Source: Mesorhizobium sp.
Lineage (GTDB): Bacteria; Pseudomonadota; Alphaproteobacteria; Rhizobiales; Rhizobiaceae
NCBI GenBank assembly: GCA_004963905.1
Contig: SUGL01000015.1
Location: 62,001-126,000 of the forward strand
Direction: 5' to 3'
DNA: 64,000 bases
In this document: positions 1 through 64,000 of the stretch, piece after piece
Layout: every line of letters starts with the position of its first letter
Numbering within the stretch: position 1 is the first letter of the stretch
Notes under the pieces: model-generated
The model's database searches: none
What the model was told of the DNA's origin: nothing
The model's input: the letters and a program-made list of their open reading frames with translations, nothing else
Made by a program: the position numbers and the translations under genes

Positions 1-631
1 CCTTGTTGCCGACCCAGCACTCGGTGGAATTGGTGCCCCGCCCACTCTGCGGAGGCACCGCGCAGGCAACCGTCCGGCCGCGCAGGAAGGCACGAAACGC
101 CGTCCGGGCCCGCGCACCGCAGGCCCAGGACTTCCCCTCGTCGCTACAGGTTTCATCGGCTCTCACGATGTCGATGCCCGAGACGGTGACAGAGTAGTCC
201 TTAGCCTGGATCATACCTGCGGCGGACGCGACAGGCTGGAACAGTTTGGTGCCCTCCCGGCCATCCGGCATCTTCGATTTGTGCGGCTTGGGCGGACCTG
301 CAAGCGCCAGATCGCTCAGCGGCGCACGCGGCTCGACCCGTTCCAGTTCCCCTGTAGGCAGCTCAGGCGGCGCCACGATATTCGGATCTATCGCCCTTGA
401 ATGCACAACCGGCTTCGGCGGCTGCGGCGCGGCCGGCGCCAGAATGGCGGAGGTCGCGGGCTCCCGCGGCGCCGCGCCCGTGTCTTGGTCCGGAACCGTA
501 TCGGCGATGGGATCGATCTGGTCGACCGTGACCTTGCTTTCGCTGCCTTTCAGCGCGCGGCCGCCGGCGACGACCAGCGCCGCCATTGCCGGAACCGCCG
601 CCAGCGCGAGGGCAAGATGCAGGATCCGCAC
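1..631 (-). CDS. SNase-like (thermonuclease family) protein, 3' end outside the window
   Basis: The minus-strand frame is open from a GTG at 629-631 to the window edge, so about 210 residues are visible and the C-terminus is missing. The N-terminus has a hydrophobic segment (LALALAAVPAMAALVVAGG) that could be a signal anchor. A Pro/Ala-rich linker follows, to about residue 130. The last part (YSVTVSGIDIV, then GKSWACGARARTAFRAFLRG, then CAVP) resembles the envelope SNase-like proteins of rhizobia. The gene begins 11 bases after the stop of the S24 regulator and is probably cotranscribed with it. Whether it has nuclease activity cannot be judged, because most of the domain is outside the window. 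The GTG start is inferred from the position of the hydrophobic segment. Confidence 0.6.
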   Translation of the reverse strand, partial: MRILHLALALAAVPAMAALVVAGGRALKGSESKVTVDQIDPIADTVPDQDTGAAPREPATSAILAPAAPQPPKPVVHSRAIDPNIVAPPELPTGELERVEPRAPLSDLALAGPPKPHKSKMPDGREGTKLFQPVASAAGMIQAKDYSVTVSGIDIVRADETCSDEGKSWACGARARTAFRAFLRGRTVACAVPPQSGRGTNSTECWVGNK

Positions 632-641
632 CAGCCCGGAC

Positions 642-1280
642 CTATTGGCTGGCCCAGACGATCCGCGCCACCCATTCGACGTCGCGCATCGGGATGTCGC
701 GGTCCGGGTGAACTGGATTGAGCGAGACCAGCACGATCGACGCCGCTGTCTGCCGGTCGAGCACCTTGGCCATGACCTCGCCGGCGGTGGTCTTGACGAC
801 GACGCGATCGCCCTTGCGCGTCGGCGCGCCCGGCTCGACGATCAGCACGTCGCCGTTGCGGTAGAGCGGCAGCATGGAATCGCCCTGGACCTTCAACGCG
901 TAGGAGGTTTCCGCCGCGCGCGTCGGAAGCTCCACCAGGTCCCAGCCCTGCCCCGACGGATAGCCGGCATCGTCGAAGAAGCCGCCGGCGCCGGCCTGGG
1001 CAAAGCCAAGCAGCGGCACGGCCGTGCGCTGCGGCTCGACGGGGCCCCTGCGACCCTCGACCAGCACGGTGAATTCTTCGAGCGAAGCGCCGGTGGCCTC
1101 GATGATCTTGGCCAGGGATTCGGTCGAGGGCCAGCGCGGGCGGCCGTCGGAAGAGAGACGTTTCGATTTGTTGAAAGCGGTCGAATCGAGGCCCGCGCGC
1201 CTGGCGAGGCCGGAGGCCGAGAGCGAATAGCGCTCGGCGAGAGCATCGATTGCGGCCCAGACGCGATCGTGTGAGAGCAA
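642..1280 (-). CDS. Helix-turn-helix regulator with S24 (LexA/CI-like) peptidase domain
   Basis: This 212-residue protein has an N-terminal helix-turn-helix of about 65 residues (LARRAG, TAFNKSKR) and a C-terminal S24 domain. The Ser of the Ser-Lys dyad is in VQGDSMLP (about residue 135) and the Lys is probably in GEVMAKVL (about 172). An Ala-Gly pair in FAQAGAGG fits the autocleavage site of LexA/CI repressors. This suggests a repressor inactivated by self-cleavage, perhaps after DNA damage, but the inducer and targets are unknown. It lies upstream of the SNase-like gene in the same direction. No phage genes are nearby, so it reads as a chromosomal regulator rather than a prophage remnant. 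Confidence 0.85.
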   Translation of the reverse strand: MLSHDRVWAAIDALAERYSLSASGLARRAGLDSTAFNKSKRLSSDGRPRWPSTESLAKIIEATGASLEEFTVLVEGRRGPVEPQRTAVPLLGFAQAGAGGFFDDAGYPSGQGWDLVELPTRAAETSYALKVQGDSMLPLYRNGDVLIVEPGAPTRKGDRVVVKTTAGEVMAKVLDRQTAASIVLVSLNPVHPDRDIPMRDVEWVARIVWASQ

Positions 1281-1566
1281 GTCCGCTCTCCTTCGAAAAA
1301 AGGAAAAAATGCCTCTGCCTGTCTAGCGCGCGACCACGTCATTGTCCACCGGTGAAGCGGCGGATGGTCAACAAAACGATGTCCTCGCACCGGGGCCGTC
1401 CGGCCGATTGACCGCAGCAATGGAATGCCCCTATGGTCCCGCCTGCGGTGCAAGCCGCATCCGGGTCCGCGGGAAGGGTTGAACCCACTTGCCATCATGA
1501 GCCGACGACCGAACCTTTGTGCAGCCGAATTTGCGGACCTTCGGCGATCAACGCACGGAGGTTTCC

Positions 1567-3213
1567 ATGAAACAACTCCCCAACCGTCCCAATCCTGACC
1601 TGCTGAAGAAGCAGGCGAAGGAACTGCTTGCGGCCTACAGGCGCGGCGACCCTGATGCGCTGGCGCGCTTTCGCGAGGCCCTGCCCTCGGCCATGGACAA
1701 GGACGACCAGGCGATCGCGACACTCGCCTTGCGCCTCCACGACGCGCAATCCTGCCTGGCGCGCGAATACGGTTTCCCCTCGTGGCGCGAAATGAGCAGC
1801 TTCGTCGCCGCGCAGCGCGGCTACGGCGCCGACCGCGCCAGATCGATCCGCAACTGGGCCGACCTCGTCTATCCCGGCGACATCACCGGCACCACCAACC
1901 GGGCGAGCCCGGCGGCCGCCGCCCGCATGATCGAAGAGCACCCCGACATGACGCAGGGCGACGCCTATCTTGCCTGCGCGGCCGGCGATCTGGCGGCGCT
2001 GCGCGAGATGACGAAGCGCGATGCCGCATGGCTCGACCGCCCGGGCGGACCGCTCAACCTGCCGCCGCTGGTGGCCGTGACCCATTCCAGCCTGGTGCGG
2101 TTGCCGCGCTTCCGCGACGCCCTCCGCGCCGCGGCCAGGCTCCTGCTGGAGGCCGGCGCCGATCCCGATCAGGCCATCGGCAGCCGGTGGCCGCCCGACA
2201 GCCTGGAAAGACCCTCGCAAAAGTTCCGGCTCTCCGCGCTCTACGGCGCGGCGGGGCAGAACCACGACCCGGCGATGACGAGGCTTCTGCTCGACGCCGG
2301 CGCCGATCCGAACGACGGCGAGTCGCTCTACCACTCGCTGGAGAACCCGGCCTGCACCAAGCTTCTGCTCGACGCCGGCGCCCGGATCACCGGCTCCAAC
2401 GCGCTCTACCGGGTGCTCGATCTCGACAGCATCGAGGCCCTGCAGCTGCTGCTCGCGGCTGCCGACGCCGATCCGAACGAGCCGGCCGGAAGCCGGCCGA
2501 CCTCCGATTGGGGGACGCCGCTCCTGTGGGCGATCCGGCGGCGCCGCTCGTCGGCCCATATCGAAGCGCTGCTTGCGGCCGGCGCCGATGCATCCGCGCG
2601 GACGCCCGAGGGGTTGAGCGCTCGTCAGGTGGCGCTGCGGTTCGGCTTGCCCGAGGTCGCCGCGCTGCTGCGGCAGCCGGAGGACGACGGCCCCACTCCC
2701 GACGACGAGCGGTTCATCGCTGCCTGCGCGGCGGGCGACGAGGCAACCGCCCGGGAGATCAAGGCCAGGCGCCCCGACCTGCCGGGCTCGCTGTCGGAGG
2801 CGCAGCTGCGTCTGCTGCCGGAGCTCGCCGCGCAGGGTTGCGGCGGCGCGGTGGAGGCGATGGTGAGGCTCGGCTGGCCGATCGCCTGCCGCGGCGGCGA
2901 TTGGGACGCCTCGGCGCTGAACCACGCCGTGTTCCGCGGCGACGCCGATCTCACGCGCTTCCTGCTCGAACACGGCGCCGGCTGGAAGGAACGGCACGGC
3001 TTCGGCGGCGACGTGCGCGGAACGCTCGGATGGGCCTCGCTCAACGAGCCAGAGTCCGACGGCGACTGGCTGGGCTGCGCCGAAATGCTCGTCGCGCACG
3101 GGATGCCGAGGGGGCGCGCGGACGCCAACGGCACGCGCGATGTCGTCTTCGACGACGGCAGGATGACCTTCTCGGACGAAGTGACCGACTATCTGCTCGG
3201 CGCGACAGCGTAA
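1567..3213 (+). CDS. Ankyrin repeat domain protein
   Basis: The start is the ATG at 1567, because a GGAGG lies five bases upstream (1557-1561). A longer frame from 1519 has no such site. The product is about 548 residues. The first 90 residues (NPDLLKKQAKELL, AREYGFPSWREM) form a helical region typical of bacterial ankyrin proteins. Ankyrin repeats follow, recognisable by LLLEAGADPDQA, LLLDAGADPND, LLLDAGARITG and LLEHGAGW. There is no signal peptide, so it is probably cytoplasmic. Ankyrin repeats mediate protein binding, but the partner cannot be named. It is convergent with the thioesterase gene, 24 bases away. Confidence 0.8.
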   Translation: MKQLPNRPNPDLLKKQAKELLAAYRRGDPDALARFREALPSAMDKDDQAIATLALRLHDAQSCLAREYGFPSWREMSSFVAAQRGYGADRARSIRNWADLVYPGDITGTTNRASPAAAARMIEEHPDMTQGDAYLACAAGDLAALREMTKRDAAWLDRPGGPLNLPPLVAVTHSSLVRLPRFRDALRAAARLLLEAGADPDQAIGSRWPPDSLERPSQKFRLSALYGAAGQNHDPAMTRLLLDAGADPNDGESLYHSLENPACTKLLLDAGARITGSNALYRVLDLDSIEALQLLLAAADADPNEPAGSRPTSDWGTPLLWAIRRRRSSAHIEALLAAGADASARTPEGLSARQVALRFGLPEVAALLRQPEDDGPTPDDERFIAACAAGDEATAREIKARRPDLPGSLSEAQLRLLPELAAQGCGGAVEAMVRLGWPIACRGGDWDASALNHAVFRGDADLTRFLLEHGAGWKERHGFGGDVRGTLGWASLNEPESDGDWLGCAEMLVAHGMPRGRADANGTRDVVFDDGRMTFSDEVTDYLLGATA

Positions 3214-3237
3214 CCGAAGGAGGATCGACTTGCCCGA

Positions 3238-3780
3238 TCAGGCCTTCTTGGCCTGCTCGCGCAGGTTCCTGTGCGAAATCATGAACGCCCGTTCGGCTTC
3301 GGTCGGCGGGCGCGGCATGCCGGAGTGGCCGAGCGCCGCGACGACCTCGCCGATCCCGAGAAAACGGCGGCCGCGGCGGTCATAGACGCCGCCCGTGGTC
3401 AAGATCAGCGCGGCCGTCTCGCCATTGTCGAGGACGAAGCGGTGCTTGCCGATCACGGAAGTGCCCTCCCAGGTTTCGATCGACGACACCACCTCGAAGC
3501 GGCGCCAGAGCCTGATCTCGCGCACATAGGCCGATTGCAGCCCGCCGATCATCGGCGCCCAGCCATTCTTGCGCGCCAGCGCGACGAGACCAACCCGCAG
3601 GAAGATATCGATGCGGCCGAGATCGGCCAGCATCATGTAGCGCGCATTGTTGAGATGGCTGTTGAAATCGATGTCGGTCGGCAGGCAGCGGAAGGCCAGC
3701 CGACTCTGATCGCCGACCATATAAGGGCCACGGCTTCCCGCCGTGGCCATCATGCGCGCGAGGCGCCCCCAGACATACAT
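3238..3780 (-). CDS. Acyl-CoA thioesterase, 4HBT hot-dog fold
   Basis: The product has 180 residues. The motif PTDIDFNSHLNNARYM near residue 35 is the D-x3-H-x-NN-x2-Y signature of 4-hydroxybenzoyl-CoA-thioesterase-like hot-dog enzymes (THEM6/PF13279 type). These hydrolyse acyl-CoA to free acid and CoA. The gene is last in the beta-oxidation cluster, 9 bases after the stop of the FadJ-type gene, so cotranscription is likely. This fits a role in acyl-CoA turnover. Substrate chain length cannot be read from the sequence. Confidence 0.8.
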   Translation of the reverse strand: MYVWGRLARMMATAGSRGPYMVGDQSRLAFRCLPTDIDFNSHLNNARYMMLADLGRIDIFLRVGLVALARKNGWAPMIGGLQSAYVREIRLWRRFEVVSSIETWEGTSVIGKHRFVLDNGETAALILTTGGVYDRRGRRFLGIGEVVAALGHSGMPRPPTEAERAFMISHRNLREQAKKA

Positions 3781-3789
3781 GATCGAGCG

Positions 3790-6009
3790 TCAGGCGGCCT
3801 TCTTGACTTCGCCCTTCTGGTAGGGGTCGAAGCGCTGGTAGAAGGTCTCGCCCTTTTCGGCCATGTCGAGCAAAAGCTTCGGCACCTTGAATTCGGCCCC
3901 GTATTTCTTTTGCAGGGCCTTGGCGATCTTGACGAAACGCTTGGCGCCGATGCCGTCGATGTAGGAGAGCGCGCCGCCGGTGAAGGGGGCGAAGCCGAAG
4001 GCCAGGATCGAGCCGACATCCGCCTCGCGCGGGTCGGTGACGATGCCCTCCTCCATCACGCGCACGGCTTCGAGCGCGATGGTGACCAGCAGGCGCTCTT
4101 TCAGCTCCTCGTAGTCGACCTTCTCCGGCTTCAGCTGCGGATAGAGATCCTTGAGGCCCGGCCACAGCTTCTTCTTCGCGGGCTTCGCCGGATAGTCGTA
4201 AAAACCCTTGCCGTTCTTGCGGCCGAAACGGCCGTGCGTGTCGACCATGGTGTTGATCAGCGCCATCTGCTTCGGATCGACGGCCTTCTCGCCGAGATCC
4301 TTGATGGTCTGCTTCATGATCTTCTGGGCAAGGTCGATCGCCGTCTCGTCGGTCAGCGCCAGCGGGCCGACGGGCATGCCAGCAGCCTTGGCGGCATTCT
4401 CGATCATCGCGGCCGGAACGCCTTCGATCAGCATCTTGTAGGCTTCCGACATGTAACGGAGAACGCAGCGGTTGACGTAGAAGCCGCGCGTATCGTTGAC
4501 GACGATCGGCGTCTTCTTGATGGCGCGCACGAAATCGATCGCCACGGCGAGCGCCTTGTCGCCGGTCTTCTTGCCGAGAATGATCTCGACCAGCATCATC
4601 TTGTCGACCGGCGAGAAGAAGTGGATGCCGACAAAATTCTTCGGCCGCGCCGAATTCTTCGCCAGCGAGGTGATCGGGATGGTCGAAGTGTTGGAGGCGA
4701 AGATCGCAGAGGACTTCAGCACTGATTCCGCCTTTTCGGTGGCGAGCTTCTTGACGGCCGAATCCTCGAAGACGGCCTCGACGACGAGGTCGCAGCCGGC
4801 AAGATCGGCATAGTCGGCCGTCGGCGTGATCAGCGAGAGCAGCTTGTCCTTCTCCTCGGGCTTGGCCCGACCCTTTTTCACCTGATCGGCCATCAGGCTG
4901 TCGGAATGCGCCTTGCCCTTCTCGGCCGACTCGATGTCGCGGTCGAGCAGCACCACCGGAATGCCGGCCTTCGCGGTGACATAGGCGATGCCGGCGCCCA
5001 TGAAGCCGGCGCCGAGGATGCCGATCTTCTTGAACTTGGTGTCCGGCACGCCGGCCGGGCGGCGCGCGCCCTTGTTCAATTCCTGCAGCGACACGAAGAG
5101 CGAGCGGATCATCGCCGCCGCTTCCCTGGTCCGCATGATCTCGGTGAAGTAGCGCTGCTCGATCCTGAGCGCGGTGTCGAACGGCACCAGCAGGCCTTCA
5201 TAGACGCATTTCAGGATCGCGGCCGCGGCCGGATAGTTGCCGTAGGTTTCGCGGCGCAGGATGGCGATGGCCGGCGGCCAGAGATTGGCGCCGGCCGCCG
5301 AATAGATCGGGCCGCCGGGCAGCTTGAAGCCCTTCTCGTCCCAGGGCGCGACCGGCTTCAGGCCGTTCCTGATCATCGCCTTGGCGGCCTCGACAAGCTT
5401 CTTCGGTTCGGCGATCTCGTGGATCAGGCCCATCGACTTCGCCTTTTGCGGGGTGAGAGTCTGGCCGGTGGTCAGCATCTGCAGCGCCTGCTGCTGGTCG
5501 GTCAGCCGCGGCACGCGCTGGGTGCCGCCGGCGCCGGGGAAGATGCCGATCTTCACCTCGGGGAGCGCCATCTTCACCTTGTCGGAATCGGCGGCGACCC
5601 GGCCGTGGCAGGCGAGCGACATCTCGAAGGCGCCGCCCATGCAGGTGCCGTTGATCGCGGAAACCCACGGCTTGCCGCAGGTCTCGATCTTGCGGAACAG
5701 GCCGGTCATGTAGCCGGCATTGTCGAACAGCGCCTTGGTCGCCTTTTCGAGATCCTTCTCCTTTTCCACGGCGAAGGTGGCGAGCATCTTCTGCAGCATG
5801 GTGATGTCGGCGCCGCCGGAGAAGCTGTCCTTGCCGGAGGTGATGACCACGCCTTTGATGGCCGCATCGCTGGCCACGTGATCGACGATGGAATTGAGCT
5901 CGCGCATCGCCTCTTCGGTGAAGACGTTCATCGAGCGTCCGGGCATGTCCCAGGTGACCAGCGCGATGCCGTCGGCGTCCACGTCGAGGGTGAAATTGGT
6001 GTAGCTCAT
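3790..6009 (-). CDS. fadJ: Bifunctional enoyl-CoA hydratase / 3-hydroxyacyl-CoA dehydrogenase (FadJ type)
   Basis: The product has 739 residues, the usual size of the alpha subunit of the beta-oxidation complex. Residues 1-190 form a crotonase domain with the two catalytic glutamates in [12 protein letters not shown] and [15 protein letters not shown]. An NAD-binding Rossmann fold begins near residue 328 ([20 protein letters not shown]) and is followed by the dehydrogenase catalytic domain ([25 protein letters not shown]). It hydrates trans-2-enoyl-CoA and oxidises the 3-hydroxyacyl-CoA product. The thiolase gene ends 16 bases upstream, completing the alpha and beta partners. FadJ and FadB cannot be separated with certainty by eye. 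Confidence 0.93.
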
Positions 6010-6024
6010 CTTCTTCTCTCCCCG

Positions 6025-7233
6025 TCAGACGCGTTCGATGATGGTGGCGGTGCCCATGCCGGCGCCGATGCAGAGCGTGACCAGCGCGGTGTTCAAGTCG
6101 CGGCGCTCCAGTTCATCCAGCACCGTGCCCAGGATCATCGCGCCGGTGGCGCCGAGCGGATGGCCCATGGCGATCGCGCCGCCGTTGACGTTGATCTGGT
6201 CGTGCGGGATGTCGAAGGCCTGCATGTAGCGCAGCACGACGGAAGCAAAGGCCTCGTTGAGCTCGAACAGGTCGATGTCCGACAGCTTCATTTTGGCGCG
6301 CTTCAACAGCTTCTCGGTGACGTCGACCGGGCCGGTCAGCATCAGCACCGGCTCCGAGCCGATATTGGCGAAGGCGCGGATGCGGGCGCGAGGCTTCAGG
6401 CCCATCGCCTTGCCGGCCTTTTTCGAGCCGAGCAGCACGGCGGCCGCGCCATCGACGATGCCGGACGAATTGCCGGCGTGATGGACGTGGTTCACTTCCT
6501 CGACTTCCGGGTGCTTCTGCACGGCAACCGCATCGAAGCCGCCCATCTCGCCCGGCATGACGAAGGACGGATTGAGCGAGGCGAGCGACTGCATGTCGGT
6601 CGACGGCCGCATGTGCTCGTCACGGTCGAGGATGGTGAGGCCGTTCTGGTCCTTGATCGGGATCACCGAGTTCTTGAAGCGGCCCTCTTCCCAGGCCTTG
6701 GCGGCGCGCTTCTGGCTCTCGACCGCATAGGCGTCGACGTCGTCGCGGCTGAAGCCGTATTTGGTGGCGATCAGGTCGGCCGAAATGCCCTGCGGCACGA
6801 ACCAGCCAGGCAGGCCCACGGACGGATCCATGAACCAGGAACCGCCCGACATGCCCATGCCGACGCGCGACATGGATTCGACGCCGCCGGCAATGACGAT
6901 CTCGTCCGCGCCCTGCGCGATCTTGGCGGCGCCGAAATTGATGGCGTCGAGGCCCGAGGCGCAAAAGCGCGAGATCTGCATGCCGGGCGCCTTGGTGTCG
7001 TAGCCGGCCTCGAAGGCGGCCGCACGCGGAATGACCGAGCCCGCCTCGCCGACGGGATCGACGCAGCCGAAGATGATGTCGTCGACGTTGCCGGTGTCGA
7101 GCTCGTTGCGGTCGCGCAACGCTTCAAGCGTCTTTGCCGCCAGCCGCACCGCCGGCACCTCGTGCAGCGAGCCATCCTTCTTGCCTCTGCCGCGCGGCGT
7201 GCGCACGGCGTCATAGACGTAAGCTTCGGCCAT
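6025..7233 (-). CDS. fadA: Acetyl-CoA C-acyltransferase (thiolase)
   Basis: The product has about 402 residues and all the thiolase signatures: the nucleophilic Cys in [11 protein letters not shown] (near residue 90), the [15 protein letters not shown] motif, and the C-terminal Cys in [10 protein letters not shown]. It cleaves 3-ketoacyl-CoA to acetyl-CoA and a shortened acyl-CoA. The second ATG (7231-7233) is chosen because AAGGAG lies seven bases upstream. The ATG at 7237-7239 would be only one base from it. It lies between fadJ and an acyl-CoA dehydrogenase gene, all in one direction. A biosynthetic acetoacetyl-CoA thiolase is possible but less likely in this setting. Confidence 0.92.
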
Positions 7234-7266
7234 TTTCATGCTCCTTGGGTTTGCCGGTCGCCGCGC

Positions 7267-8436
7267 TCAGAGAGAGCGCCCGATCAGCAATTTCATGATC
7301 TCGTTGGTGCCGCCGTAGATGCGCTGGACGCGGGCGTCGCGGTACATGCGGGCGATCGGATATTCGTTCATGTAGCCATAGCCGCCATGCAGTTGAAGGC
7401 ATTCGTCGACGACTTTGCCCTGCAGGTCGGACAGCCAGTACTTGGCCATCGAGGCGGTGACCGGGTCGAGGCCGCCATCGATGTGGCGGGCGACGCAATC
7501 ATTGTAGAAGACGCGGCCGATGGTCGCCTCGGTCTTGAGCTCGGCCAGCTTGAACTGGGTGTTCTGGAAATCGATGATCGCCTTGCCGAAGGCCTTGCGC
7601 TCCTTGACATAGTCGACGGTGATCGCCAGCGCCCGCTCGACCATGGCGATGGCGCCGGTGCCGATCTGCAGCCGCTCCTGCGGCAATTGCTCCATGAGAT
7701 GGACGAAGCCCTTGCCCTCCTCGTGGCCAAGCAGGTTGGAGGTGGGCACGCGCACGTCGTTGAAGAACAGCTCGGATGTGTCGTTGGCCTTCAACCCGAT
7801 CTTGTCGAGGTTGCGGCCGCGCTCGAAGCCTTCGACCTCGTCGGTCTCCACGACGATCAGCGAGGTGCCCTTGGCGCCCTTGTCCGGATCGGTCTTGGTC
7901 ACGACGATGATCAGGTTGGCGAGCTGGCCATTGGTGATGAAGGTCTTGGAACCGTTTATCTTGTAGTGGTTGCCGTCCTTCTCGGCGCGGGTCTTGACGC
8001 CCTGCAGGTCCGAACCTGCGCCGGGCTCGGTCATGGCGATAGCGCCGATCAGCTCGCCGGTCGCCAGTTTCGGCAGCCACTTCTCTTTCTGCTCCTCGGA
8101 GCCGTAATGCAGGATGTATGGCGCGACGATCGAATTGTGCAGGCCGATGCCGAAGCCGTCGACGCCGACATGGCCGATCGCCTCGATGATGGCGCTCTCA
8201 TGCGCGAAGGTGCCGCCGGCGCCGCCGTATTTCTCCGGCATCGAAGCGCAGAGCAGGCCGGCAGCACCCGCCTTCAGCCAACTCTCGCGGTCGACCATCT
8301 CGTTCTTCTCGAACTCGTCGTAGCGCGGCGCGATCTCTTCCGCCATGAAGCGGGTCGCCATGTCGTAGAGCATGCCGACATCGTCCGCCGCCCAGGCGGG
8401 TTTCGGCAGGCCAAGAACTTCGGCTGGGTTTGTCAT
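7267..8436 (-). CDS. Acyl-CoA dehydrogenase
   Basis: The 389-residue product is a standard-length FAD acyl-CoA dehydrogenase. Visible signatures are MPEKYGGAGG, MTEPGAGSDLQGVKT (substrate and FAD contacts), NGSKTFITNG and the C-terminal LQLHGGYGYMNEYP with IYGGTNEI. It performs the first step of beta-oxidation and passes electrons to ETF. The start overlaps the stop of the upstream DUF559 gene as ATGA (8433-8436). A GGAGG sits just before it, inside the 3' end of the DUF559 frame. It is followed after 33 bases by the thiolase gene. Its substrate range is unknown. Confidence 0.92.
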   Translation of the reverse strand: MTNPAEVLGLPKPAWAADDVGMLYDMATRFMAEEIAPRYDEFEKNEMVDRESWLKAGAAGLLCASMPEKYGGAGGTFAHESAIIEAIGHVGVDGFGIGLHNSIVAPYILHYGSEEQKEKWLPKLATGELIGAIAMTEPGAGSDLQGVKTRAEKDGNHYKINGSKTFITNGQLANLIIVVTKTDPDKGAKGTSLIVVETDEVEGFERGRNLDKIGLKANDTSELFFNDVRVPTSNLLGHEEGKGFVHLMEQLPQERLQIGTGAIAMVERALAITVDYVKERKAFGKAIIDFQNTQFKLAELKTEATIGRVFYNDCVARHIDGGLDPVTASMAKYWLSDLQGKVVDECLQLHGGYGYMNEYPIARMYRDARVQRIYGGTNEIMKLLIGRSL

Positions 8437-8876
8437 GCCATTTCCTCCGTTGCGCCAGCGTCCCCCTCCCCCTTGAGGGGAGGGTGGCCGCGAAGCGGTC
8501 GGGAGGGGTCGCCCGCGACACGCTCGGCCTCACTTTTGACAAACTGCGCAACGTGCCAGGCGCTGTTGATAACATCCGGCTCATCGATCCTAAGCACGAC
8601 GTAGCCAAGCGACTGCAAATAAAAGTCACGGTTCAAATCGTGACGCTTGCCAGCCTCGGTTTCGTGCAGATCGCCGTCGACTTCCACAATGAGTTTGACC
8701 GACGGGCAAACGAAGTCGACAATATACGGGCCGATTGGCGATTGCCGCCTGAACTTCAGGCCATCCGTCTTCAGTTCCCGTAGTTCGTACCACAGCAAGG
8801 ACTCCGCCTTCGTCGCATGGATACGAAGCGAGCGAGCCTTCTGCCGCATCTCGAAACTGACCCGCGTGCGGGGCAT
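8433..8876 (-). CDS. DUF559 (Vsr-like, PD-(D/E)XK fold) endonuclease-domain protein inside an inverted-repeat element
   Basis: From the ATG at 8874-8876 the product is 147 residues. That start is chosen for an AGGAGGAGG about nine bases upstream. The frame extends to a TTG at 8909 without a good site. The DUF559 core is clear: LLWYELRE, GLKFRRQSPIGPYIVDFVC, LIVEVDGDLHETE and NRDFYLQSLGYVVLR. The Asp of YIVDF and the acidic pair of VEVDG are the expected active-site residues of a Vsr-like nuclease. The last 30 residues (DPSRPLRGHPPLKGEGD) are the translation of a palindromic repeat. Inverted copies of that repeat flank the gene. The stop overlaps the acyl-CoA dehydrogenase start. It interrupts an otherwise metabolic operon and looks acquired. 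Its biological role is unknown. Confidence 0.82.
   Translation of the reverse strand: MPRTRVSFEMRQKARSLRIHATKAESLLWYELRELKTDGLKFRRQSPIGPYIVDFVCPSVKLIVEVDGDLHETEAGKRHDLNRDFYLQSLGYVVLRIDEPDVINSAWHVAQFVKSEAERVAGDPSRPLRGHPPLKGEGDAGATEEMA
8459..8519. repeat. Left palindromic repeat flanking the DUF559 gene
   Basis: This 61-bp repeat matches the repeat at 8926-8984 in inverted orientation across almost its full length. It has an outer hairpin (CCCTCCCC, then GGGGAGGG) and an inner hairpin (GGCCGC-GAA-GCGGTC), then GGGAGGGGTCGCCCGCGAC. It lies inside the 3' end of the DUF559 coding frame and encodes that protein's tail. Confidence 0.9.
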
Positions 8877-8925
8877 TGCGGTGGTCCTCCTCCTGGCGCA
8901 CATCGTCAAAATTGGCGTCGAGATC

Positions 8926-8984
8926 GTCGCGGGCGACCCCTCCCGGCCCTTCGGGCCACCCTCCCCTCAAGGGGGAGGGGGACG
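8926..8984. repeat. Right palindromic repeat flanking the DUF559 gene
   Basis: This is the inverted partner of the 8459-8519 repeat and is 59 bp long. Read on the minus strand it is identical outside the inner hairpin. The inner hairpin here is GGCCC-GAA-GGGCC, in place of the left copy's GGCCGC-GAA-GCGGTC. Both fold, so the pairing is kept while the bases differ. It lies between the DUF559 gene and the long acyl-CoA dehydrogenase gene. Confidence 0.9.
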
Positions 8985-8994
8985 CCGAGCATTT

Positions 8995-10791
8995 CTAGAA
9001 CGCTTCCACCGGCAGCGCCATTAGCGTATCCGCGCCACTGGAAATGCGCGCGAGACGCGTCGCGGTCTCCGGCATGATCCGCTCCATGAAGAAGCGCGCC
9101 GTCACCAGCTTGCTGTCGTAGAAGGACGTAGCGCCGTTGGCGCCTTCCGCCAGCTTGGCCTGAGCGGACTTGGCCATCTGCCCCCACATGTAGCCCAGCG
9201 CGACCAGGCCGAAGAGATGCATGTAGTCGGTCGAGGCCGCACCCGCATTGTCGGGCTTGGCCATGGCGTTCTGCACCAGCCACATGGTCGCCGCCTGCAG
9301 GTCGTTCAGGCCTTTCTTCAGCGCCTTGGTGAAGGGCGCCATCTTCTCGTCGGCGCGGTTTTCCTCGCAGAACTCGCCGACTTCCTTGAAGAAGGCCTGC
9401 ACGGCGCGGCCGCCATTCTGCGCCAGCTTGCGGCCGACGAGGTCGAGCGCCTGGATACCGTTGGCGCCCTCGTAGATCATGGCGATGCGGGCATCGCGCA
9501 CGAACTGGCTCATGCCATGCTCCTCGATATAGCCATGACCGCCGAACACCTGCTGCGCCATCACGGCGTGGTCGAAGCCCTTGTCGGTGAGCACGCCCTT
9601 GACCACCGGCGTCATCAGGCCGGTGTAGTCATCGGCCGCCTGGCGGTCCTTGTCGTCGCCGGAGCGGTGCGCGACGTCTGACTTGATCGCCGTCCACAGC
9701 GCCAGCGCGCGGCCGCCCTCGTTGAACGCCTTCATGGTCATCAGCGAGCGGCGGATGTCGGGATGGACGATGATCGGATCGGCCTTCTTGTCCGGCGCCT
9801 TGACGCCGGAGAGCGACCGGCCCTGGAGGCGATCCTTGGCGTAGGCGGCGGCGTTCTGATAGGCGATCTCGGAGACCGAAAGCCCTTGCAGGCCGACGCC
9901 CAAACGGGCCTCGTTCATCATCGTGAACATGGCCTTCAGGCCGCCGTTCAGCTCGCCGAGCAGAGTGCCCTCCGCCTCGTCATAGTTCATGACGCAGGTC
10001 GAATTGCCGTGGATGCCCATCTTCTCCTCGATCGAGCCGCAGGAGAGCGTATTGCGCTCGCCGACATTGCCGGAGCCATCGAGCTTGAACTTCGGCACGA
10101 TGAACAGCGAGATGCCCTTGACGCCTTCCGGCGCGCCCTCGACGCGGGCCAGCACCAGGTGGACGATGTTGTCCGCCATGTCGTGCTCGCCGGCGGAGAT
10201 GAATATCTTCTGGCCGGAGATCCTGTAGCTGCCGTCGCCGTTCGGCACCGCCTTGGTGCGCAGCAGGCCGAGGTCGGTGCCGCAATGCGGCTCGGTGAGG
10301 TTCATGGTGCCGGTCCAGGCGCCCTCGATAAGCCTGGGCAGCCAGGTGGCCTTCTGCTCGTCCGTGCCATGGGTGACGATTGCGGCGATCGCACCCTGCG
10401 TCAGGCCGGGATACATCATCAGCGCCATGTTGGCGGAGACCATATACTCGGAGACCGCAGTATGGACGGTATAGGGCAGACCCTGGCCTCCGAACTCGGC
10501 GGGAGCCGCGAGCCCCATCCAGCCGCCCTCGCGATACTGGTCGAAGGCCTCCTTGAAGCCCTTGGGCGTGGCCACCGAGCCGTCGTCATGGCGCTCGCAG
10601 CCTTCCATGTCGCCGACGCGGTTCAGCGGATGCATGACGTTTTCGGCAAGCTTCGCGCCTTCGGCGAGAATCGCTTCGACGATGTCGGGCGTGGCGTCCG
10701 AGAAGCCCGGAAGATTGGAATAGCGCTGATAGCCGAGCACGTCGTTGAGCACGAAAAGCGTGTCCTGGACGGGCGCCCTGTAGATCGTCAT
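8995..10791 (-). CDS. Acyl-CoA dehydrogenase, long form with C-terminal extension
   Basis: The ATG at 10789-10791 ([13 protein letters not shown]) gives about 598 residues, the usual length of the long bacterial acyl-CoA dehydrogenases. The frame continues upstream across the operator but has no plausible earlier start. Signatures include [51 protein letters not shown] and [16 protein letters not shown] helical C-terminal domain of about 120 residues follows ([11 protein letters not shown] onwards). It probably oxidises longer or branched acyl-CoA esters in the cytoplasm. It is the first gene of the beta-oxidation unit and has a LiuR-like palindrome about 100 bases upstream. The DUF559 element separates it from the next catabolic gene. 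Confidence 0.92.
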
Positions 10792-10888
10792 GCCTTCCTC
10801 CACCCTTGCGGTCCTGGCCAGCCAGCAAGCTCCCGATCCAGCTCCCGGATGGGAGGCTGAGCCAATGTCGTGGTCCCGATAGCAAATA

Positions 10889-10910
10889 TTGACGTTTGCG
10901 TAAACGTCAA
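10889..10910. promoter_or_regulatory. LiuR-like (MerR) operator upstream of the long acyl-CoA dehydrogenase gene
   Basis: Perfect inverted arms TTGACGTTT and AAACGTCAA are separated by GCGT. Each strand also contains a TTGACGT-N2-RCG element of the type reported for LiuR-family MerR regulators of acyl-CoA catabolism. It lies 98 bases upstream of the acyl-CoA dehydrogenase start. The MerR gene is the next gene upstream. Confidence 0.7.
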
Positions 10911-10958
10911 CTTCGTCGCAGCCGAAAAATTTTTGGTGAACGCAGGACCGAAGACAGC

Positions 10959-10994
10959 AAAAAAGCCGCGCAGCCAAAGGCCACGCGGCTTTTC
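10959..10994 (-). terminator. Rho-independent terminator after the MerR gene
   Basis: Inverted arms AAAAGCCGCG (10961-10970) and CGCGGCTTTT (10984-10993) form a GC-rich stem with a T run on the minus strand. It lies 33 bases after the MerR stop, between that gene and the operator of the next unit. Confidence 0.75.
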
Positions 10995-11026
10995 TATCTT
11001 GGACTTGCCGTTGAGCGCGAGGGCGA

Positions 11027-11488
11027 TCAGCCGGCGGCGCTTGCCTGCGGCGCGGCGCGCTCGGTCAGCATCTGGCGAACGATCGCCATCGAATTGCTGA
11101 GCTCGCCGATCGCGTCCTCGATCAGCGCCCGCTGCTTCTGCAGGCGGGCAAGCTGCTTCTCCGACTTGTCGAGCGCCAGCCGCAATTGCTTGGTGTTCGA
11201 GCCGGTCGGATCGTAGAGATCCATCATCTGCTTGACGTCGCGCAGCGAGAATCCGACCTTGCGGCCGAGCAGGATCAGCTTCAGCCTGGCCTTGTCGCGG
11301 CGCGTGTAGAGACGGGTCGAGCCGTCGCGCTTCGGATTGAGGAGACCCTTGTCCTCATAGAAACGCAGCGTGCGCAAGGTCACGCCGTATTTCTTGGCCA
11401 TCTCGCCGATGCGGACGAATTCCTCACCGGCCTCGGCCGGAATGTCATTGCTATTGGCCGCGGCTTCGCCGGGCGAAACGAGTTTCAT
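11027..11488 (-). CDS. MerR-family regulator, LiuR-like
   Basis: The product has about 153 residues from the ATG at 11488; a GTG two codons upstream (11494) is an alternative. The MerR helix-turn-helix is clear: [26 protein letters not shown], then [32 protein letters not shown] dimerising coiled coil of about 55 residues follows ([24 protein letters not shown]). There is no Cys-rich metal loop, so it is not a metal sensor of the MerR type. One operator-like site lies upstream of its own gene and another before the acyl-CoA dehydrogenase gene. This fits LiuR-like control of acyl-CoA degradation with autoregulation. The inducer, probably an acyl-CoA, is inferred. Confidence 0.85.
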
Positions 11489-11611
11489 GGTCACTGGCTT
11501 TCCCCTGATGGCGTCGCGGTCGCGGACCGAGCGTCGCCGGAGTGGAAGCGGGGGCGTGCTTCCAATCGTGGTTTCGACAAATCAATCGCAAGAGGCACGG
11601 CTTCGCACCTT

Positions 11612-11627
11612 TTACGTTTACGTCAAT
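11612..11627. promoter_or_regulatory. Second LiuR-like operator, upstream of the MerR gene
   Basis: TTTACGTTTACGTCAA reads on the other strand as TTGACGT-AA-ACGTAAA, matching one half of the 10889-10910 palindrome. It lies about 125 bases upstream of the MerR start, consistent with autoregulation. Confidence 0.55.
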
Positions 11628-11744
11628 TCTATACCGACAGCCGGCAGGTGACGCAAGGGCGTTGTCGGTACGGAACTTTATGCCGCACCCGAAGGCCGAT
11701 TGAGCGGGGCGGGTCAGGATTTATGCGCAACTTCTTAAGCTTGG

Positions 11745-11759
11745 TTAACGCCTTGTTTA
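11745..11759. promoter_or_regulatory. CtrA-like box upstream of podJ
   Basis: TTAA-CGCCTTG-TTTA matches the CtrA consensus TTAA-N7-TTAA with one mismatch. It lies about 190 bases upstream of the podJ start, in the 457-base gap between the MerR gene and podJ. Apart from the LiuR-like site I see nothing else in that gap. Confidence 0.45.
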
Positions 11760-11951
11760 CCACGTTGGGCGAAATGTGCGCATGTCGGTCACCCGTGTTT
11801 ATCCTGTAGCGAATTTTTCACGGTCTTCGAAGCGTGGGTGAAAACCCGGGAAGCCCGTCTTCCTCCGCGGCAGAGCCGCGCGGCCGCCTTCGTTCCCGGC
11901 AGGACTTTAGGAAACCGGCCATGGCCGGTCATTCTGAACACGGGCGCATCG

Positions 11952-14900
11952 ATGAACAGCAAGCGGTCCTATCTCGATACACTCAATGCCGGCAGGCAAC
12001 GCCGGCCGCACACCTCGCTGGAGGAGCTGAACCGCTCGCTCGAAACGCTGGAGCAGCGGCTGGAGCGGACCCGCACCGACATGCCCGAGCGCCCCGATCC
12101 GCGTCGGCCGGCCGCCGAGCCGCGCTATGCCGCCGCGCAACCTTATGACCAGCCGCGCTGGTACGAGGACCCTTACTCGTCGCAAAGACCGCAAAGCCAA
12201 GGTTTGGCATCGCAAAATCGGGGACCGCAAAATCCGGCGCCCGCCGCCGGCTTCGGCCCCAACTACCAGGCCATCGCCCGGGACATCGACCGGGTACGCG
12301 GCCAGGAGGACAGTGTCGCGATGGTCGGCAAGATCGCGGTCGAATTGCGCGGGCTGCGCGAGGAGCTGCGCCACCAGATGACCGCAGGCTTGCAGCGCGA
12401 ATTCGATGCACTGCGCCAGGACATCGATCGCGCCATGCAGGCGGCGAGCCAGCATGGCGCCTCCTCGGACAAGAGCAGCGCCGAGCTTAGCCTCGAGTTC
12501 GAACGGCTTTCCGGCGCCATCCACACGCTCGCCGAAAAGAGCGACGACCGCAGCGTCAACCTGCTGCGGCTGGAGCTGGAGCAGGTCAAGGCGGCGCTCG
12601 ACACGCTGGCGCGCGAGGAAAGCGTGCGGGCCGTCGATCGCCGCTGGGACGATTTCGACCGCCGCTGGAGTGCCTTCGAGGATCGCGTCGACGCCGACCA
12701 GCGCCAGCGCGCCGAAGGTCCCAATCTTTCGAGCCTCACCGACCGGCTCGAACAGATCAGCAGCGCCGTCAACAACCTGCCGCAGTCGCTGTCGCTCGCC
12801 TCGCTGGAGGAGAAGGTCCGCACCCTTGCCGGCGCGGTCGACCGTTTCGCCAGCCAGCAGACGATGCGCGGCGGCGAGACGCTTGCGATGATCGACGAGC
12901 GGCTGGACGAGATCTCCCGCGCCATCGTCGCCTCGACGGTGGCGGCGCAGGCCAATGCCTTCGATCCGGAAACCTTTGGCCGCATCGAGAAGCGGATCGC
13001 CTCGCTGGCGCAGCAGATCGAGGAAGTCGCGCAGTCGCGCCCGGGCGCCGAGGTCATCGACCGCCTCAATTTTCTGTCCAGCCGGGTGGACGAGATCGCC
13101 GGGCGCGCCAACCTGCCGGAGCAGGCGATGGAACGTCTGGGCAAGCAGATCGCGCTCATTACCGACAAGATCGACCGCGCGCCGGCAATGCCCGACGCCG
13201 ACCATATCTTCCAGGGCCTGGAGCAGCGCTTCGACGCGCTGTCCTCGCTGCTCGAGCGACGCCAGGGCGACGCGATCGAGCAGGGTAACATGCTGTTCCG
13301 CGACCTCGAGCGGCGGCTGGACGAAGTCGCCGACAGGCTCGACCAGCGCATGCAGCAGGACGACAGCGCCGGTATCATGGAGGCGATCGACGCCCGCTTC
13401 ACCGCGCTTGCCAAGCGCATAGAGACGCGCACGCCAGATCCCGCCAACGACATGGCGATCCGAGGCCTGGAAAGCCGGCTCGAGGACATTTCCAGCCGGC
13501 TGGAAACGTCCGCCGCGCAGGTCGCCGGCATCGATCCGGCGCTGATCCGCAGCCTGGAGTCGCAGGTGACCGCCCTTTCGGCGCATCTTTCGAAGCCGAG
13601 CATGCCGCTGCCCGACTTCGAGGACATCAGCCCGCGCCTCAACGAGATCGAGAGGTCGCTGGCCGGCACGCGCGATTCCATCCTCAGCGTCGCGCGCGAA
13701 GCGGCGGAGAACGCCGTCCGCTCGCTGGCCGAATCGGGCTCCAGCAGCGCTGCCGCCAACGCGGCCGCCGTGGGCGGGCTCGCGCAGGACCTGAAGACGC
13801 TGGAAGCGCTCACCCGCCGTTCCGACGAGCGCAATTCACGGACCTTCGAGGCAATCCACGACACGCTGCTCAAGATCGTCGACCGGCTGGGCTCCCTGGA
13901 GGCTGGAGAGCCAAGCGAAGCGGTCAGCGAACTCGTCGACCCGCAGCCCGGCGCCAAGCGGGCCGCTCGCACCGGCAAGATCGCCGTCCAGGACGCGCCG
14001 TCGATGGATATCGACCAGCCGCTGCCGCTGGCCGGAGACATTGACGATCTCGACACGCGCGCCGCCTCGATCCTGCGCAACGAGCCGGTTATGCGAAGCG
14101 AACCTGTTACGCACGGCGAACCTGGCCCGCGCACGCCCGCCGAGGCCGCGGCGGCCGCCGCCATGGCAGCGCTCGGATCGGACGCGATTGGCGAGAAGGC
14201 CGAGAAGACCGGCCGCAAGAAGTCGATGTTCAGCGGGCTGGCGCGTGCCTTCAGGGGCAAGAAGGACGAGGGCACGCCACCGCTTGCCGGCTCGGCGTCG
14301 GCTGGCGACGTTCCGACCGTCGACATCGACGAACCGCTCGATCCCAAAGCGGCCAACCGGCCGCTGGAGCCGGGCTCCGGCGCGCCGGACCTCAACGCGA
14401 TCATGAAGCGTGTGCGCGACGAGCGCGGCGGCCAGCCGGCCAAGCGCAGCGAAACCGACGCCGCCAAATCCGATTTCATCGCCGCCGCCCGCCGCGCGGC
14501 GCAGGCTGCCGCCGCGGAGGCCGACGCGCTGAAGCGACAGTCGACGATGACCGGTCCGGTGAAGGCACTCAGAATCGGCGACCTGCTCAAGGCGCGGCGC
14601 AAGCCGATCCTGATGGCGGCCGCCGCGATCATGATGGCGCTGGCCGGACTGCAGCTCGGCAAGGCCTTCTTCGCCGATCCGGCGCCTGTCGCCAGCAACA
14701 ACGTCGCGCCGACCGTCTCCACACAGACGGTCGACACCGCGTCGCTCAATGCCGCAAGCGCGCCGAAGGCCGACGCGGACGCCGCGAAGCCTCAGAGCGC
14801 ACCGGAGCGTGTCGTCAGGCAGGCCGAGCCGTCGAAGGACGATCCAACGCCGCAGGCCGCCGCTCAGCCATCCGGACCCGAGATGCCCGCGGCCGCGGCG

Positions 14901-16061
14901 CCAGCCGAACCGGCTCCTGGCCCGGCGGCGCTCTCTGCGCCGATACCGTTGGCGTCCGCGACGCCGTCCGAGCCGGTCGTGCCGGCCGTGAACGCAGCGG
15001 CCATGGACACGGACGCGGATGCACAGCCGATGACCAGCGCGCCAACGACCGGTATCCCGGCGGCCGGCGCGCCGGCGGCAAGCACGTCAGTGCCCGGTGC
15101 TCCGGCAGCCGGCGCCTCTTCGGCCAGCGCGCCGGCCGGCACGGCCTCGGAGACGACGGGCACGGTCCCGCCGGCCGACAGCCAGACGGCAATTTCGGCC
15201 GCCAAGATCGACATCCCGACCGAGATCGGCCCGGCGGCGCTGCGCGACGCGGCCGCAGGCGGCGACGCCAAGGCGCTGTTCGAGATCGGCTCGCGCTACG
15301 CGGAATCGCGCGGTGTGAAGGAAGACATGGCGGCGGCCGCCAAATGGTACGAGAAATCCGCCGAACTGGGCTTCGCGCCGGCCGAATACCGCATCGGCAA
15401 TTTCTACGAGAAGGGCATCGGCGTCGCGCGCGACATCAAGAAGGCCAAGACCTACTACCAGCTCGCGGCGGAACAGGGCAACGCCAGCGCCATGCACAAT
15501 CTGGCGGTGCTGTTCGCCATGGCGGCGGACGGCGTGACCGACAATGAATCGGCGGCGCACTGGTTCCAGGAGGCGGCCGACCTCGGCGTCAAGGACAGCC
15601 AGTTCAATCTCGGCATCCTTTCGGCCAAGGGCGTCGGCATGAAGCAGAACCTGGAGGAATCCTACAAATGGTTCGCCCTCGTCGCCAAGACCGGCGACAA
15701 GGACGCCGCCGCCAAGCGCGACGAGATCGCCAATGCGTTGAGACCCGAGCAGCTCGAACGGGCCCGCGCCGCGACGGAACTGTGGAAGGCAAAGCCGCTC
15801 AACGCGGCCACCAACTCGGCCGACATTCCGGAATCCTGGCAGGACAGCACGCCGCAGACCACCGCCGGCATCGACATGAAGAAGGCGGTGAAGAACATCC
15901 AGCTTATCCTCAACAAGAACGGCTATGATGCCGGCGGCGCCGACGGCGTGATGGGCGGCAAGACCAAGAACGCCATCATGGCCTTCCAGACCGACAATAA
16001 GATGAAACCGACCGGTGAGATCGACGCGCCGCTCGTCAAGGCGCTGCTGGCGCGCAAATAA
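11952..16061 (+). CDS. podJ: PodJ-like polar organelle development protein
   Basis: The chosen ATG (MNSKRSYLDTLNAGRQ) gives 1369 residues; the frame is open 38 codons further up. Residues 1 to about 600 are rich in heptad-like, charged helices (repeated RLDEI and LEERV patterns), which implies a long cytoplasmic coiled coil. An acidic and Ala/Pro-rich stretch follows. A single membrane segment (ILMAAAAIMMALAGLQLG) lies near residue 885-903. The periplasmic part has a Pro/Ala linker, Sel1 repeats from about 1100 to 1240 (AAKWYEKSAELGFAPAEYR, AKTYYQLAAEQGNASAMHN), and a C-terminal peptidoglycan-binding domain (NGYDAGGADGVMGGKT). This order matches PodJ of Caulobacter and PodJ1 of Sinorhizobium, which recruit polar factors. 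The linker composition is low-complexity. Confidence 0.85.
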   Translation: MNSKRSYLDTLNAGRQRRPHTSLEELNRSLETLEQRLERTRTDMPERPDPRRPAAEPRYAAAQPYDQPRWYEDPYSSQRPQSQGLASQNRGPQNPAPAAGFGPNYQAIARDIDRVRGQEDSVAMVGKIAVELRGLREELRHQMTAGLQREFDALRQDIDRAMQAASQHGASSDKSSAELSLEFERLSGAIHTLAEKSDDRSVNLLRLELEQVKAALDTLAREESVRAVDRRWDDFDRRWSAFEDRVDADQRQRAEGPNLSSLTDRLEQISSAVNNLPQSLSLASLEEKVRTLAGAVDRFASQQTMRGGETLAMIDERLDEISRAIVASTVAAQANAFDPETFGRIEKRIASLAQQIEEVAQSRPGAEVIDRLNFLSSRVDEIAGRANLPEQAMERLGKQIALITDKIDRAPAMPDADHIFQGLEQRFDALSSLLERRQGDAIEQGNMLFRDLERRLDEVADRLDQRMQQDDSAGIMEAIDARFTALAKRIETRTPDPANDMAIRGLESRLEDISSRLETSAAQVAGIDPALIRSLESQVTALSAHLSKPSMPLPDFEDISPRLNEIERSLAGTRDSILSVAREAAENAVRSLAESGSSSAAANAAAVGGLAQDLKTLEALTRRSDERNSRTFEAIHDTLLKIVDRLGSLEAGEPSEAVSELVDPQPGAKRAARTGKIAVQDAPSMDIDQPLPLAGDIDDLDTRAASILRNEPVMRSEPVTHGEPGPRTPAEAAAAAAMAALGSDAIGEKAEKTGRKKSMFSGLARAFRGKKDEGTPPLAGSASAGDVPTVDIDEPLDPKAANRPLEPGSGAPDLNAIMKRVRDERGGQPAKRSETDAAKSDFIAAARRAAQAAAAEADALKRQSTMTGPVKALRIGDLLKARRKPILMAAAAIMMALAGLQLGKAFFADPAPVASNNVAPTVSTQTVDTASLNAASAPKADADAAKPQSAPERVVRQAEPSKDDPTPQAAAQPSGPEMPAAAAPAEPAPGPAALSAPIPLASATPSEPVVPAVNAAAMDTDADAQPMTSAPTTGIPAAGAPAASTSVPGAPAAGASSASAPAGTASETTGTVPPADSQTAISAAKIDIPTEIGPAALRDAAAGGDAKALFEIGSRYAESRGVKEDMAAAAKWYEKSAELGFAPAEYRIGNFYEKGIGVARDIKKAKTYYQLAAEQGNASAMHNLAVLFAMAADGVTDNESAAHWFQEAADLGVKDSQFNLGILSAKGVGMKQNLEESYKWFALVAKTGDKDAAAKRDEIANALRPEQLERARAATELWKAKPLNAATNSADIPESWQDSTPQTTAGIDMKKAVKNIQLILNKNGYDAGGADGVMGGKTKNAIMAFQTDNKMKPTGEIDAPLVKALLARK

Positions 16062-16133
16062 CGGCAGGCGCGTCGCTTCCGCGACGGCTTGCCACAGATT
16101 TGCCTGTTAACTGATTGAGATGGTTTTTGTTTC

Positions 16134-16170
16134 GACGCGATGGCGGGGGGTCAACCCCCGCCATCGCGTC
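16134..16170. repeat. Perfect 16-bp inverted repeat hairpin downstream of podJ
   Basis: Arms GACGCGATGGCGGGGG (16134-16149) and its exact complement (16155-16170) are separated by a five-base loop. No T run follows on the plus strand, but T-rich sequence lies at 16122-16132 just upstream of it. It may terminate podJ transcription poorly, or be a small palindromic element. Confidence 0.7.
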
Positions 16171-16189
16171 GGCGCAAGAAAAAATTGGC

Positions 16190-16228
16190 TTTTCGGTGCG
16201 AAACTGCTTTTTTCGGTGCGAAACTGCT
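16190..16228. repeat. Tandem 19-bp direct repeat before the TauE/SafE gene
   Basis: TTTTCGGTGCGAAACTGCT occurs twice with a period of 20 bases (16190-16208 and 16210-16228), 47 bases upstream of the exporter start. It could be a pair of regulator sites on one face of the helix (two turns apart). The preceding GAAAAAATTGGCT (16178-16190) also occurs at 20757-20769, before the sulfite dehydrogenase cluster. Confidence 0.65.
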
Positions 16229-16274
16229 GGGGACGGCGGCATTCGCCGATTGGCAAACTGATCGAGACAGACGG

Positions 16275-17198
16275 GTGGGCATCTATCTCCCGATCGCGGA
16301 AATTTCCGTCAACGTCTTCGTGCTGCTGGCGATGGGCGCGGCGGTGGGTTTCCTGTCGGGCATGTTCGGGGTGGGCGGCGGCTTCCTCATCACGCCGCTG
16401 TTGATCTTCTACAACATCCCGCCGGCGATCGCGGTGGCCACCGGCGCCAACCAGGTCATCGCCTCCTCCTTCTCCGGCGCGCTTTCGCACATGAAGCGCG
16501 GCACGCTCGACTTCAAGCTCGGCGGCGTGCTGCTCGCCGGCGGCATCGTCGGCTCGACCGCCGGCATCTATGTCTTCGCGCTGCTGCGCCGGCTCGGCCA
16601 GTTGGATCTGTTCATCTCGCTGCTCTATGTCGCGCTGCTCGGCACCGTTGGCGGACTGATGCTGGTCGAGAGCGTCAACGCGCTGCGCGCCACCCGCAGC
16701 GGCGCGGCACCGGTGCTGAAGAAATCAGGCCAGCACAACTGGATCCACCGGCTGCCGTTCAAGATGCGCTTCCGCGCCTCGAAGCTGTTCGTCAGCGTCA
16801 TCCCGGTGCTTGGGCTCGGCGCGGCGATCGGCTTCCTGTCCTCGATCATGGGCGTCGGCGGCGGCTTCATCATGGTGCCGGCGCTGATCTACCTGCTCAA
16901 GGTGCCTACCAACGTCGTCATCGGCACCTCGCTGTTCCAGATCATCTTCACCTCGGCCTATACCACGCTGGTGCATTCCACCACCAACCAGACAGTCGAC
17001 GTGATCCTCGCCTTCCTCTTGATGGCCGGCGGCGTCGCCGGCGCCCAATATGGCGCCAAGGCGGGCCAGAGGCTGCGCGGCGAGCAACTGCGGGCCCTGC
17101 TTGCGCTGCTGGTGCTGGCGGTTGCCATCCGCCTGGCCATCGACCTCTTCGCAACGCCGCCCAATCCCTACTCGCTCTCCGCCGCGGGCCTGAGCTGA
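16275..17198 (+). CDS. TauE/SafE-family anion (sulfite) exporter
   Basis: From the GTG at 16275 the product has 307 residues, normal for the family. A longer frame from 16140 would run through the hairpin and direct repeats. Seven to eight hydrophobic segments are visible. The two symmetrical family motifs GFLSGMFGVGGGFLITPLL (start) and GFLSSIMGVGGGFIMVPAL (middle) are intact. TauE/SafE proteins export sulfite, sulfoacetate or related anions. The stop overlaps the start of the next gene (TGATG), so the two are translationally coupled. A sulfite dehydrogenase cluster lies 4 kb downstream, which supports a role in sulfur anion efflux. Confidence 0.85.
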   Translation: MGIYLPIAEISVNVFVLLAMGAAVGFLSGMFGVGGGFLITPLLIFYNIPPAIAVATGANQVIASSFSGALSHMKRGTLDFKLGGVLLAGGIVGSTAGIYVFALLRRLGQLDLFISLLYVALLGTVGGLMLVESVNALRATRSGAAPVLKKSGQHNWIHRLPFKMRFRASKLFVSVIPVLGLGAAIGFLSSIMGVGGGFIMVPALIYLLKVPTNVVIGTSLFQIIFTSAYTTLVHSTTNQTVDVILAFLLMAGGVAGAQYGAKAGQRLRGEQLRALLALLVLAVAIRLAIDLFATPPNPYSLSAAGLS

Positions 17199-17992
17199 TG
17201 GCGGGGTCGAGAGCGTTCGCAGCAACCGTTTCGCTTCTGCTGTTCCTCGCCCTGTCGCCGGCGACGGCGCAAACGCCGCCGCCCGCCGAGGGCATCCAGA
17301 TCGGCCTGTCGACCGACGCGATCTCCATCACCGCCGGCTTCTCGGGCGCCGACCTCACCATCTTCGGGTCGCTGGAAAACCCCGACCCGCTGGTCTCGCG
17401 GCAGGGGCGCTACGATGTCATCGTCGTGCTCGAAGGGCCGCCACGGCCGGTGGTGGTGCGCCGCAAGGACAGGGTGCTCGGCGTCTGGATCAACCTGGAA
17501 TCGGAGACGTTCGAGAACGTGCCGGTGTCCTATTCGGTCGCCACGACGCGACCCTTGCAGGACATAGCCGATCCGACAAAGTACAAGCAGCTCTCGCTGG
17601 GCTCCCAGAACCTCTACATGAAGCCCGCCGACGAGACCGAGAGCCCGGCGACGATCGAGGAATTCACCGCAGCGTTGCGCGAGCGCAAGACTGCGACCGG
17701 CCTCTACAGCGAGAATGTCGGGGGCGTGCAGTTCCTGTCGCAAAGCCTGTTCCGCGCCACCGTGCGTCTGGCGCCCAACATTCCGGTCGGCACGCACAAG
17801 GCGCGCGCCTTCCTGTTCAAGAGCGGCATGTTCGTGAAGGAAAGCTCCGCCCAGCTTGAGATCCGCAAGTCCGGTTTCGAACAGTCGGTCTTCCGCGTCG
17901 CGCATGACTATTCCTTCCTCTATGGCGTGTTCGCCGTGTCGCTCGCCATGCTCACCGGCTGGCTCGGACGCATCGTCTTCCGCAAGGATTGA
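17198..17992 (+). CDS. TIGR02186 family membrane-anchored protein, partner of the TauE/SafE exporter
   Basis: The product has 264 residues. It has a signal peptide (VSLLLFLALSPATAQ), a beta-rich extracytoplasmic domain (ITAGFSGADLTIFGSLENP, LESETFENVPVSYSVA), and one C-terminal membrane segment (YGVFAVSLAMLTGWLG) followed by a short basic tail. This is the pattern of the conserved TIGR02186 proteins, which are usually encoded next to TauE/SafE transporters. The start codon overlaps the exporter's stop. Its function is not established. An accessory role in export is inferred from the coupling. Confidence 0.85.
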   Translation: MAGSRAFAATVSLLLFLALSPATAQTPPPAEGIQIGLSTDAISITAGFSGADLTIFGSLENPDPLVSRQGRYDVIVVLEGPPRPVVVRRKDRVLGVWINLESETFENVPVSYSVATTRPLQDIADPTKYKQLSLGSQNLYMKPADETESPATIEEFTAALRERKTATGLYSENVGGVQFLSQSLFRATVRLAPNIPVGTHKARAFLFKSGMFVKESSAQLEIRKSGFEQSVFRVAHDYSFLYGVFAVSLAMLTGWLGRIVFRKD

Positions 17993-17999
17993 CCTCGCC

Positions 18000-18048
18000 G
18001 GAAAAATGGGAAGACCCATTTTCCCGTGAAAACAGGGGTTCCCCTGTT
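18000..18048 (+). terminator. Two tandem hairpins after the TIGR02186 gene
   Basis: The first stem is AAAATGGG paired with CCCATTTT (18000-18024). The second is AACAGGGG paired with CCCCTGTT (18031-18048). Both start within 10-40 bases of the upstream stop and neither is inside a gene. They probably end the exporter transcript. Confidence 0.55.
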
Positions 18049-18191
18049 GCCGGTTTTGCGATAAATCGCCGCCTCCCAACCCAAGGGTTAAGCACACATC
18101 CAATTCGGCAGAGCGGTCCGGCCATCCGGATGACGGCGCGTCTTTTCGACGCCGGCAATGCGCTGCGATGAACCAATGACAGGAGGCTGCG

Positions 18192-19448
18192 ATGCAATCA
18201 GCATTCGGCGGCATCGATTTCGGCACGTCCAATTCCACCGTGGGCGTGATCCGAAACGGCCGGGCACGACTGGTGGCGCTCGAGGGCGAACAGCCCACCC
18301 TGCCAAGCGCCGTCTTCTTCAACTTCGAGGATGGCCATACCTATTTCGGCCGCCGCGCGATCGCCGACTACACCGACAGTGTCGAGGGCCGGCTGATGCG
18401 CTCGCTGAAAAGCGTTCTCGGCAGCTCGCTCGCCAACGAGAAGACGCGCATCAAGGCGCGGCTGATCGGCTTCACCGACATCATCGGCTTCTTCATCAGC
18501 CATTTGAAAAAGCGCCTGGAAGAGGATGCCGGCGGCCCGGTCGAACGTGTCGTGCTCGGCCGCCCCGTGCAATTCGTCGACGACGATGCCGAGGCCGACG
18601 CGAAAGCGCAGGGAGAACTCGAAAAGGCGGCGCGCGCGCAAGGCTTCAAGCACATCGCCTTCCAGTTCGAGCCGATCGCGGCCGCGCTCGACTACGAGCA
18701 GAACGTCGCCCGCGAAGAGGTAGCGCTGATCGTCGACATGGGCGGCGGCACCTCCGACTTCTCGGTCGTGCGCGTCTCGCCGGAGCGCGCCCGCTCGAAC
18801 GACCGCAAGGGCGACATATTAGCCAATCGCGGCGTCCATATCGGCGGCACGGATTTCGACCGGCTGCTCAGCATCGCCCATGTCATGCCCGAGCTCGGCT
18901 ATCTGACGCCGACCAAGGACGGCAAGCGCAATCTGCCGGCAAGCTATTTCATCGACCTCGCGACCTGGCAGCGCATCAACCTGGTCTATACCGCCAAGGC
19001 GATGTCCGACCTGAAGCAGATTCGCTTCGAGGCGGAGCGCGCCGACCTGGTCGGCCGCTTCATCCACATCGTCGAGCATCGTTACGGGCATGCGATGGCC
19101 GGCCTGGTCGAACGGGCCAAGATCGCGCTGACCGACCAGCCCACAGCGGAGGTGAAGGTGTCGCTGCCCGGCGCGCGCTTCGCGGCCGAGATCACGCGTA
19201 TCGGTCTGGAGGAGACGATCGGCGGCGACATCGATCGGGTGACCGCGACGGTCCGGCAGACAATCGCCGACGCCGGCGTTCCGGCTTCCGCTATCACCGC
19301 CGTGTTCCTCACCGGCGGCTCGACCGCAATCCCGCTGGCAAAGCGGCGGATCCTTTCGCTGGTGCCGCAGGCCTCCGTCATCGAAGGCGACATGTTCGGC
19401 TCGGTCGGGCTCGGCCTGGCGCTGGACGCGCGGCGCAAATACGCGTAG
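18192..19448 (+). CDS. yegD: YegD-like Hsp70-family protein
   Basis: The product has 418 residues, shorter than DnaK and close to E. coli YegD. The actin-like ATPase motifs are present: GGIDFGTSNSTVGV (phosphate 1), ALIVDMGGGTSDFSVV (phosphate 2) and TAVFLTGGSTAIPLAK (adenosine). The substrate-binding domain and lid of DnaK are missing. YegD proteins are atypical Hsp70 homologues of poorly known function. AGGAGG lies seven bases before the ATG. It is transcribed alone, followed by a palindromic repeat. Confidence 0.88.
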   Translation: MQSAFGGIDFGTSNSTVGVIRNGRARLVALEGEQPTLPSAVFFNFEDGHTYFGRRAIADYTDSVEGRLMRSLKSVLGSSLANEKTRIKARLIGFTDIIGFFISHLKKRLEEDAGGPVERVVLGRPVQFVDDDAEADAKAQGELEKAARAQGFKHIAFQFEPIAAALDYEQNVAREEVALIVDMGGGTSDFSVVRVSPERARSNDRKGDILANRGVHIGGTDFDRLLSIAHVMPELGYLTPTKDGKRNLPASYFIDLATWQRINLVYTAKAMSDLKQIRFEAERADLVGRFIHIVEHRYGHAMAGLVERAKIALTDQPTAEVKVSLPGARFAAEITRIGLEETIGGDIDRVTATVRQTIADAGVPASAITAVFLTGGSTAIPLAKRRILSLVPQASVIEGDMFGSVGLGLALDARRKYA

Positions 19449-19524
19449 CCGCAAGCTAGCTGAGGGTTAGTGCATTCAGCGGCGGTCGGCATCCGCAGAA
19501 GATTGGCCGAGCCATCCCTCCGAT

Positions 19525-19701
19525 CGTCATCCACGGGAGGAGCAAGGAGCGAAGCGACGCGCGCAGACCCGAGGATCCATTCCGTGACTGCGAAGCGTTG
19601 CGACGATCTAGAATTCTGCTCCGCTGCATTCTACGGTCGAGGTAACGGAATGGATCCTCGGGTCTGCGCTCCGCTTCGCGTCGCTCCGCCCGTGGATGAC
19701 G
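19525..19701. repeat. 177-bp palindromic intergenic repeat, copy 1
   Basis: Long inverted arms of about 57 bases start with CGTCATCCACGGG and end with CCCGTGGATGACG. Both contain GCAGACCCGAGGATCCATTCC or its complement. The centre holds TAGAATTCTGCTCC. It fills most of the 331-base gap between yegD and the LysR gene. A second copy of the same length is at 30449-30625. There is no coding potential beyond short chance frames. It is MITE-like or RIME-like, with no transposase nearby. Confidence 0.85.
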
Positions 19702-19779
19702 AAGTTCGGGGGGCCTCGGCTAATCGCGAACGTTCGCGATGATCCGCACCCAAAGAACGCAATCCGGCTGCGCCCTGGC

Positions 19780-20667
19780 TCAGCCGACCTTGCCGGTCAG
19801 ATGCGCCTTGAGCGCCATCTGGGCGAGGCTCGCCTGCCGGTCGCGGTGGGTGATCATGGCGAAGTCGCGCTTCGGCAATTCTACCGGCACAGACCTCAGG
19901 CTGCCCTCCGCCAGGGAGCGCGCGACCACGAGCTCCGAGATGATCGTAGCCCCCGCGCCGGCCTCCACTGCCTGACGAACGGCTTCGTTGCTGGGCAGGA
20001 CCAAAAATATCTGCAGCTCCGCCGGCGAAACGCCTTCGCCGCGCGCGAAATCCTCCAGCGCCTCGCGCGTGCCCGACCCGCCTTCCCTGATGATCCAGCG
20101 CAATGCCCTGATGTCGAAGTTTCCCGCCGGGGTCGTCGGAATTTCGGGGTGCGAGCGCGCCACGACCAGCATCATGCGATCCTCGTCGACCGTGGCGCGC
20201 CGCAGGATGTCGGATTCGGTACGGCCCTCGACCAGGCCGAAATCGGCCCGGCCGTCCAGCACATTGGTCTCGACCTGCCTCGTGTTGCCGATGGTGACGC
20301 TGAGGCGCACCGCCGGATAGGCTTCGTGGAACGCGGCCAGGCGCCTCGGCAGCCAATAGCTGGCGATGGTCTGGCTGGCCGATATCGACAGGCTGCCGGT
20401 GATGGTTTGCGAGACGTGTTCCAGCACGTTGTGGGCGGCGGCCGCGCGCTCAAGGACGGCCTTGGCCTCGGGCAGGAAGCGGTGGCCGGTCTGTGCGAGC
20501 TCGATGTTGCGTCCAACCCGGTTGAACAGGCGCACGCCATGCTGGCTTTCGAGCGCGCGGATGGCCGCCGAGGCGGCGGACTGCGAGATGCCGAGCAACT
20601 CTGCCGCCTTGGTCATGTGGCCATGCTCGGCGACGGCGACGAATATGCGCAGCTGATCGAGTGTCAT
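19780..20667 (-). CDS. LysR-family transcriptional regulator
   Basis: The product has 295 residues from the ATG at 20667; the frame starts two codons earlier with TTG. The N-terminal winged helix-turn-helix is typical (LDQLRIFVAVAEHGHMTKAAE, SQSAASAAIRALESQHGVRLF). The effector domain begins near residue 90. It is divergent from the small ORF and soeABC, with an inverted repeat in the shared 124-base gap. It is therefore the likely regulator of the sulfite dehydrogenase cluster. The effector is unknown. Confidence 0.88.
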   Translation of the reverse strand: MTLDQLRIFVAVAEHGHMTKAAELLGISQSAASAAIRALESQHGVRLFNRVGRNIELAQTGHRFLPEAKAVLERAAAAHNVLEHVSQTITGSLSISASQTIASYWLPRRLAAFHEAYPAVRLSVTIGNTRQVETNVLDGRADFGLVEGRTESDILRRATVDEDRMMLVVARSHPEIPTTPAGNFDIRALRWIIREGGSGTREALEDFARGEGVSPAELQIFLVLPSNEAVRQAVEAGAGATIISELVVARSLAEGSLRSVPVELPKRDFAMITHRDRQASLAQMALKAHLTGKVG

Positions 20668-20711
20668 GGCCAACTAAGAAGCAAAATCGATTGGAATTAC
20701 AAGAGCCGCTT

Positions 20712-20740
20712 GTTAGACAGATCAATTGCTTTGTTCTAAC
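20712..20740. promoter_or_regulatory. Candidate LysR operator between the LysR gene and the soe cluster
   Basis: GTTAGA (20712-20717) and TCTAAC (20735-20740) are exact inverted arms with a 17-base spacer containing CAATTG. Position and symmetry suit a LysR-type regulatory binding site in a divergent promoter. Confidence 0.5.
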
Positions 20741-20791
20741 TTTTTGCCCAGGCTTGGAAAAAATTGGCTGTTTCCGACGCCAAGGTTGGAA

Positions 20792-20950
20792 ATGATCGGG
20801 CGCTTCAAATCCCTTTTCGCGCATTGGAGCCGTCGGCTGAGACGGCAGTTGGCCGGCGAGCGCTATCATCCCGAGCTGCACTATATGCGCGGACCGGGGC
20901 CGAAGACGAAGGCCAAGTTGGCGAGTAACGAGAGCATCCGCGAATCATGA
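20792..20950 (+). CDS. Small basic protein upstream of soeA, unknown function
   Basis: A 52-residue frame begins at ATG 20792 (MIGRFKSLFAHWSRRLRRQL). Its stop overlaps the soeA start as ATGA (20947-20950). It is strongly basic, with no membrane segment, Cys cluster or signal peptide. AAGG and GGA lie just before the start. The coupling to soeA suggests it is translated. It may assist assembly or simply couple translation. I do not recognise the family. Confidence 0.5.
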   Translation: MIGRFKSLFAHWSRRLRRQLAGERYHPELHYMRGPGPKTKAKLASNESIRES

Positions 20951-23877
20951 GCAGCGGTGCGCCACGCGGCGCCAACTCCGCACCCTCCCAGCAGCCGCTG
21001 TCCGACAGCCGAGCGCCCAGCGAGGGCGACGGCGTCGACACCTCGCCGAGCGTCTCCGACCGCATCGCCAAGACCACTTGCTACATGTGCGCCTGCCGCT
21101 GCGGCATCGACGTCCACATCAAGGACGGCAAGGTGCGCTACATCAACGGCAACAAGGACCACCCGGTGAACCGCGGCGTGATCTGCGGCAAGGGCAGCGC
21201 CGGCATCATGCAGCACTACAGCCCGGCGCGGCTGAGGAAGCCCTTGCTGCGCAGCGGCCCGCGCGGCTCGGGCGAGTTCCGCGAGATCGAATGGGAGGAA
21301 GCACTCACGATCGCCACCGAGCGGCTCTCGGCGATCCGCCGCACCGATCCGAAAAAGCTCGCCTTCTTCACCGGGCGCGACCAGTCGCAATCGCTGACGG
21401 GCTGGTGGGCGAGCCAGTTCGGCACGCCGAATTTCGCCGCCCATGGCGGCTTCTGCTCGGTCAACATGGCGGCCGGCGGCCTCTACACGATCGGCGGCTC
21501 GTTCTGGGAGTTCGGCGAGCCCGACTGGGACAATACGAAATACTTCATGCTGTTCGGTGTCGCCGAGGACCATGATTCCAACCCGATCAAGATCGGCCTC
21601 GGCAAGCTCAAGGCTCGCGGCGCCAAGGTGGTGTCGATCAATCCGTGCCGCACCGGCTACAACGCCATCGCCGACGATTGGATCGGCATCCGCCCAGGCA
21701 CGGACGGATTGTTCGTGCTGGCGCTCGTCCATGAGTTGCTCAAGGCCGGCCGTGTCGATCTCGACTATCTGCTGCGCTACACCAACGCTGCCGTGCTGGT
21801 CGTGCAGGAGCCCGGGTCCGCCGATGACGGACTGTTCGTGCGCGACGATGCCGGCAACCCGCTGGCTTGGGACAGAGTGGCGAAGCGACCCGTCAACGCT
21901 GCCGATCCCCAGGCAAAGCCGGCGTTGACGGGCAGCTACACGGTCAATGGCCGGCGCTGCACACCGGTGTTCCAGCTGATCGCCGACCGATACCTGGACG
22001 ACAGCTGTTCGCCGGATGCGGTTGCAGAGCGCTGCGGAGTCAGCGCCGATACGATCCGCCGCATCGCGGCGGAGCTGGCGCATGTCGCCTTCGAGCAGAC
22101 GGTGGAGTTGCCGATCGCCTGGACAGACTGGGCGGGCCGGCGCCACGAGACGATCAAGGGCCGGCCTGTGTCGATGCACGCCATGCGCGGCATCTCGGCC
22201 CATTCCAACGGTTTCCATACCTGCCGCGCGATCCATCTGCTGCAGGTGCTGCTCGGCACCGTCGACGTGCCCGGCGGCTTCCGCTTCAAGCCGCCCTATC
22301 CCCGGTGCGCGCCTCCGGGCCCGAAGCCCGCCGGCAAAAGCATCCGGCCGATGACGCCGCTCGAGGGCATGCCGCTCGGCTTCGTCTGCGGGCCGGACGA
22401 TCTTCTGGTCGACGGTGACGGCCGGCCCATCCGCATCGACAAGGCCTATTCCTGGGAAGCGCCCCTGGCCGCGCATGGGCTGATGCACACGGTCATGCGC
22501 AACGCCTGGGCCGGCGATCCTTATCCGATCGACACGCTGATGATGTATATGTCGAACATGGCGTGGAATTCCTCGATGAACACCGTCGAGACCATTGCCA
22601 TGCTGACCGACAAGGACGAGGCGGGCGCCTACAAGATCCCCTTCATCATCTATTCCGACGCCTACTATTCCGAGACCGTGCCGTTCGCCGACCTGCTGCT
22701 GCCCGACACCACCTATCTCGAGCGGCACGACTGCATCAGCCTGCTCGACCGGCCGATCAGCCATGCCGACGGGCCGGGCGACGCCATCCGCCATCCTGTC
22801 GTCCAGCCGGACCGCGACGTGCGGCCGTTCCAGTCGGTGCTGATCGAGCTCGGCGCGCGGCTCGGACTGCCCGGCTTCGTCAACGAGGACGGCTCGGCGA
22901 GATACGGCGACTATGCCGACTACATCGTCAACCACGAGCGGACGCCCGGCATCGGCCCTTTAGCCGGCTGGCGCGGCAAGAACGGTGACGCGATCGGCAA
23001 GGGCGAAGTCAATCCGGACCAGCTGCAGCGCTATGTCGACAATGGCGGCTTCTGGCACCACGATTTTTCCGACGACCAGCGCTATTACAAAATGGGCAAC
23101 CGCGCCTATCTCGATTTCGCCGTGCAGATGGGCTTCATCGGCAAGGCAGAGCCGATCGTTTTCCAGCTTTATTCCGAGCCGATGCAGCGCTTCCGCCTCG
23201 CAGCGCGCGGCCATGGCAATGTGCAGCCGCCGCAGGCCGAGCGCGCCCGCATCGAAGCCTATATGGACCCGCTGCCCTTTTGGTACGCGCCCTTCGAGGA
23301 CGCGACCGTCGACCTCCAAAAATATCCGCTGCATGCGCTGACGCAGCGGCCGATGCACATGTACCATTCCTGGGGCTCGCAGAATGCGTGGCTGAGACAG
23401 ATCACCAGCCAGAACCGGCTGTTCGTGCATCGGGAAACGGCCGGCAGACTTGGTCTTGCCGATGACGACTGGGTGTGGATCGAGAGCATCAACGGCAAGG
23501 TGAAGGGGCAAATCAAGCTGATCGACGGCGTGAACCCTGACACGGTGTGGACTTGGAATGCCATCGGCAAGCGGCGCGGCAGCTGGGGGCTGAAGGACGA
23601 TGCGGCGGAGAGCAATCGCGGCTTCCTGCTCAACCACATCATCGGTGACCAGACAGAGGCCGACGCCAACGGCAAACGCTATTCCAATTCAGACCCGGTC
23701 ACGGGACAGGCGGCATGGTTCGACGTGCGGGTGCGCATCGTCAAATGCGCGGCCGAGCAAGCCGGCTTCACCGAACCGCAATTCGAGCGTTTTGCCCGGC
23801 CGCCGCATTTCGAATCTTCGCCCGACATACTTCGCTTCGGCGCGGCGTTCCGCAGAAAAAGGGAAGCCGCCGAGTGA
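20947..23877 (+). CDS. soeA: Molybdopterin oxidoreductase large subunit, probably sulfite dehydrogenase SoeA
   Basis: The product has 976 residues, close to known SoeA proteins. An N-terminal iron-sulfur motif C45-X2-C48-X3-C52-X27-C80 (TTCYMCACRCG, GVICGKG) would bind one [4Fe-4S] cluster. A probable Mo ligand is Cys170 in HGGFCSVNM. The molybdopterin dinucleotide-binding domain is at the C-terminus (ALTQRPMHMYHSWGSQNAW). There is no twin-arginine signal, so the enzyme should be cytoplasmic, as SoeABC is and as DMSO and polysulfide reductases are not. It would oxidise sulfite to sulfate and pass electrons via SoeB to the quinone pool. The subunit set, the nearby TauE/SafE gene and the divergent LysR gene support this. 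A polysulfide reductase-like or other DMSO reductase-family function remains possible. Confidence 0.78.
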   Translation: MSSGAPRGANSAPSQQPLSDSRAPSEGDGVDTSPSVSDRIAKTTCYMCACRCGIDVHIKDGKVRYINGNKDHPVNRGVICGKGSAGIMQHYSPARLRKPLLRSGPRGSGEFREIEWEEALTIATERLSAIRRTDPKKLAFFTGRDQSQSLTGWWASQFGTPNFAAHGGFCSVNMAAGGLYTIGGSFWEFGEPDWDNTKYFMLFGVAEDHDSNPIKIGLGKLKARGAKVVSINPCRTGYNAIADDWIGIRPGTDGLFVLALVHELLKAGRVDLDYLLRYTNAAVLVVQEPGSADDGLFVRDDAGNPLAWDRVAKRPVNAADPQAKPALTGSYTVNGRRCTPVFQLIADRYLDDSCSPDAVAERCGVSADTIRRIAAELAHVAFEQTVELPIAWTDWAGRRHETIKGRPVSMHAMRGISAHSNGFHTCRAIHLLQVLLGTVDVPGGFRFKPPYPRCAPPGPKPAGKSIRPMTPLEGMPLGFVCGPDDLLVDGDGRPIRIDKAYSWEAPLAAHGLMHTVMRNAWAGDPYPIDTLMMYMSNMAWNSSMNTVETIAMLTDKDEAGAYKIPFIIYSDAYYSETVPFADLLLPDTTYLERHDCISLLDRPISHADGPGDAIRHPVVQPDRDVRPFQSVLIELGARLGLPGFVNEDGSARYGDYADYIVNHERTPGIGPLAGWRGKNGDAIGKGEVNPDQLQRYVDNGGFWHHDFSDDQRYYKMGNRAYLDFAVQMGFIGKAEPIVFQLYSEPMQRFRLAARGHGNVQPPQAERARIEAYMDPLPFWYAPFEDATVDLQKYPLHALTQRPMHMYHSWGSQNAWLRQITSQNRLFVHRETAGRLGLADDDWVWIESINGKVKGQIKLIDGVNPDTVWTWNAIGKRRGSWGLKDDAAESNRGFLLNHIIGDQTEADANGKRYSNSDPVTGQAAWFDVRVRIVKCAAEQAGFTEPQFERFARPPHFESSPDILRFGAAFRRKREAAE

Positions 23878-24608
23878 CCTGCCTTCCCGCCCATACAGAG
23901 AAGAAGCTCGGCCTGGTCATCGATCTCGACACTTGCGTCGGCTGCCAGGCCTGCGTCACTGCCTGCAAGGAGTGGAACACCGGCGGCCATATGGCGCCGC
24001 TGACCGACACCGACCCCTATGGCGGGCATGCCGACGGCGTCTGGTTCAACCGCGTGCACGCTTACGAGCACACGACCGAGATGGGCGGCCGCACGGTGAA
24101 TTTTCCGCGCTCTTGTCTCCACTGCGAGCAGCCGGCCTGCGTCACCGTCTGCCCGACCGGCGCCTCCTACAAGCGCGCCTCGGACGGCATCGTGCTGGTC
24201 GACGAGGACAAGTGCATCGGCTGCAAGCTGTGCAGCTGGGCCTGCCCCTACGGCGCGCGCGAGTTCGACACCGATGTCGGCGTGATGAAGAAATGCACGC
24301 TATGCGTCGACCGCATCTACAACGACAATCTGGCCGAGGAGGACCGCGTGCCGGCCTGCGTCGCGGCCTGCCCGACCAGTGCCAGGCACTTCGGCGATCT
24401 CGGCGATCCGGCCTCGGCAATCTCGCAACTGGTCACGGAGCGCGGCGGCGTCGAGCTGATGCCGGAGCTTGGCTACAAGCCGACCAACAGATACCTGCCG
24501 CCGCGTGCCCACAGCGAACGCGCGGCGAAGGTCGATGCGCCAGCGCTGGAGCCGATCAAAGCCGAGGGTGGTTTCCTCGGCTGGATCGACCGCATGCTGT
24601 CGAGCTAG
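23874..24608 (+). CDS. soeB: Four-cluster ferredoxin subunit, probably SoeB
   Basis: The GTG at 23874 overlaps the soeA stop as GTGA and gives 244 residues. Sixteen Cys in four groups are visible: CVGCQACVTACKE, CLHCEQPACVTVCPTG, CIGCKLCSWACPYG, and CTLC with CVAACP. These bind four [4Fe-4S] clusters, as in DmsB, PsrB and SoeB. It carries electrons from the Mo subunit to the membrane subunit. There is no signal peptide. The coding frame also extends upstream into soeA, but that extension is a shadow. Confidence 0.85.
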   Translation: MTCLPAHTEKKLGLVIDLDTCVGCQACVTACKEWNTGGHMAPLTDTDPYGGHADGVWFNRVHAYEHTTEMGGRTVNFPRSCLHCEQPACVTVCPTGASYKRASDGIVLVDEDKCIGCKLCSWACPYGAREFDTDVGVMKKCTLCVDRIYNDNLAEEDRVPACVAACPTSARHFGDLGDPASAISQLVTERGGVELMPELGYKPTNRYLPPRAHSERAAKVDAPALEPIKAEGGFLGWIDRMLSS

Positions 24609-24612
24609 CATC

Positions 24613-25548
24613 ATGCATCCCGCCTTCTCGGTCGTCTTCTTCACCACCGCCACCGGCGCCGGCTACGGCCTGCTGGCGCTGCTCGGCGTGCTTGGCGGGT
24701 TCGGTTTCATCCAGCCGGATCTCTGGCTTGGTCTTGTCGGCACGGCGCTTGCGCTTGGCCTGATTATAGCCGGCCTGCTCTCCTCGACCGGCCATCTCGG
24801 CCGGCCCGAGCGTGCCTGGCGCGCCTTCTCGCAATGGCGCAGTTCCTGGCTGTCGCGCGAAGGGGTGGCTTCGGTCGCGACCTTCATCCCGGCTGGTCTG
24901 TTCGGCATCGGCTGGGTGTTCTTCGGCCGAAGCGGCGGATGGGTTGCGGTTGCTGGCCTTCTAGCGGCGGCCGGCGCGGTTACCACAGTCGGTACGACGG
25001 GCATGATCTACGCCTCGCTGAAGCCGATCGCGCAGTGGCACAGCCGCTATACTTTGCCGGCTTATCTTATTTTCGCAGGCATGACAGGCAGCGCACTGCT
25101 GAACGCCCTACTCCAGGGTTTCGCCGTGGGGTCAGCGGCGGTGTTGACCGGCGCGCTGCTCGCCACGCTTGCCGGCTGGGCCTGGAAGCTCGCGACCTGG
25201 CGGCACAACGACCGGCTGGAAATCCCGACCACCGCCAACACGGCGACGGGGCTGGCCGGCGGCACGGTGCGGTCGATCGAATGGCCGCACACCGAAGAAA
25301 ACTACCTGCTCAAGGAGATGGGTTTCCGAATCGCGCGCAAGCACAGCGCCAAGCTGAGGCGGATCACGGAGGTACTGGCCTTCGCGCTGCCGGCCATCCT
25401 GCTCGTTATCGCCCTCGTGTCACCGCGGCCAGTCGCGGCCATTGCGTCGGTCCTCGCCGCCATTTGCCAGCTTGTCGGCATGCTGGTCGAACGCTGGCTG
25501 TTCTTCGCCGAAGCGAAGCACACGGTCACGCTCTATTACGGACGATAG
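24613..25548 (+). CDS. soeC: DmsC/NrfD-type membrane anchor, probably SoeC
   Basis: The product has 311 residues and about eight hydrophobic segments. The first two are YGLLALLGVLGGFGFI and LGLVGTALALGLIIAGLLSS, followed by the family motif HLGRPERAWRAFSQWRSSWL. The last segments surround VLAFALPAILLVIALVS. This matches DmsC-like quinone-reactive anchors such as SoeC. It starts four bases after the soeB stop and completes the three-gene unit. It ends six bases from the convergent pdeM gene. Confidence 0.85.
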   Translation: MHPAFSVVFFTTATGAGYGLLALLGVLGGFGFIQPDLWLGLVGTALALGLIIAGLLSSTGHLGRPERAWRAFSQWRSSWLSREGVASVATFIPAGLFGIGWVFFGRSGGWVAVAGLLAAAGAVTTVGTTGMIYASLKPIAQWHSRYTLPAYLIFAGMTGSALLNALLQGFAVGSAAVLTGALLATLAGWAWKLATWRHNDRLEIPTTANTATGLAGGTVRSIEWPHTEENYLLKEMGFRIARKHSAKLRRITEVLAFALPAILLVIALVSPRPVAAIASVLAAICQLVGMLVERWLFFAEAKHTVTLYYGR

Positions 25549-25554
25549 GTAGCT

Positions 25555-26271
25555 TCAACCCGGCCGCAGCATCGAGCCGGAGAGCGCAAAGATGCGCTCG
25601 GCGCCCAGCATATAGGCAACGAGCGTTTCCAGGCGGAACAGGCCGGCATAGGCGCGGTCGAGCACGTTGAGCGAGCCGGTATAGGCGCCGAAGGCCGGCA
25701 TGATCATGCGGCCGCCGTCGCCGGCAAAGCAGCGGCGCCTGACCGAGCGACCGCGCTGCACGATGCGGGCGCAGGGATGGAGATGGCCGGCGATCTCGCC
25801 TTCCACCCGCAGCTTCGAGGGCTCGTGGCGAAAGAGCAGCGAGCCGATGGCGAGTTCCTTCACCGTTTCGCCAGGCAGGTCGGCGGGCGCATCCGGATCG
25901 TGGTTGCCGGCGACCCAGAACCAGTCGCGGCCGGCCATCATCGCCTCCAGCCGCTCGCGGAAGCTCAGATGCATGCGCTCGGCGCCACCACCATCGTGGA
26001 AGGAATCGCCCAGACTGACGACGATCCGCGGCTGGTAGTCGGCGATCACCGCCTGCAGCTTGAGCAAGGTGGCACCGGTGTCGTAGGGCGGGATCAGCGC
26101 GCCGCGCCTGGCGAAGGACGAACCCTTTTCGAGATGCAGGTCGGAGACCGCGAGCAGCCGCAGATCGGGGAAATAGAGCACGCCGCGCCGGTCGCAGACC
26201 GCGCGCTCGCCGGCGATGCCGACAAGGTCGGCCTCGGCGATCAGCGTTGCGCGCGACAGCGAAAAATTCAT
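25555..26271 (-). CDS. pdeM: Ligase-associated DNA damage response endonuclease PdeM
   Basis: The product has 238 residues, the usual size of the PdeM metallophosphoesterase. The metal-binding motifs are visible: VSDLHLEKGSS (D-x-H), SLGDSFHDGG (GD), VAGNHDPDA (GNHD) and IAGHLHPCA (GHxH). PdeM proteins are encoded with Lhr-type helicases, an exonuclease and an ATP-dependent ligase in a DNA damage response set. Here it lies 25 bases downstream of the helicase gene, in one operon. The ligase and exonuclease are not in this window. Confidence 0.9.
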   Translation of the reverse strand: MNFSLSRATLIAEADLVGIAGERAVCDRRGVLYFPDLRLLAVSDLHLEKGSSFARRGALIPPYDTGATLLKLQAVIADYQPRIVVSLGDSFHDGGGAERMHLSFRERLEAMMAGRDWFWVAGNHDPDAPADLPGETVKELAIGSLLFRHEPSKLRVEGEIAGHLHPCARIVQRGRSVRRRCFAGDGGRMIMPAFGAYTGSLNVLDRAYAGLFRLETLVAYMLGAERIFALSGSMLRPG

Positions 26272-26296
26272 CCCCTCTTGGCCCTCTCTCAGCCCG

Positions 26297-28819
26297 TCAC
26301 GCTCGGCCGCCCATGGCTTCCTCGACCAGATCGGCGGCTTCCATCAACAGCGTGTCGTTGGCGCCGCCATTGACCGATTCCTTGCCGATCTCCAGCATCA
26401 CCGGCACAGCCAGCGGCGAGATCTGATCGAGATGCTTATGCATGATTCGACCGCGCACGCGCGAGAGCATCTCGCCAAGTCTGCTGACATCGAGCAATCC
26501 GGCCGACGCATCGGTGCGCGTCGCCTGCAGCAAAATGTGGTCCGGTTCGTGGCTGCGCAGCACGTCGTAGATCAGGTCCGCCGAGACAGTCACCTGGCGG
26601 CCGCTCTTCTCCTGGCCGGGATAGCGTTTTTCGATCAGCCCGGCGATGACGGCGCAGGTGCGGAAGGTGCGCTTCAGCATCCAGCTGTCGTTCAGCCAGG
26701 CCTCCAGATCGTCGCCCAACATGTCCTCGTCGAAAAGCGCGGCCAGCGACGGCTTCCTCGCCTTGAACAGAGCCGCCATGTCGTCCAGCGCCCACACGGC
26801 GAGCGAATAATCGGTGGCGACGAAGCCGAGCGGCCTGGCATGGGCGCGCTCCAATCGACGCGTGAGCAGCATGCCGAGCGTCTGGTGCGCCAGCCGGCCT
26901 TCGAAAGGATAGGCGACCATGTAATGGCGGTTGCCGCGCGGAAAGGTCTCGACCAGAAGGTCGCCGCGCTTCGGCAGCACGGACTTCTCCTTTTGCAGCC
27001 GCAGCCAGTCGGCCACTTGCTCGGGCAAGGCTTTCCAGCGGTCGCTGTCGGCCAGCATGCCGCGCACCTGTTCGGCGAGATAGGTAGACAGCGGGAACTT
27101 GCCGCCGGCATAGGACGGCACGATGATGTTGGCGCCGGCGCCGTTGGAAACGACGCACTCGTTCTCGCGGATGCCTTCGAAGCGCAGCACCTTGCCGGCG
27201 AAGAGGAAGTTGTCGCCGGGCCGCAGCGTCTCGGCGAAATATTCCTCGACCTTGCCGAGCACAGGTCCGCCGCGGCCGGCCATGCCACGGCCTTGCCGGA
27301 CATAGCGGATGTTGAGTTCCGGCATTTCGACGATGGTGCCGACATTCAGCCTGTACTGCTGCGCGACGCTCGGGTGCGAGATGCGCCAGAGCCCGTCCTT
27401 GTTCCGGCGGATGCGGGCGTAGCGCTCGTAGTTCTTCAGCGCGTAGCCGCCGGTGGCGACGAAGTCGATGACGCGGTCGAAGGTCTCGCGCTCAAGCGCT
27501 GCGTAAGGCGCGGCGTCGCGCACTTCCTCGAAGAGCAGATCGGCATCGAACGGACCGCCGCAGGCGACGCCCAGCACATGCTGCGACAGCACGTCGAGCG
27601 CGCCCTTGACCAGCGGCGGCGTGTCCTGCGCGCCGAGATAGTTGGCGTCGAGCGCGGCGCGGCATTCCAGCACCTCGAAGCGGTTGGCCGGGATCAGGAT
27701 CGCCTTCGACGGCTCGTCCATGCGGTGGTTGGCGCGGCCGATGCGCTGCGCCAGGCGGCTGGCGCCTTTCGGCGCGCCGACATGCACGACCAGATCGACA
27801 TCGCCCCAGTCGATGCCGAGGTCGAGCGTCGAGGTGGCGACGATGGCGCGCAGCGCATTGTCAGCCATCGCCTTCTCGACGCGGCGGCGCTGCCCGACAT
27901 CGAGCGAGCCGTGGTGCAGAGCGATCGGCAGCGAGTCTTCATTGGCTCGCCACAGCTCCTGGAACAGAAGCTCGGCCTGGCTGCGCGTGTTGACGAAGAG
28001 CAGCGTCGTGCGATGCTCTTTGATCGCCTCGTAGATTTCGGGGATGGCGTAGCGGGCCGAGTGCCCCGACCACGGCACGCGCTCGCGCGAGTCGAGGATC
28101 GAAATGTCGGGCTTGGCGCCGCCAGCGACGGTGATCAGCCCGGCCATGTCGCCGGGTGGATTCTGCGCGACCAGCCAGCGGCGCAATTCGTCCGGCTCGG
28201 CGACCGTTGCCGAGAGGCCGATGGTCTGCAGCTTGGGAACGAAGTTGCGCAATCGGGCCAGGCCCAGCGCCAAAAGGTGCCCGCGCTTCGAGGTGACGAG
28301 CGAATGCAGCTCGTCGAGAACGACATAGCGCAAGTCTTCGAAGAAGCGCCTGGCGTCGTTCGAGGCGATCAGCAAGGCGAGCTGCTCGGGCGTGGTGAGC
28401 AGGATGTCGGGCGGTACGAGCTTCTGCCGCTGGCGCTTGTGCGAGGGCGTGTCGCCGGTGCGCGTCTCGATGGTGACGGGCAGCCCGATCTCCTCGACCG
28501 GCTTGCCGAGATTGCGCTCGATGTCGACGGCTAAAGCCTTGAGCGGCGAGATGTAGAGCGTGTGGATGCCGCGATGTGCTTCGCCAGGCTTGCGGCGCGG
28601 GCGTTTGGCGAGTTCGGTGAGCGAAGGCAGGAAGCCGGCCAGCGTCTTGCCGGCGCCTGTCGGCGCGATCAGCAGCACCGATTGCCCGGCTTCAGCCTGG
28701 GCCAGCAGCTCGAGTTGGTGAACACGCGGCGACCAGCCCTTTGCGGCGAACCATTTGACGAATGGCTCGGGCAGCAGGACGGCGGCATTCTGTTCGGCAA
28801 GGCGCGGCTGCTCTGTCAC
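26297..28819 (-). CDS. Ligase-associated DNA damage response DEXH-box helicase (Lhr-core type)
   Basis: From a GTG at 28819 (VTEQPRLAEQ) the product has 840 residues. The open frame reaches 29023 but that part translates the palindromic repeat and is not coding. Motif I is APTGAGKT at about residues 52-59. Motif II is VVLDELHSL. The C-terminal helicase half carries HHGSLDVGQRRR, VATSTLDLGIDWGDV and QRIGRANHRMDE. The Lhr-specific C-terminal winged-helix and beta domains follow. This is the length and order of the Lhr-core helicases encoded with PdeM. It unwinds DNA 3' to 5' in repair. The start lacks a good Shine-Dalgarno site, so it is uncertain by a few codons. Confidence 0.9.
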   Translation of the reverse strand: MTEQPRLAEQNAAVLLPEPFVKWFAAKGWSPRVHQLELLAQAEAGQSVLLIAPTGAGKTLAGFLPSLTELAKRPRRKPGEAHRGIHTLYISPLKALAVDIERNLGKPVEEIGLPVTIETRTGDTPSHKRQRQKLVPPDILLTTPEQLALLIASNDARRFFEDLRYVVLDELHSLVTSKRGHLLALGLARLRNFVPKLQTIGLSATVAEPDELRRWLVAQNPPGDMAGLITVAGGAKPDISILDSRERVPWSGHSARYAIPEIYEAIKEHRTTLLFVNTRSQAELLFQELWRANEDSLPIALHHGSLDVGQRRRVEKAMADNALRAIVATSTLDLGIDWGDVDLVVHVGAPKGASRLAQRIGRANHRMDEPSKAILIPANRFEVLECRAALDANYLGAQDTPPLVKGALDVLSQHVLGVACGGPFDADLLFEEVRDAAPYAALERETFDRVIDFVATGGYALKNYERYARIRRNKDGLWRISHPSVAQQYRLNVGTIVEMPELNIRYVRQGRGMAGRGGPVLGKVEEYFAETLRPGDNFLFAGKVLRFEGIRENECVVSNGAGANIIVPSYAGGKFPLSTYLAEQVRGMLADSDRWKALPEQVADWLRLQKEKSVLPKRGDLLVETFPRGNRHYMVAYPFEGRLAHQTLGMLLTRRLERAHARPLGFVATDYSLAVWALDDMAALFKARKPSLAALFDEDMLGDDLEAWLNDSWMLKRTFRTCAVIAGLIEKRYPGQEKSGRQVTVSADLIYDVLRSHEPDHILLQATRTDASAGLLDVSRLGEMLSRVRGRIMHKHLDQISPLAVPVMLEIGKESVNGGANDTLLMEAADLVEEAMGGRA

Positions 28820-28888
28820 GCGCCAGAGGTAGCGCGACGCAGCGCGCTCGCCAAGAAGAATCGGAACAAAAGGGGATCGTGCGATTCT

Positions 28889-29037
28889 TCCTTCCCCCCT
28901 TGTGGGGGAAGGTGGATTGCCGCGCAGCGGCAAGACGGATGAGGGGTGTTCCAGCGGAGTGAGACGCTGGCTTTCCCTGGAGCACCCCTCATCCGTCGCC
29001 TTCGGCGACACCTTCTCCCACAAGGGGAGAAGGGAAG
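28889..29037. repeat. Inverted pair of palindromic repeats without a gene between
   Basis: Two arms of about 58 bases face each other around a 35-45 base centre. The left arm has CCCCCCTTGTGGGGG and an inner hairpin TGCCGCGCAGCGGCA, then GACGGATGAGGGGTG. The right arm, read in reverse, has TCTCCCCTTGTGGGAGA and an inner hairpin GTCGCCGAAGGCGAC, then the same GACGGATGAGGGGTG. The architecture is that of the repeats flanking the DUF559 gene. It separates the helicase and peptidase genes. Confidence 0.85.
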
Positions 29038-29044
29038 CTCCGCA

Positions 29045-29905
29045 CTACGGCCTCCTAAACCCCGTAGGGCCGCCATAGAGATAGCCGATGCGTTCGACCG
29101 CTTCCTTCAGCCCCTCGCGCGAGACCAGCATGGTGTGGCCGTTGGCGTGGATCATGTCCTTCGCGTCCGTCATGATCGCGACGTGACCTTTCCAGAAGAC
29201 GAGGTCGCCGCGCTGGAGCCCGGAAAAGTCGGGGCCTGGTTCGAGGGGCGTGCCGATCGATGCCGCCTGCATGTCGGAATCGCGCAGCACATCCTTGCCG
29301 GTCATGCGCATCGCCAGTTGCACGAGGCCGGAACAGTCGATGCCGAAGCCGGAAACACCGCCCCAGAGATAGGGCGTGCCGAGGAAGCTTTCCGCCACCG
29401 TGACATAGTCGTCTGCCATCTCCGCGATCGGTCTGAGATGGCGAGCGATGATCGCCTGGCCGGATGGCAGCAGCGCGTAGTGCGTGCCGCGCGTTTCGGC
29501 CGAGCCCGCCACCGTCACCGTAGAGCCCATCGACAATTGCCCGCCGATCGGAAAGCGCAGGTCGGGGCCCGGATAGAGGAAGGTGCGGGGCACGCAGACG
29601 ATATGGGTCGGGGTTTGCTCACGCGTACCAACCACGTTGTCGGCGACATAGCCGACATAGCCGTCACGCTCGGCCTGCACCCAGGCCCAGCCTTCCGCGT
29701 CCTCGAAGACAAGCACGTCGTCGCCGAACAGCGCCTGCGTGTTGACGCCGGCATCGGGGCGCGGCGCCTTGCGCAGGTCGGCGACGGCGGCCGTGATACG
29801 CGCGGGGCGGCCGGCGACGAAGCGGTCGGCAGCGACCTCGCCTTTCAGCCTGGCATCGGCAAGGTCGGAACGAAAGGCGTGAAGGCGGGCATCCCTGGCA
29901 GTCAA
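29045..29905 (-). CDS. NlpC/P60 (C40) cell-wall peptidase with SH3 domains
   Basis: The product is about 286 residues from a TTG at 29905. The start is uncertain, since no ATG lies nearby. The first half contains two bacterial SH3-like modules (AAVADLRKAPRPDA, DLRFPIGGQLSMGS). The C-terminal NlpC/P60 domain has the catalytic Cys in GIDCSGLVQLAMRM and His in KGHVAIM, with PYLWGGVSGFG upstream. These enzymes cleave peptidoglycan stem peptides. No classical signal peptide is seen. It lies 30 bases downstream of the MarR gene in the same direction. Confidence 0.85.
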   Translation of the reverse strand: MTARDARLHAFRSDLADARLKGEVAADRFVAGRPARITAAVADLRKAPRPDAGVNTQALFGDDVLVFEDAEGWAWVQAERDGYVGYVADNVVGTREQTPTHIVCVPRTFLYPGPDLRFPIGGQLSMGSTVTVAGSAETRGTHYALLPSGQAIIARHLRPIAEMADDYVTVAESFLGTPYLWGGVSGFGIDCSGLVQLAMRMTGKDVLRDSDMQAASIGTPLEPGPDFSGLQRGDLVFWKGHVAIMTDAKDMIHANGHTMLVSREGLKEAVERIGYLYGGPTGFRRP

Positions 29906-29935
29906 ATCGGCAATCCAGTCAACTTTGGTGATCGG

Positions 29936-30286
29936 TCAGATGGGCAGTTCTTGCGCTTTGGCGACGATACCATCGCCGAAGCGCTCGACAAAGAGCGCGC
30001 CTTCGACCGTGCGCCGGATCAGCACGTTGCGCTTGTCGGCCTCGTCGCGGTGGCGCGAGACCAGCTTCAGCGCGCCCATCGTGTCGAGCGCCCTGGTGAT
30101 GACCGGCTTGGTGACGTTGAGCCTGGCGGCCAGGCCGCGCACCGTGTGCGGCGGCGGATCGAGGTAGATGGTGAGCAGGATCGCCGTCTGGCGCATGGTG
30201 AGATCGGGCGCGCCGTCGCGCACCTGCGACAGCAACACCTGCTGCCACAGTCGCAAGGCCTGGCTCGGGCGCATCGAGATCGACAT
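29936..30286 (-). CDS. MarR-family transcriptional regulator
   Basis: The 116-residue product is short for MarR but has the winged-helix core: LTMRQTAILLTIYL, HTVRGLAARLNVTKPVITRALDTMGAL, and the wing VSRHRDEADKRNVLIRRTVEG. It probably controls the downstream peptidase gene or a distant target. The upstream 459-base gap to the aminopeptidase gene holds a 177-bp repeat. Confidence 0.8.
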   Translation of the reverse strand: MSISMRPSQALRLWQQVLLSQVRDGAPDLTMRQTAILLTIYLDPPPHTVRGLAARLNVTKPVITRALDTMGALKLVSRHRDEADKRNVLIRRTVEGALFVERFGDGIVAKAQELPI

Positions 30287-30448
30287 CCGCCCAGCATGAC
30301 GGCAAATTGTTTCGCTTCCGTTTCAGTCCGAGCTCTTCGACACAGGGATTTTGAAAGGTTGCAGGCTTATCGGCAGGCAAAGAATTTCACCGCGCGTTTC
30401 CGTGAAATCAGCGCAAGCGCTGGGGATTAGCTGAAGCCTCCCCAACCT

Positions 30449-30625
30449 CGTCATCCCCAGGCGAAGCAGGAGCGAAGCCCCGTCGCGGAGACCCTGGGAT
30501 CCATTCCGTGACCTTGATCGAGGGGTGCAGCGGAGCAGAATTCTGTACTGTCGCAACACGTCGAAGTCACGGCATGGATCCTTGGGTCTGCGCGCCGCTT
30601 CGCGTCGCTACGCCCAAGGATGACG
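30449..30625. repeat. 177-bp palindromic intergenic repeat, copy 2
   Basis: This copy has the same length as the 19525-19701 copy. It has arms beginning CGTCATCCCCAGG and ending CCAAGGATGACG, with GGATCCATTCCGTGA inside. Its core GCAGCGGAGCAGAATTCT is the reverse complement of the core in copy 1, so the central part lies in the opposite orientation. It fills most of the gap between the MarR gene and the aminopeptidase gene, where I see nothing else. Confidence 0.85.
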
Positions 30626-30745
30626 ATCGCGATGGGCGTTTCGGCCAATCGCCAAGGCATGCGACCTGCCGACGCAAACATAGCCGACGGATCAAAATCT
30701 CTGTGCTAGGGGACCAGGCGTTTTGCCGGCTTCTCCGCCGGGCCG

Positions 30746-32110
30746 TCACCCAAACCGCTTCGAAATGATCCGCTCCAGCGCGCGAATGCCTTGCGCTTCG
30801 CCGCCCGTCAGACCGTGCGGACGATCGGCGGGGTTCCAGGCAAAAATGTCGAAATGCGCCCAGCCGGGCGTTTTTTCCACGAAGCGCTTGAGGAAGAGAG
30901 CCGCGGTGATCGATCCGGCAAAGCCGTCCGTGGTGACGTTGTTGATGTCGGCGACCTTCGAGGAAAGCTTCGCGTCGTAAGGACGCCACAGGGGCATGCG
31001 CCACAGCGGATCCTCGGCAGCGAGCGAAGCCGAAGCCAGATCGGACGCCAGCGCCTCGTCGCCGGTGTAGAAGGGCGGCAGGTCAGGGCCAAGCGCGACG
31101 CGCGCCGCTCCGGTCAGCGTCGCCATGTCGATCAGCAGCGACGGCTTCTCCTCGTCGGCGAGCGCCAGCGCGTCGGCCAGGACCAGCCGGCCTTCGGCGT
31201 CGGTGTTGCCGATCTCGACCGTGATGCCCTTGCGGCTTCTCAGAACGTCGCCCGGCCGGAAGGCGTTGCCGGCGATCGAATTCTCGACCGCGGGGACCAG
31301 CACGCGCAGCCGGACATTCAGTTTCGCCGCCATGACCATGGAAGCGAGACCGAGCACGTTTGCGGCGCCGCCCATGTCCTTCTTCATCAACAGCATGCCC
31401 GACGACGGCTTGATGTCGAGGCCGCCGGTATCGAAGCAGACACCCTTGCCGACCAGTGTCACCTTCGGCGCATCGCCCGATCCCCAGCTCATGTCGATCA
31501 GCCGCGGCGCGCCGGTCGAGGCGCGGCCGACGGCATGGATCATCGGGAAATTCCGCGCCAGGAGATCGTCGCCCTTGACGACGGAGACGTCGGCGCCATG
31601 CGCGGCGGCCAAGGTCTGGACGGCCTCCTCCAGCTCACCCGGTCCCATGTCGCTGGTCGGCGTGTTGACGAGGTCGCGCGTCAGGAACACGCCGTCGGCG
31701 ATGCGGCGGACATGCGCGGCGTCGGCGCCCGGCGGCAGCGCGAAGCGCAATGCCTTGCCGGGCTTCTTGCCGTAGCGGGTGAAGACGTAGCCGCCGAGGA
31801 CGAGCGCAAGCGCCGCAAGATCGGGCGCAGGCAAGTCCTGGGCAAAATACCATTCGCCCTCGGGCAGCGACCGCGCCAAGGCGCCGACGGCAAGCTGGCT
31901 TTCGCCGTCGCCGGTGCCGAACAGCGCGCCGGCGAGAGCGCCACCCTCACCGGGCAGGATCAGCGTCCGGCCCGCCTCGCCGGAAAAGCCATTGGCTCGC
32001 GCCCAAGCGATGACGGACGGCGGAAGGCCCGCGCCGTCGAGACCGTCCTTTCCCAGCAGATAGACTGGCAGGGCGGCTTCCGGCTTCTGGTCAACGAGTT
32101 CGACAGGCAT
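30746..32110 (-). CDS. Leucyl aminopeptidase family (M17) metallopeptidase
   Basis: The ATG at 32110 (MPVELVDQKPEAALPV) gives 454 residues; GGAG lies eight bases upstream. The frame continues upstream through a palindromic repeat, which is unlikely to be coding. M17 motifs are present: VGKGVCFDTGGLDIKPS (metal-binding Lys/Asp), MKKDMGGAA, and the signature NTDAEGRLVLADAL. It releases N-terminal residues from peptides and needs two divalent metal ions. It is transcribed alone and faces away from tadD. Confidence 0.92.
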   Translation of the reverse strand: MPVELVDQKPEAALPVYLLGKDGLDGAGLPPSVIAWARANGFSGEAGRTLILPGEGGALAGALFGTGDGESQLAVGALARSLPEGEWYFAQDLPAPDLAALALVLGGYVFTRYGKKPGKALRFALPPGADAAHVRRIADGVFLTRDLVNTPTSDMGPGELEEAVQTLAAAHGADVSVVKGDDLLARNFPMIHAVGRASTGAPRLIDMSWGSGDAPKVTLVGKGVCFDTGGLDIKPSSGMLLMKKDMGGAANVLGLASMVMAAKLNVRLRVLVPAVENSIAGNAFRPGDVLRSRKGITVEIGNTDAEGRLVLADALALADEEKPSLLIDMATLTGAARVALGPDLPPFYTGDEALASDLASASLAAEDPLWRMPLWRPYDAKLSSKVADINNVTTDGFAGSITAALFLKRFVEKTPGWAHFDIFAWNPADRPHGLTGGEAQGIRALERIISKRFG

Positions 32111-32130
32111 TCGATGGTCTCCGAATAGGT

Positions 32131-32231
32131 AAGCGCGTCGCGCAGAAACAGATTTCAGGCGACGCGCTTTAAGTCCTTGTTTTGATGCATGTCGTTGTCC
32201 CAGAACCGCTGCACACTTATGGGCGACATGC
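32131..32231. repeat. Rhizobial palindromic repeat, GCGCGTCG / GCATGTCG family
   Basis: A GCGCGTCGCGCAG / GGCGACGCGCTTT hairpin is followed by GCATGTCGTTGTCCCAGAACC and GGGCGACATGC. The same family is seen at 33231-33321, 48801-48891 and 53085-53188. It sits upstream of the aminopeptidase start. Confidence 0.75.
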
Positions 32232-32248
32232 AATGGCGAGTCAGCTTC

Positions 32249-32263
32249 TTAACGGTCCGTTAG
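32249..32263. promoter_or_regulatory. CtrA-like box upstream of tadD
   Basis: TTAA-CGGTCCG-TTAG matches TTAA-N7-TTAA with one mismatch. It is 72 bases upstream of the tadD start. A further GTTAAC follows at 32265. Confidence 0.45.
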
Positions 32264-32334
32264 GGTTAACAGAATATTTCTGCGGGAGGGAAGACGGCCA
32301 GCCAACAGCCGCACAGCATGGAGACCAGGTGCAA

Positions 32335-33162
32335 ATGCCGATCAATGCGCCGAACGTGAAAAACAAGCGTCTGGTGACCACGGCATTGGTGGTGGCGCTG
32401 GCGGCCGGCATCGCGGGCTGCAGCAGCACCAGCAAGTTCACCACCGGCTCCATTTCCCGCTCCGACGGCAGGCCGCTGGAAACGATGTCGGCCGGCGAAT
32501 TGCACAGTGCCACGACCAGGCTTGGCGAATCGTACGCCAGGAACCCGAACGACAAGCGCATCGCCACGAACTACGCGGCGGCGCTGCAGATGGATGGCGA
32601 CGCCGACCAGTCGCTGGCGGTGATGCGCAAGCTCGCAATCGCCTACCCCAAGGACCGGGACGTGCTCGCCGCCTACGGCAAGGCGCTTGCCGCCAACGGG
32701 CAGTTCGAGCCGGCGCTCGATGCGGTACGCCGCGCGCAGACGCCGGAATATCCGGACTGGCGCCTGGTGTCGGCGGAAGCCGCCATCCTCGACCAGATGG
32801 GACAGCGGGACGAGGCGCGTCAGGATTATCGAAAGGCGCTCGACCTCAAGCCGAACGAACCTTCCATCCTTTCCAATCTCGGCATGTCCTACGTGCTCGA
32901 GGGCGATCTGCACACAGCCGAAACCTATATGCGCTCGGCCGTGCAGCAGCCGAACGCCGACAGCCGCGTGCGGCAGAACCTGGCGCTGGTCGTCGGACTG
33001 CAAGGCCGCTTCGACGAAGCCGAGAAGATTGCCTCACAGGAGCTTTCGCCAGAACAGGCGCAGGCCAATATCGCTTATCTGCGCCAGATGCTCGCCCAGC
33101 AGAATGCCTGGAGTCAGCTCAAGGATCAGGACAAGGACAAGGCGAAGGTCGCGACCAACTGA
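32335..33162 (+). CDS. tadD: TadD, pilus assembly lipoprotein with TPR repeats
   Basis: From the ATG at 32335 the product has 275 residues. It opens with a lipoprotein signal: basic KNKR, hydrophobic LVTTALVVALAAG, then a lipobox IAGC with Cys29. TPR repeats follow (NYAAALQMDGDADQSLAVM, AAYGKALAANGQFEPALDA, LSNLGMSYVLEGDLHTAE). TadD is the outer-membrane-linked pilotin-like protein of Flp pilus systems. It is convergent with tadC and is followed by a strong terminator. The frame is open upstream to 32182, but without a sensible start. Confidence 0.88.
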   Translation: MPINAPNVKNKRLVTTALVVALAAGIAGCSSTSKFTTGSISRSDGRPLETMSAGELHSATTRLGESYARNPNDKRIATNYAAALQMDGDADQSLAVMRKLAIAYPKDRDVLAAYGKALAANGQFEPALDAVRRAQTPEYPDWRLVSAEAAILDQMGQRDEARQDYRKALDLKPNEPSILSNLGMSYVLEGDLHTAETYMRSAVQQPNADSRVRQNLALVVGLQGRFDEAEKIASQELSPEQAQANIAYLRQMLAQQNAWSQLKDQDKDKAKVATN

Positions 33163-33186
33163 CCGCAAGCGCCGCGCCGGACAAGG

Positions 33187-33218
33187 AAAAGCCGCGCGGC
33201 GCCCGCCACGCGGCTTTT
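33187..33218. terminator. Bidirectional terminator after tadD
   Basis: AAAAGCCGCG (33187-33196) pairs with CGCGGCTTTT (33209-33218), with A and T runs on both sides. It lies 24 bases after the tadD stop. Confidence 0.8.
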
Positions 33219-33230
33219 GCCATGACCTAA

Positions 33231-33321
33231 GGCGCGTCGCGATCTTTCAGATTCGCTCCATGGCTTTAGGCTTTTGTCTTTGTCCCGAAACCGGTTCCCA
33301 CTTTCAGGGAGACATGCTCTA
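33231..33321. repeat. Rhizobial palindromic repeat, GCGCGTCG / CCGGTTCCCACTTT family
   Basis: GCGCGTCGCGATCTTTCAGA is followed by TTTGTCCCGAAACCGGTTCC and GGGAGACATGCTCTA. It is nearly identical to 53085-53188. It abuts a different repeat at 33321. The 314-base gap between tadD and tadC contains only this, the terminator and the next repeat. Confidence 0.8.
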
Positions 33322-33466
33322 AGGCGCGTTGAGATTCAGGTCAGGCCGAGCCGAAAATGTCGGTTTCTGAGAACCGGAGCGGAGCGTACTTGAAGTACTT
33401 GAGCACCGGAAGCGCAGGAAACCGGCGTTTGCAGGCCGGCATCACCTGAATATCAACACGCCTTAG
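33321..33466. repeat. Second palindromic repeat between tadD and tadC
   Basis: The ends are inverted: GGCGCGTTGAGATTCAGGT against ACCTGA-ATATCAACACGCC. Inside are GGTTTCTGAGAACC and the palindrome GTACTTGAAGTAC. It has no coding frame. Only one copy is present in this window. Confidence 0.7.
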
Positions 33467-33476
33467 ACAGCTTCGC

Positions 33477-34493
33477 CTATTGACTGCTGGAGCTGTGCTG
33501 GTCGCCGAAGATGCCGCGCTGGCTGACCTGGATGCCGGCCGGACCCAGGATGATGGCGAACAGAACCGGTAGGAAGAACAGGATCATCGGCACGGTGAGC
33601 TTCGGCGGCAGCGCGGCGGCCTTCTTCTCTGCCGCGTTCATGCGCATGTCGCGGCTTTCCGAGGCCAGCACGCGCAGCGCATGCGCCACGGGCGTGCCGT
33701 AGCGCTCCGCCTGAACCAGGGCCTGGGATACCGACTTCACCGATTCCAGGCCGGTGCGGCTCGCCAGGTTCTCATAGGCTACCTTGCGGTCCTGCAGATA
33801 GGAGAGTTCGGCATTGGTAAGCACGAACTCCTCGGCGAGCGCCACGGACTGGGCGCCGATCTCGTCGGCGACCTTGCGAAGCGCCGCCTCCACCGACATG
33901 CCGGACTCCACGCAGATCAGCAACAGGTCGAGCGCGTCCGGCCATGCCAGTTGGATCGACTGCTTGCGCTTGGTCGCGCGGTTGTTGACGTAGAGGATCG
34001 GCGCATAGAAGCCGCCATAGGCGACAAGAACGCAGACGAACAGCTTGATGAAAGCCGGCTGCTGCGCCAGACCGCCGAGCAGGAACAGGTAGATCGCCGC
34101 GAGCGCAAATCCGATGAAGGGCAGAATCAGGCGGAAGAACAGGAAGCGCGTCAGCGGATTCTGGCCGCGGAAGCCCGCCACCTTGAGTTTCTGCAGCGTG
34201 CCTTCGTCGGCAAGCGCGCGCTTGAGATCCAGCCGCTCGACGATGTTGCGCATGCCGACCGACTGCTCCTCGCGCAGCCCCTTGCGGCGGCGGTCGGCCT
34301 CGCTGGCAAGGCGCGCACGCTGCTTCGAGCGCAGCTCGTCGCGTTCGAGCGCCACGGTTTTCATGCGCGCCTTGAGCTGATCGCCGCCGAGCGCGGGCAT
34401 GAGCGTGAAGACGGTCGCAAAAACCGCGATGCCGACCAGCAGCGCGATAAGGAAGGAAGGATCGGTTAGCGTCTTGACGACCTGGTCTGTCAT
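33477..34493 (-). CDS. tadC: TadC, inner-membrane platform protein of the Flp pilus
   Basis: The product has 338 residues and belongs to the type II secretion F (GspF/TadC) family. Membrane segments are at the N-terminus (FLIALLVGIAVFATVFTL), in the middle (LILPFIGFALAAIYLFLL, FIKLFVCVLVAYGGFYAPIL) and at the C-terminus (VPMILFFLPVLFAIILG). A cytoplasmic helical domain carries ALDLLLICVESGMSVEAALR, the T2SSF signature. It works with TadB and the CpaF ATPase to assemble pilin. It lies 13 bases downstream of tadB in one operon. Confidence 0.92.
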   Translation of the reverse strand: MTDQVVKTLTDPSFLIALLVGIAVFATVFTLMPALGGDQLKARMKTVALERDELRSKQRARLASEADRRRKGLREEQSVGMRNIVERLDLKRALADEGTLQKLKVAGFRGQNPLTRFLFFRLILPFIGFALAAIYLFLLGGLAQQPAFIKLFVCVLVAYGGFYAPILYVNNRATKRKQSIQLAWPDALDLLLICVESGMSVEAALRKVADEIGAQSVALAEEFVLTNAELSYLQDRKVAYENLASRTGLESVKSVSQALVQAERYGTPVAHALRVLASESRDMRMNAAEKKAAALPPKLTVPMILFFLPVLFAIILGPAGIQVSQRGIFGDQHSSSSQ

Positions 34494-34506
34494 TGGATCC
34501 GCGCCC

Positions 34507-35520
34507 CTACACTTCGAAATTCATCATCTTGCGCATCACCACGATGCCGATCGACATCCAGACGCCGGAACAGCCGAGGATCAGATTGCCGACACTGGTC
34601 GTGAACAGCGGCATGATGTAGTTCGGGCTCGAAAGATAGACGAGAAAGGCGACGACGAACGGCAAGGCGCCGATGATGACGGCGGACGCTTTCGCTTCCA
34701 TCGACAGCGCCTGCACCTTGGCCTTCATCTTCTTGCGGTCGCGCAGCACGCGCGAAAGGTTGCCCAGCGCCTCGGAGAGATTGCCGCCGGCCTGCGACTG
34801 GATCTGGATGACGATGCCGAAGAAGCCGGCCTCGGTGCATGGCATGGTCTCGGACATGCGCAGCGTGGCATCCGGGATCGACAGACCCATCTGCTGGGAA
34901 TCGACGATACGGCGGAACTCGGAGCGGACCGGCTCCGGAGATTCGTTGGCGATCAGGCGGATCGCATCGTTCAGCGGCAGACCGGATTTCACCGCGCGCA
35001 CGATGATGTCGAGTGCGTTCGGGAATTCCTCCAGGAAAGCCTTCACCCGGCGCGTGCGGCGAAACGAGACGAACCAGCGCGGCAGGCCGAGGGCCCCGGC
35101 CAAGAGCGCTCCGGGCAGGACGAGCAACGGCGCACCGGCGAGATAGGCAAGGAAGGTCAGCGCGATGCCGCAGATCACCGAGTACATGTAGAAGCGCTCG
35201 ATCGAAACCGTCATGCCGGCCTGGCGGATCTGGGCCTTCAGCGGCGGCTTCTTGACGTTGCGGTCGTTGGTTTTCTGCTTCTCGTCGAGCTGCTTGAGCG
35301 AATCCTGAAGGGTCTTGCGCCGCCTGACCGCTTCCGCGGCCCGGTCGCGCGAAGCCTTCACCACCGATCGGTCGGTCTCTGCCGTCTTGATTGTTTCAAG
35401 CCGCTTGCCGGCCTGCTTTTCGTTGTCGATGCGCGTGAACAGGAAAGCATAGGCCATCGCGCCGGCGCTGAGGCCGGCCAGCACGACGAAAGCCAGAACC
35501 GTGGTGTCAATTCCGAACAT
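34507..35520 (-). CDS. tadB: TadB, inner-membrane platform protein of the Flp pilus
   Basis: The product has 337 residues, of the same T2SSF family as TadC. It has an N-terminal membrane segment (VLAFVVLAGLSAGAMAYAFLF), a charged linker, central segments (MYSVICGIALTFLAYLAG, LLVLPGALLAGALG) and C-terminal segments. The T2SSF domain contains FPNALDIIVRAVKSGLPLND and SQAGGNLSEALGNLS. It pairs with TadC. It is preceded by a palindromic repeat that separates it from cpaF by about 130 bases. Confidence 0.92.
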   Translation of the reverse strand: MFGIDTTVLAFVVLAGLSAGAMAYAFLFTRIDNEKQAGKRLETIKTAETDRSVVKASRDRAAEAVRRRKTLQDSLKQLDEKQKTNDRNVKKPPLKAQIRQAGMTVSIERFYMYSVICGIALTFLAYLAGAPLLVLPGALLAGALGLPRWFVSFRRTRRVKAFLEEFPNALDIIVRAVKSGLPLNDAIRLIANESPEPVRSEFRRIVDSQQMGLSIPDATLRMSETMPCTEAGFFGIVIQIQSQAGGNLSEALGNLSRVLRDRKKMKAKVQALSMEAKASAVIIGALPFVVAFLVYLSSPNYIMPLFTTSVGNLILGCSGVWMSIGIVVMRKMMNFEV

Positions 35521-35549
35521 CGACCTGGGCCCCTACGCCTCCAGATGCA

Positions 35550-35654
35550 CTAGAGCGGTTCAGCTTTCGCAGAATCGCTGATCCGCTCTAAGTATTTGTT
35601 TTTACGCAATTCCGGACGGAAAGCCGCTACGCACTTTTCCCGGAATTGCTCTAG
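35550..35654. repeat. Rhizobial palindromic repeat, TAGAGC / GGAATTGCTCTA family, copy 1
   Basis: TAGAGCGGTTCAGC pairs with GCTGATCCGCTCTA. It is followed by TTTGTTTTTACGCAATTCCG and CCGGAATTGCTCTAG. A closely similar copy is at 54424-54526. The cpaF stop codon (35651-35653) lies inside the right end of the repeat. Confidence 0.85.
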
Positions 35655-37150
35655 TCAGCACGTTTCTCCATGGCCTCGAGCGCATTGGCGAGACGCTGCT
35701 CCTCGCCGTAGTAGCGGGCACGATCCCAGAAATGCGGCCGGCCGATGCCGGTGGAGACATGTTCGCCGATCAGGCGGCCGTTCGAGTCTTCGCCCTTGAT
35801 GTTGTAGAGGACGAGATCCTGGGTGATGATGACGTCGCCTTCCATGCCGATCACCTCGGTGATGTGGGTGATGCGGCGCGAGCCGTCGCGCAGGCGAGCC
35901 GCCTGGATGATGACGTCGACCGAGCCGACGACGATCTCGCGCACCGTTCTCTGCGGAAGCGAATAGCCGCCCATGGCGATCATAGATTCAATACGGTTCA
36001 GGCATTCGCGCGGACTGTTGGAGTGGATGGTTCCCATCGAGCCGTCATGGCCGGTGTTCATCGCCTGCAGCAGGTCGAACACTTCCGGCCCGCGCACCTC
36101 GCCGACGATGATCCGTTCGGGCCGCATGCGCAGGCAGTTCTTGACGAGGTCGCGCATGGTCACCTCGCCCTCGCCTTCGAGATTGGGCGGCCTGGTTTCG
36201 AGACGAACCACGTGCGGCTGCTGCAGCTGCAGCTCGGCCGAGTCCTCGCAGGTGATGACCCGCTCCTCGCGATCGATGTAGTTGGTCAGGCAGTTGAGCA
36301 GCGTCGTCTTGCCCGAGCCGGTGCCGCCCGAGATGACGACATTGCAACGGACGCGGCCGATGATCTTGAGGATCTCGGCGCCTTGCGGCGAGATGGCGCC
36401 GAACTTGACCAACTGGTCGAGCGTCAGTTTGTCCTTCTTGAACTTGCGGATGGTGAGCGCGGTGCCGTCGAGGGAGAGCGGCGGCGCGATCACGTTCACG
36501 CGCGAGCCGTCGGGAAGGCGCGCGTCGCAGATCGGGCTCGATTCGTCGACGCGGCGGCCGACCTGACTGACGATGCGCTGGCAGATGTTGAGCAGCTGCT
36601 GGTTGTCGCGGAAGCGGATGCTGGTCGGTTCGACCTTGCCGTTGACCTCGATGTAGACGTTCTTGGAGCCGTTGACCATGATGTCGGCGATGTCGTCGCG
36701 GGCGAGCAGCGGCTCCAGCGGTCCATAGCCGAGCACGTCGTTGCAGATGTCCTCGAGCAGCTCTTCCTGCTCGGAGATCGACATCACGAAATTCTTGATC
36801 GCGATGATGTCGTTGACGATGTCGCGGATTTCCTCGCGCGCGCTTTCCGGATCGAGCTTAGCGAGCTGCGACAGGTCGATCGTGTCGATGAGCGCGGAAA
36901 ACACCTGGCTCTTAGTGTCGTAGTAGGTTTCGCTGCGCTCGCGCTGGACCCTTCTCGGCGGCTCTGGCGCCATCGGCGGCGCCTCCACCGGACGGCGGGC
37001 GGGCGTCGGGGCAGGCATGCCGGGCGCCGACGCGGCCGACCGATCGAGAGCCATCGTCCCGGTCGGACCGGGAGCGGCGGGGGGAGGTGCTGGCGGACGG
37101 AATTCGGGAGCTGCCCGGCTGCCGTCGTCTGTGCCTCGTTTACCAAACAT
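35651..37150 (-). CDS. cpaF: CpaF/TadA, ATPase of the Flp pilus
   Basis: The product has 499 residues. A variable, proline-rich N-terminus of about 80 residues is followed by the secretion NTPase domain. Walker A is [16 protein letters not shown]. The Asp box is [20 protein letters not shown], Walker B region [20 protein letters not shown] and the His box [14 protein letters not shown]. Its ATP hydrolysis drives pilus extension and, in Caulobacter, retraction. It lies 30 bases downstream of cpaE in the operon. Its stop codon is within a repeat. Confidence 0.95.
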
Positions 37151-37180
37151 GATCGACTACCCGATGCCGCTCTGCCAGCG

Positions 37181-38470
37181 TCACTTCTTGTTGCGCGAAA
37201 GCTTGCCGAGGATGGAGCCCAGGCCTGCCCTCTTCTTCGCCTTGATCTCGCTGCGCCCGGTCAGGACATGCGCGATTTCATTGATCGTGCCCACGACCGG
37301 ACTCTTGGCGTCCATCTCGCCAAGCATGCGGCCGTTGTTGGCCGCGTTGCCGAACAGCAGCGGCTCGAAATTGATCACCGCCATAGGCGTGATGCCGAGC
37401 GGTTCGGAAAAATCCGATGCGGCGATCTCCGGCCGTTTCGGAACGCCTGCCTGGTTGATGATCAGCTTCGGCGGCGGGTCGTTCGGACGCAGCCGCTTCA
37501 GCATGTCCACCATATTCTTGGTGTTGCGAAGATTTGCCAGCTCGGGCGTGGCCGTGATGACGATCTCGTCGGCCTTGATCAGCGTGCTCTTCGTCCAACC
37601 GCTCCAGATATGAGGAACGTCGAGCACGAGCAAAGGCGCGCTGCGCTGCGCCGTTTCGATGACCTGGGAAAAGGCGTCCGGATCGAAATCGTAGACGCGC
37701 TCGAGCGTGGAGGGTGCCGCCAGCAGCGACAAATGCTCGGCGCACTGCGCGAGCAGGCGGTCGAGATAGACCTCGTCGACGCGCTCGGGCGAAAACACCG
37801 CCTCGGCGATGCCCTGCGCGGGGTCCTGGTCGAAATTGATGTTGGCGGTGCCGAAGGCGAGGTCGAGATCGGCAACCACGACCTCCGATTTGAACAGCGA
37901 CGATATCGCCCAGGCGACATTGTGGGCGATCGTCGAGGAGCCGACGCCGCCCTTGGCGCCCATGAAGGCGATGGAGCGGCCGATCGGATCGGACTCGGGA
38001 TCGACGAAGATCGACGACACGACGCTGACGATGTCGGTCATCGAGACGGGCGCGATGACATATTCGGAAATGCCGGAGCGGATAAGCTCACGGTAGAGGC
38101 CGACATCGTTGTAATGGCCGATGACCACGACCTTCGAGGAAGGATCGCAATACTCCGCGAGCTGAGTGAGCTGCTCGAGCAGCTGTTTCGGCTCGCTGCG
38201 CGATTCCAGCATGATCAGGTTGGGTGTCGGCGCCGACTGGTAGAATTCGATCGCGGTGGCGATGCCGCCCATATGGACCTTGAGATGGGCCTTGGCCATG
38301 CGGCGATCCTCGCCGGCACGCTCGATGGGATTGGCGACACCGTCGGTCTCGCAGAAGGCCTGGATCGAAATGCGCGGCACCGGGCGCAGCGCCTGCATGG
38401 CGGCGATGTCCTGTTGCGAGAGGTCGCCGGTATCCGAGGGCGTGTCGTAGGCAAGATTGCTCATCGTCAT
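37181..38470 (-). CDS. cpaE: CpaE/TadZ, pilus-localising ATPase of the ParA/MinD type
   Basis: The product has 429 residues. The first 150 residues form an atypical receiver-like domain (LIMLESRSEPKQLLEQLTQL, VVVIGHYNDVGLYRELI). A ParA/MinD-type ATPase domain follows, with the deviant Walker A motif FMGAKGGVGSSTIAHN near residue 170. CpaE/TadZ proteins mark the pole and recruit the pilus machine. Its operon position between cpaD and cpaF is conserved. Confidence 0.93.
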   Translation of the reverse strand: MTMSNLAYDTPSDTGDLSQQDIAAMQALRPVPRISIQAFCETDGVANPIERAGEDRRMAKAHLKVHMGGIATAIEFYQSAPTPNLIMLESRSEPKQLLEQLTQLAEYCDPSSKVVVIGHYNDVGLYRELIRSGISEYVIAPVSMTDIVSVVSSIFVDPESDPIGRSIAFMGAKGGVGSSTIAHNVAWAISSLFKSEVVVADLDLAFGTANINFDQDPAQGIAEAVFSPERVDEVYLDRLLAQCAEHLSLLAAPSTLERVYDFDPDAFSQVIETAQRSAPLLVLDVPHIWSGWTKSTLIKADEIVITATPELANLRNTKNMVDMLKRLRPNDPPPKLIINQAGVPKRPEIAASDFSEPLGITPMAVINFEPLLFGNAANNGRMLGEMDAKSPVVGTINEIAHVLTGRSEIKAKKRAGLGSILGKLSRNKK

Positions 38471-38494
38471 GCTCTTTCCGCCATCCGGCGCGGC

Positions 38495-39250
38495 TCAGTA
38501 CGTCACTTCCGAATTGCCGAGGAACTCGTCCGAAATGCCTCTGGCACGATAGATATCGATCACCTTGCTGCGATTTTCGGCGTCGATGTCGGACTGCTTG
38601 CGCGGCCCCAGCAGATCGTTGGGATTGGCCATCTGGGCGGCAAGGTTGTTCTGATAGGAGCAGCCGAAATCAGCGTAATGCTTGTTCTCCGACGTTTCCG
38701 TGAGGTCGTTCGGCCAACGCCCGCATTTGTCGGTCTGGGCTTGCACGGCGACGAAGGCGACGCGGACAGGCGCCGAGGCTTCAGGCACGGCGGACTGGTA
38801 AGACGTCATGACGATCCGGTTACGCTTCACCCCGGCAGCCATGGCAAGCCGGGCAAAGTCGCGGCTGGCAGCCTGGGCGGCAAGCTGGTTGGCAGATCCA
38901 ACCGGAACCGCAATCGTCAGTGCCGGGGCGGCGCTCCTGTCGTAGCCGTCGAGGAAGCCGAGCAGCGCGTCGCGTTGCGAACCGGTCATGCCGCGATCGC
39001 CGGCGCCGACCGGAAGGTCGATCTTCTGGTTCTTCTCGGCGATGACGATCGGATGATTGGTGCGGTAGTCGTCGGGAATGGAGCCCACCGTAATGCTGTC
39101 GCGATGGAAGTTGGCGCATCCGGCGAGCGATGCCGCAAGGGCGATCGCCAGGACAGGGGCCGCTCGACGGAAACGTCCGCGGCCAGATGTTGCCGCCGCG
39201 ATCGTCATGGCCTTCGATGCTGACTGAGACATGTCCGCTTTCCCGCTCAT
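38495..39250 (-). CDS. cpaD: CpaD, pilus biogenesis lipoprotein
   Basis: The product has 251 residues. The start overlaps the cpaC stop as ATGA. A lipoprotein signal (APVLAIALAASLAGC, Cys45) is preceded by a long basic N-terminus, so translation might also start at the later ATG (39232). The CpaD domain is recognisable by HPIVIAEKNQKIDLPVG and DFGCSYQNNLAAQMANP. CpaD supports the secretin at the outer membrane. Confidence 0.9.
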   Translation of the reverse strand: MSGKADMSQSASKAMTIAAATSGRGRFRRAAPVLAIALAASLAGCANFHRDSITVGSIPDDYRTNHPIVIAEKNQKIDLPVGAGDRGMTGSQRDALLGFLDGYDRSAAPALTIAVPVGSANQLAAQAASRDFARLAMAAGVKRNRIVMTSYQSAVPEASAPVRVAFVAVQAQTDKCGRWPNDLTETSENKHYADFGCSYQNNLAAQMANPNDLLGPRKQSDIDAENRSKVIDIYRARGISDEFLGNSEVTY

Positions 39251-40764
39251 TTGTAGATGAAACCGACGACGCCGTGGTAACGGCCGGCCGGCCTGTCGGT
39301 CTGCATGGTGCCGTAGACGCGATTGACACGGCCGAGGAACATGCCGGCGCCGTCGCTCGGCGGGCTGAAATTGTCATCCGGCTTGGCAAGGTCGTTGCGC
39401 GCCACCGGCTTCACCAGATACGGCGTGATGATGACGACGAGCTCGCTCTCGTTGCGCACGAAGTCGCGGCTGCGGAAGAGCGCGCCGAGCACAGGGATCT
39501 TGGTGAGCCCCGGCAGTCCGTTGACGGCCTGTCTCACATCATCGCGCACGAGGCCGGCTATCATCATCGATCCGCCGGAGGGAAGTTCGACCGTGGTGTC
39601 GGCCAGACGCTTCCGGAGCGAGAGGGCGTTCATCCCCTGCTGCTTCACACCGGCCGAGAAAGACGCCGAGCCTTCCGTCGTCGGCTCCGAAACCGAGGTC
39701 CTGACCTTCAAGCTGATACGTCCGGGCGACAGGACCACGGGCTGGAATTCGAGGCCGATGCCATACTCGATCTGCCTCAGGCCGTAGGTGATGTTGCCGT
39801 TGCTGTCCGGCTGCGTCTGGCTGTTCACCATGTTGTACTGGCCGCCGACCTTGAAGGTTGCTTTCTCACCCGACACGGCGGTCAGGGTCGGCTCGGCGAG
39901 TGTTTTCATGACGCCGGATTGCTCCATGGCGTTAATGTAGCCTTGCAAGGTGGAGGTGCCGAAGTTGACGCCGGAATGCGAAAGCGATTTGCCGAGGCCG
40001 GTGAAATTGTCACTGACCGCGCCCCAGGTTATGCCGTCGCTGCCGCCGCTGCCGATCATGTTGACGCCAAGCTGCTTCATCACCGAGCGGCTGACTTCGG
40101 CCACCGTCACCTTCAGCGTGACCTGGTCGTCGCCGATGATCTGCAGCAGATTGACGATCTTGGAGACGCGACGCTCGGCGTCGGGATTGTTGATGTCGAC
40201 GCCGCCATTGGCCGATCCGCCGGCGGCCGTCTGCGAATATTGGCCGGTCGTGGCTTCACCGCCCGAGACGAAGATGGTCGCCAGGTCGACGGCGCGCTTG
40301 GCATCGAGCGGCGTGTCCACCGTACCGGTGAGGATCACGTTGTCGTTCAGCAGCTCGACCTTGATCTCCGATGTCGGCAGGAAGCGCTTGAGATAGTCTT
40401 CCAGTCCGGCGACGTCGCGCTCGACCGCCAGGTCGAGGCTGGCGATCTGCTCGCCGTTGGGGCCGAAGACGAAGATGTTGGTCTCGCCGACCGCCTTGCC
40501 GAACAGATAGATGCGGCGCGCCGTGCGCGTCACCGCGTCGGCGACCGCGGGATTGGCGACGAGGATGTCGTAGGCGTCGTTCGGCAGATCGATGACCACC
40601 GACTTGTTGAGACCGAGCTTGACGCGCTGCGTGGCGACCGAGGCCGTCACGCCCGCCGACCTGTTCGCGGCCTTGGCCTCGACGAGGCCTGGCGCATTGG
40701 TGCCGAGCAGGAACAGGCCGATTGCCGCTGCCGCCATGACGGGCAGTTTGCCGTTTAGCCTCAT
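39247..40764 (-). CDS. cpaC: CpaC/RcpA, outer-membrane secretin of the Flp pilus
   Basis: The product has 505 residues. A signal peptide (VMAAAAIGLFLLGTNAPG) is followed by the pilus N-domain (LGLNKSVVIDLPNDAYDILV), a BON-like module (KVELLNDNVILTGTVDTP) and the secretin domain (FKVGGQYNMVNSQ, GLEFQPVVLSPGRISLKVRT, GGSMMIAGLVRDD). The secretin forms the outer-membrane pore for the pilus. It overlaps both neighbours by ATGA, so cpaB-cpaC-cpaD are translationally coupled. Confidence 0.95.
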   Translation of the reverse strand: MRLNGKLPVMAAAAIGLFLLGTNAPGLVEAKAANRSAGVTASVATQRVKLGLNKSVVIDLPNDAYDILVANPAVADAVTRTARRIYLFGKAVGETNIFVFGPNGEQIASLDLAVERDVAGLEDYLKRFLPTSEIKVELLNDNVILTGTVDTPLDAKRAVDLATIFVSGGEATTGQYSQTAAGGSANGGVDINNPDAERRVSKIVNLLQIIGDDQVTLKVTVAEVSRSVMKQLGVNMIGSGGSDGITWGAVSDNFTGLGKSLSHSGVNFGTSTLQGYINAMEQSGVMKTLAEPTLTAVSGEKATFKVGGQYNMVNSQTQPDSNGNITYGLRQIEYGIGLEFQPVVLSPGRISLKVRTSVSEPTTEGSASFSAGVKQQGMNALSLRKRLADTTVELPSGGSMMIAGLVRDDVRQAVNGLPGLTKIPVLGALFRSRDFVRNESELVVIITPYLVKPVARNDLAKPDDNFSPPSDGAGMFLGRVNRVYGTMQTDRPAGRYHGVVGFIYK

Positions 40765-41573
40765 TTCCTTGCTCCCACTTCGGAAACTTCGCCCGACTTG
40801 ATCAGCCGTACCGTGCCGCGCCGACCGTTGCCGTTCACCAGGTAGTCGGCCTCGCCCAGGTTCTTCTCATTCGTGTCCACGATCGGACGCAGCGCCAATG
40901 TCAGGCGGTCCGCCATCTGCTGCGCCACCGTGATGATCTCCGCCTGCTGCGGCGTCAGTTCCAGCGTCGCGGTCTGGCCGACCCTGGTCTTCTTGCCTTC
41001 TTCGTCCTCCTGGATGGTCTGGTCGATGGCCAGGACGCGGATGTTCTTGAGGATGGTCTCGGTGTTGAAGCCGCTGCCGCCGTTACCGGTGTCGGCGCGC
41101 CGGGTCATGATGACGTCGACGAAATCATTGGGCAGGATGAAGCCACCCGCCGACGTGTCGGCCGATATGGCGGTCGCGACGGCGCGCATGCCGGACGGCA
41201 GGATCGACGACATGAAGCTCTGCCCTTCGCCGACCAGCTTGGAGCGCCGCAACGGCTCGCCGGTATACATGGCCACGCGCGCCACCGAGCCCTTGAGCTT
41301 TTCGGCCGCGTCAGGTTCGGCGGCACGGGTGATGAAATTGGCGTTGACGCCGCTGGCCGGCCACTGCTCCCAGTTGATGTTGTCGCCGAGCTGGCTGCCC
41401 ATCGCGACATCGCCGGAAAGCACCAAGACGTCCTGCAGCGCGATCGCCGGTTGCTTGGGAGCGTCGACAACGACCCGAGGCGGCGGCGCCACCACCATGT
41501 TCTTTGCGACATAACCCGCGCCGCCCGCCGCGGCCACTGCCACGCCTAGAATAATCAGTCGGGATGCTGGCAT
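40761..41573 (-). CDS. cpaB: CpaB/RcpC, pilus assembly protein with SAF domain
   Basis: The product has 270 residues. It has one N-terminal membrane segment (LIILGVAVAAAGGAGYVAKN), a SAF domain (LQDVLVLSGDVAMGSQLG) and the RcpC domain (GGFILPNDFVDVIMTRRAD, LELTPQQAEIITVAQQM). It is first in the cpaB-tadC operon. A promoter region of about 190 bases with a CtrA-like box lies upstream. It overlaps the cpaC start by ATGA. Confidence 0.93.
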   Translation of the reverse strand: MPASRLIILGVAVAAAGGAGYVAKNMVVAPPPRVVVDAPKQPAIALQDVLVLSGDVAMGSQLGDNINWEQWPASGVNANFITRAAEPDAAEKLKGSVARVAMYTGEPLRRSKLVGEGQSFMSSILPSGMRAVATAISADTSAGGFILPNDFVDVIMTRRADTGNGGSGFNTETILKNIRVLAIDQTIQEDEEGKKTRVGQTATLELTPQQAEIITVAQQMADRLTLALRPIVDTNEKNLGEADYLVNGNGRRGTVRLIKSGEVSEVGARK

Positions 41574-41671
41574 TCGTCCGAACCCTTCGCCTCAAGGCAA
41601 ACCACCTAGCCAGGCCGGACTTTGCAGCCGCAATCGTCAAAACAAGGTTAATGCAATGCTTACGATCGTGA

Positions 41672-41686
41672 TTAATTTAAGGTTTA
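41672..41686. promoter_or_regulatory. CtrA-like box upstream of cpaB
   Basis: TTAA-TTTAAGG-TTTA matches TTAA-N7-TTAA with one mismatch. It lies 99 bases upstream of the cpaB start in an AT-rich stretch with further TTAA words (41647, 41714). Confidence 0.45.
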
Positions 41687-41718
41687 CTCAAATTAGACGG
41701 AACCGCTTGCCGTTAACG

Positions 41719-41738
41719 AAAAAGGCGGCCAAGCCGCC
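41719..41738 (-). terminator. Terminator after cpaA
   Basis: On the minus strand GGCGGC-TTG-GCCGCC is followed by TTTTTCG. It lies 23 bases after the cpaA stop, so cpaA and the cpaB operon are separate transcripts. Confidence 0.75.
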
Positions 41739-41761
41739 CCGAGAAGCCTGCTGCGAACCAG

Positions 41762-42280
41762 TTAGGCCGTGAGCCGGTCCAGCGCCCAGACCATCAGCGG
41801 AGAATCCGGGAAGGTGAGAAGCCCGCCGAGACCAAGTGCCACGCCATAGGGAATGCCTGCGCGCTCGTCTGCGAAATGACGCAGGAAACGGTTATGGCCG
41901 GTGTAGGCCGCGAGCGGCGATTTCCGGTAAGCCAGAATGGCAATGGTCAGCAGGCCGCCGATCAACGTCGAGGTTACCAGGTAGCCGATGAGATTGATGT
42001 TGAGCCCCATCCATACCGCGGTCGCCGCCAGCAGCTTGGCGTCGCCGCCGCCCATGCCGCCGAGCGCGAACAAACCGAAAGTCACCGCCAGCACCAGGGC
42101 ACCGGCCGCGAAATGCCCACCATAGGTTGCCCAGTCCATCCCGGTCAACGGAGCCACCAGAGCGAACGTCGCCAGGAGCAGCACAGGCACGCGGTTGGCG
42201 ATCGTCATGGACAGCGTGTCGGAGATCGCCGCGAACAGCATGCAGAAAGGAAAGACGACGAAGATCGCGGCTTCAAGCAT
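41762..42280 (-). CDS. cpaA: CpaA/TadV prepilin peptidase
   Basis: The product has 172 residues and five to six hydrophobic segments, the short TadV type without the N-methyltransferase domain. The two catalytic aspartates are in FAAISDTLSMTIANRV and in the GxGD-type motif GGMGGGDAKLLAA. It removes the leader of PilA and of the TadE/F pseudopilins. It lies downstream of pilA, with a strong terminator between them, and has its own terminator. Confidence 0.93.
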   Translation of the reverse strand: MLEAAIFVVFPFCMLFAAISDTLSMTIANRVPVLLLATFALVAPLTGMDWATYGGHFAAGALVLAVTFGLFALGGMGGGDAKLLAATAVWMGLNINLIGYLVTSTLIGGLLTIAILAYRKSPLAAYTGHNRFLRHFADERAGIPYGVALGLGGLLTFPDSPLMVWALDRLTA

Positions 42281-42372
42281 GGACGACGGACCCGCACGAA
42301 AATCGACGCCAGCCTAGACTCGGCGAATTAACGATTGATGAGACCGGACACTCAAATCGTCCGGCTGCATAG

Positions 42373-42400
42373 AAAAGGGCCGCCCAAGGGCGGCCCTTTT
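42373..42400. terminator. Bidirectional terminator after pilA
   Basis: AAAAGGGCCGCCC (42373-42385) pairs exactly with GGGCGGCCCTTTT (42388-42400), with T runs in both directions. It lies 47 bases after the pilA stop. A strong terminator here would keep abundant pilin mRNA separate from cpaA. Confidence 0.85.
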
Positions 42401-42447
42401 TCCTTTCGAACCGCGCGATTTTATCAACCACGCGACTTGCCAGCGTC

Positions 42448-42624
42448 TTAGTTGCCGGCGCCTTCAAGCTTGTTTGCAATGGCGATGAACTTGCTGTTCA
42501 GGGCACTGCCGAGCTGGCCGGCGCCGACCATGATGGCGAGCGCGATGAGAGCGGCGATCAGACCGTATTCGATGGCGGTCGCGCCGGATTCGTCCTTCGC
42601 GAAACGTGCAATGAGGTTAGACAT
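42448..42624 (-). CDS. pilA: Flp/PilA major pilin (58 residues)
   Basis: This short gene reads MSNLIARFAKDESGA, then TAIEYGLIAALIALAIM, and ends KLEGAGN. The prepilin cleavage site is after G14, which puts Glu at +5 and Tyr at +6 of the mature protein, as in Flp pilins. The hydrophobic helix follows at once. AGGAG lies seven bases before the ATG. It is the pilus subunit, cut by CpaA and assembled by CpaF, TadB and TadC. A strong terminator lies downstream. The upstream region has a CtrA-like box. Confidence 0.95.
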   Translation of the reverse strand: MSNLIARFAKDESGATAIEYGLIAALIALAIMVGAGQLGSALNSKFIAIANKLEGAGN

Positions 42625-42771
42625 TCGAGAGCTCCTACTCCACGTGTTACAGCACTTCCGTCAACTTCTCTTGCCGGTTGATCGGATGTTGCGAATTTAG
42701 GGAGAAGCCCTTTCAATCGGCTTAATAAATACCCTTACCGATTCCTTTCCTGGGGCGAACCCGTTGCTTGG

Positions 42772-42786
42772 TTAACCGTGACCTAA
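42772..42786. promoter_or_regulatory. CtrA-like box upstream of pilA
   Basis: TTAA-CCGTGAC-CTAA matches TTAA-N7-TTAA with one mismatch. It lies 148 bases upstream of pilA in the 355-base gap between pilA and the next gene. The gap also holds the 12-base palindrome CAGCATATGCTG near 42853. Confidence 0.4.
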
Positions 42787-42979
42787 GCGTCGAAAGGCGG
42801 ACCGACGGGAAGGAAAAGCGCGGAGATCCGGCCACGCGCTGCTTTGCTAAAACAGCATATGCTGCTGGCTCACGGCTCCCGAGTCGACCAATCCTTATCG
42901 CAGCCATGCAGCGTTTAACCGTCGGTTCACCAATTTCGTTCATGTTCCGTTGAACAGTCTGCCGCTCCGGAGCGCCTCA

Positions 42980-43402
42980 ATGACCTTGTCGAGATCGCCA
43001 TTTCCAGTCGTCGCGCTGCTGGCAGTTGCCGCTTTCGTCGTGCCGGCCAGGGCCGGCGCCGGCATCGAGGTCACCATGAACCAGGCAAAGATCGTCAAGT
43101 TGTCGCGCGCCGCCGATACGATCGTCATAGGCAATCCGGCAATCGCCGACGCTGCCGTGCAAGACGCCTCGACGGTCGTCCTCACCGGCAAGGGTTTCGG
43201 CGTCACCAATCTGGTCGTGCTCGACTCCGATGGCAGCCCGATCATCGACGAGCAGGTGACGGTCGTCCGGCAAGCCGCGTCATCGGTGCGCATCTACAGG
43301 CGTGCCGAAGTCCAGACGATGTCCTGCACGCCCTATTGCGAAAGCTCGTACAAGAGCGAGGCTGAGAAAACGTCCGAGACCGAAATGAACGCCGGCCATT
43401 GA
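42980..43402 (+). CDS. Pilus assembly protein with secretin N-terminal domain
   Basis: The ATG at 42980 is chosen for GGAG eight bases upstream; a TTG at 42950 is open but weaker. The product has 140 residues. A signal peptide (VVALLAVAAFVVPARAG) precedes a single domain like the N-terminal domain of CpaC (IVKLSRAADTIVIGNPAIAD, VVLTGKGFGVTNLVVLD). There is no secretin domain. The tail has two Cys (SCTPYC). It is divergent from pilA. A role in the pilus channel or its regulation is inferred from domain and place. Confidence 0.8.
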   Translation: MTLSRSPFPVVALLAVAAFVVPARAGAGIEVTMNQAKIVKLSRAADTIVIGNPAIADAAVQDASTVVLTGKGFGVTNLVVLDSDGSPIIDEQVTVVRQAASSVRIYRRAEVQTMSCTPYCESSYKSEAEKTSETEMNAGH

Positions 43403-43429
43403 GGGCCGACGCCGGCAAGCGCCGCGACG

Positions 43430-43444
43430 TTAATGGCGGGTTAA
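43430..43444. promoter_or_regulatory. Exact CtrA-consensus box upstream of the TadE gene
   Basis: TTAA-TGGCGGG-TTAA matches the consensus TTAA-N7-TTAA exactly. It is 98 bases upstream of the TadE start. A second TTTAACG word lies at 43460. Confidence 0.55.
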
Positions 43445-43541
43445 AGGTCGTCCGTCGAATTTAACGCTCATCCAAACCGGGCCTCAATGGGTTTTTCGCT
43501 ATGTTGCCGCCGGCATTGCAAGGGATCGGCAGGAACGGGAC

Positions 43542-44132
43542 ATGAGCAAGGATCCGACACCCGAGGGCGGCATGGACGGCAAGGCAAGGGCAAAGCCTCG
43601 CCATGGCTTCTTCAGCGACAGGCGCGGCAGCACAGTCATAGAGTTCGCGCTGCTTGCCATGCCGTTCGCCCTGCTGGTCTTCGCCATCCTCGAAAGCTGC
43701 ATCTCGTTCGCCGGCCAGGAGGTGATGGCCAACATCACCGACGACGTCGCGCGCCAGCTCAGGACCGGGCAGCTCAAGAAGGCAAATGTGACCGAAGCCT
43801 CGATCAAGCAGCAGATCTGCGACGGGATGGCCATCATCGTCACCGGCAACTGTCTTGAACGCCTGCAGGTGGACCTGAAGGAATATCCAACCTTCGCCGA
43901 CGCCGCCACGGCGAGCTTCAAGATCGTGAACGGCCAGATCGTGCTGACGCAAGGCACGAATGCGACGACCTTCGGCGTTTCTCCCGGGCTGGCGGAAACG
44001 AAGAACATGCTGCGTGTTTTCTACAAATGGCCGGTCATGACCGATTTTCTGGCCAAGCAGATGGCCAATATAGACGGCGACACGCTGCATTTCGCGTCCG
44101 TGACCTGGCAGAACGAACCATTCGACAATTGA
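43542..44132 (+). CDS. tadE: TadE-like pseudopilin
   Basis: The product has 196 residues. A cytoplasmic leader ends in DRRG, followed by STVIEFALLAMPFALLVFAILE, so Glu is at +5 and Phe at +6 of the mature form. This is the TadE signature. The remaining 140 residues are extracytoplasmic, with Cys in ICDG and NCLE. It should be processed by CpaA and act as a minor pilus component. The next gene, another pseudopilin, starts 40 bases downstream. Confidence 0.88.
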   Translation: MSKDPTPEGGMDGKARAKPRHGFFSDRRGSTVIEFALLAMPFALLVFAILESCISFAGQEVMANITDDVARQLRTGQLKKANVTEASIKQQICDGMAIIVTGNCLERLQVDLKEYPTFADAATASFKIVNGQIVLTQGTNATTFGVSPGLAETKNMLRVFYKWPVMTDFLAKQMANIDGDTLHFASVTWQNEPFDN

Positions 44133-44172
44133 GACTGCTCGGCGGCTGAGACTGCGGCGGGTGGAGGTAAAA

Positions 44173-44784
44173 ATGTACCGTGCGGGGGCACACTGGGGAA
44201 TTTCGGCCATTGCGGCGCGGTTTTGCCGCGATCGCCGCGGCGTGGCGGCAATCGAGTTCGCGTTCATCGCGCCGGTGCTGCTCATCATGTATTTCATCAC
44301 GATGGAAGCCTCGCAGGCGATCGAGACCAGCAAGAAGGTCAGCCGCATCGGCAGCATGGTGGCGGACCTCGTCACGCAGCAGACGACGGTCGCGAAAGCG
44401 GATCTCGATGCGATCATGAAGATCGGCGCCTCGACGCTGCAGCCCTACAACCGCTCCAAGCCGACGATCATCATTACCGGGATCCAGATCAGCGACGAGG
44501 CGTCGCCCAAGGCGACGGTGGCCTGGTCGCGCAAGCTTGTAGGCACCACGTATAGCGCCGACGCGGCGAAGGACAGTATCACCACCGTTCCGTCGACGCT
44601 GAATATCCGCAAGACATTCCTCGTGCGGGTGGAAAGCGACCTCGGCTATGAGCCGATCATCACCTGGACGGCCGACGAATCGAAGCCGCTTGGATTGACC
44701 TCGGCCTTCAACCACATACCGATGAGCGAAACATATTATCTGAGGCCGCGCCGCGGCCCCACGGTCCCTTGCAGCGACTGCTGA
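44173..44784 (+). CDS. tadF: TadE/TadF-like pseudopilin
   Basis: The ATG at 44173 is chosen because GGAGG lies six bases upstream; an in-frame GTG at 44161 overlaps that site. The product has 203 residues. The leader ends in DRRG, followed by VAAIEFAFIAPVLLIMYFIT with Glu at +5. The extracytoplasmic part ends in CSDC. It is the second minor pilin of the locus. Whether it is TadF or a second TadE is not certain. It is convergent with the PhnD-like gene, four bases away. Confidence 0.85.
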   Translation: MYRAGAHWGISAIAARFCRDRRGVAAIEFAFIAPVLLIMYFITMEASQAIETSKKVSRIGSMVADLVTQQTTVAKADLDAIMKIGASTLQPYNRSKPTIIITGIQISDEASPKATVAWSRKLVGTTYSADAAKDSITTVPSTLNIRKTFLVRVESDLGYEPIITWTADESKPLGLTSAFNHIPMSETYYLRPRRGPTVPCSDC

Positions 44785-44788
44785 GGGA

Positions 44789-45724
44789 TTATTCCCGACC
44801 GCCAGCTTCCCGTCGCACGATGGCCAGCGCCGTTGCATAGTCCTTCGACACGGCCAGCTCGAATCCGCCGGAATGCGTCGATTCCAAAAGATCGTAGACG
44901 TCCGGCGTCAGCGACTTGAGATTGGTCAGAAACACGGCGAGCCGGCGCTTCGCTTCGGCGTCGAGATCGCGGCGCACGGCATGAGGTCCGTATCGCAGCG
45001 GAGCCGAGGTCCATAGCACCCGAAGCGATGTCTTCGGGACGCCGGCGGCCTCGAGCCGCATGATCGTGCCGCCCGTGTTGGTGGGCTGGCCGTCGGCGCC
45101 GACAGGCTCCCAGCCGAACAGGCCGTCGGCTTCACCGTCGCCGAGCATCGCCTCGGCCGCGGTTGCCGAAGGAGCGCGCGCCAGGAAGGGTGAGTCCTCC
45201 GCGATCTTCGCGCCTTCGCCTGAGAGCCCGGTCAGCGGCAGCAGGGAACCGCCGACATTGTCGGCGGGCGCGATCGCGATCCGGTGCGAGGCCATCGCCG
45301 CGAGGTCCGGCACTTTGCCGTCGCGCGTCAGCAGCACGGAACGAATGCCGACGGCACCATCGGTGTCGACCGGCGCCACCAGAGGCTCGACACAACCGCA
45401 GCGCTCCGAAGCCGCGGCATAGGCGAGCGCCGAATAGACCGCATATTGCACGCGGCCACTCGCCTGCGCCTGGACCAGCGCCGCATAGTCGCGGGCAACC
45501 ACGAACTCCACCTTCATGCCGAGAGCGTTGGTATAGGCATCCGTCAAGCGCGCCAGACCGGGAACCGTGTTGCCGCCTCCGGGCTCGGCGACGATGCCTA
45601 TGCGAAACGTGCCGATGTCGTCGCGCCAGTCGGCGCGCGCCGACAAGGTCCCCGAGAGCACCGCGAGAGCCGCCGCGCACGTCCTCAACGCCCGGCTTGC
45701 CGCGGATTTTCCAGCCTTGCCCAT
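44789..45724 (-). CDS. PhnD/SsuA-like periplasmic substrate-binding protein
   Basis: The ATG at 45724 ([14 protein letters not shown]) gives 311 residues. A signal peptide follows ([18 protein letters not shown]). The mature protein has the PhnD-like fold motifs [32 protein letters not shown] and [15 protein letters not shown]. No ABC permease or ATPase gene lies nearby, so it is an orphan binding protein or has a sensing role. The ligand (phosphonate, sulfonate or other) is unknown. Confidence 0.75.
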
Positions 45725-45860
45725 GCTTGCCGCTCTCCCGCCGGCGCTTCGCCCGATTTGCACGACTATGGCGCCAAGCCGTTGCGGTTTGGTTTCCGAT
45801 TTGCCAACGCCGCCGCGGAACCTTATGTCTGGCTGCCTAGACTGGCAACGATGGCACTTC

Positions 45861-47108
45861 ATGGCGCGGGCTTTCCTGTTCGTTCTCGATTCCTTCGGCA
45901 TCGGCGGAGCGGCCGATGCCGAACGCTATGGCGATGCCGGCGCCGACACGTTCGGGCATATCGTGCAGGCCTGCGCCGACGGCCGCGCGGATCGTGAAGG
46001 CTTGCGCAGCGGGCCGCTCGCGGTGCCCAACATGATCTCGCTCGGGCTTGCCCGCGCGGCGCATACGGCAACCGGACTGAGGCTCGACGCCGGCACGCCG
46101 CTGCGCGCCTCGTCCTTCCACGGCGCCGCCCAGGAGGTCTCGAGCGGCAAGGACACGCCGTCGGGCCACTGGGAGATCGCCGGCCTGCCCGTGCGTTTCG
46201 ACTGGGGCTATTTTCCCGACACCGTGCCGGCCTTCCCTGCCGGGCTGACCGACGCGATCATCCGCGAAGGCAAGGTGCCGGGCATCCTCGGCAACTGTCA
46301 CGCGCCCGGAACCGAGATCATCGAGCGCTTCGGTGAGGAGCATATCCGCACCGGCAAGCCGATCTGCTACACCTCGGTGGACTCCGTGTTGCAGATCGCC
46401 GCGCACGAGACGCATTTCGGCCTGGAGCGGCTCTACGAGCTTTGCCTGACGGTGCGCCGGCTGGTCGATCCGCTCAAGATCGGACGGGTGATCGCGCGGC
46501 CCTTCGTCGGCGAGACGAGAGCCACCTTCCAGCGCACCCACAACCGCCGCGACTATGCCGTGCCGCCGCCGGAGCCGACCTTGCTCGACCGGCTGACGGA
46601 GCGCGGCAGCAAGGTCATCGCCGTCGGCAAGATCGGCGACATCTTCGCCCATCGCGGCATCTCGGAGGTCCGCAAGGCCGGTGGCAACATGGCGATGTTC
46701 GACAAGGCGCTGGGTGCCATGGACGACGCCGGCGAAGGCGACCTGGTCTTTGCCAATTTCGTCGATTTCGACACCGAGTTCGGCCACCGACGCGATGTCG
46801 CCGGCTATGCCTGGGCGCTCGAGACCTTCGACCGCCGGCTGCCGGAAGCGCTGTCCCGCATCGAACCGGGCGACCTGCTCATCCTCACCGCCGACCACGG
46901 CAATGATCCGACCTGGCGCGGCACCGATCACACGCGCGAACGCGTTCCTGTGATCGGCATCGGGCCTGGGCTGAAGGGCGGTGACATCGGGCTCAGGCCG
47001 ACCTTCGCCGATATCGGCGAAACCGTCGCGGATCACCTCGGCCTTGCGCCCGGCCGCCACGGCACCTCTTTCCTTGCAACGATAGGCGGCCATGCCAGAA
47101 CTGCCTGA
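45861..47108 (+). CDS. deoB: Phosphopentomutase
   Basis: The product has 415 residues from the ATG at 45861. Metal-binding motifs of the alkaline-phosphatase superfamily are visible: [14 protein letters not shown] at the N-terminus, [14 protein letters not shown] (phosphothreonine), DTEFGHRRD, and [18 protein letters not shown]. It interconverts ribose 1- and 5-phosphate and their deoxy forms in nucleoside salvage. The 3' end overlaps mutM by 17 bases in another frame. No other nucleoside-salvage genes are adjacent. Confidence 0.95.
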
Positions 47109-47982
47109 GGTCGAGACGGTCCGGCGCGGGCTGCAACCGGTTCTGGAAGGGGCGCGGCTCGTCAGCGTCGAGGCGCGCAGGCCCGACCTTCGCTTTCCTT
47201 TTCCAGAGCGGTTTTCGGAGAGGCTTGCCGGCAAGACCGTGACGGCGCTTGGCCGGCGCGCCAAATATCTGACGATGCACATCGAGGACGGTCCGGTCCT
47301 GATCTGCCATCTCGGCATGTCGGGATCGTTCCGCGTCGAAACCGCCGAGGGCAGCGACACCCCCGGCACCTTCCATCACGAGCGCTCGAAGAACGGCGCG
47401 CACGACCATGTCGTGTTCGATGTCCAGTCGCCGAAGGGCGAGCGGTCGCGCGTCATCTTCAACGACCCGCGCCGTTTCGGCTTCATGCTGTTTACCGAAG
47501 GGACGCCGGACACGCATCCGATGCTGGCGGGGCTGGGCATCGAGCCGACCGGCAATGCGCTCGACGGCCCCCTGCTCGCCTCGCTGCTCGAGGGCCGCAG
47601 GTCGCCGCTCAAGGCGGCACTGCTCGACCAGCGGCTGATCGCCGGGCTCGGCAACATATATGTGTCGGAGGCGCTGTGGCGCGCCGGCCTGTCGCCGTTG
47701 CGCCAAGCCGGTACCATCGCCGGCTCCGGCAAGAAAGCGAAAGAGCAATGCGAACGCCTGGCCGAGGCGATCCGCTCGGTCATCGCCGACGCGATCGCCG
47801 CCGGCGGATCCTCGCTGCGCGACTATGTCCAGACAGACGGGTCGCTTGGCTATTTCCAGCATTCCTTCGCCGTCTATGACCGTGAAGGCGAGCCATGTCC
47901 GAAACCGCGCTGCAGCGGCCATATCGAGCGCATCGTGCAAAGCGGCCGCTCGACCTTCTATTGCCGGACCTGTCAGCGGTGA
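47092..47982 (+). CDS. mutM: Formamidopyrimidine-DNA glycosylase
   Basis: The product has 296 residues. The N-terminus [14 protein letters not shown] carries the catalytic Pro2 and Glu3. The helix-two-turn-helix ([19 protein letters not shown]) is intact. The C-terminal zinc finger has C-x4-C and C-x2-C in CPKPRCSG and YCRTCQR. It excises 8-oxoguanine and cleaves the resulting site. It starts inside the deoB gene. Confidence 0.96.
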
Positions 47983-48022
47983 GCTAGACCGGTCTCCGCA
48001 ACCGAAGCGAGGAGACGATGCC

Positions 48023-48796
48023 ATGGCCTATGAAACCATTCTCGTGGAAACACGCGGCAAGGTCGGGCTGATCACGCTGAACCGGCCGAAGGCGCTCAAC
48101 GCGCTGAATTCGCAGGTGCTGGCGGAGATCGTGGCCGCGGTGAACGCGTTCGGCGCCGACGCCGGTATCGGCGCGATGGTCCTTACGGGTTCGGAGAAGG
48201 CCTTCGCGGCCGGTGCCGACATCAAGGAAATGCAGGCGATCTCCTTCGTCGACGCTTATACGCAGGATTTCTTCGTCGGCTGGGAGGAACTCACGCGTGC
48301 GCGCAAACCGATCATCGCGGCGGTGGCCGGCTATGCGCTTGGCGGCGGCTGCGAGCTGGCGATGATGTGCGACTTCATCATCGCCGCCGACAATGCAAAA
48401 TTCGGCCAGCCCGAAATCACGCTCGGCGTCATGCCGGGCATGGGCGGATCGCAGCGGCTGACCCGCTTCGTCGGCAAGTCGAAGGCGATGGACATGTGCC
48501 TGACCGGGCGCATGATGGACGCCGCCGAAGCCGAGCGCTGCGGACTGGTTTCACGGGTGGTGCCGGCCGCCGAGCTCGTCGAGGAGGCGCTAAAGGCGGC
48601 GGCGAAGATCGCCGAGTTTTCACTGCCATCGGTGATGATGACAAAGGAAGCCGTCAACCGGGCCTATGAAACGACGCTCGCCGAAGGACTGCGCTTCGAA
48701 CGCCGACTGTTCCATTCGCTGTTTGCGCTCGACGACCAGAAGGAAGGCATGGCCGCCTTCGTCGAGAAGCGGAAGCCGAATTTCACCAACCGCTGA
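48023..48796 (+). CDS. Enoyl-CoA hydratase
   Basis: The ATG at 48023 is preceded by GGAG at a good distance and gives 257 residues. Crotonase motifs are clear: [10 protein letters not shown] (oxyanion hole), [15 protein letters not shown] with the first catalytic Glu, and [19 protein letters not shown] with the second. It hydrates short-chain 2-enoyl-CoA. The place between mutM and rpsT is conserved in rhizobia. The longer frame from 47660 is a shadow of mutM. Confidence 0.93.
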
Positions 48797-48800
48797 TGCT

Positions 48801-48891
48801 TGTCCCTCAAAATGTGCGGCGGTTGGGAAACGACATGCATAAGACAAGACCCCAGAGAGCGTCGTGCGTTTCGACGCGACGCGCTCCAGGC
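48801..48891. repeat. Rhizobial palindromic repeat, GCATGTCG family, inverted copy
   Basis: Read on the minus strand this gives GAGCGCGTCGCGTCG, then GCATGTCGTTTCCCAACCGC, which follows the order of the 32131-32231 copy. It fills the gap between the hydratase gene and the rpsT leader. Confidence 0.65.
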
Positions 48892-49036
48892 CGCCAAAAA
48901 GACCGCCAAGCGGCGTTGACGCGCCGGAAAAGCTGAACTATAAGCCGCACCAACCGAGGCGGCCCCGTGGCTGCCCGTTTGTTTTTTGCGCCCTGCGGCA
49001 CCCCGCTGGCGCCCACCAGATCGGAAGAGAGGCATC

Positions 49037-49303
49037 ATGGCCAATACGTCTTCGGCCAAAAAGGCAACGCGCAAGATCGCCCGCCGCGCGGCGATCAACA
49101 AGAACCGCCGGTCGCGCGTCCGCACCTATGTCCGCCAGGTCGAAGAGGCGCTCGCCGCCGGCGACAAGGCCGCGGCGCTGGAGGCCTTCAAGGCCGCGGA
49201 GCCGGAATTGATGCGCGCCGCAACCAAGGGCGTCATCCACAAGAACACGGCTTCCCGCAAGGTTTCGCGGCTGGCCCAGCGGGTCAAGGTGCTGTCGGCC
49301 TGA
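49037..49303 (+). CDS. rpsT: 30S ribosomal protein S20
   Basis: The product has 88 residues and starts [17 protein letters not shown], typical of S20. It is very basic and all-helical ([35 protein letters not shown]). It binds 16S rRNA early in 30S assembly. AGAGAGG lies just before the start. It is followed by a strong terminator, then by the long dnaA leader. Confidence 0.97.
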
Positions 49304-49332
49304 CCGACTTCCATTTAGAACCGTTATCCTTG

Positions 49333-49359
49333 AACCCGGCCGCATAGGCCGGGTTTTTT
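49333..49359 (+). terminator. Rho-independent terminator after rpsT
   Basis: AACCCGGCC (49333-49341) pairs with GGCCGGGTT (49347-49355) around a five-base loop, followed by a run of six T. It lies 30 bases after the rpsT stop. Confidence 0.9.
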
Positions 49360-50138
49360 CGTTTGCCGGCAAGTACTTAAAAAGAACGCGTGTACAACGA
49401 CGCTCTGGCCGAATTTCGAAGTTGCGAATGTTTTGCCGGCATATACATAATCGCTGATATCGTTGCCGCCGAATGCGGCTATGGCCGTAAAATAGCCTGT
49501 CACAAATTCCTGATATTTTTCAATAAGTTACAGACGGTCGTCCACAGCTTGTTCAACCTGCGGAGGGGCGGCGGGGGACAAGTAGCTGTCAAGAGAATTA
49601 TTTCAGAAAATTTCCGAAGGTGTGGCCTTTTTCACATTCGCCGGAAAAGGGTTTGAATCACAATGGCTTTATCAAAATGTGCCGCGACGGCACCTGCTTC
49701 GAACACGTCTCCGGTAACCAGATTCGTTAAAAATCAGTTAGACGTGGCCTTGCCCTATCCACAGCGATTTCGGTAATGTCCATTCATCGAAGGGACGGGC
49801 ACTTGCCCTCGACCCAGCCTGAATCGGCCAGCAAAAAATGGCGGAATTCATGACGCGGAGCAATTCCGCGTGCGGCTTGGTTTGTCTCTTCGGTGGGTAG
49901 GGGACTGGCGTAATTGTACATGGCAGTCGACGTTGGGCCGGCGTTTTCGCCGGACGGTGTCGTATTGTCTTGGCATGATCAAGCTGGCTTGCAAGAGCCA
50001 GCATTCGGTCCCTTGCGCAACGTTGCGACTATATCGCCGGCGGCGGCGATGAAGACGCGGCGGAAAACGTCGCCGGACCAAGGGTGCAGGAGGCGCACTC
50101 CCGGCGGAAAAGGGTACGAGAAGACAAGGAACTTGATC
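49360..50138. other. AT-rich dnaA leader with DnaA-box-like sites
   Basis: This 779-base stretch has lower GC than its surroundings and no convincing gene; an 88-codon frame at 49390-49656 lacks a ribosome site and family resemblance. CTATCCACA (49755-49763) differs by one base from the DnaA box TTATCCACA. TCGTCCACA (49538-49546) differs by two. It probably contains the dnaA promoter with autoregulatory sites. An origin role is possible but unproved, since many rhizobial origins lie near hemE instead. Confidence 0.45.
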
Positions 50139-51683
50139 ATGCAAAGCGGCATCGAAAGGGAGATAGCGGGCGAACTCCCATTCCCTACAACTTTCGTCGG
50201 AGGGGACGGCATGGCGGCATCCAGCGACGCTGAACAGAAGTTCGAGCGGGTCAAGGCCCAGTTGAAGGCGCGTCTGGGAGCCGAGGTCTATTCGAGCTGG
50301 TTTGGCCGTATGAAGGTTGCCGAGGCATCACGCGGCATCGTCCGTATCTCCGTGCCCACGGCCTTCCTGCGGTCGTGGATCAACGGCCACTATCTCGACC
50401 TCATCGCCGAACTCTGGAGGCATGAGGATTCCGACGTTCTCAAGATCGAGATCGTCGTGCGGACCGCCACGCGGCAGGGCCGCAACAACGTCGAGCCGGA
50501 GATCGCGCCGGCGCGCAAGATGACCAAGCAGACGCAGACCGCACTTGCCGCCGGCACCGCGAACGCCGGCCGGGTGGAGCGGGCGCCGGCGCCTCGCCAA
50601 GGCGTACCGGCGGAGACCGAGTTCCGCCACAACGTGCTGGGGTCGCCGCTCGACCCGCGCTACACGTTCGCTTCCTTCATCGAAGGGCCCTCGAACCGGG
50701 TGGCGTTCGCGGCAGCCAAGGCGGTGGCGGAATCGCAGTCGAGCGCGGTGCGCTTCAACCCGCTCTTCCTTCATGCGACCGTCGGATTGGGCAAGACGCA
50801 CCTGTTGCAGGCGATCGCGGCGGAATCGCTGCGCCACAACCCGAAATCGCGCGTGGTCTATCTGACGGCGGAATATTTCATGTGGCGCTTCGCCACCGCG
50901 ATCCGCGACAACAATGCACTCACCCTCAAGGAGCAACTGCGCGATATCGATCTTCTGATCATCGACGACATGCAGTTCCTGCAGGGCAAGTCGATCCAGC
51001 ATGAATTCTGCCATCTCATCAACATGCTGCTCGACAGCGCCAAGCAGGTGGTGGTCGCCGCCGACCGGCCGCCGTCGGAACTGGAATCGCTGGAGCCGCG
51101 CGTGCGGTCGCGCCTCAATGGCGGCGTGGCGCTCGAAATGTCGGCGCCGGATTTCGCCATGCGCCTCGGCATGCTGAAGCTGCGCCTTGCCACGGCCAAG
51201 ATCGACGATGCCTCGCTCGACATCTCGGACGAGATTCTCGATCACGTCGCCCGTACGGTGACCGGCAGCGGACGCGAACTCGAAGGCGCCTTCAACCAAC
51301 TTCTCTTCCGCCAGTCCTTCGAGCCGCAGATCACCCTCGACCGCATCGACGAGATCCTCGGCCACATCTACCGTTCGGGCGAGCCGAAGCGGGTGCGCAT
51401 CGAGGACATCCAGCGCATCGTGGCGCGCCACTACAACGTGTCGAAGACGGAGCTGCTCTCCAACCGGCGCACGCGCACCATCGTCAAGCCGCGGCAGGTG
51501 GCGATGTACCTGTCGAAGGTGATGACGCCGCGCTCGCTGCCGGAGATCGGACGGCGTTTCGGCGGCCGCGACCACACGACGGTGCTGCATGCCGTGCGCA
51601 AGATCGAGGATCTTTCCGGTGCCGACAACACGCTGGCGCAGGAGCTCGAACTGCTCAGAAGGCTGATCAACGAGCAGGCCTGA
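50139..51683 (+). CDS. dnaA: Chromosomal replication initiator DnaA
   Basis: The ATG at 50139 ([16 protein letters not shown]) is preceded by AAGGA and gives 514 residues. The frame is open to 49914 without a good start. Domain I carries [22 protein letters not shown] residues. The AAA+ domain has Walker [18 protein letters not shown], Walker [15 protein letters not shown] and sensor/arginine-finger [12 protein letters not shown]. Domain IV carries the DnaA signature [15 protein letters not shown]. It melts the origin and starts replication. dnaN follows after 174 bases. Confidence 0.97.
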
Positions 51684-51708
51684 GCGCTTCACCGGCTTTA
51701 TCCCCAGA

Positions 51709-51745
51709 AAGCCCGCGCAACCGGCCGAACCGGTGCCGCGGGCTT
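51709..51745. terminator. Hairpin between dnaA and dnaN
   Basis: AAGCCCGCG (51709-51717) pairs with CGCGGGCTT (51737-51745), with inner CCGG pairs. No T run follows directly, so it may attenuate rather than end transcription. It starts 25 bases after the dnaA stop. Confidence 0.5.
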
Positions 51746-51857
51746 GCGTTTGCAGGGTTTTTACTGTCAGCTTACATAGATTCTGAGCTTTTCGGAGCTT
51801 TCGCGGGACGCCGCTCCCTGGTGACCCGCTCATTCATTGAAGCGAGCCTGTTTCGTC

Positions 51858-52976
51858 ATGCGTGTTATCCTGGAACGGTCCAACCTCCTGAAGTCCCTCA
51901 ACCACGTTCATCGTGTGGTGGAGCGGCGCAACACCATACCGATCCTGTCGAATGTGCTGCTCAGCGCCGAAGGCGCCAGCCTCGAAATGAAAGCGACCGA
52001 CCTCGACCTCGAAGTGACGGAAGCCACGCCCGCCAAGGTCGAGCGCGGCGGCGCGACGACGGTCCCGGCGCACCTGCTCTACGACATCGTGCGCAAGCTC
52101 GCCGACGGCGCCGAGGTGATGCTGAAGACCGACGAGGACGGCAATGCCATGACGGTGACGTCGGGCCGGTCCAGCTTCCGCCTGCAGTGCCTGCCGCAGT
52201 CGGACTTCCCGGAGCTTTCGGCCGGTTCCTTCTCGCACATCTTCCGGCTCGATTCGGTGGCGCTCAAGGGCCTGATCGAGAAGACCCAGTTCGCCATTTC
52301 GACCGAAGAGACGCGCTACTATCTCAACGGCATCTTCCTGCACACGCATGAAGCGGGCGGCAAGCTGAAGCTGCGCTCGGTCGCGACCGACGGACACCGC
52401 CTGGCGCGCGCCGAGATCGACGCGCCGGCGGGCTCCGAAGGCATGCCCGGCATCATCATCCCGCGCAAGACGGTGAGCGAGCTGCAGAAGCTGGTCGACG
52501 ACCCGGATGTGGCGGTGACGACGGAGCTGTCGGATACCAAGATCCGCTTCACCATCGGCAGCGTCATCCTGACCTCGAAGCTGATCGACGGCACCTTCCC
52601 CGACTATCAGCGCGTCATCCCGACCGGCAACGACAAGAAGCTGATCATCGACCGTCAGAGCTTCGCCGCCGCCGTCGACCGCGTCTCGACCATTTCGTCC
52701 GAGCGCGGCCGCGCGGTGAAAATGTCGATCAACGACGGCCAGCTCACGCTCGCCGTCAACAATCCGGATTCGGGCAGCGCCACCGAGGAGCTGGCGGCCG
52801 ACTACTCGTCGGACCCGATCGAGATCGGCTTCAACGCCAAGTACCTACTCGATGTCGCGGCCCAGCTCACCGGCTCGGAAGCGAAGTTCATGCTGGCGGA
52901 TGCCGGGTCCCCGACGCTGATCCACGACATGGCCGACGAGACCGCGCTCTATGTGCTGATGCCTATGCGGGTCTAG
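51858..52976 (+). CDS. dnaN: DNA polymerase III beta clamp
   Basis: The product has 372 residues (MRVILERSNLLKSLNHV start) and three repeated clamp domains. Conserved parts include ERRNTIPILSNVLL, LRSVATDGHRLARA and the C-terminal YVLMPMRV. It forms the ring-shaped dimer that holds polymerase III on DNA. The order dnaA-dnaN-recF is the classical one. Confidence 0.97.
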   Translation: MRVILERSNLLKSLNHVHRVVERRNTIPILSNVLLSAEGASLEMKATDLDLEVTEATPAKVERGGATTVPAHLLYDIVRKLADGAEVMLKTDEDGNAMTVTSGRSSFRLQCLPQSDFPELSAGSFSHIFRLDSVALKGLIEKTQFAISTEETRYYLNGIFLHTHEAGGKLKLRSVATDGHRLARAEIDAPAGSEGMPGIIIPRKTVSELQKLVDDPDVAVTTELSDTKIRFTIGSVILTSKLIDGTFPDYQRVIPTGNDKKLIIDRQSFAAAVDRVSTISSERGRAVKMSINDGQLTLAVNNPDSGSATEELAADYSSDPIEIGFNAKYLLDVAAQLTGSEAKFMLADAGSPTLIHDMADETALYVLMPMRV

Positions 52977-53017
52977 GCACGGGAGTGGGGCGTCGTTTCA
53001 GGGAAACGGTAAACCGC

Positions 53018-53188
53018 CCTATCTCTTCGTTTTGACGCGATTCCAGGCGCAAGACCGTGCCGAACCTTGCAGGAATTGCTCGAAAGCGCGTCGCGATCCT
53101 TCGGATTCGCTCCGTACGCTTTAGGCTTTTGATTTTGCGCATGTCCTTGTCCCGAAACCGGTTCCCACTTTCGGGAGACATGCTTTAG
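53018..53188. repeat. Composite of two rhizobial repeats between dnaN and recF
   Basis: The first part (53018-53084) has TTTTGACGCGATTCCAGGCG and GCAGGAATTGCTC and resembles the right half of the 35550 family. The second part (53085-53188) has GCGCGTCGCGATCCTTCGGA, CCCGAAACCGGTTCCCACTT and GGGAGACATGCTTTA, almost identical to 33231-33321. The recF start is 16 bases after it. Confidence 0.8.
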
Positions 53189-53203
53189 TGGGCCGGACAT
53201 GCC

Positions 53204-54364
53204 GTGACCGAGGATAGCAAACAGCTTCGGCAGCAGAGCTATATAAGTAAGTTGACGCTTACCAATTTCCGCAACTATGCGGGCCTTTCGCTCGAGCTCG
53301 GCCCCGGCGCCGTGGTGCTGTCGGGCGACAACGGTGCCGGCAAGACCAATCTGCTCGAAGCCATATCGCTGCTGACGCCGGGACGCGGGCTTCGCCGTGC
53401 GCCCTATGCCGACGTGGCGCGCGAAGGCGGCGATGGCGGCTTTGCCTTGCATGCCCGGATCGAGGGGCCGGAAGGCCAAGTCGAAATCGGCACCGGCATT
53501 TCCGGCGGCGACGGTGCCGGCGAAGGCGGCAGACGGGTTCGCATCAACGGCGCGCCGGCAAAGTCGGCGGAGGATATGCTGGAATGGCTGAGGGTCATCT
53601 GGCTGACACCGGCGATGGACGGCTTGTTTCCAGGACCGGCCACCGACCGTCGCCGCTTTCTCGACCGGCTTGTGCTGGCGATCGACCCCGGCCACGGCCA
53701 GCGGGCGCTGGATTATGAAAAGGCGATGCGCGGCCGTAACCGTTTGCTTACGGAGGGTTCCCGCGACAGCAGTTGGTTCGACGCGATCGAGACGCAGATG
53801 GCCGAAACCGGGGTGGCGATCGCGGCGGCGCGGGCGGAATTGGTGCGGCTGCTTGCCGCCATGATCGAAAAGCTGCCCGGCAGCGGCCCGTTTCCGCAGG
53901 CCGACATAAGCCTCTCCGGCGACTTGGAGACCGAAATCGCCGTCGCGCCGGCGGTCGACGTCGAGGAGCGGTTCCGGGCGATGCTCGCCAATGGCCGCGA
54001 GCGCGACCGCGCCGCCGGCCGCACGCTCGACGGACCGCATCGCTCGGACCTCGTGGTCCGGCACAGGCCGAAGTCGATGCCGGCCGAATTGTGCTCGACC
54101 GGCGAGCAGAAGGCGCTGCTGGTCGGCATCGTCTTGTCGCACGCAAGGCTGACCGGCGAGATGTCGGGACTGACGCCGATCCTGCTGCTCGACGAGATCG
54201 CCGCGCATCTCGACGGCGGGCGGCGCGCGGCGCTGTTCTCCATCCTCGAGGAGCTGAACTGCCAGGCCTTCATGACCGGCACCGACGCGGCGCTGTTTTC
54301 CAGCCTCGCCGGACGCGCGCAATTCCTGACGGTCGATCACGGCAGCGTCGTGCCAGGCACCTGA
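53204..54364 (+). CDS. recF: DNA replication and repair protein RecF
   Basis: The product has 386 residues from a GTG at 53204. Walker A is VLSGDNGAGKTNLLEAI, the ABC signature CSTGEQKALLVGIVLS and Walker B PILLLDEIAAHLD. The N-terminus ISKLTLTNFRNYAGLSLEL is typical. It loads RecA at single-strand gaps with RecO and RecR. A repeat separates it from dnaN, so it may have its own promoter. Confidence 0.95.
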   Translation: MTEDSKQLRQQSYISKLTLTNFRNYAGLSLELGPGAVVLSGDNGAGKTNLLEAISLLTPGRGLRRAPYADVAREGGDGGFALHARIEGPEGQVEIGTGISGGDGAGEGGRRVRINGAPAKSAEDMLEWLRVIWLTPAMDGLFPGPATDRRRFLDRLVLAIDPGHGQRALDYEKAMRGRNRLLTEGSRDSSWFDAIETQMAETGVAIAAARAELVRLLAAMIEKLPGSGPFPQADISLSGDLETEIAVAPAVDVEERFRAMLANGRERDRAAGRTLDGPHRSDLVVRHRPKSMPAELCSTGEQKALLVGIVLSHARLTGEMSGLTPILLLDEIAAHLDGGRRAALFSILEELNCQAFMTGTDAALFSSLAGRAQFLTVDHGSVVPGT

Positions 54365-54423
54365 CACTTGAAAGAGCCAAGCCTCGCCGCCAACTCACGC
54401 TTATGACAAGGTTTTCCGCCAGC

Positions 54424-54526
54424 AGAGCAGTCCCGCGTTCGGCAGAACCGCTGAACTGCTCTAACTATTTGTTTTTACGCAATTCCGAACGGAAAACCGT
54501 TACACACTTTCCCTCGAATTGCTCTA
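54424..54526. repeat. Rhizobial palindromic repeat, TAGAGC / GGAATTGCTCTA family, copy 2
   Basis: AGAGCAGTCCCGCGTTC and its partner CTGAACTGCTCTA are followed by TTTGTTTTTACGCAATTCCG and CGAATTGCTCTA. It is a close relative of 35550-35654. It ends ten bases before the moeB start, so it must form part of that gene's leader. Confidence 0.85.
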
Positions 54527-54536
54527 TGGTCCGGCC

Positions 54537-55292
54537 ATGACCAATACCGCACTGACCGACGAAGAACTCGAACGCTATGCCCGCCACATCGTGCTGCCCG
54601 AGATCGGCGGCGCCGGCCAGCAGAAGCTGAAGCGGGCGCGGGTGCTGGTGATCGGCGCCGGCGGACTGGGGGCGCCCGTGCTCGAATATCTTGCCGCAGC
54701 CGGCGTCGGCACGCTTGGCATCGTCGACGACGACACGGTCTCGCTTTCCAACCTGCAGCGGCAGGTGATCCATGATACCGACACGATCGGCATGGCGAAG
54801 ACCGACAGCGCCTCGGCCGCGATCATGCGTATCAACCCCAATGTCGCGGTGGAACCGCATCGCCTCAGGCTGACGGTCGAAAACGCCCCTGCCCTCGTCG
54901 CGCGCTACGATGTCGTCGTCGACGGTTCCGACAATTTCGAGACACGCTATGCGCTCGCCGATGCGTGCGCCCTGGAAAAGAAACCTCTGGTCACCGCCGC
55001 AGTCGGCCGCTTCGACGGCTCGGTGACGGTGCTGAAGCCATACGAAACGGGCGCCGACGGCAAGCGCAATCCAACTTACCGCGACCTTTTCCCGGAAGCG
55101 CCACCCGAAGGGCTGGTGCCATCCTGCGCCGTTGCCGGCATCGTCGGCGCGCTGACGGGCGTCGTCGGCACGCTGGAGGCGATGGAAGCGATAAAGCTGA
55201 TCGCCGGGATCGGTGAGCCATTGGTCGGCCGGCTGCTGCTTTACGACGGCCTCACCGCCCGTTTCGACACCGTCCGCTACAAGGCGGCCTGA
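54537..55292 (+). CDS. moeB: MoeB/ThiF-family adenylyltransferase, lacking the zinc cysteines
   Basis: The ATG at 54537 gives 251 residues, close to E. coli MoeB. The nucleotide-binding site is LVIGAGGLGAPVLEYLAAAG. The E1-like motifs follow: SNLQRQVIHD and DGSDNFETRYALAD. It adenylates the C-terminal glycine of MoaD (or ThiS) in molybdopterin synthesis. The two CxxC zinc pairs of E. coli MoeB are absent: PTYRDLFP replaces the first, and the second is missing at the C-terminus. Its leader is a palindromic repeat. A molybdenum enzyme (SoeA) is encoded in this window but 30 kb away. Confidence 0.85.
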   Translation: MTNTALTDEELERYARHIVLPEIGGAGQQKLKRARVLVIGAGGLGAPVLEYLAAAGVGTLGIVDDDTVSLSNLQRQVIHDTDTIGMAKTDSASAAIMRINPNVAVEPHRLRLTVENAPALVARYDVVVDGSDNFETRYALADACALEKKPLVTAAVGRFDGSVTVLKPYETGADGKRNPTYRDLFPEAPPEGLVPSCAVAGIVGALTGVVGTLEAMEAIKLIAGIGEPLVGRLLLYDGLTARFDTVRYKAA

Positions 55293-55296
55293 ACCG

Positions 55297-55785
55297 ATGG
55301 ACCAGCCCGCCGCTCTCCTCGTCACCGAACTTCCGCCGAGCTTCATGCGGTGGGACGAATTGCTGGCGCTGATCCTGCGCGCCTTCGCCTATATGGACGG
55401 CGTGATCGACCCGCCATCCTCGGCGCATCTGCTGACGCCGGAAGGCCTCAGGCACAAGGCGGGGCAGGAGACGGCGTTCCTGGCCGTGGAGAACGGCCAG
55501 ATCGTCGGTTGCGTGTTCGCGCAGGAGCGGGCCACGGATTTCTATGTGGGCAAGCTTGCCGTCGAGCCCGGCCTTCAGGGGCAAGGCATAGGCGGACGGC
55601 TGATGGAAGCCGTGGAAGATATCGCGCGCCGGCGCGGCAAAAGTGCCATCGAATTGCAGACCCGCATCGAGCTCATCGCAAACCACGCGGCGTTTGCCCG
55701 GCTCGGCTTTCGCGAGACCGGGCGCACGGCGCATGCGGGATACGTCAGGCCAACCTCGATCACCATGCGCAAGGTGCTGTCTTGA
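55297..55785 (+). CDS. GNAT-family N-acetyltransferase
   Basis: The product has 162 residues from the ATG at 55297, four bases after the moeB stop. The acetyl-CoA-binding motif is KLAVEPGLQGQGIGGRLMEAV (Q/R-x-x-G-x-G/A). The beta strand IELQTRIEL and the segment ARLGFRETG are typical of GNAT enzymes. The substrate is unknown. Its stop overlaps the start of the aconitase X gene, so moeB, GNAT and the two aconitase X genes probably form one operon. Confidence 0.85.
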   Translation: MDQPAALLVTELPPSFMRWDELLALILRAFAYMDGVIDPPSSAHLLTPEGLRHKAGQETAFLAVENGQIVGCVFAQERATDFYVGKLAVEPGLQGQGIGGRLMEAVEDIARRRGKSAIELQTRIELIANHAAFARLGFRETGRTAHAGYVRPTSITMRKVLS

Positions 55786-57035
55786 GCCTTGCTCTCAGCC
55801 CCGAGGAACAGGCAATAGCCGCCGGCAAGGACGGCGCGGGGACGGCGATGCGCATCGTCGCCGAGAGCGCGCGGCTGCTCGGGGCGCAGCGGCTGATCCC
55901 AATCGCTTCGGCGCATATCGACGGGGCGCTCTATCACGGCGATTCCGGCACGCTGTTCGCCGAGCGGTTGGTCGAGGGCGGCGCCAGGGTCGCGGTGCGC
56001 TCGACGCTCAATGTCGGAGCGCTCGACCTGATGGGCTGCTCGCGCATCCGTCTGGAAGAGCCGCAGCGCGGCATGGCGCGGCGGATGATGGAGGCCTATC
56101 GCAAGCTCGGCTGCGAGCAGAGCTGGACCTGCGCCCCCTACCAGGCCGGACACAGGCCGGCGCTTGGCAGCGATGTCGCATGGGGCGAGTCCAATGCGGT
56201 GGTGTTCTGCAACTCGGTGCTGGGCGCCCGCACGAACCGCTACGGCGACTTCCTCGACATTGCCTGCGCCATCACCGGCCGGGCGCCGGACTATGGCCTG
56301 CACAGGCCGGAGAACCGCAAAGCGCGGCTGGTGTTCGACGTCTCCGGCCTCTCCCCTTCCTTCCTCGCTTCCGAGATCGCCTGGCCGGTGCTGGGCAGCC
56401 TCTATGGCCGAGAGGTCGGCAATACGATCGGCGTCGTCGCCGGTATCGCCAATCACCCCGGCGAGGACGCGCTGAAGGCCTTCGGTGCGGCGGCCGCATC
56501 ATCCGGCGCGGTCGGCCTGTTCCACATCGCCGGCGTCACGCCCGAGGCGCCTGACGTCGAAGCCATTCTGGCCGAACCGAAACCGGACGCGGTGATCCGC
56601 GTCACGTCCGACATGGTGGCGAAGGCGCGCGCCGGCCTGTCGACCGCCGCGGCAGCCAGGACGATCGACGCGGTGGCGATCGGCAGCCCGCACCTGTCAG
56701 ATGCCGAGTTCGCCACGCTGGAGCGGCTGATCGCCGGAAGGCGGCTCGCCGTGCCGATCTACGCCTGCACCGGCCGGCACGTGCTCGCCTCGCTGGAACA
56801 GGACGGGCGACGGAAGCGGCTCGAAGCAAGCGGCGTCGTCATCGTCGCCGACACCTGTGTGGTGGTGACGCCGATCATGCCGGAGCTGGCAGGCGGCGTG
56901 CTGATGACCAATTCGGGGAAGTTCGCGCATTACGCGCCGGGCAACACCGGCTATGCGGTGCTCTATGCCTCGCTCGCCGACTGCGTCGAAAGCGCGATCG
57001 CCGGCAAGCCGCGCTTCACGGATATCGCCGCATGA
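55782..57035 (+). CDS. Aconitase X catalytic subunit
   Basis: A TTG at 55782 overlaps the GNAT stop as TTGA and gives 417 residues. Conserved AcnX features are NVGALDLMGCSRI, SWTCAPYQAGHRP, VFCNSVLGARTNRYGD, YACTGRHV and a C-terminal TNSGKFAHYAPGN. AcnX enzymes are iron-sulfur dehydratases. Characterised bacterial ones act on cis-3-hydroxy-L-proline, and an archaeal one acts on phosphomevalonate. No proline or mevalonate genes are adjacent, so the substrate is not settled here. The swivel domain is encoded by the next gene. Confidence 0.85.
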   Translation: MSLALSPEEQAIAAGKDGAGTAMRIVAESARLLGAQRLIPIASAHIDGALYHGDSGTLFAERLVEGGARVAVRSTLNVGALDLMGCSRIRLEEPQRGMARRMMEAYRKLGCEQSWTCAPYQAGHRPALGSDVAWGESNAVVFCNSVLGARTNRYGDFLDIACAITGRAPDYGLHRPENRKARLVFDVSGLSPSFLASEIAWPVLGSLYGREVGNTIGVVAGIANHPGEDALKAFGAAAASSGAVGLFHIAGVTPEAPDVEAILAEPKPDAVIRVTSDMVAKARAGLSTAAAARTIDAVAIGSPHLSDAEFATLERLIAGRRLAVPIYACTGRHVLASLEQDGRRKRLEASGVVIVADTCVVVTPIMPELAGGVLMTNSGKFAHYAPGNTGYAVLYASLADCVESAIAGKPRFTDIAA

Positions 57036-57445
57036 GCGCCGTCGCCGAAATCCTGGTGCCGGGCCAGGCCGGCGAAGGCGAAGCGCTGGTGCTGACGGCG
57101 CCTATCAGCTTCTGGGGCGGCGTCGACCCGAAGACCGGCCGCATCGCCGATGTCCGCCATCCGCAGCATGGCGAGGTGATTTCCGGCCGCGTGCTGTTCC
57201 TACCCGGAACGATCGGCTCGTCATCCGCTTCGGCGGTGCTGATGGAACTGGTCCACAATGGCCGCGCGCCGGCGGCCCTGGTACTGCACGAGCCGGACGC
57301 CATTCTTCTGCTCGGCCTGATCGTCGCCCGGGAAATGGGCTGGGCGACACCGATGGCGGTGCGGCTCGGACGTGGTGTGTTCGACACCTATCGCGGAGCC
57401 ACGGTGAAAGTCGCCGGAGACGGCGCCGTTACCATCGCCGCCTGA
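57032..57445 (+). CDS. Aconitase X swivel subunit (DUF126)
   Basis: The product has 137 residues. It overlaps the catalytic subunit gene as ATGA. Conserved parts are ISFWGGVDPKTGRIADVRHPQ and FLPGTIGSSSASAVLMELVH, where the Ser-rich loop meets the active site. It completes the heteromeric AcnX enzyme. It is convergent with the hydroxyacid dehydrogenase gene. Confidence 0.87.
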   Translation: MSAVAEILVPGQAGEGEALVLTAPISFWGGVDPKTGRIADVRHPQHGEVISGRVLFLPGTIGSSSASAVLMELVHNGRAPAALVLHEPDAILLLGLIVAREMGWATPMAVRLGRGVFDTYRGATVKVAGDGAVTIAA

Positions 57446-57460
57446 TCAGCCGCGACGTTT

Positions 57461-58462
57461 TCAGGTCCTTAGCGGCAGCACGCGGTCCGGCGGGCGGTGG
57501 CCGTCGAAGAAGGCGCGGATGTTGATGATCACCTTCTCGCCCATGTCTATGCGGCCTTCGAGCGTGGCCGAGCCCATATGCGGCAGAAGAACGACCTTGC
57601 CCCTAGTGGCGAGTTTCAGGAGCTTGCTGTTCAGCGCCGGCTCATGCTCGTAGACGTCGAGGCCGGCGCCGGCGATCTTGCCGTCCTGGATCAGCTTGAC
57701 CAGCGACTCTTCGTCGATGATATCGCCGCGCGCGGTGTTGACGATGTAGGCCGAGGGCTGCATCAGCGCCAGGCGCCGGGCGGACAAGAGATGGAAGGTC
57801 GCCGGCGTCGACGGGCAGTTGACCGAGATGATGTCCATGCGGGCGAGCATCTGGTCGAGGCTTTCCCAATAGGTCGCTTCCAGCTCTTCCTCGACCGCAG
57901 GCAGCACGCGGTGGCGATTGTGGTAGTGGATGGACAGGCCGAAGGCCTTGGCGCGCCTTGCAACCGCCGTGCCGATGCGGCCCATGCCGACGATGCCGAG
58001 GCGTTTGCCCCAGATGCGGCGGCCGAGCATCCAGGTCGGCGACCAGCCGGCCCATTTCTTCTCGCCGGTGAGCACATTGGCGCCTTCGGCCAGTCGCCGC
58101 GGCACGGCAAGCATCAGCGCCATGGTCATGTCGGCGGTGTCTTCGGTAAGCACATTCGGCGTGTTGGTGACGGTGATGCCTTTCTTGGCCGCCGCGGCGA
58201 CATCGATCTTGTCGACGCCGTTGCCGAAATTGGCGATCAGCTTGAGGTTCTCGCCGGCCTGGGCGATCAACGCGGCATCGATATGGTCCGTGATGGTCGG
58301 GACCAGCACGTCGGCTTCCTTGACCGCGGCGACCAACTCCGGCTGGGTCATCGGCCGGTCCTCGACATTGAGGCGCGCATCGAACAGCTCGCGCATGCGG
58401 GTTTCGACCGGATCGGGCAGCTTGCGCGTGATGACGACGAGGGGCCGTTTTTTGCCTGCCAT
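57461..58462 (-). CDS. D-isomer-specific 2-hydroxyacid dehydrogenase (glyoxylate reductase / glycerate dehydrogenase type)
   Basis: The ATG at 58462 (MAGKKRPLVVITRKLP) gives 333 residues. The NAD(P)-binding motif is LGIVGMGRIGTAVARRA near residue 155. The catalytic triad is in VNTARGDIIDE (Arg), AGLDVYEHEP (Glu) and LLPHMGSATLEGR (His). It reduces 2-oxo acids such as glyoxylate or hydroxypyruvate. Specificity cannot be read from these motifs. The neighbouring AcnX genes are convergent, so a shared pathway is not implied. Confidence 0.88.
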   Translation of the reverse strand: MAGKKRPLVVITRKLPDPVETRMRELFDARLNVEDRPMTQPELVAAVKEADVLVPTITDHIDAALIAQAGENLKLIANFGNGVDKIDVAAAAKKGITVTNTPNVLTEDTADMTMALMLAVPRRLAEGANVLTGEKKWAGWSPTWMLGRRIWGKRLGIVGMGRIGTAVARRAKAFGLSIHYHNRHRVLPAVEEELEATYWESLDQMLARMDIISVNCPSTPATFHLLSARRLALMQPSAYIVNTARGDIIDEESLVKLIQDGKIAGAGLDVYEHEPALNSKLLKLATRGKVVLLPHMGSATLEGRIDMGEKVIINIRAFFDGHRPPDRVLPLRT

Positions 58463-58625
58463 TGTATCCCCGAAGCTTCCTCGAACCCGATCTCGTTGAG
58501 ACCTCTTTAACCAAGACCGGCGAAACTTGTAGCCGATCGCGGTATCAGCCCACTCCTGTAACAAGCGGTGCCGCCGAAGACAAAGAAAAAGGGGCGCTCA
58601 TCCCGACGGACGGGCGCCGAAAGGA

Positions 58626-59189
58626 ATGAAAGTGTCTGGTTTCGCGTCGCTTCGCCTGGCTTTCAGCGCAGCCATTCTCGGCGCCCTGCTTGGTGCTCCG
58701 CAGGCATCCGCGCAGAGCGCGGCGGCACCGGCGCAAACGGTGACGCTCGGGCCGAGCGGCCTGCCGCTGCCGCGCTTCGTCAGCCTCAAGCCGGCTCGCG
58801 TCAACTCGCGCGTCGGCCCCGGCGCCAACTATTCCGTCAACTGGATGTACATGAAGGCCGGGCTGCCTATGGAAGTCATCCAGGAATTCGACACATGGCG
58901 CCGCGTGCGCGATGCCGACGGCTCGGAGGGCTGGATCAACCAGTCGCTGCTGTCGGGCCGCCGCACGGCGATCGTCGCCCCCTGGCAGCGCGGCAAGGGC
59001 GGGCGAATCAATCTGCTCGACGATCCCAACAAGGACGCCAACGTCATCGCCATCATCGAGCCGGGGGTGATCGGCTCGATCAAGAAATGTGACGGTCAAT
59101 GGTGCGAAATGACCTTTGACGGCCATACCGGCTGGATGGCCCAGTCGCAGGTCTGGGGCGCCTATCCGGGCGAGAAGTTCAAGAACTGA
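58626..59189 (+). CDS. Periplasmic SH3 domain protein
   Basis: The product has 187 residues. A signal peptide (FSAAILGALLGAPQASA) is followed by two bacterial SH3 modules: FVSLKPARVNSRVGPGANYS with GSEGWINQSLLSG, and the second around NKDANVIAIIEPGVIG with HTGWMAQSQVWG. SH3 modules of this kind bind peptidoglycan or act as protein interfaces. A pair of Cys (KKCDGQWCEM) may form a disulfide. It is transcribed alone. Confidence 0.85.
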   Translation: MKVSGFASLRLAFSAAILGALLGAPQASAQSAAAPAQTVTLGPSGLPLPRFVSLKPARVNSRVGPGANYSVNWMYMKAGLPMEVIQEFDTWRRVRDADGSEGWINQSLLSGRRTAIVAPWQRGKGGRINLLDDPNKDANVIAIIEPGVIGSIKKCDGQWCEMTFDGHTGWMAQSQVWGAYPGEKFKN

Positions 59190-59215
59190 TTCTTCCGTCC
59201 GGGCCAGGGGCCAAT

Positions 59216-59590
59216 CTATCGCCCGATGCGGCCGAGATGCGTGTCCTGAAAGCCGGTGGACAGTTTCAGGCCGTAGCCCAGGGCGCGGTCGATGGCGATG
59301 TGTGCGATCCAGATGAGCGCCACCGCAGTTGCGATGGGACCGGCAAACAGCACGCCCGCAAGCACCAGCGCGAGCGGAGCTATCAGGATGTGCAGGGCGT
59401 TATAGGAGACGGCGCCGGCACGCGGCCCGGCGAGATAGCCCAGCATCGACAGGTCCGGCGCCAGGATGAGCAGCGCAAACAGCCACCAGGACACGCCCGT
59501 CATTGCGTAGACGACGATTGCCGCCACGGCGGCCGCGGTCCATTCCAGGCGGATCGCGAGATCGACGGGCCGCATCGCCAAGGGGATCAA
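59216..59590 (-). CDS. DUF4260 membrane protein
   Basis: The product is 124 residues from a TTG at 59590 that overlaps the irr stop as TTGA. An ATG five codons later (59575) is an alternative. About four hydrophobic segments are seen (AVAAIVVYAMTGVSWWLFAL, ILIAPLALVLAGVLFAG, VALIWIAHIAIDRALGYG). The motif LAPDLSMLGYLAGPRAGAVSYN and the end GYGLKLSTGFQDTHLGRIG are typical of DUF4260. Its function is unknown. Coupling to irr is inferred from the overlap. Confidence 0.8.
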   Translation of the reverse strand: MIPLAMRPVDLAIRLEWTAAAVAAIVVYAMTGVSWWLFALLILAPDLSMLGYLAGPRAGAVSYNALHILIAPLALVLAGVLFAGPIATAVALIWIAHIAIDRALGYGLKLSTGFQDTHLGRIGR

Positions 59591-60018
59591 TCGATGCGCT
59601 TTGGGCGCAGCCTCACGACGATGTCGACATTGGCGATCTCCATGCCTTCCGGAGGCTCCGGCAGGTTGGATACGCTCACCGGGCCGCTGGCGATGTCGAA
59701 GATCCGGTTCTCGCCTTCGACATAGAAGTGATGGTGATCCGAGGTGTTGGTGTCGAAATAGGTCTTGGACCCCTCGACCGCGAGGATGCGCAACAGCCCG
59801 GCCTCGGTGAACTGGTGCAGCGCATTGTAGACGGTCGCCAGCGAAACCGGCACGCCGGCGGCGATCGCCTCTTCATGCAGTTCCTCGGCCGAGAGATGAC
59901 GGTCGCCCTTGGCGAAAAGCAGATCGGCCAGCGCGATGCGCTGGCGCGTCGGCCTCAGGCCGGCTTCGCGAACCCGCTTGTCCACAGCGACACTTTCCTT
60001 CCGGCAGTCCAAATCCAT
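59587..60018 (-). CDS. irr: Iron response regulator Irr (Fur family)
   Basis: The product has 143 residues. The Fur-like winged helix is RPTRQRIALADLLFAKGDRH and PVSLATVYNALHQFTEAGLL. The DTNTSDHHHFYVEGENRIFD segment has the His-rich haem and metal site of Irr. The N-terminal Cys-Pro haem regulatory motif of Bradyrhizobium Irr is absent, as in many other rhizobia. It represses haem synthesis and iron-using genes when iron is low. It is divergent from fabA, a conserved rhizobial arrangement. Confidence 0.95.
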   Translation of the reverse strand: MDLDCRKESVAVDKRVREAGLRPTRQRIALADLLFAKGDRHLSAEELHEEAIAAGVPVSLATVYNALHQFTEAGLLRILAVEGSKTYFDTNTSDHHHFYVEGENRIFDIASGPVSVSNLPEPPEGMEIANVDIVVRLRPKRID

Positions 60019-60264
60019 CTATCCCGTCGAAGCTCGTGGCTCAGCCCCATAGACAGGTCCAGAATGGCAAAAAGACGTCATCGCCAAAAACTGGACACCT
60101 CCCGACATATATTCTGTCGTCCAAATGCGATCAATAGCGCGCATTGACCCAGGCAGGCGCACGGGTTAAGCGCAAACGCCGGTTTCCGGCCGCAAACAGA
60201 GTGTGTTAGGAAACCAACGACCGAGGGCGCCCTGCCGCCCGGAACGAAAACGGGGACGGAGTTT

Positions 60265-60780
60265 ATGGCGGGTCAAAAGTCCAGCTACGATTACGAGGAA
60301 CTGCTTGCCTGCGCCCGCGGCGAGCTGTTCGGACCGGGAAACGCCCAGCTGCCCTATCCGCCGATGCTGATGTTCGACCGCATCACCGAGATCAGCGAGA
60401 CCGGCGGCGCCTTCGACAAGGGTTTCATCCGCGCCGAATTCGACATCAAGCCGGATCTTTGGTTTTTCGCCTGCCACTTCATCGGCAATCCGATCATGCC
60501 GGGCTGCCTCGGCCTCGACGCCATGTGGCAATTGACCGGCTTCTATCTCGGCTGGCTCGGCGAGCCCGGCAAGGGCATGGCGCTGTCGACCGGCGAGGTG
60601 AAGTTCAAGGGCATGGTGACGCCGTCGGTCAAGAAGGTCGAATATGGCGTCGACTTCAAGCGCGTGATGCGCGGCCGCCTCGTGCTCGGCATCGCCGATG
60701 GCTGGCTCAAGGCGGACGGCGAACCCATATACGCGGCAACGGATCTGAAGGTCGGCCTGTCCAAGCAGTCGGCCGCCTGA
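60265..60780 (+). CDS. fabA: 3-hydroxydecanoyl-ACP dehydratase/isomerase
   Basis: The product has 171 residues, the usual FabA length. The catalytic His is in [14 protein letters not shown] and the Asp in [11 protein letters not shown]. It dehydrates 3-hydroxydecanoyl-ACP and isomerises the trans-2 to the cis-3 product, starting unsaturated fatty acid synthesis. It is first in the fabA-fabB-fabI unit. Confidence 0.96.
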
Positions 60781-60907
60781 TCGCCACCGCCACGGGGCCT
60801 CGCGTGTCCGCCGGATGCGCAAGGACATCGCGGCAGTTTATTTTGCGTATGATCAAGAGCGAAAACCGGCTAGGTTTTTCGCTAAAATACGCCGGAAGGA
60901 GTTGCGA

Positions 60908-62128
60908 ATGAGACGTGTCGTAGTGACAGGCCTCGGCATTGTGTCGTCGATCGGCAACAATGCCAATGAGGTGCAGGCCTCGCTTTACGATGCCAAGTCC
61001 GGCATCAGCTTTTCCAATTCCTTCGCCGAGCATGGTTTCCGCTGCCAGGTGTGGGGCGCGCCGACGCTCGACCCGTCGGCAATGATCGACCGCCGCGCCA
61101 TGCGTTTCCTGAGCCAAGGTGCCGCCTGGAACCATGTCGCCATGGATCAGGCGATCGCGGACGCCGGCTTAAGCGAAAGCGACATTACCAACGAGCGGAC
61201 CGGCATCGTCATGGGCTCGGGCGGACCGTCGACCAGGACCATCGTAGAAGCCGCCGAAACCACGCTCAAGAACGGCAGCCCGAAGCGCATCGGCCCGTTC
61301 GCGGTGCCGAAGGCGATGTCGTCGACCGCTTCGGCCACTCTTGCCACCTGGTTCAAGATCCACGGCGTCAACTACTCGATCTCTTCGGCCTGCTCGACCT
61401 CGGCGCACTGCATCGGCAATGCGTATGAGCTGATCCAGTGGGGCAAGCAGGACATGATGTTCGCCGGCGGCCACGAGGATCTCGACTGGACGATGTCGGA
61501 CCTGTTCGACGCCATGGGCGCCATGTCGTCGAAATTCAACGACAAGGCATCGACCGCTTCCCGCGCGTATGACGTCAACCGCGACGGCTTCGTCATCGCC
61601 GGCGGCGCGGGCGTGCTGGTGCTGGAAGAGCTGGAGCACGCCAAGGCGCGCGGCGCCAAGATCTATGCCGAGATCGTCGGCTACGGCGCGACTTCCGACG
61701 GCTACGACATGGTTGCTCCTTCGGGAGAAGGCGCTGTGCGCTGCATGCGGCAGGCGCTTGCCACGATAACGACGCCGGTCGACTACATCAACACGCACGG
61801 CACCTCGACGCCGGTCGGCGATTCCAAGGAAATGGGCGCCATCCGCGAGGTGTTCGGCGACAAGATGCCCTACATCACCTCGACCAAGTCCCTCACCGGC
61901 CATTCTCTCGGCGCCGCCGGTGTCCAGGAATCGATCTACTCGATCCTGATGTTGCAGGGCGGCTTCATCGGCGAGAGCGCCCATATCGAGGAGCTCGATC
62001 CGGAATTCGAGGGCATGCCGATCGTGCGCAAGCGCATCGACAACGCCAAGATCGACACCGTTTTGTCCAACTCCTTCGGCTTCGGTGGCACCAACGCAAC
62101 GCTGATTTTCCAGCGCTATTCCGCATAA
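60908..62128 (+). CDS. fabB: 3-oxoacyl-ACP synthase I
   Basis: The ATG at 60908 is preceded by AAGGAG and gives 406 residues. The catalytic Cys is in [15 protein letters not shown] and the two His in [11 protein letters not shown] and [14 protein letters not shown]. FabB elongates the cis-3-decenoyl-ACP made by FabA, which is needed for unsaturated fatty acids. It lies 127 bases after fabA. The upstream extension of the frame to 60815 has no good start. Confidence 0.96.
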
Positions 62129-62140
62129 GGATTGCCTGAC

Positions 62141-62953
62141 ATGGACGGGCTGATGAAGGGCAAGCGCGGGCTTGTCATGGGTGTCGCCAACGATCATTCA
62201 ATCGCCTGGGGCATCGCCAGGAAATTGTCCGAGCACGGAGCGGAGCTCGCCTTCACCTACCAGGGCGAGGCCTTCGGGCGGCGGGTCAAGCCGCTTGCCG
62301 AAAAGCTCGGCGCTCCGCTGGTCGTGCCTTGCGACGTCGAGGACAGCGCCTCCGTCACCGCCACCTTCGAGACGCTTCGCGAGGCCTGGGGCGGGCTGGA
62401 TTTCGTCGTCCACGCCATCGGCTTCTCCGACAAGAACGAGCTCAAGGGCCTCTACGCCGACACCAGCCGCGACAACTTCGTGCGCACCATGGTGATCTCG
62501 TGCTATTCCTTCACCGAGATCGCCCGCAATGCCGCCGCACTGATGACGAACGGCGGCTCGATGATCACGCTGACCTATGCCGGGTCGGTGCGGGTCATGC
62601 CCAACTACAACGTCATGGGCGTCGCCAAGGCCGGCCTCGAGGCAAGCGTGCGCTATCTCGCCAACGACTACGGCCCGCGCGGCATCCGCGTGAACGGCAT
62701 CTCGGCGGGACCGGTGCGGACGCTCGCCGGTTCCGGCGTGTCCGACGCGCGCCATATGTTCTCCTATCAGCAGCGCAATTCGCCGCTACGCCGCACGGTG
62801 ACCATCGACGAGGTCGGCGGCTCGGCGCTCTACCTGCTGTCGGATCTGTCTTCGGGGGTCACCGGCGAAATCCATTATGTCGATTCCGGCTACCACATCG
62901 TGTCCATGCCGGCGCTCGAGGAACTGAAGCAGAACGACGGCGGCCGCGAATAA
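62141..62953 (+). CDS. fabI: Enoyl-ACP reductase (NADH)
   Basis: The ATG at 62141 is preceded by AAGGA nine bases upstream and gives 270 residues; an upstream TTG at 62132 is less likely. The NAD-binding motif is GVANDHSIAWGIARKL. The catalytic Tyr and Lys are in NYNVMGVAKAGL (Y-x6-K). It reduces enoyl-ACP in the last step of each elongation cycle. It lies 12 bases after fabB. Confidence 0.95.
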   Translation: MDGLMKGKRGLVMGVANDHSIAWGIARKLSEHGAELAFTYQGEAFGRRVKPLAEKLGAPLVVPCDVEDSASVTATFETLREAWGGLDFVVHAIGFSDKNELKGLYADTSRDNFVRTMVISCYSFTEIARNAAALMTNGGSMITLTYAGSVRVMPNYNVMGVAKAGLEASVRYLANDYGPRGIRVNGISAGPVRTLAGSGVSDARHMFSYQQRNSPLRRTVTIDEVGGSALYLLSDLSSGVTGEIHYVDSGYHIVSMPALEELKQNDGGRE

Positions 62954-63011
62954 TTCGCTAACGCAAAAACTACTTCCAGTAAAATTGGATGCATTGGCGG
63001 AAACCCATTTT

Positions 63012-63052
63012 AAGGAGGTATCCGCTAAAAGGCCCTGCAGTTCAGGGACCTT
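63012..63052 (+). promoter_or_regulatory. Shine-Dalgarno separated from the start codon by a hairpin
   Basis: AAGGAGG (63012-63018) is the strongest ribosome site near the GGDEF/EAL gene, but it is 36 bases before the ATG at 63055. Between them AAGGCCCTG (63029-63037) pairs with CAGGGACCTT (63043-63052), with one bulged base. Folding would shorten the gap to about 12 bases. No in-frame start codon lies nearer to the ribosome site. Confidence 0.5.
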
Positions 63053-63054
63053 GC

Positions 63055-64000
63055 ATGTCTACAGTCAGCAACCCGAAGCGAACACCGCTGTTCCGGCTTA
63101 TCACCATCGCCAGCTCGGGCATGGGCAGTTTCATCCTCGGGCTCTGGGGACTGCGGTTCGGCTTTGGCGACGGCCTGGCCGGCATGACAGCGGAGACGAT
63201 GGCGGGTATCATCGCCGCGCTCTGCGCCCTTTCCGCCGGTGGCGCCGCCCTGTCCTTCTTCGCGGGCGTCGATGAATCGGCCGACTACGTCTTCAAGGAA
63301 ACGCATTTCGACAAGATGACCGGCCTGCTGTCGCGCCCGGCCATCGTCGGCAAGGTCGCCGCAGCCGCGTCGGAAACGATCGAGACCGGCGAACCGGTCT
63401 ACCTGATCGATATCGACATCGACCGTTTCAAGCAGATCAACGATGCCATCGGCTACAGCCATGGCGACGAGCTGATCCGCGCCTTCACCAAAAGACTGAA
63501 GGAGAGCATGCCGGAGGATGCCGTAATCGGGCGGCTCGGCGCCGGCGAATTCGCCGTGCTCTTGCCGGACCGCGAAATCCGTGGATCTCTCGAACGGTTC
63601 CTCGAAAAGCTCATCAACCAGATGATGGAGCCCTACCAGCTCCAGACGCACCTGCAGTCCGTCAGCATGTCCATCGGTATCGTGGCGATGCCGAAGGACG
63701 GTGTCGACCCGGTTCTCATCCTTCGCCGCTCGAACCTGGCGCTGCAGAATGCGCGCGCAAGCGGCGTCGGCAACTGGTCGGTCTTCCACGCCGATATGGG
63801 ACGGGTGGCGGACTACCGGCAATGGATCGAATCCGAGCTGAAGACCGCCTTCGACCGCGGCGACTTCAGCCTCCACTACCAGCCGCAATTCGACATGCCG
63901 ACCGGCCGCGTGGTCGGTTACGAGGCGCTGATCCGCTGGAAGCATCCGGAACGCGGCATGATCCCGCCGATGGAGTTCATTCCGATCGCCGAGGAGACCG
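63055..64000 (+). CDS. GGDEF/EAL protein with degenerate GGDEF site, 3' end outside the window
   Basis: The frame is open from the ATG at 63055 to the window edge, 315 codons. Two membrane segments lie at the N-terminus (SGMGSFILGLWGLRFG, GIIAALCALSAGGAALSFFA). A GGDEF domain follows (DKMTGLLSRPAIVGKV, IDIDRFKQINDAIGYSHGDE). The active-site motif is GAGEF instead of GGDEF (about residue 162), so cyclase activity is doubtful. The EAL domain begins near residue 265 with an intact GYEALIRWKHPERG. The rest of the EAL domain is outside the window. It probably acts as a membrane-bound c-di-GMP phosphodiesterase, with GGDEF regulatory. Confidence 0.88.
   Translation, partial: MSTVSNPKRTPLFRLITIASSGMGSFILGLWGLRFGFGDGLAGMTAETMAGIIAALCALSAGGAALSFFAGVDESADYVFKETHFDKMTGLLSRPAIVGKVAAAASETIETGEPVYLIDIDIDRFKQINDAIGYSHGDELIRAFTKRLKESMPEDAVIGRLGAGEFAVLLPDREIRGSLERFLEKLINQMMEPYQLQTHLQSVSMSIGIVAMPKDGVDPVLILRRSNLALQNARASGVGNWSVFHADMGRVADYRQWIESELKTAFDRGDFSLHYQPQFDMPTGRVVGYEALIRWKHPERGMIPPMEFIPIAEET

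Follow-up and report, generated by a model that had tools for sequence, protein, structure and literature searches.

DUF559 nuclease genes and their flanking inverted palindromes as a probable mobile element in bacteria

In a Mesorhizobium genome, a small DUF559 gene lies between two acyl-CoA dehydrogenase genes and is framed by inverted palindromic repeats. Do the gene and the repeats belong together, and if so, what might the nuclease do with such repeats? We consider it fairly probable (about 0.6) that the DUF559 gene and its flanking palindromes form a mobile element, in which the nuclease most likely acts on its palindromes and mobilises the unit. This reading draws on sequence comparisons that point to it, namely the bond between gene and repeats, the boundaries, alleles with and without the element, different sites in close relatives and in-frame insertions; conserved active-site residues, purifying selection and a predicted fold are consistent with it. 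From these we infer recognition and cleavage of the repeats, the chemistry of movement and action in trans. Table 1 lists the features in the window, that is, the whole analysed stretch of 64,000 nucleotides, base 1 of which is coordinate 62001 of contig C66.

Table 1. Features of the DUF559 locus and of a gene-less repeat pair (window positions)
Feature	Position	Strand	Basis
Acyl-CoA dehydrogenase gene, downstream in operon, flank outside element	7267..8436	-	frame and Pfam
DUF559 (PF04480) gene, predicted Vsr/EDxHD-type nuclease, 147 aa from ATG	8436..8876	-	Pfam, AlphaFold2, dN/dS
Left palindromic repeat, 62 bp, downstream of DUF559 gene, reads outward from gene	8458..8519	-	repeat search, relatives' loci
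Terminal (outer) hairpin of left repeat, CCCTCCCCCTTGAGGGGAGGG on plus strand	8464..8484		pattern match, contig C66 70464-70484
Variable inner hairpin of left repeat, GGCCGC-GAA-GCGGTC	8486..8500		sequence
Gene-proximal tag of left repeat, GGGAGGGG on plus strand	8501..8508		sequence, common layout
Right palindromic repeat, 60 bp, upstream of DUF559 gene, reads outward from gene	8926..8985	+	repeat search, relatives' loci
Gene-proximal tag of right repeat, CCCCTCCC	8937..8944		sequence
Variable inner hairpin of right repeat, GGCCC-TTC-GGGCC	8945..8957		sequence
Terminal (outer) hairpin of right repeat, CCCTCCCCTCAAGGGGGAGGG	8959..8979		pattern match, contig C66 70959-70979
Acyl-CoA dehydrogenase gene, upstream in operon, longest frame, flank outside element	8995..10977	-	frame; Pfam on 8998-10758
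Gene-less inverted pair of same repeat class, tags inward, 98 bp between hairpins (REPIN-like)	28890..29033		strict finder

Outward from the gene, each window repeat consists of the tag CCCCTCCC, the variable hairpin and the terminal hairpin CCCTCCCC-TCAA-GGGGGAGGG. The inverted arms are perfect at 8458-8489 and 8954-8985, and a second pair (8497-8549 and 8896-8948) matches at 79%. The sequence-only reading had described the repeats as identical outside the inner hairpin, which is correct, and as 61 and 59 bp long, which our measurement changes to 62 (left) and 60 (right). The inner hairpins are as it gave them and both pair, the left one including a single wobble pair, which is G.T or A.C depending on the strand. 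Its idea that the fold is kept while the bases change can be generalised. Among 55 distinct middle segments (from tag to terminal hairpin) of one repeat type, 82% form a stem of at least 5 pairs, as against 24% after shuffling and 39% after the arms were swapped between copies; thus, the middle hairpin varies in sequence and length yet tends to be palindromic. Single-strand folding with DNA parameters says less about the palindromic character: three of four strands came out only slightly lower than shuffled sequences (z -1.5 to -1.7), and one reached z -3.0.

The window gene matches PF04480 with 103.7 bits (Pfam cut-off 20.6). Its longest frame, 8433-8909, starts with TTG; the 147-aa database copy (P0001) begins with the ATG at position 8876. 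Pfam confirmed both neighbours as acyl-CoA dehydrogenases, and the overlap reported for the downstream gene is real, the DUF559 stop codon sharing ATGA with the downstream ATG. However, the suggestion that the DUF559 gene supplies the ribosome site did not hold up: of the 18 genus alleles that have no repeat, 14 already carry GGAGGAAAT ahead of the downstream gene, and this site is therefore native. The AlphaFold2 model has a pLDDT of 84.7, with values below 50 for residues 138-147, which lie inside the translated repeat. The best solved folds were 3hrl (NGO0050, endonuclease-like, matched by sequence too with E 2e-36), I-Bth0305I and Vsr, and the catalytic domain is predicted to have a Vsr/EDxHD-type nuclease fold. 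E22, D51, E62, D64, H68, D77 and R80 are invariant in 20 diverse members of the family; across 46 members, the active-site acidic residues are invariant and the histidine nearly so. The spacing of E22, D51, D64 and H68 equals that of E73, D102, D115 and H119 of Caulobacter VsrA, as given in PMC12907096. At each of the two genus sites, median dN/dS was 0.05 (19 and 210 pairs, of which two were saturated; loci L215 and L223 were left out). Such purifying selection shows that the nuclease is retained for its own activity.

Is the bracketing specific to this gene family? We scored it by comparing the left 300 bp with the reverse-complemented right 300 bp, with a threshold of 40; the window locus scored 103. 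A PF04480 search was positive in 108 of 299 sampled Pseudomonadota genomes, and 115 loci were used (6 from the window genome, 29 chosen by the tool and 80 picked by hand down the match list, leaving out short-contig rows and the weakest rows), containing 118 distinct DUF559 domains. Of these domains, 82 were bracketed and 36 scored below 40. The possibility that such repeats are equally frequent at unrelated genes was not borne out, since the threshold was reached by 4 of 563 other open reading frames of the same loci and by none of 649 random places. Of these four frames, two belong to locus L085, where they fall inside or between duplicated DUF559 elements. None of the 27 testable true Vsr genes (30 fetched) was bracketed. 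Where the tag was readable at the 82 bracketed loci, it mostly pointed toward the gene, namely in 51 of 58 repeats upstream and 46 of 51 downstream.

Bracketing was also found beyond this sample. Among the named loci, taken as the best 80 of at least 561, 44 of the 78 with enough flank reached 40, or 43 of 77 when L337, whose high score came from a run of N, was dropped (other open reading frames, 1/229). The bracketed ones include Pseudanabaena, a Gastranaerophilales MAG, a SAR202 Chloroflexi MAG and a Dehalococcoidales MAG. In a plasmid collection, 39 records match DUF559, and 7 of 10 picked from 30 of them scored at least 40, among them Pseudanabaena sp. ABRG5-3, Sinorhizobium meliloti Ak57 and Deinococcus psychrotolerans, in which the element sits between paaD and paaZ; lower scores were obtained for Picosynechococcus PCC 7002 (29), E. 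coli H240 and Sinorhizobium M103 (both 18). In the phylum of the Bacteroidetes MAG G448, PF04480 is present in 170 of 296 sampled genomes. Of its 30 best loci, 8 reach 40, leaving 22 without a bracket at that threshold, and 16 reach 30. Thus, bracketing is strongest in Pseudomonadota (82/118) and weaker in the G448 phylum (8/30); bracketed examples also occur in Cyanobacteriota, Chloroflexota and Deinococcota and, more rarely, in Bacteroidota. The results support the association of the gene with the repeats as real, specific and wide. A PADLOC search for anti-phage defence gave only weak matches, and weak DUF559 matches were found in 3 of 50,697 phage records.

The gene and its repeats are passed on as a unit. 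For the 82 bracketed loci, the repeats of a gene compared with those of its best cross-genome protein relative scored 57.6, whereas permuting the repeats among DUF559 genes of the same genome gave 37.0 (sd 2.7, maximum 46.2 of 2000). The overall relation of protein to repeat similarity is weak (rho 0.11 for all pairs; 0.16 within genomes, p 0.24), and a clear rise in repeat scores is seen only once protein identity exceeds 60%. This linkage does not prove recognition, because both parts travel together physically. At the genome level, the pattern of one repeat type was found in 61 of the 80 genomes that match DUF559 strongly (E at most 1e-10), compared with 17 of the remaining 219, which corresponds to an odds ratio of 38 (p 6e-31); the reversed pattern was found in none of the 299.

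In the window genome (7.06 Mb), all six DUF559 genes are bracketed by inverted palindromes (scores 49 to 134), the sequences of which differ from gene to gene, and one repeat type has 102 matches across the whole genome. A strict repeat finder was run on 864 kb, or 12% of the genome; its counts are low estimates, because some repeats, for example those belonging to the element on contig C222 (L003), escape it. It detected 47 tagged hairpins. These included 13 pairs with tags inward, two of which are DUF559 elements with 474 and 477 bp between the hairpins and the remaining 11 of which have 75-149 bp. In a further 8 pairs the tags face outward (68-87 bp), and 5 hairpins stand alone.

Where the element begins and ends can be seen in close relatives. 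Of 146 genus genomes, 35 carry the subfamily of the window gene (at least 68% identity). We fetched 30 of its loci, and every one is bracketed, with scores from 66 to 108, so the repeats are kept in relatives; 8 are at the window site, and the other 22 share a second site. When elements at different sites are compared, homology stops no more than 15 bp from the outer hairpin in 152 of 202 pairs on the left and 169 of 202 on the right and extends past it in 4 and 7 of the 202, respectively, although only a handful of these pairs are independent, because most represent one two-site comparison. At the window site, 45 genus genomes comprised 9 full elements, 6 gene-less pairs, 12 single or partial repeats and 18 repeat-free alleles, counted by eye because the automatic labels were too loose; these are not frequencies, because 26 of the genomes, except G410, were chosen as subfamily carriers. 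The repeat-free group includes G012 (152 bp) with some uncertainty, and G350, G342 and G357 retain part of one repeat only. The expectation that related strains would include sites without the gene was thus borne out (36 of 45 alleles).

What these alleles tell about movement is another matter. G410, a complete genome of the window's species, carries a single repeat at the window site but lacks the gene there, and its best whole-genome match to the window protein is distant (E 2.6e-20). Because the inner flank of the repeat is retained, this allele is read as a deletion from a full element, and gene-less alleles with repeats at this site in general look like deletion derivatives rather than insertions. 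In a quick tree built from the two flanking genes, all allele states are intermingled and, since full and empty alleles also differ near the start codon, recombination may have spread the alleles. By eye, no target-site duplication was recognised at this site, where the alleles are diverged. The evidence for movement comes from other loci, and two features of transposable elements were found: defined ends at unrelated sites, and alleles with and without an in-frame copy.

The in-frame copies are located within long open frames in the G448 phylum and in some other genomes. With profiles on both sides of the insert, the hosts are leucyl-tRNA synthetase (L381, L384), methionine synthase (L389), HsdR (L386, L388, L392, L401), a type ISP enzyme (L379) and an MmeI-like enzyme (L376); in IspE (L266) and HsdM (L072, L400), the preceding part was assigned by profile and the following part by eye, and the host proteins of L373, L380, L382 and L395 lie outside the assigned set. 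Pfam scans of 16 embedded copies gave no intein domain, and the insert remains in frame. G506 and G556 have no leuS over the cut-off other than the interrupted one, which covers the profile to 233 and again from 238/239. Among the 120 nearest homologues listed, DUF559 is present in all for the L384 protein; for the L389 protein, it is present in 79 and absent in 41. Methionine synthases with the insert (P0242) and without it (P0303) are 98% identical on both sides. Linkers such as PLPLGEDLGEG resemble translated repeats, and copies can sit in frame and be read through, because translation of the repeats can yield short linkers rich in Pro, Gly and Glu. The LeuRS and MetH copies retain the nuclease motif, although little is left of the repeats in their DNA (scores 14, 17 and 22).

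The unit that would move includes repeats that mostly consist, going outward, of a short C-rich tag nearest the gene, often a variable palindrome and, outermost, a fixed GC-rich hairpin. The nuclease would recognise the repeat as a hairpin or cruciform and nick it near the tag, and the whole unit would thereby be mobilised. It may also act in trans on the gene-less inverted pairs of the same repeats dispersed in the genome, and could fill for its repeats the role that the unrelated HUH/Y1 enzyme RAYT fills for REP/REPIN. Counting against a mobile element are the 36 unbracketed domains among 118, the 22 unbracketed loci among 30 of the G448 phylum, the near loss of the repeats at the LeuRS and MetH insertions, and the 17 genomes that have the repeat type and lack a strong DUF559 match.

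The main rival, which we regard as unlikely, is homing: DUF559 would be a free-standing EDxHD-type homing endonuclease that cuts gene-less repeats, recombination repair between repeats would copy the gene in, and something else would spread the repeats. The closest characterised fold is indeed that of the homing endonuclease I-Bth0305I, gene-less pairs of this repeat class are common (11 with tags inward in 864 kb), and the lack of a noticed target-site duplication also fits. A complete repeat pair was seen on one side of some DUF559 genes (L071, L079, L417), which also speaks for homing. However, the window genome has no Y1 enzyme that could spread the repeats, and the protein of 147 aa lacks any DNA-binding extension outside its nuclease domain. 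Furthermore, four aligned uninterrupted MetH proteins have no repeat-like peptide at the insertion point, and the gene and repeats thus seem to arrive together. I-Bth0305I itself differs: according to PMC3943268, it is a multi-domain protein that dimerises on a target of nearly 60 bp, whereas DUF559 is one small domain with its own terminal palindromes.

Another explanation is that DUF559 is a resident nuclease of mismatch repair or stress, the repeats being ordinary intergenic palindromes that terminate or stabilise transcripts. The Vsr-like fold would suit this, and Caulobacter VsrA (CCNA_02930), a DUF559 protein, is tied to cytosine methylation and the SOS response in PMC12907096, a different proposed role from the mobilisation of repeats. 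The E. coli copy is unbracketed (score 18), so loss of the element habit seems possible. Nevertheless, bracketing of 82 of 118 DUF559 domains against 4 of 563 other frames and none of 27 true Vsr genes, the variable presence of the gene within one species, and the in-frame insertions in LeuRS and MetH make this explanation improbable.

Searches for the Y1/RAYT transposase (PF01797) gave no match in the whole window genome (G000), nor in G099 and G195; the other six of nine tested genomes with strong DUF559 have one (G054, G118, G307, G086, G251, G284), as do five of nine tested repeat-bearing genomes without strong DUF559 (G168, G048, G079, G083, G117, as opposed to G189, G227, G290 and G313). 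A RAYT could thus contribute in many genomes, but that DUF559 genes are mere cargo of repeats moved by a RAYT or DDE transposase is the least probable explanation, as three genomes have DUF559 elements and no Y1 match, and cargo explains neither the bracketing of one gene family in several phyla nor a dN/dS near 0.05.

The likeness to REP sequences and RAYT genes, proposed from the window alone, holds in layout. As in REP/REPIN with RAYT (the REPtron), a small enzyme gene is flanked by inverted palindromic repeats, the same repeat class is dispersed as singlets and inverted pairs (found in the window genome), and several families occur per genome and vary between strains. The features of REP/RAYT compared here are those given in PMC3733652, PMC3116915 and PMC8266576. 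The DUF559 element is not a REP/RAYT member, because enzyme class and tag differ: the gene between the repeats is PF04480, with a predicted Vsr/EDxHD-type fold instead of HUH/Y1, and the tag is C-rich (CCCCTCCC at the window) instead of the GTAG (or CGTC) at the foot of the REP hairpin. Furthermore, unlike REP, the DUF559 repeats often have two hairpins and occur as in-frame insertions in housekeeping genes. Rickettsia palindromic elements and the Bru-RS/RIME repeats are likewise palindromic repeats in Alphaproteobacteria, the former also with in-frame insertion, and we know of no enzyme for either. Our literature search found no paper linking the DUF559 family with palindromic repeats; subscription journals lie mostly outside its coverage, so this is no proof of novelty.

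More tentatively, at somewhat below even odds, DUF559 may constitute a separate class of transposable element in at least five phyla, with a Vsr-fold nuclease and terminal hairpins bearing a guide-like tag as its whole machinery. Such an element would mobilise gene-less repeats, nick-and-repair would keep the variable hairpins palindromic, ends that translate as linkers would allow colonisation of essential genes, and orphan palindromes of rhizobia, Brucella and Rickettsia may be its products. PF04480 is labelled 'unknown function' by Pfam and yet is common (108/299 and 170/296 genomes, as above). If DUF559 partners palindromic repeats, there would be a candidate enzyme for the mobilisation of many orphan repeats, in Alphaproteobacteria and elsewhere, REP-like biology would no longer be exclusive to HUH/Y1 enzymes, and selfish DNA would have a second route besides inteins into essential proteins. 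Mismatch repair should then not be the default interpretation of a Vsr-like fold, and what moves repeats in genomes without RAYT becomes a directly testable question. As for the gene-less pairs, an origin of all of them by internal deletion was considered and rejected: compared with DUF559 flanks, only 6 of the 11 spacers of pairs elsewhere beat the best of 12 shuffles, and most of these 6 match a complete repeat pair beside a DUF559 gene. At the window site, the gene-less pairs retain, by eye, pieces resembling the gene ends.

Two DUF559 elements lying close together in one genome (loci L085 and L063) share 86% identity across 588 bp, and their brackets, each about 100 bp, are nearly identical. 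Judged from this sequence similarity, the pair looks like a recent duplication. In the window itself, an inverted pair of CCCTCATCCG-type repeats encloses no gene, and its arrangement matches that of the DUF559 brackets.

Positions of the elements, repeats and domains discussed
Feature	Location	Detail
DUF559 elements L085 and L063	G225:C31:45900-58100	5.7 kb apart
Inverted repeat pair without gene	window 28890-29033	hairpin-to-hairpin gap 98 bp
GIY-YIG and DUF559 domains in HsdR (L401)	HsdR frame 175-3315	residues 251-317 and 443-547, both in frame

DUF559 also occurs within the reading frames of other proteins. All 120 of the nearest homologues listed (P0121-P0240) for the interrupted leucyl-tRNA synthetase (L381, L384) carry the domain, and those with names belong for the most part to Flavobacteriaceae genera; the distribution in this essential enzyme looks like that of an old, inherited insertion. 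A single HsdR frame (L401) holds a GIY-YIG domain as well as DUF559; strong hairpins were observed to flank only the DUF559 part.

Three genomes (G227, G290 and G313) contain the repeats but lack both a strong match to DUF559 and any match to a Y1 (RAYT-type) enzyme; their repeats may be due to another enzyme or may be relics. A bracketed DUF559 gene (L271; bracket score 42, threshold 40) was found in a metagenome-assembled genome titled Rickettsia typhi, a title that seems doubtful.

A second class of repeat pairs, with the tags pointing outward, was observed in the window's own genome (contigs C222, C395 and C333). There, the spacing is close (68-71 bp in seven of eight pairs) and several pairs have a ATTGGCGAA-like motif in their interior; these may be a separate, MITE-like element.
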